From Smittium mucronatum (lineage: Eukaryota; Kickxellomycota; Harpellomycetes; Harpellales; Legeriomycetaceae): 10,227 bases of DNA. Where the stretch lies: contig LSSL01004174.1 of NCBI GenBank assembly GCA_001953115.1, forward strand, positions 1 through 10,227, read 5' to 3'. The notes beneath the pieces are model-generated. The model made no database searches. It saw nothing but the letters and a program-made list of their open reading frames with translations, and was not told the DNA's origin. A program made the translations under genes and the position numbers. Positions 1 to 10,227 of the stretch are shown one piece after another (position 1 is the first letter of the stretch; each line of letters opens with the position of its first letter).

Positions 1-560
1 TGTAATTTTATTTTAGTTTTATTCTAGTGTTTAAATATTATAAATAAATTCTCTTTAAAAAAAAAAAAAAGGATGCTCATAGACACCCTAATGACCCCCC
101 AGAAAACTTCCAAAACCTCGGTACACTCACTATAATGATTTAAAATATTTGGGATATAATATATACCAAATAAGAACTCGAAGAGTACCTGCATCGTGAC
201 AATTCAAAGATTTTCATTCTCACTAAACCTTCCTCAATTATTAATTTTATCAGCACCTTCTTCCAGGATACACCACTATCAAACAAAAGTCATATTTGAT
301 CAAAAATGGCAGTTTACTCCTAATAGTCTTTAAAAAAAACAACGTAAGTCTTAAACTAAGCTAGTTTAAGTCCAAAACATCATGGCTGGCTGGTACTGTG
401 TAAGGTATTACCAGTACTGATCAAAAATTCACTCTGCTTGTTAAAAAATCTCACATACCGAATATGGGGGTTATGTAAAGGCCGTTTTTAAGCCAATTCC
501 TGGTCAAATTTAAAATTTTTTTGAAAAAATTTAAATATTTAATATTAATAGGTGACCTGC
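1..560. other. AT-rich stretch without a recognisable gene
   Basis: No reading frame here supports a gene. A 14-base A run at 57-70 follows an AT-rich leader and could be the old poly(A) tail of a retroposed sequence ending just upstream, but nothing to its left is long enough to test that. A plus-strand frame at about 165-330 is free of stops for some 55 codons, has no sensible start and resembles nothing I know. The segment ends in A/T-rich low-complexity sequence at about 510-550. Confidence 0.5.
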
Positions 561-648
561 ATATGGATGTTCAGGTCTTTTCAAATTTCAAATCCAATCT
601 AGGTTTTGGGATTCAGCTAGCCAAAGTAGACAACTCCTCAGGCTCAAG

Positions 649-837
649 ATGAAATCAAAATACTTTTGGGCGATAGTTGACCATACATTATATTCCGGTT
701 TAAACTGCAGATCCAGCAGCTGTCTAGCTGACTGTATAATTTATCTACCTGTAAAAAAATCCAATATCAATGACCTAGAGCTTCGACTGGTTAAAAAATT
801 AAAAAAAAAATATCACTTCGAAGTTGCCGTTTATTAA
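649..837 (+). CDS. Small open frame, possibly the remnant N-terminal end of the downstream LINE
   Basis: This is a 62-codon frame with an ATG and two stop codons in tandem (taa tag). The product is basic, with a cysteine pair near residues 20-26 and a lysine-rich stretch near residues 48-54. I recognise no family. It lies 0.5 kb upstream of secure reverse-transcriptase sequence, on the same strand. A short ATG frame at about 562-648 (28 codons) runs into it in another phase, so both may be fragments of one decayed N-terminal region. A frame of this length also arises by chance in such DNA, so I infer a LINE relation only from position. Confidence 0.2.
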   Translation: MKSKYFWAIVDHTLYSGLNCRSSSCLADCIIYLPVKKSNINDLELRLVKKLKKKYHFEVAVY

Positions 838-1259
838 TAGCAAATTAACCAACAGAAACCTATTAAAGGATTTGAGAGCCCTAAAGTCGAGTCTAAAAGA
901 ACCATGTTAAAGTTTATATATAACTTTTGGGTCTAAAAACACTCATGGGCAGAGTTTTTATCAACGAAAATGATATTATAACTGTCTTGTCAGTTCGGAA
1001 ACTCCAAAAAATCACAGTCCAAAAAAATATTTTTAAAAAAATTAAAAAAAATAAAGTATCTAAAGACGATTAAGTAATGGCCAAATCGGTTGCTTTGGAC
1101 TCAATTCCATCAGATAAAATACCAAAAAAAGATGGATGATCTCCGAAAAATTATTCCAGAATAACTCCAAAAGGGTATGGCAATTCATATTATATCGCAC
1201 TGGGAATGTATCTAAAATCTTGAAAAATGGTCCAGAATATGATATTAACAAAAAAAGTA

Positions 1260-3410
1260 ATTACAGATAATATAGAAAAAAGGAAAATTGTACAAATTAC
1301 TTCAATGAATTAGAAATGGATAAAACTGGAAATAGTATAAGCCCCTCAAAGTGGAAAAAACCTGATGCATATTGACATCGACTACTTCTCAGAGTGTAAT
1401 CACTCTATTTATTGTTCATAAATCAGTTATTCTCTTATTGATACCCTAAAAAAAAGGCTCCGTGATCCGATATCATAACTATTAAATTTGGATGTTTTTC
1501 ATGGAGAAGAAGGCCCCGGCCTCAAATTTAGAAAAGAAAATTGATAAAATTACAAGTTAATATACTGATACTGGGATATACCACTTTATGGACAAAAAAA
1601 AAGAATTGACTGTATCTTGAAAAGAGGGAACATATATATTCGGATGGTTGAAAAAAAATATTACTCTTTCCAACTCTTTATAAGCCATTGGCGAAAATTG
1701 TGACGACCAAATCACCAAAAAGTTGTCAAAAAATATAATCTTATAGCTAAAAGCAGGGGAGGGGGGTTAAGAAATTTATAGGAAAGAACCGTTCAGGCAA
1801 ACACCATCTTTGAAATTATAAAACTCAGAAAAATTAAAAACTTGGATATGATATATAGAATATATCATGGCGTATGATTCGGTACAACCATGGCCTTACT
1901 GTACCTGTTGAGATCAATAGGGATCGATGAAAAAATCCTTAATATAACCAATGGACTATTAAGGCACCAAAAAATATCTGTAAGGATTGATGATGAAATT
2001 TCAGAACCTTCAAAAAAAATAAATGGGATTTACTAAGGATATCCAGCGTCACATATTCTATTCGATTTTTACATCAATGATATTTTTAAAGATATAATTG
2101 GGGTAGAAGAGCCAGGAATAAATCGAAAAATTCCTTGACTGCTTTTTGCTGAAGATTCATTCCTATTGTTTTATTTAAAAGAAAGTTTACAAAAATTGTT
2201 AGATGCATTATCATCTGGTTTAACATCTGGAAAATGAAAATAAAACCAAAAAAGTGTGGGTTCATGAATCTAGACCCCGATTGACACAATAAACCAACTG
2301 TAACAGGTCAAGCTATAACTAGAACAGATCTACATAAATATTTGGGATATATTATGAATATCAAATGGAAAGTTTCATATAATATCAAGCAGAATAAAAT
2401 GAAGACCACTAAAGTATTTTTGCGAATATGGAATTCTGAGACAGAAAGATGTGCTGAAAGCACTGAAAATTAAATCCATCATCCATGCGCTAATTTATAT
2501 TGGTCTTTATGGTGGAGAAAAATTAGGGGTGAATAAAACTAGGTGAAAACATATCAAAAAAACAATTTTTAAATCAAAATTAGTAGTATCTAAAGTTGGT
2601 CGAGACGCTTCTATTGATAGGATTATGTAGAAATTAGGAATAAAATCGGTATTCATCGAGAAAAGCACAACCCGTGAGAGTGCAAGCCTCAAATGAACCA
2701 CCTCAAAAGCGTGGATATTATATTTAATAAATCAGTCCCTCACTGAAAAAAGAAAGCCTGGATCTCCGGGAGCTCCATATAGATAAAAAAATATCGTAAA
2801 AAATAATTAAGCTCTAAAAAATTTCATATCATTGGCAGAAAGAAAACATTAAAATAATCGATCCAAAACACTACTCTGGACTCAGGATCGAAAAATAAAA
2901 CATAAAGGAAACTGAATCGGTTTCATTGGTTTGCACACTGAACTGAAAAAGAGTCCCAATAAAGTTCTAAACTCACGAATAGATAGCTTCTAAACCACAC
3001 AGAGGCTTTGAAACTCAAAAATATTCCCAGATGAATTTATATCTTTTTGTACCTGCTGCAGTCGATATTTAACGAAGACTGTTGAATACATACCCCTAGA
3101 CAGCAACCGATAGCATTAGATCAGATCACATACAATCGAAAGTTTTTCATCGTACCTATCGAAAATTTTCAAGAAAGTTAGTTTCTCTCGTTCAACGAAT
3201 TTTAGATGGAAATAGTTGGCAAACTCTTGGGGAGAGGGGTTATAAAAAAAATTTCAGCTAGCTTCACAGTGGTGCCTCCTATTCTAATCTAGAGTTGGAT
3301 ACATACAGATTTTTTTCTAGCATCCCGGTTGAAAATTCGCTTGTACTAAAAAGATTAAATGAATATATAGCGCACTTGAACCTTTGTTTAACTGTTACGA
3401 AGAAACGTTA
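1260..3410 (+). pseudogene. Degenerate non-LTR (LINE) retrotransposon reverse transcriptase
   Basis: Reverse transcriptase of a LINE, which would copy element RNA onto nicked chromosomal DNA. Landmarks in order: WKKP at 1352-1363, typical of the region before the fingers; LYKPLAKIVTT at 1676-1708, matching the conserved LYK block after the RPI motif; AYDSV at 1870-1884 with the first catalytic aspartate; the QG.P block at 2034-2051 followed by ILFDFYINDIF; the catalytic FADD box at 2145-2156, here FAED; WFNIWKMKI and KKCG at 2216-2260; KYLGY at 2336-2350; the thumb with IHALIYIGLYGGE ending at 2519. A C-terminal cysteine cluster (C.CC, 3048-3059) follows, as in R4/Dong-like LINEs; coding character continues to about 3408. 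The element is dead: stops at 2034, 2136, 2276 and elsewhere, frameshifts near 1881, 2213 and 2431, and one altered catalytic residue. The RT call is firm; the clade is inferred from the thumb and tail. Confidence 0.85.
2034..2156 (+). other. Inactivated catalytic core of the LINE reverse transcriptase
   Basis: Two hallmark RT boxes lie in one frame here. In the usual QGCP box the Gln codon is now taa (2034-2036) and the Cys codon reads tat, leaving stop-G-Y-P. In the FADD box (2145-2156) the first aspartate of the metal-binding pair has become glutamate (gaa at 2151-2153). A second stop, tga, lies at 2136-2138, three codons before the box. These changes show that this copy cannot make a working enzyme. 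Confidence 0.8.
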
Positions 3411-3507
3411 GAGGATGAGATGAGTAGGGTGAGATTTTTAAAGAAAATTTCGCAATTTTTTAAACTTTTTTAAATACGTTTCGAAATAATTTTTATTTTA
3501 AAAATTC

Positions 3508-4222
3508 AAACACTAAAGAAAAAAACGAGAATTCAAAAAGTTAAATAGAAAATATGTACTAATTCGCCTACTTTTTCAAAGAATAGTCTTTAATTCAAAA
3601 GAAATAAAGCCCAGAAGTCGAGTTCCAGAAAAAAGATTGCGAAAAAAAGCCCCATTGGATAATAAAGTTCTAAGAGATACAATATTTAAGCGAAAAATGC
3701 AATCTGCTTGTTCTAAAACCACATTTAGCTTTAAAACCAACCTTTTAGATTTCTAATGTTGAAAAAAACGCAATTTTATATTTTTTTCGTAATCTTCTTA
3801 AATATATATGTATTCTTTATGCCATTTACTAAAAAAATTAGATTATCATAACGGATAATTTGCAGGAAATCAGATACAAATAATAAGTTTTTTAGAGTTT
3901 TTAGCGATTTGAATACCATATATTTCTCTTAGTAAGAATCAATCGAGTCACTGATTCTACAAATAACTCCAATACATGACGTAAAAAAATAAAAAATAAC
4001 TAAATAAGAGTGCTATTGCTATGCATTTTAGTTTTTTTCTTTTCTTTTCTTATTTTTTTTTTGAAAGTTTTAAAACTAAATGTAACTATTTTTATTTTTT
4101 TATATAGAAATTGATACTCGATTTCGAATATCTGGACAAAAATCATAATATAGTCAGGTAGATAATGTATTTCTTAAATTTTATAACTTTTTATAAAAAA
4201 TTGAAACTAAATAAAGATATTA
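3508..4222 (+). repeat. Left arm of the 715 bp inverted repeat
   Basis: This arm matches the reverse complement of 6029-6744 base for base over nearly its whole length. Differences are confined to the outer 20 bp (a few substitutions and one length change in an A run) and a cluster of five substitutions at 3964-3977. The inner boundary is abrupt at 4222. The outer boundary is soft, as a shared tttatttt lies 8 bp outside the aligned edge after a mismatched patch. It contains a pyrimidine-only tract near 4031-4062. A lysine/arginine-rich frame of about 80 codons (about 3517-3756) is open but lacks an ATG and is probably chance. I see no other coding signal. Confidence 0.95.
3756..3963. other. 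Perfectly conserved non-coding part of the left arm
   Basis: This is the longest stretch of the arm with stops in all frames, yet it matches the right arm (6288-6495) without a single difference. It is A/T-rich, with one tatatata-like segment near 3801-3809. I see no promoter or RNA structure I would name. The identity reflects shared recent origin or homogenisation of the arms, because there is no coding frame to conserve it. Confidence 0.45.
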
Positions 4223-4640
4223 AAAATTATTGATTTTATAAGTTTGAAATGATCTCAACACTCGTTTTTGGTTTCATAGATTTATATATTTTTTTGTTTA
4301 TATGATCTTGATATAGATGGAAAACATCTCAGAATTTTTCGTAATTATTTTAAATTCAAAAAAAAAGCCTCTCAAATCATCTTTAAAAGAGCATTTTATC
4401 TCAACCCTAACTATTCAACCCAAGGCTTATCTAAATGCTACACTTATATATTTATTATGTTCTAATTAATAATATTATCGTTGATTCAAATATGAATTAG
4501 ATCTTTTTGTGTAATTTTTGGTCAGGGGTGCCGAATAAGGTTATCATTTCATAACTTTATCAGGCCAGTTAATTTTTTTTCCAAATAAAAACTTATTACC
4601 AATTCTATTTCGATCTTCCTTTAGGATTTTAATTTTTAAA
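4223..4640. other. Core sequence between left arm and integrase remnant, nothing identified
   Basis: Unique sequence without a stop-free frame of useful length on either strand. It lies downstream of the minus-strand integrase and would be its 3' end and trailer. No poly(A) signal or terminator stands out from the A/T-rich background. It shares no visible similarity with the matching inner flank of the right arm, so the inverted repeat truly ends at 4222. Confidence 0.5.
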
Positions 4641-4659
4641 AAATATATACTATATTATG

Positions 4660-5940
4660 CAGTGTATTCTTTGACTGTTTGACCTTATCATATTCTGGAA
4701 AGACATTTTACTATTTCTCATTGACAGCAACAATATAGTATTGGCTTCGAATAAATTTTGAAAATATTCAATACTTTATCCAAAGGCTGTCATATTAGTT
4801 GTGATAACTTCATGTAGTGAGGCATCATCCAATAAATATTTTTCCGGGTATATAATTTCATTGATAGACATGTTACTTTGATTAAATAATAATTAAATAA
4901 CTAAATTATCCAGTATACAATTTTTAAGGCCAATATTTAACGTGTTAGCTATACATTCTTTTTTTTATGTCTTTAGCCCAATAATTTCCTACCAATAAAT
5001 CTACTTTCGTACAATATTCTTGTAAATAAACATATTTTGGTGTAGAAATATTCGGCCACCCTCCATTTTCTGTCGTTTAAGTTTATAAAAAATGCACAAT
5101 GGATAATAACCAACCTTTTTTTTTTAATCGATAAAATTTTAATAATGATATTTAATTTTAAGAAATAAAATTTTAAAATTACAGATTCATGTTTTTTTAT
5201 AAACAAAAAATAATTAGCCTATCTAATCGTTTTCCTCATTTTCTATTATAAGAGCGTTTATAAGACGGTAATATTTACAGCTAGTAAGTTAATTCATGTC
5301 ATTATTTTGGACGTGCATTGGAAGAAAGGAAACAGGTTTGATACCTGTCAATACAATAATGAACTCTACGAATTAATGATCTGAAAATTCTCTCCAATAA
5401 TCCAATTTCACTATCTTGAAAATTTTTAATTTATCCAAAATTTCTCTTTCCGAATTAGATTTTAGAGGAGACACCCAGTTAAAGCGACTGAAATGGTCTA
5501 CAGATGAATAATGCATTTGTAACCCCCACTAAGATTACTAATTATATAAATTATATCTTCTTCAATTATTTTATAGAAAATTCAGATGTTTTTGCTACTA
5601 TTGTTTGTTTTTTTAATAGAAATTATCTTCTCAAATTTAGAGCATATTTTTACAAACACTCTAAAAATATCTTATTTTGGTCCATAATCACAACTAAATA
5701 TTTCTTTCTAGGTTAATTAAGAGCTTTTTTGAGCTAATCCATAATGAAAATCTTCGGTGAATTTGAAAATATCCTCTTTAATGAATATCAGAAGAATATT
5801 ATTGCCTGACATAAAATGTAAAAATTTTCATTCTTTAAAAAGTAGTTTATTTTTAAATTGATTGATTGATTTTTCTTTTGTAATTTCAGTTTCATGATCT
5901 TGAAATGCTTTTGAAAATTCTTAAGATTGATTTAAAGTGA
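4660..5940 (-). pseudogene. Decayed gypsy/retrovirus-type integrase (DDE) gene
   Basis: Integrase or integrase-like transposase, which would cut and join element ends to chromosomal DNA. Minus-strand order: a charged linker (about 5780-5935); a zinc-binding region with His at 5744-5746 and a DIF...V..C block ending with Cys at 5642-5644, partners lost; a LVG block near 5525-5545; SVDHFSRFNWVSPLK at 5504-5460, a hallmark strand of the catalytic core; DYWREF at 5402-5385, in the place of the usual DNGREF box with the second catalytic Asp kept; GIKPV and HVQNND (5315-5298), matching the GI..V....H.Q..G block. A stop at 5291-5289 sits 37 codons after that Asp, where the DD35E glutamate is expected. 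A further frame at 4963-4676 with two stops reads like an integrase C-terminal tail. At least two frameshifts and over ten stops make it dead. The integrase call is good; gypsy, Ginger or Polinton origin stays open. Confidence 0.72.
5385..5504 (-). other. Best-preserved segment of the integrase catalytic core
   Basis: Forty codons without a stop, part of a 50-codon ATG frame (5516-5367). It starts with the VDHFSRF strand, continues through PLKS and an ILDKLKIF helix, and ends at DYWREF. The spacing between the VDHF aspartate and the DYW aspartate is 32 residues, about seven fewer than in common gypsy integrases, so a small deletion is likely. The DNG box has changed to DYW, removing the conserved Asn and Gly. 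Confidence 0.72.
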
Positions 5941-6028
5941 GAGAAAAATTATTATTTGTGGGCATGTAATAATTTAACAAATAATTTGATCATTATATTG
6001 AATATAATCACAATTGGTTAATTATGTC

Positions 6029-6744
6029 TAATATCTTTATTTAGTTTCAATTTTTTATAAAAAGTTATAAAATTTAAGAAATACATTATCTACCTGACTA
6101 TATTATGATTTTTGTCCAGATATTCGAAATCGAGTATCAATTTCTATATAAAAAAATAAAAATAGTTACATTTAGTTTTAAAACTTTCAAAAAAAAAATA
6201 AGAAAAGAAAAGAAAAAAACTAAAATGCATAGCAATAGCACTCTTATTTAGTTATTTTTTATTTTTTTACGTCCAGTATTGAGGTTGTTTGTAGAATCAG
6301 TGACTCGATTGATTCTTACTAAGAGAAATATATGGTATTCAAATCGCTAAAAACTCTAAAAAACTTATTATTTGTATCTGATTTCCTGCAAATTATCCGT
6401 TATGATAATCTAATTTTTTTAGTAAATGGCATAAAGAATACATATATATTTAAGAAGATTACGAAAAAAATATAAAATTGCGTTTTTTTCAACATTAGAA
6501 ATCTAAAAGGTTGGTTTTAAAGCTAAATGTGGTTTTAGAACAAGCAGATTGCATTTTTCGCTTAAATATTGTATCTCTTAGAACTTTATTATCCAATGGG
6601 GCTTTTTTTCGCAATCTTTTTTCTGGAACTCGACTTCTGGGCTTTATTTCTTTTGAATTAAAGACTATTCTTTGAAAAAGTAGGCGAATTAGTACATATT
6701 TTCTATTTAACTTTTTGAATTCTCGTTTTTTTTTTCCAGTGTTT
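6029..6744 (-). repeat. Right arm of the 715 bp inverted repeat
   Basis: This is the reverse complement of 3508-4222. Comparing the two line by line, I found no difference from 6029 to 6273 and none from 6288 to about 6725. The five arm-to-arm differences fall at 6274-6287, and the rest lie at the outer edge near 6726-6744. The linker of the integrase remnant begins inside the core about 90 bp from this arm, so this arm would hold the promoter side of that gene. No core promoter can be told from the A/T-rich background. Confidence 0.95.
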
Positions 6745-7072
6745 ATTTAACCAAAATAAAAGACATCTATTAGGATGTATTTTTTTTAAAAAAAATTAAT
6801 TGGGTTAAAAAAGTGAATTTTATTGCTACAATCTTGATAAAAAATCCAATAATATTTGAATTCTTATTCACACAAAGGCCACAATTACCAATGACAGATC
6901 AAAATTACATAAATATCAAATTCACTTGAAAATATTCAAAAATATATTTAAATCAAACCCACTATTTAATAATCACATCTGCATAGGCATCACAGCCACG
7001 TAAAACACACACATACCTTTATACATTTTAATAACTTAAAACCCCCCCCCCTAAAACAGTTAAAATGTAATA
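6745..7072. other. Right flank of the inverted-repeat element, no gene seen
   Basis: A/T-rich sequence without a usable frame. It contains a run of ten cytosines at 7042-7051, unusual in this background and a likely site of length variation. Directly outside the arm, the first 30 bases do not repeat the left flank, so no target-site duplication can be named. Confidence 0.5.
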
Positions 7073-7490
7073 ATGAATGAGGAAATATCTAAATTACTAA
7101 AGATTTTATTTCTAAACTAGGCCACTGCTGCAAAATCAGGTTGGTATAAACTCCAAAACCTCTTAAACTACGGCCTTGAATACCTGTACATAGCGACAGT
7201 ACTACCCGATTTTAACCTTCTAAAATACCCAGAGCTCATAAATCCCCCTCAACCATTGTGGATTATTTCTTCAGATCAGACATCTCGGACAAATAATTAA
7301 GGTCCTTGTTGTATAGATATCCAAGAGCTCCAGGTTAATATACGCGCCCTTCAATAAATAGTGGAATCAGCGCTACTACCAAAAATGAAGATCCTAATAA
7401 AGTAATTATTAAGGCTAAAATAATAAAATTATCAAGAAAAATAGATCCAATGGTTTTTCAAATAATACAAGAACAGTACGGGGAGATACA
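7073..7490 (+). pseudogene. Degenerate protein-coding stretch, family not recognised
   Basis: From an ATG at 7073 one frame runs about 110 codons with only four stops, and it uses C/G more evenly than the flanks. It includes YGLEYLYIATVLPDF, INPPQPLW and QELQVNIRALQ. After a shift near 7385 a second frame (NEDPNKVII, IDPMVFQIIQEQYGEI) continues without stops to about 7488. This looks like a former gene with stops and one frameshift. Length and composition would suit a fragment of a retroelement Gag or a small host protein, but I find no zinc knuckle, protease or polymerase motif, so I assign no function. Confidence 0.35.
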
Positions 7491-7588
7491 TATATAAAAT
7501 TAGTGGGTTTAATGTGAATCATTTTAGCTGATCTAGCAACACATCTAATATACTTGTGATAAGAAATATTTACTTTTGCAAAGTTATT

Positions 7589-7723
7589 ATGGGAAAAGCC
7601 TTCGAAGTAAAAGGAGCTCCAGTTAAGCACATAAAAGCCCCAAAGCTATGCAAATCTGCCTTTCTGATGGTGGCTGCTGCTGCTGCAAAACCAAATTTTG
7701 CAAATCGTGCCTTCAGCTCCTGA
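7589..7723 (+). CDS. 44-residue open frame with an alanine run
   Basis: A short ATG frame rich in Ala, Lys and Pro: it opens MGKAFEVKGAPVKHIKAPKL and has five alanines near residues 29-33, encoded by a (GCT)4 run at 7673-7686. The local GC content is above the flanks. No motif or family is recognised. The opposite strand is also open across most of it (a 71-codon frame at 7630-7415 starts inside it), which weakens the case for either. It may be a fragment of an older gene or repeat. Confidence 0.2.
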   Translation: MGKAFEVKGAPVKHIKAPKLCKSAFLMVAAAAAKPNFANRAFSS

Positions 7724-8341
7724 TTAAAGCTGCAGTTCTTTTTGTCAAATTCTTTCGCTGTCTAGAAGTAGTCATAAAGCCACCAGTATGAACAAAAAAA
7801 TCACATTGATTTCGAGGAAACGAAAGAAAAAGGGTAATGTCGAGGTGAAATAGTAGGACAAACTATAATTTGATTTATCCTAATGCCATTCTGGAAAGCA
7901 CGTGAAACTCTTTTAAATGATCATAGGGTACAAATAAATATAAAAAAAGTTTAAAATATCCTCCAATAAAGGCATCAATCTCTCGCAATGTATCCAGTGT
8001 GAACAAAAAGAAGTTTGGGGCTAAAAAAAGTTTTGGCTATCATACAGAAACCATTCTTTGCTATCGAAGATAGCGATAAAAGATGCGTCAAAACCGTTAT
8101 AAGGAAATAATACAAATCTTTCCTACTCTACGAAGAAACTAGAGAATTCTCAGACCAGTTTTAGTTTTGAGTAATTTAAACAAAAAAAATAAAAAAAAAG
8201 AATCTCAAGAAATATATAGTGCATAATTTTTTTCGAATGCTCAGAAATAATGCTTGATGGCTAGTGTTAATCTGAAGGAAACGTTTTTACACGTTTAAAT
8301 GAATTAATCATGCAGATAATTTCCGAGATATAGATGGGTGA
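7724..8341. other. No gene identified; short broken frames only
   Basis: Frames on both strands are broken every 10-30 codons. A plus-strand run at about 8010-8105 (LKKVLAIIQKPFFAIEDSDK) reads like coding sequence but ends in stops and matches nothing I know. The A-rich tract at about 8180-8200 is low complexity. Confidence 0.4.
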
Positions 8342-8830
8342 ACAAAAACTATAAGTGCGAGCCCTGAATTTTTTGCGGATGTTAAGATTACATATCTTAA
8401 GAAAGATAATCCCCCAGGTAATAAAACGAGCTTTTCAGAAAATTTAAAAAAATTACAATTAATCCACTCGATAAACTATAATCTGCGAATCAGGTTATGT
8501 ATTCCAAAAGAATATCTCTTTAGTATACAATATAATAACATCTCTGTGTTTTTTTATAAGCCAAAAAAATTCGACAATGAAACCGCATCTACCGATTAAT
8601 CATCTGGAGATGAAGATAAGTAAAATGATTCTGTCGTTGAAGGCTCTTTCATCAATGATCAGAGATATTCAGAAGGATGAAAATATATTAATCAGAAAGG
8701 ATGAGATTACGCTGAGGAATTTAGAAATATTTATAGAAAAGGCCCAGTCTGGGGTTTGAGATGATTTTTGGAAGAATGGTGCTTAGCCTGCTTCTATAAT
8801 TAAAGAGATATAATCTTAAATCTCAAAAAA
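8342..8830 (+). pseudogene. Degenerate coding stretch, family not recognised
   Basis: One frame is free of stops for about 85 codons (8342-8596; SASPEFFADVKITYLKKDN, LRIRLCIPKEYLFSIQYNN) although it lacks an ATG. It then continues with stops at 8597, 8621 and later through an acidic stretch (SSGDEDK) and a tail with KGPVWGLR and LEEWCLACFYN. The mixed, protein-like residue use suggests a former gene. An alternative frame with an ATG at 8577 overlaps the second half. I cannot name a family, and nothing next to it indicates a role. Confidence 0.35.
8577..8759 (+). CDS. 60-residue open frame, helix- or coiled-coil-like
   Basis: ATG to tga, giving a charged product with regular Ile/Leu spacing (MILSLKALSSMIRDIQ, then RKDEITLRNLEIFIEKA). 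It could form a coiled coil. It overlaps the degenerate frame of 8342-8830 in another phase, so at most one of the two is real. Base use does not decide between them, and I recognise no family. Confidence 0.25.
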   Translation: MKPHLPINHLEMKISKMILSLKALSSMIRDIQKDENILIRKDEITLRNLEIFIEKAQSGV

Positions 8831-9348
8831 ATTGATATCTGTGGTAGGTATCATTCCTCATGCTGTGGAGATCCTTTTTTCGAGGAAAAAATGTCTTAAA
8901 AAATAGAACTTATTATATTTTCTAACATAGAATATGAGATATAAATGTTTAAATATACTTCGGACGCATTCTGGTAATTTCTGAAGGTTTTTATGCTTAT
9001 TTAAGTTATATTATAAAAAAAATTGGTCTTCATATTAATTTAAAGAAATTTCTATCAATTATATTCACTAGAAACTATCCAATTTTTTTAGATGCGTTGT
9101 GGAAAATTTTTCTGAAAAAACCAAAATTTTAATCTAGGTGAGTTAATCTGGTGATTCTCACTGAGATTATTTTTTCATTAATTTGAATTAACAATAAATC
9201 ATTTATTAAATATTGAAACAAGATCTCGATTGATATAAGTACCATAGATATTAAATTTAATATAAGAACCATCGTGTATCATTGCACGAGTGAAGTTGTC
9301 TCTTTCAAAATATATTTTCAGTAATCTGAACTAAGCTTGTGATCTTTA
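8831..9348. other. No gene seen
   Basis: A/T-rich sequence with stops in all frames at short intervals. One stretch at about 8832-8895 (SVVGIIPHAVEILFSRKK) is open for around 20 codons only. No repeat, RNA gene or regulatory site stands out. Confidence 0.45.
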
Positions 9349-9552
9349 AAAGAATAGAATTCTTCTCGAGCTCAGCGAAAATTCACCTTACGAATTATTG
9401 ATCGTGGTTCAGGGAAAACAATTCAGTATATATAGAAATTTTAATACAGAGCTGGAATCAATGGAAATCCTCATGCTGCTGACTTCCAGTGACTCTAATA
9501 TCAGACGTGATTTAGAAAAAGAGGATATAAAAGAAAAAGAAAACCCATAAAA
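9349..9552 (+). pseudogene. Open fragment of about 67 codons without a start, unrecognised
   Basis: A plus-strand frame with protein-like composition: LLELSENSPYELLIVVQGKQ, then YRNFNTELESMEILMLLTSS, then an Arg/Glu/Lys-rich tail before taa at 9550-9552. The first ATG comes late (9457), so if real this is the 3' end of a broken gene. I know of no match. Its codon use is less A/T-biased than the flanks. Confidence 0.25.
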
Positions 9553-9669
9553 TTATACTAGCAACCAGAGCTATGGCTTCTGGACCTATCGCAATTATCA
9601 ATAAATTAAAAAAATAGGAATATGAGAGACGCATTTCATCCCCAACCCGAACAACTGAAAGTAAACCAT

Positions 9670-10227
9670 CTATATGACAAAGAAGAGTTGTTTTAGGGCA
9701 TGTAAAATAAGTGATGTATTCTCAAAAAAAAAGTTTTCAGTTCTTATTCTATCATATACATAACCTCGAAAAATGTTGCAAAAGTCAGATATTATAGACA
9801 TACCAAGATTCAGAAACGATTTGCCAAATAGATGCATAAAGGTAGCTGCTATAAAGATAATACTCTTATAGAAATAATATTTTTTTTGTCTAGGGATCGT
9901 AAAAAATATGTATTCAGTATCTATAATACTGGCACAAAAATCTAAACATCTAAATTTGATACTGTCGGGAGCGGATTTCCCATACCAGTTAGACTGGTAT
10001 AAGTCTTCGCTCCTAAACTGTTGTTGTGTAGCCGAAGGTGAGGCAAAGACCAACATACTATTACTAGCATATTCTTCGCCCTCACCCAGAAGAAGCTTTA
10101 GGACAGGTATTACTCCCTTACTCCGCCTATCTACACTTCGCCCATTGCTCCCTGTACTGACAACACTAAGTGTTTGTACAGCACTCACGGTAAGAATAAC
10201 AGGCGAGAACCTTACCGGGGGGTTGGG
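9670..10227 (-). CDS. Hypothetical protein frame, open past the window edge
   Basis: The frame is open for about 185 codons from the window edge to a tag stop, the longest in the window. The only start seen inside is a gtg at 10188; the frame continues upstream of it to 10227, so the true start may lie outside. The first 90 or so residues are Ser/Gly/Gln-rich with no Cys (SAVQTLSVVSTGSNGRSV, ASPSATQQQF) and come from GC-richer DNA. The rest is Phe/Ile-rich and comes from A/T-rich DNA, as if two unrelated sequences were joined near 9955. No family is recognised. The opposite strand is open over the same GC-rich part, so this may be a repeat with two chance-open strands. Confidence 0.3.
   Translation of the reverse strand, partial: PNPPVRFSPVILTVSAVQTLSVVSTGSNGRSVDRRSKGVIPVLKLLLGEGEEYASNSMLVFASPSATQQQFRSEDLYQSNWYGKSAPDSIKFRCLDFCASIIDTEYIFFTIPRQKKYYFYKSIIFIAATFMHLFGKSFLNLGMSIISDFCNIFRGYVYDRIRTENFFFENTSLILHALKQLFFVI
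9908..10227 (+). CDS. Antisense open frame, partial, competing with the minus-strand frame
   Basis: A plus-strand frame opens with an ATG at about 9908 and stays open to the window edge, about 106 codons, directly opposite the minus-strand frame. The product would be Leu/Ser/Thr-rich, with a CCC triplet (LLNCCCVAEGEAK) and TLRPLLPVLTTLSVCTAL. I recognise neither frame, and at most one is likely to be translated. Confidence 0.2.
   Translation, partial: MYSVSIILAQKSKHLNLILSGADFPYQLDWYKSSLLNCCCVAEGEAKTNILLLAYSSPSPRRSFRTGITPLLRLSTLRPLLPVLTTLSVCTALTVRITGENLTGGL
9960..10227. other. GC-rich block at the window edge
   Basis: About 129 of 267 bases are G or C by hand count (48%), against roughly 30% elsewhere. 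The change is sharp near 9955-9965. It carries the only long double-open reading frames of the window. This points to a different sequence unit, such as the end of another repeat family, a host gene exon or a transferred segment, of which only one end is visible. Confidence 0.6.
9982..10000. repeat. Short perfect hairpin, 8 bp stem and 3-base loop
   Basis: ataccagt, a tag loop, then actggtat form a perfect stem at the left edge of the GC-rich block. The stem does not extend outward. It has no U tract after it and is not part of a tRNA fold that I can complete. It may be a chance palindrome or a structure at the end of a repeat. Confidence 0.4.

Follow-up and report, generated by a model that had tools for sequence, protein, structure and literature searches.

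Results

A decayed integrase lies between long inverted arms

The window, by which we mean the whole stretch of 10,227 nucleotides analysed here, contains a compact inverted-repeat element whose arms enclose an integrase remnant (Table 1). An inverted-repeat search of the window returned a pair of 716 nt (3516-4231 and 6020-6735) that is 99% complementary and 1788 nt apart, and blastn paired 3508-4231 with 6744-6020 at 98.5%, which upholds the two near-identical inverted arms described in the initial annotation. The arms stand far beyond chance, because the runner-up inverted pair in the window measures only 50 nt at 72%.

Table 1. Positions of the element and of the repeat that interrupts it, in window coordinates
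Feature	Position	Strand	Remarks
LINE-like repeat, 3' part, old, inserted in left arm	2000..3525	+	Extends further left
Left inverted arm, inner surviving part	3526..4231	+	Outer ~300 nt interrupted or displaced by the LINE-like repeat
Core (spacer) with decayed integrase	4232..6019	-	
C-terminal region remnant of integrase	4960..5127	-	2 stops
DDE catalytic region remnant (VDHFSRF...)	5226..5474	-	2 stops; catalytic-E block no longer readable
H2C2 zinc-binding region remnant	5603..5938	-	5 stops; E 3.3e-15
Right inverted arm, part paired with left	6020..6725	-	About 98.5-99% identical
25 nt in right arm resembling the LINE-like repeat 3' end	6726..6750	-	TTAAATAAACA..., then poly-A
Right arm outer part, unpaired in the window	6751..7007	-	Terminus TGTTTTACGTGG, read inward from ~7007

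The limits first given for the element, 3508 to 6744, need correction on both sides. The right end, which carries TGT, lies near 7007: the outer arms of other copies match 6751-7007, and an alignment of window 7015-6672 with the arm of another copy covers arm positions 6 to 340 (73.6%, E 6.5e-57). On the left, the reported arm starts with about 18 nt (3508-3525) that belong to the A-rich 3' end of a LINE-like repeat, by which the true left arm is interrupted. Symmetric truncation of both window arms was considered and rejected, as the right outer arm survives and the inverted-repeat search displays the shared part only. The LINE-like repeat has 41 matches including itself (the others 64-82%); homology ends at ~3525, with a shared A-rich 3' end. 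It gives a weak RVT_1 match (E 0.006, below cut-off) in one of the three frames of 1801-2762, and the repeat in the window is itself broken, its longest frame being 93 aa.

A gypsy-type integrase on the minus strand of the core, with neither RT nor RNase H, was confirmed, though in a decayed state: the zinc, DDE and C-terminal stretches occupy three different minus-strand frames and hold 9 stops in 251 codons. The initial annotation had named an integrase continuous with gypsy RT and RNase H as the case that would separate it from the arms, and this did not turn up: with the RT/RNase H part (400 aa from the start) of three of the genome's gypsy frames as query, there was no match at E 1e-3 in 34 loci including the window, and the control file for the same search gave 21 matches.

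The same plan recurs in the host assembly

Inverted arms surround the same integrase in 27 distinct copies of the same assembly. A genome search for the arm returned 27 matches, two of them the window's own. Sixteen form pairs flanking the integrase in eight contigs, two of which, C965 and C1635, contain the same loci as C2912 and C1830; a further seven sit no more than about 50 bp from a contig end, and the last two belong to a single interior remnant (C1959) whose integrase match is weak (E 6.5e-5). Integrase-flanking pairs therefore recur in the arm search that had been proposed, and the arm as a dispersed repeat without integrase did not turn up. At two interior loci, C1451 and C1619, no arms were present in the stretch fetched. 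In C1830 the left outer arm survives beside the element, and a further outer-arm match about 3.8 kb past the right arm looks like the result of an insertion into that arm.

Complete elements, of the form TGT...ACA in TATA-rich target, measure about 3.5-4.1 kb, with arms of 852-1019 bp (in C883, C2787, C105, C1797 and C2912) and spacers of 1.4-2.4 kb. Among four complete copies, TGT stands at seven of the eight ends (both ends of C883, C105 and C2787, one end of C1797) and TATA on seven of the eight flanks. The comparison of copies had been proposed to find exact ends and target duplications; a duplication is not separable from the target here, because TATA is palindromic and some of the flanks consist of TA repeats.

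The initial annotation had considered a microsporidian host, which was not borne out. The RF02542 match fits the bacterial SSU model better (691 bits) and belongs to a 106-kb contig with LSU and tRNA matches; we read this contig, with its bacterial-type SSU rRNA, as mitochondrial. HSP70 yielded a chaperone of mitochondrial type and pointed to no species. The nearest named proteins come from Smittium angustum, and the host is probably a member of the Harpellales, an insect-gut fungus.

Every copy compared is broken

Stops or frame changes break the integrase in all 34 loci compared (31 distinct), unlike the gypsy frames of 763-818 aa that are open in the same assembly. No intact family copy was found among at least 72 matches (best-scored candidates), whose open frames reach at most 144 aa, and in the ten loci listed the longest frame that an element contains is 116 aa. 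Fragment L041 matches Integrase_H2C2 at E 7e-4, and L040 matches rve at E 9e-5 (its read-through at E 2.3e-7), all below the Pfam cut-off; an rve profile search of the genome picks up C1797 and C105, below or close to cut-off. The relative P0001, introduced below, scores above cut-off against H2C2 (46.7 bits).

Decay followed a period of constraint. In 45 of 45 pairs of copies pN is lower than pS, which we read as past selection, with a median pS of 0.72 against a pN of 0.28 and a ratio of 0.12-0.75 in the 24 pairs where it was estimable. Low similarity between copies was not used to date the death, given nearly saturated synonymous sites and the action of selection. C1636 and C680 each decayed on their own, as none of their 9 stops is common to both; in the closest pair, C1957 and C300, two of six stop positions read as stop in both. 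RIP-type mutation as the source of the stops was rejected: the arm differences of the distinct copies comprise 144 transitions and 145 transversions and hence no transition excess, a count taken in the arms. In C1797 alone, 18 transitions stand against 4 transversions among the arm differences.

The family resembles Ginger2

Retroelement or Polinton ancestry is one alternative, either as a Polinton remnant or as a piece of a gypsy retroelement that came to lie beside an inverted repeat by chance. Unlike in Ty3/gypsy LTR retrotransposons, the repeats are inverted rather than direct LTRs; none of the 34 loci gave a gypsy RT or RNase H match, and in a tree a 100/98 branch sets the family integrase apart from eight gypsy-type integrases of the same genome. 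A Polinton or Maverick is a large element with protein-primed polymerase and capsid genes, for which spacers of 1.4-2.4 kb leave little room, and neither the size of the complete elements nor their longest inner frame fits that plan. A 6-bp TSD is described for these elements (PMC10045372). The Polinton integrase is reported to lie close to that of Ginger2, yet in the same account Polinton integrases are said to lack the H2C2 region (PMC2836005), which is present here. With the arm-integrase-arm plan the same in 27 copies, we regard this alternative as highly improbable.

Ginger2/Tdd, as described by Bao, Kapitonov and Jurka (2010, PMC2836005), offers a closer likeness: elements of 2.7-6.7 kb with an H2C2 and DDE integrase-type transposase, no RT, TGT termini and an AT-rich TATA target. 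The H2C2 zinc finger and DDE core are present here as remnants. Termini there are TGTNR with a 4-bp TSD in an RTATAY target and no GPY/F motif (PMC2836005); we saw no GPY/F motif by eye in P0001 or in the broken copies. The two differ in that the N-R of the terminus is mostly not kept here (TGTTT, TGTTG, TGTAT), the fifth base being mostly T rather than R, and in that all copies compared here are broken. The suspicion that the arms are unusually long proved correct: at up to 1019 bp they are more than three times as long as the longest published Ginger2 TIR, in a range of 45-297 bp (Table 2 of PMC2836005) that is described and not a stated requirement. Ginger1 differs in its CCGG/CCGT target, where TATA flanks are seen here, and in its OTU or Ulp1 domain, for which the fragments scanned, all broken pieces, gave no match.

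A protein search with one broken copy gave no match, whereas a nine-row profile did. The best organism-named relatives (profile A2) are the hypothetical Smittium angustum proteins BB558_006957 (P0001, E 1.6e-33) and BB558_007364 (P0002, E 4.3e-20), which differ in being known from proteins, not arms, and in a 354-aa model without the first part of the DDE region. The nearest tree group includes an OTU-bearing metagenome protein (P0009). No protein named Ginger2 was returned by protein searches with the family integrase. Judged from these sequences, the family is Ginger2-like, set beside Ginger2 by the published description. The Ginger-like, compact cut-and-paste element first suggested thus stands as regards its inverted-repeat form, its integrase without RT, its TGT ends and its TATA targets, but not as a working copy, since the integrase in the window is broken and the left arm interrupted.

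For fungi, one Ginger2 vestige is described in that paper, in Malassezia (PMC2836005). Our literature search on Ginger2 with fungal TIRs gave PMC2836005 alone and that on Ginger transposons in Kickxellomycotina gave none; papers that mention Ginger, DNA transposons and Zoopagomycota also exist.

Arms within a copy are closer than integrase decay predicts

Over the 27 distinct copies, the two arms of a copy differ at 304 of 18080 positions (0.0168). The 114 stops in 5335 codons of the same copies correspond to d of about 0.10 and to an expected arm difference of 0.178, about ten times that observed, and all 27 copies fall below their own expectation, which is rough, as stops were counted in BLAST stretches with a fixed 0.07 chance of a substitution making a stop. 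Near-identical arms as a mark of youth were accordingly not supported (about 18% predicted, 1.7% seen).

One could still suppose that equalisation of the arms was confined to the active period of the family or to a final move in trans, and that the copies are young with arms that have not yet drifted. The copies are deeply diverged lineages long under selection, and their low similarity alone does not date their death, which leaves room for such a view. Against it stand the ratio just given and the lack of an intact copy among the matches considered; moreover, cut-and-paste carries both arms over unchanged. There is no sign of a recent burst, because the closest two of the 31 distinct loci (C1957/C300) are only 88-89% alike. 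The left arm in the window has been split by a repeat that is itself broken, yet the arms match at about 98.5-99%, and arm differences gather towards the core. We therefore consider a young family improbable.

Conversion leaves a further trace between copies. In the four closest pairs, with the same arm compared between copies, arms are 97.5-99.4% identical within a copy against 92-95% between copies (C1957/C300), 91.7 and 98.4% against 84-86% (C1636/C680), 99.9 and 100% against 81-83% (C110/C1198) and 99.0-99.7% against 77-79% (C2342/C82). Within-copy arms could not otherwise be the closer ones; this comparison of sequences shows conversion, though it does not by itself place that conversion after the death of the integrase. 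Differences are concentrated near the core, with 117 of 234 in the inner third (p 1.5e-7, which is optimistic, the 27 copies being relatives chosen for their similarity); inner differences exceed outer ones in 14 copies and the reverse holds in 4, and without C1830 the counts are 87 inner and 56 outer of 191. There was no sign of GC-biased conversion, arm GC exceeding spacer GC in one of 27 copies. C1830/C1635 and C1256/C203 were tried as an allelic test and set aside, as the compared stretches are 100% identical and uninformative on conversion.

An inverted core and sequence beyond the arms

In contigs C2912 and C965, flanks of 617 and 638 bp are 100% identical in one orientation and the 1881 bp spacer is 100% identical in the other; about 86 bp past the expected terminus are identical on both sides, and the flanks have no match elsewhere in the genome. 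Two assembly paths through a 1-kb inverted repeat could give the same picture.

The arm identity, or this inverted contig pair, might indeed be a product of assembly in which similar arms were collapsed and one sequence used twice. The arms do trouble the assembler, because contigs C840, C1781, C1670, C1992, C447, C2808 and C1902 terminate within an arm or near one, and the overlaps of C1830/C1635 and of C1256/C203 take in most of an element; the SNP-free flanks of C2912/C965 also fit alternative paths. However, arm identity spans 87 to 100%, with differences commoner near the core, and unpaired outer arm parts are kept in the window and in C1830, which wholesale collapse would not leave. An assembly origin thus appears quite improbable.

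The 25 nt at 6726..6750 were probably carried over from the LINE tail in the left arm by gene conversion. The resemblance is short, AT-rich and diverged, and its position is the stronger argument. When the poly-A is left off, the remaining 15 nt are equalled by 40 and 30 of 5000 Markov shuffles in their score against two copies of the repeat. In the comparison with the window's own left tail, 986 and 1199 of 5000 shuffles match the score; for the full 25-mer they do so in 1686 of 5000 against C1504 and 82 of 5000 against C67.

Discussion

We consider it likely that the copy in the window is a dead DNA transposon of a Ginger2-like family in which arm-to-arm conversion within the copy outlasted the integrase. 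During its active life the element would have moved by cut-and-paste with its own integrase, the mode put forward for Ginger elements. Within a copy, the two arms may correct each other by acting as mutual templates, perhaps when they pair by folding back, and this correction would carry on past the death of the integrase; the arms would remain near-identical while the core and other copies drift because conversion went on. Occasional crossovers between arms could invert the core, and conversion tracts might sometimes extend past the region of arm homology. Such an overrun would probably have copied the final ~25 nt of the LINE-like repeat from the left arm of the window copy into its right arm, and in C2912/C965 the roughly 86 bp beyond the terminus may represent a tract overrunning the arm.

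Comparable behaviour is known from other inverted repeats. In sex-chromosome palindromes, inverted-repeat structure is reportedly conserved beyond sequence and explained by an active mechanism or arm-to-arm conversion. The maintained inverted repeats of Caenorhabditis are likewise described as conserved in structure beyond sequence, with an active mechanism or arm-to-arm conversion invoked (PMC1803023). Those systems are gene-bearing duplications or large palindromes, whereas the copies here are dead transposons. Galileo, a Foldback-like element of Drosophila, has long arms, and the two TIRs of one copy are 98-100% identical; it differs in its P-element-like transposase, its internally repetitive arms and a mean TIR identity between copies of 92-97% within the listed subfamilies (79% for chimeric copies), against mostly 66-80% here (PMC3573991). 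Inversion of an element between its flanks by TIR-TIR recombination, as proposed here, is described for Wolbachia insertion sequences (PMC3004938), which are bacterial, in contrast to the kilobase arms of a eukaryote.

A bolder reading, which we find possible but rather doubtful, is that dead long-arm transposons in this genome are self-templating inverted repeats, in which conversion, lasting well beyond loss of the transposase, flips the core and copies a LINE tail or flank into the opposite arm. If true, a palindrome would shift its borders and grow without transposition. An inverted-repeat element with near-identical arms is readily judged young, and over two dozen broken copies show that this error is possible. 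The family further brings in, from a probable fungus, a Ginger2-like lineage whose arms reach kilobase length, and its many copies of comparable size could serve as natural replicates for measuring how fast conversion between inverted repeats proceeds, how long its tracts are and how it behaves at their edges.

Results

A repeat search of the window returned two arms of 716 nt, 99% complementary and 1788 nt apart, and the second-best inverted pair was 50 nt long at 72%. The minus strand of the core retains the zinc, DDE and C-terminal stretches of an integrase, each in its own frame and together with 9 stops over 251 codons, which bears out the inverted arms and integrase core described in the initial annotation. 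The left end proposed there does not stand, as it is partly the tail of a LINE-like repeat, which has 41 assembly matches, reaches about 3525 from the left and interrupts the left arm. We term the repeat LINE-like because one of three frames matches RVT_1 weakly, below the cut-off (E 0.006). An A-rich tail ends it, as in two other copies of that repeat.

Features located in the window and in other stretches of the assembly (C, contigs; L, fetched stretches)
Feature	Stretch	Position	Observation
Left arm	window	3516-4231	
Right arm	window	6020-6735	
Right-arm extension	window	7015-6672	aligns with positions 6 to 340 of another copy's arm, so the arm extends outward
Outer right arm	window	6751-7007	matches outer arms of other copies
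LINE-like repeat	window	2000-3525	old; other assembly matches 64-82%; 3' end inside transposon left arm
RVT_1 match	window	1801-2762	
25-mer	window	6726-6750	resembles 3' end of LINE-like repeat
Contig end	window	9670-10227	GC-richer; overlapping open frames, 185 aa (minus) and 116 aa (plus); unlike remaining window
Possible right-arm insertion	C1830	4724-8570	about 3.8 kb between inner right arm and further outer-arm match (8570-8833); looks like insertion into arm
Palindrome	L008	2405-3142	3' side of gypsy element; 82.5% match to own reverse complement over 738 bp; spacerless
rRNA/tRNA contig	L083 (C2957)	11793-16238	SSU, LSU and tRNA matches on a 106-kb contig; interpreted as mitochondrial genome

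The assembly (73.8 Mb, 2957 contigs), in which the window is contig C2030, was searched with the left arm, as the initial annotation had suggested, and other arm pairs were indeed found. Beyond the window's own two arms, the 27 matches comprised 16 that pair up (C2787, C2912, C965, C1622, C1797, C105, C1830 and C1635), seven at contig ends or within about 50 bp of them, and two pieces in C1959. With the core as query, 12 matches were obtained including the window, the others at 67-83%, and all paired arm loci were among them. A 94-aa integrase piece from C1797 gave 72 matches, some being pieces of one copy, and the longest open frame around any of them was 144 aa. We opened the loci of the 30 best integrase matches and, with those from the arm and core searches, had 34 loci for comparison, or 31 distinct loci once the duplicate contigs C965, C1635 and C203 were set aside. 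Inverted arms were present in 30 of the 34 (27 of the 31); as for the other four, C2454 ends inside the match, C2441 ends at most about 400 bp away, and C1451 and C1619 are interior. Among distinct loci, 66 of 465 pairs had a match at least 200 bp long (64 to 95% identity, median 71%). Between-copy arm matches were mostly 66-80%, with three closer pairs (C1957/C300, C1636/C680 and C110/C1198), and arms from different subfamilies gave no alignment at the settings used.

TATA adjoins TGT at both ends of C883 and C105; in C1797 both flanks carry TATA and one end has a mutated TGT, and C2787 has TGT at both ends with TATA on one side only. The Ginger2/Tdd description by Bao and colleagues gives TGTNR termini, an RTATAY target, H2C2 and DDE motifs, no RT and TIRs of 45-297 bp (PMC2836005). 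The TGT ends and TATA flanks agree with this, whereas the fifth terminal base is mostly not R and the arms are far longer, at 852-960 bp (C883, C105, C1797, C2787) and 1019 bp (C2912). We call the family Ginger2-like, as a candidate member of Ginger2/Tdd by these published features. The top matches of a nine-row DDE profile were two Smittium angustum proteins (E 1.6e-33 and 4.3e-20). In a 25-row tree, the 11 family rows grouped together (100/98), separately from eight gypsy-type integrases taken from this genome, and the nearest other rows were P0003, P0006 and the metagenome protein P0009 (joint branch 96/96). P0009 contains an OTU domain; in P0009 and another metagenome protein, P0007, an OTU-like region lies N-terminal to an integrase, or to a part aligning with the integrase N-terminal part, whereas the published Ginger1 OTU is C-terminal. 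In size the assembly, and in base composition the fetched stretches (19-29% GC), resemble true Smittium genomes, which are given as 71-102 Mb with 26-29% GC (PMC5954228). A gut fungus of the Harpellales is thus the probable host.

The integrase carries stops or frame changes in all 34 loci. Gypsy frames of 763-818 aa are open in fetched stretches of the same assembly, which is therefore not simply error-ridden. From three of these open frames, the probability of a stop per substitution was put at 0.054-0.083 by frame and mutation model, and 0.07 was used. On this basis, 114 stops in 5335 codons over 27 copies correspond to about 0.10 substitutions per site after the loss of constraint, and therefore to an expected arm difference of 0.178, which is if anything low because stops were counted in BLAST stretches, which favour few stops. 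The observed difference was 304/18080, or 0.0168. All 27 copies undershot their own expectation, C1797 only slightly (22 vs 30), and C883, C2262, C110 and C1198 had zero substitutions between arms of 661-852 bp.

Any two copies presumably descend from an ancestor that already had both arms. In the absence of conversion, the within-copy difference should therefore equal or exceed the between-copy difference for the same arm. The reverse was found in all four closest pairs of copies, and few of their stops are common, so most are private to one copy.

Arm identity and common stops in the four closest pairs of copies
Pair	Within-copy arms	Between-copy arms	Stops common to both
C1957/C300	97.5-99.4%	92-95%	2/6 positions
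C1636/C680	91.7 and 98.4%	84-86%	0/9
C110/C1198	99.9 and 100%	81-83%	1/6
C2342/C82	99.0-99.7%	77-79%	1/6

In the DDE stretches of ten copies, all 45 pairs had a lower pN than pS (medians 0.28 and 0.72, pS near saturation). Thus many diverged lineages were active and under selection before death, and low between-copy similarity is no measure of time since death.

With 20 columns trimmed off each arm edge, 117 of 234 differences fell in the inner (core-side) third, 54 in the middle and 63 in the outer third (p 1.5e-7, only a guide since copies are not fully independent). Inner exceeded outer in 14 and outer exceeded inner in 4 of the 20 copies having any difference. Leaving out C1830 gives 87 inner vs 56 outer of 191. 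This excess is consistent with conversion fading near the core.

C2912 and C965 are one locus in two contigs, with a 1.9-kb core inverted at 100% identity. The left (617 bp) and right (638 bp) flanks are 100% identical in the same orientation and have no matches in the assembly beyond these two contigs, and 1881 bp of spacer is 100% identical in the opposite orientation. Arm-to-arm crossing over would invert the core in this way, and the two orientations could also be two assembly paths. The arms of this locus pass the TGT point of other copies by about 86 bp, identical on both sides.

In the window, the 25-mer breaks the native right-arm sequence and sits at exactly the position at which the LINE-like repeat joins the left arm. 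With poly-A excluded, the remaining 15 nt were equalled by 40 and 30 Markov shuffles out of 5000 when set against two repeat copies; the full 25-mer was equalled by 82 of 5000 against C67, but by 1686 against C1504. Neither the 15 nt nor the 25-mer stands out when compared with the diverged left tail in the window itself (986 and 1199 of 5000). Carry-over of the repeat tail into the right arm is our best reading, not a proven one, and is preferred because the 25-mer and the repeat junction share their position.

Discussion

The element is of an ordinary kind, a Ginger2-like transposon, with arms of unusual length, and the family stands out in that its arms remain alike once the copies are dead. 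Parallels exist in earlier reports: Galileo likewise has long near-identical arms within one copy, its long TIRs being 98-100% identical (PMC3573991), maintained inverted repeats are known in Caenorhabditis (PMC1803023), and TIR-TIR inversions are known in bacterial IS (PMC3004938). The present family adds a series of copies that are plainly dead, so that arm maintenance can be told apart from transposition.
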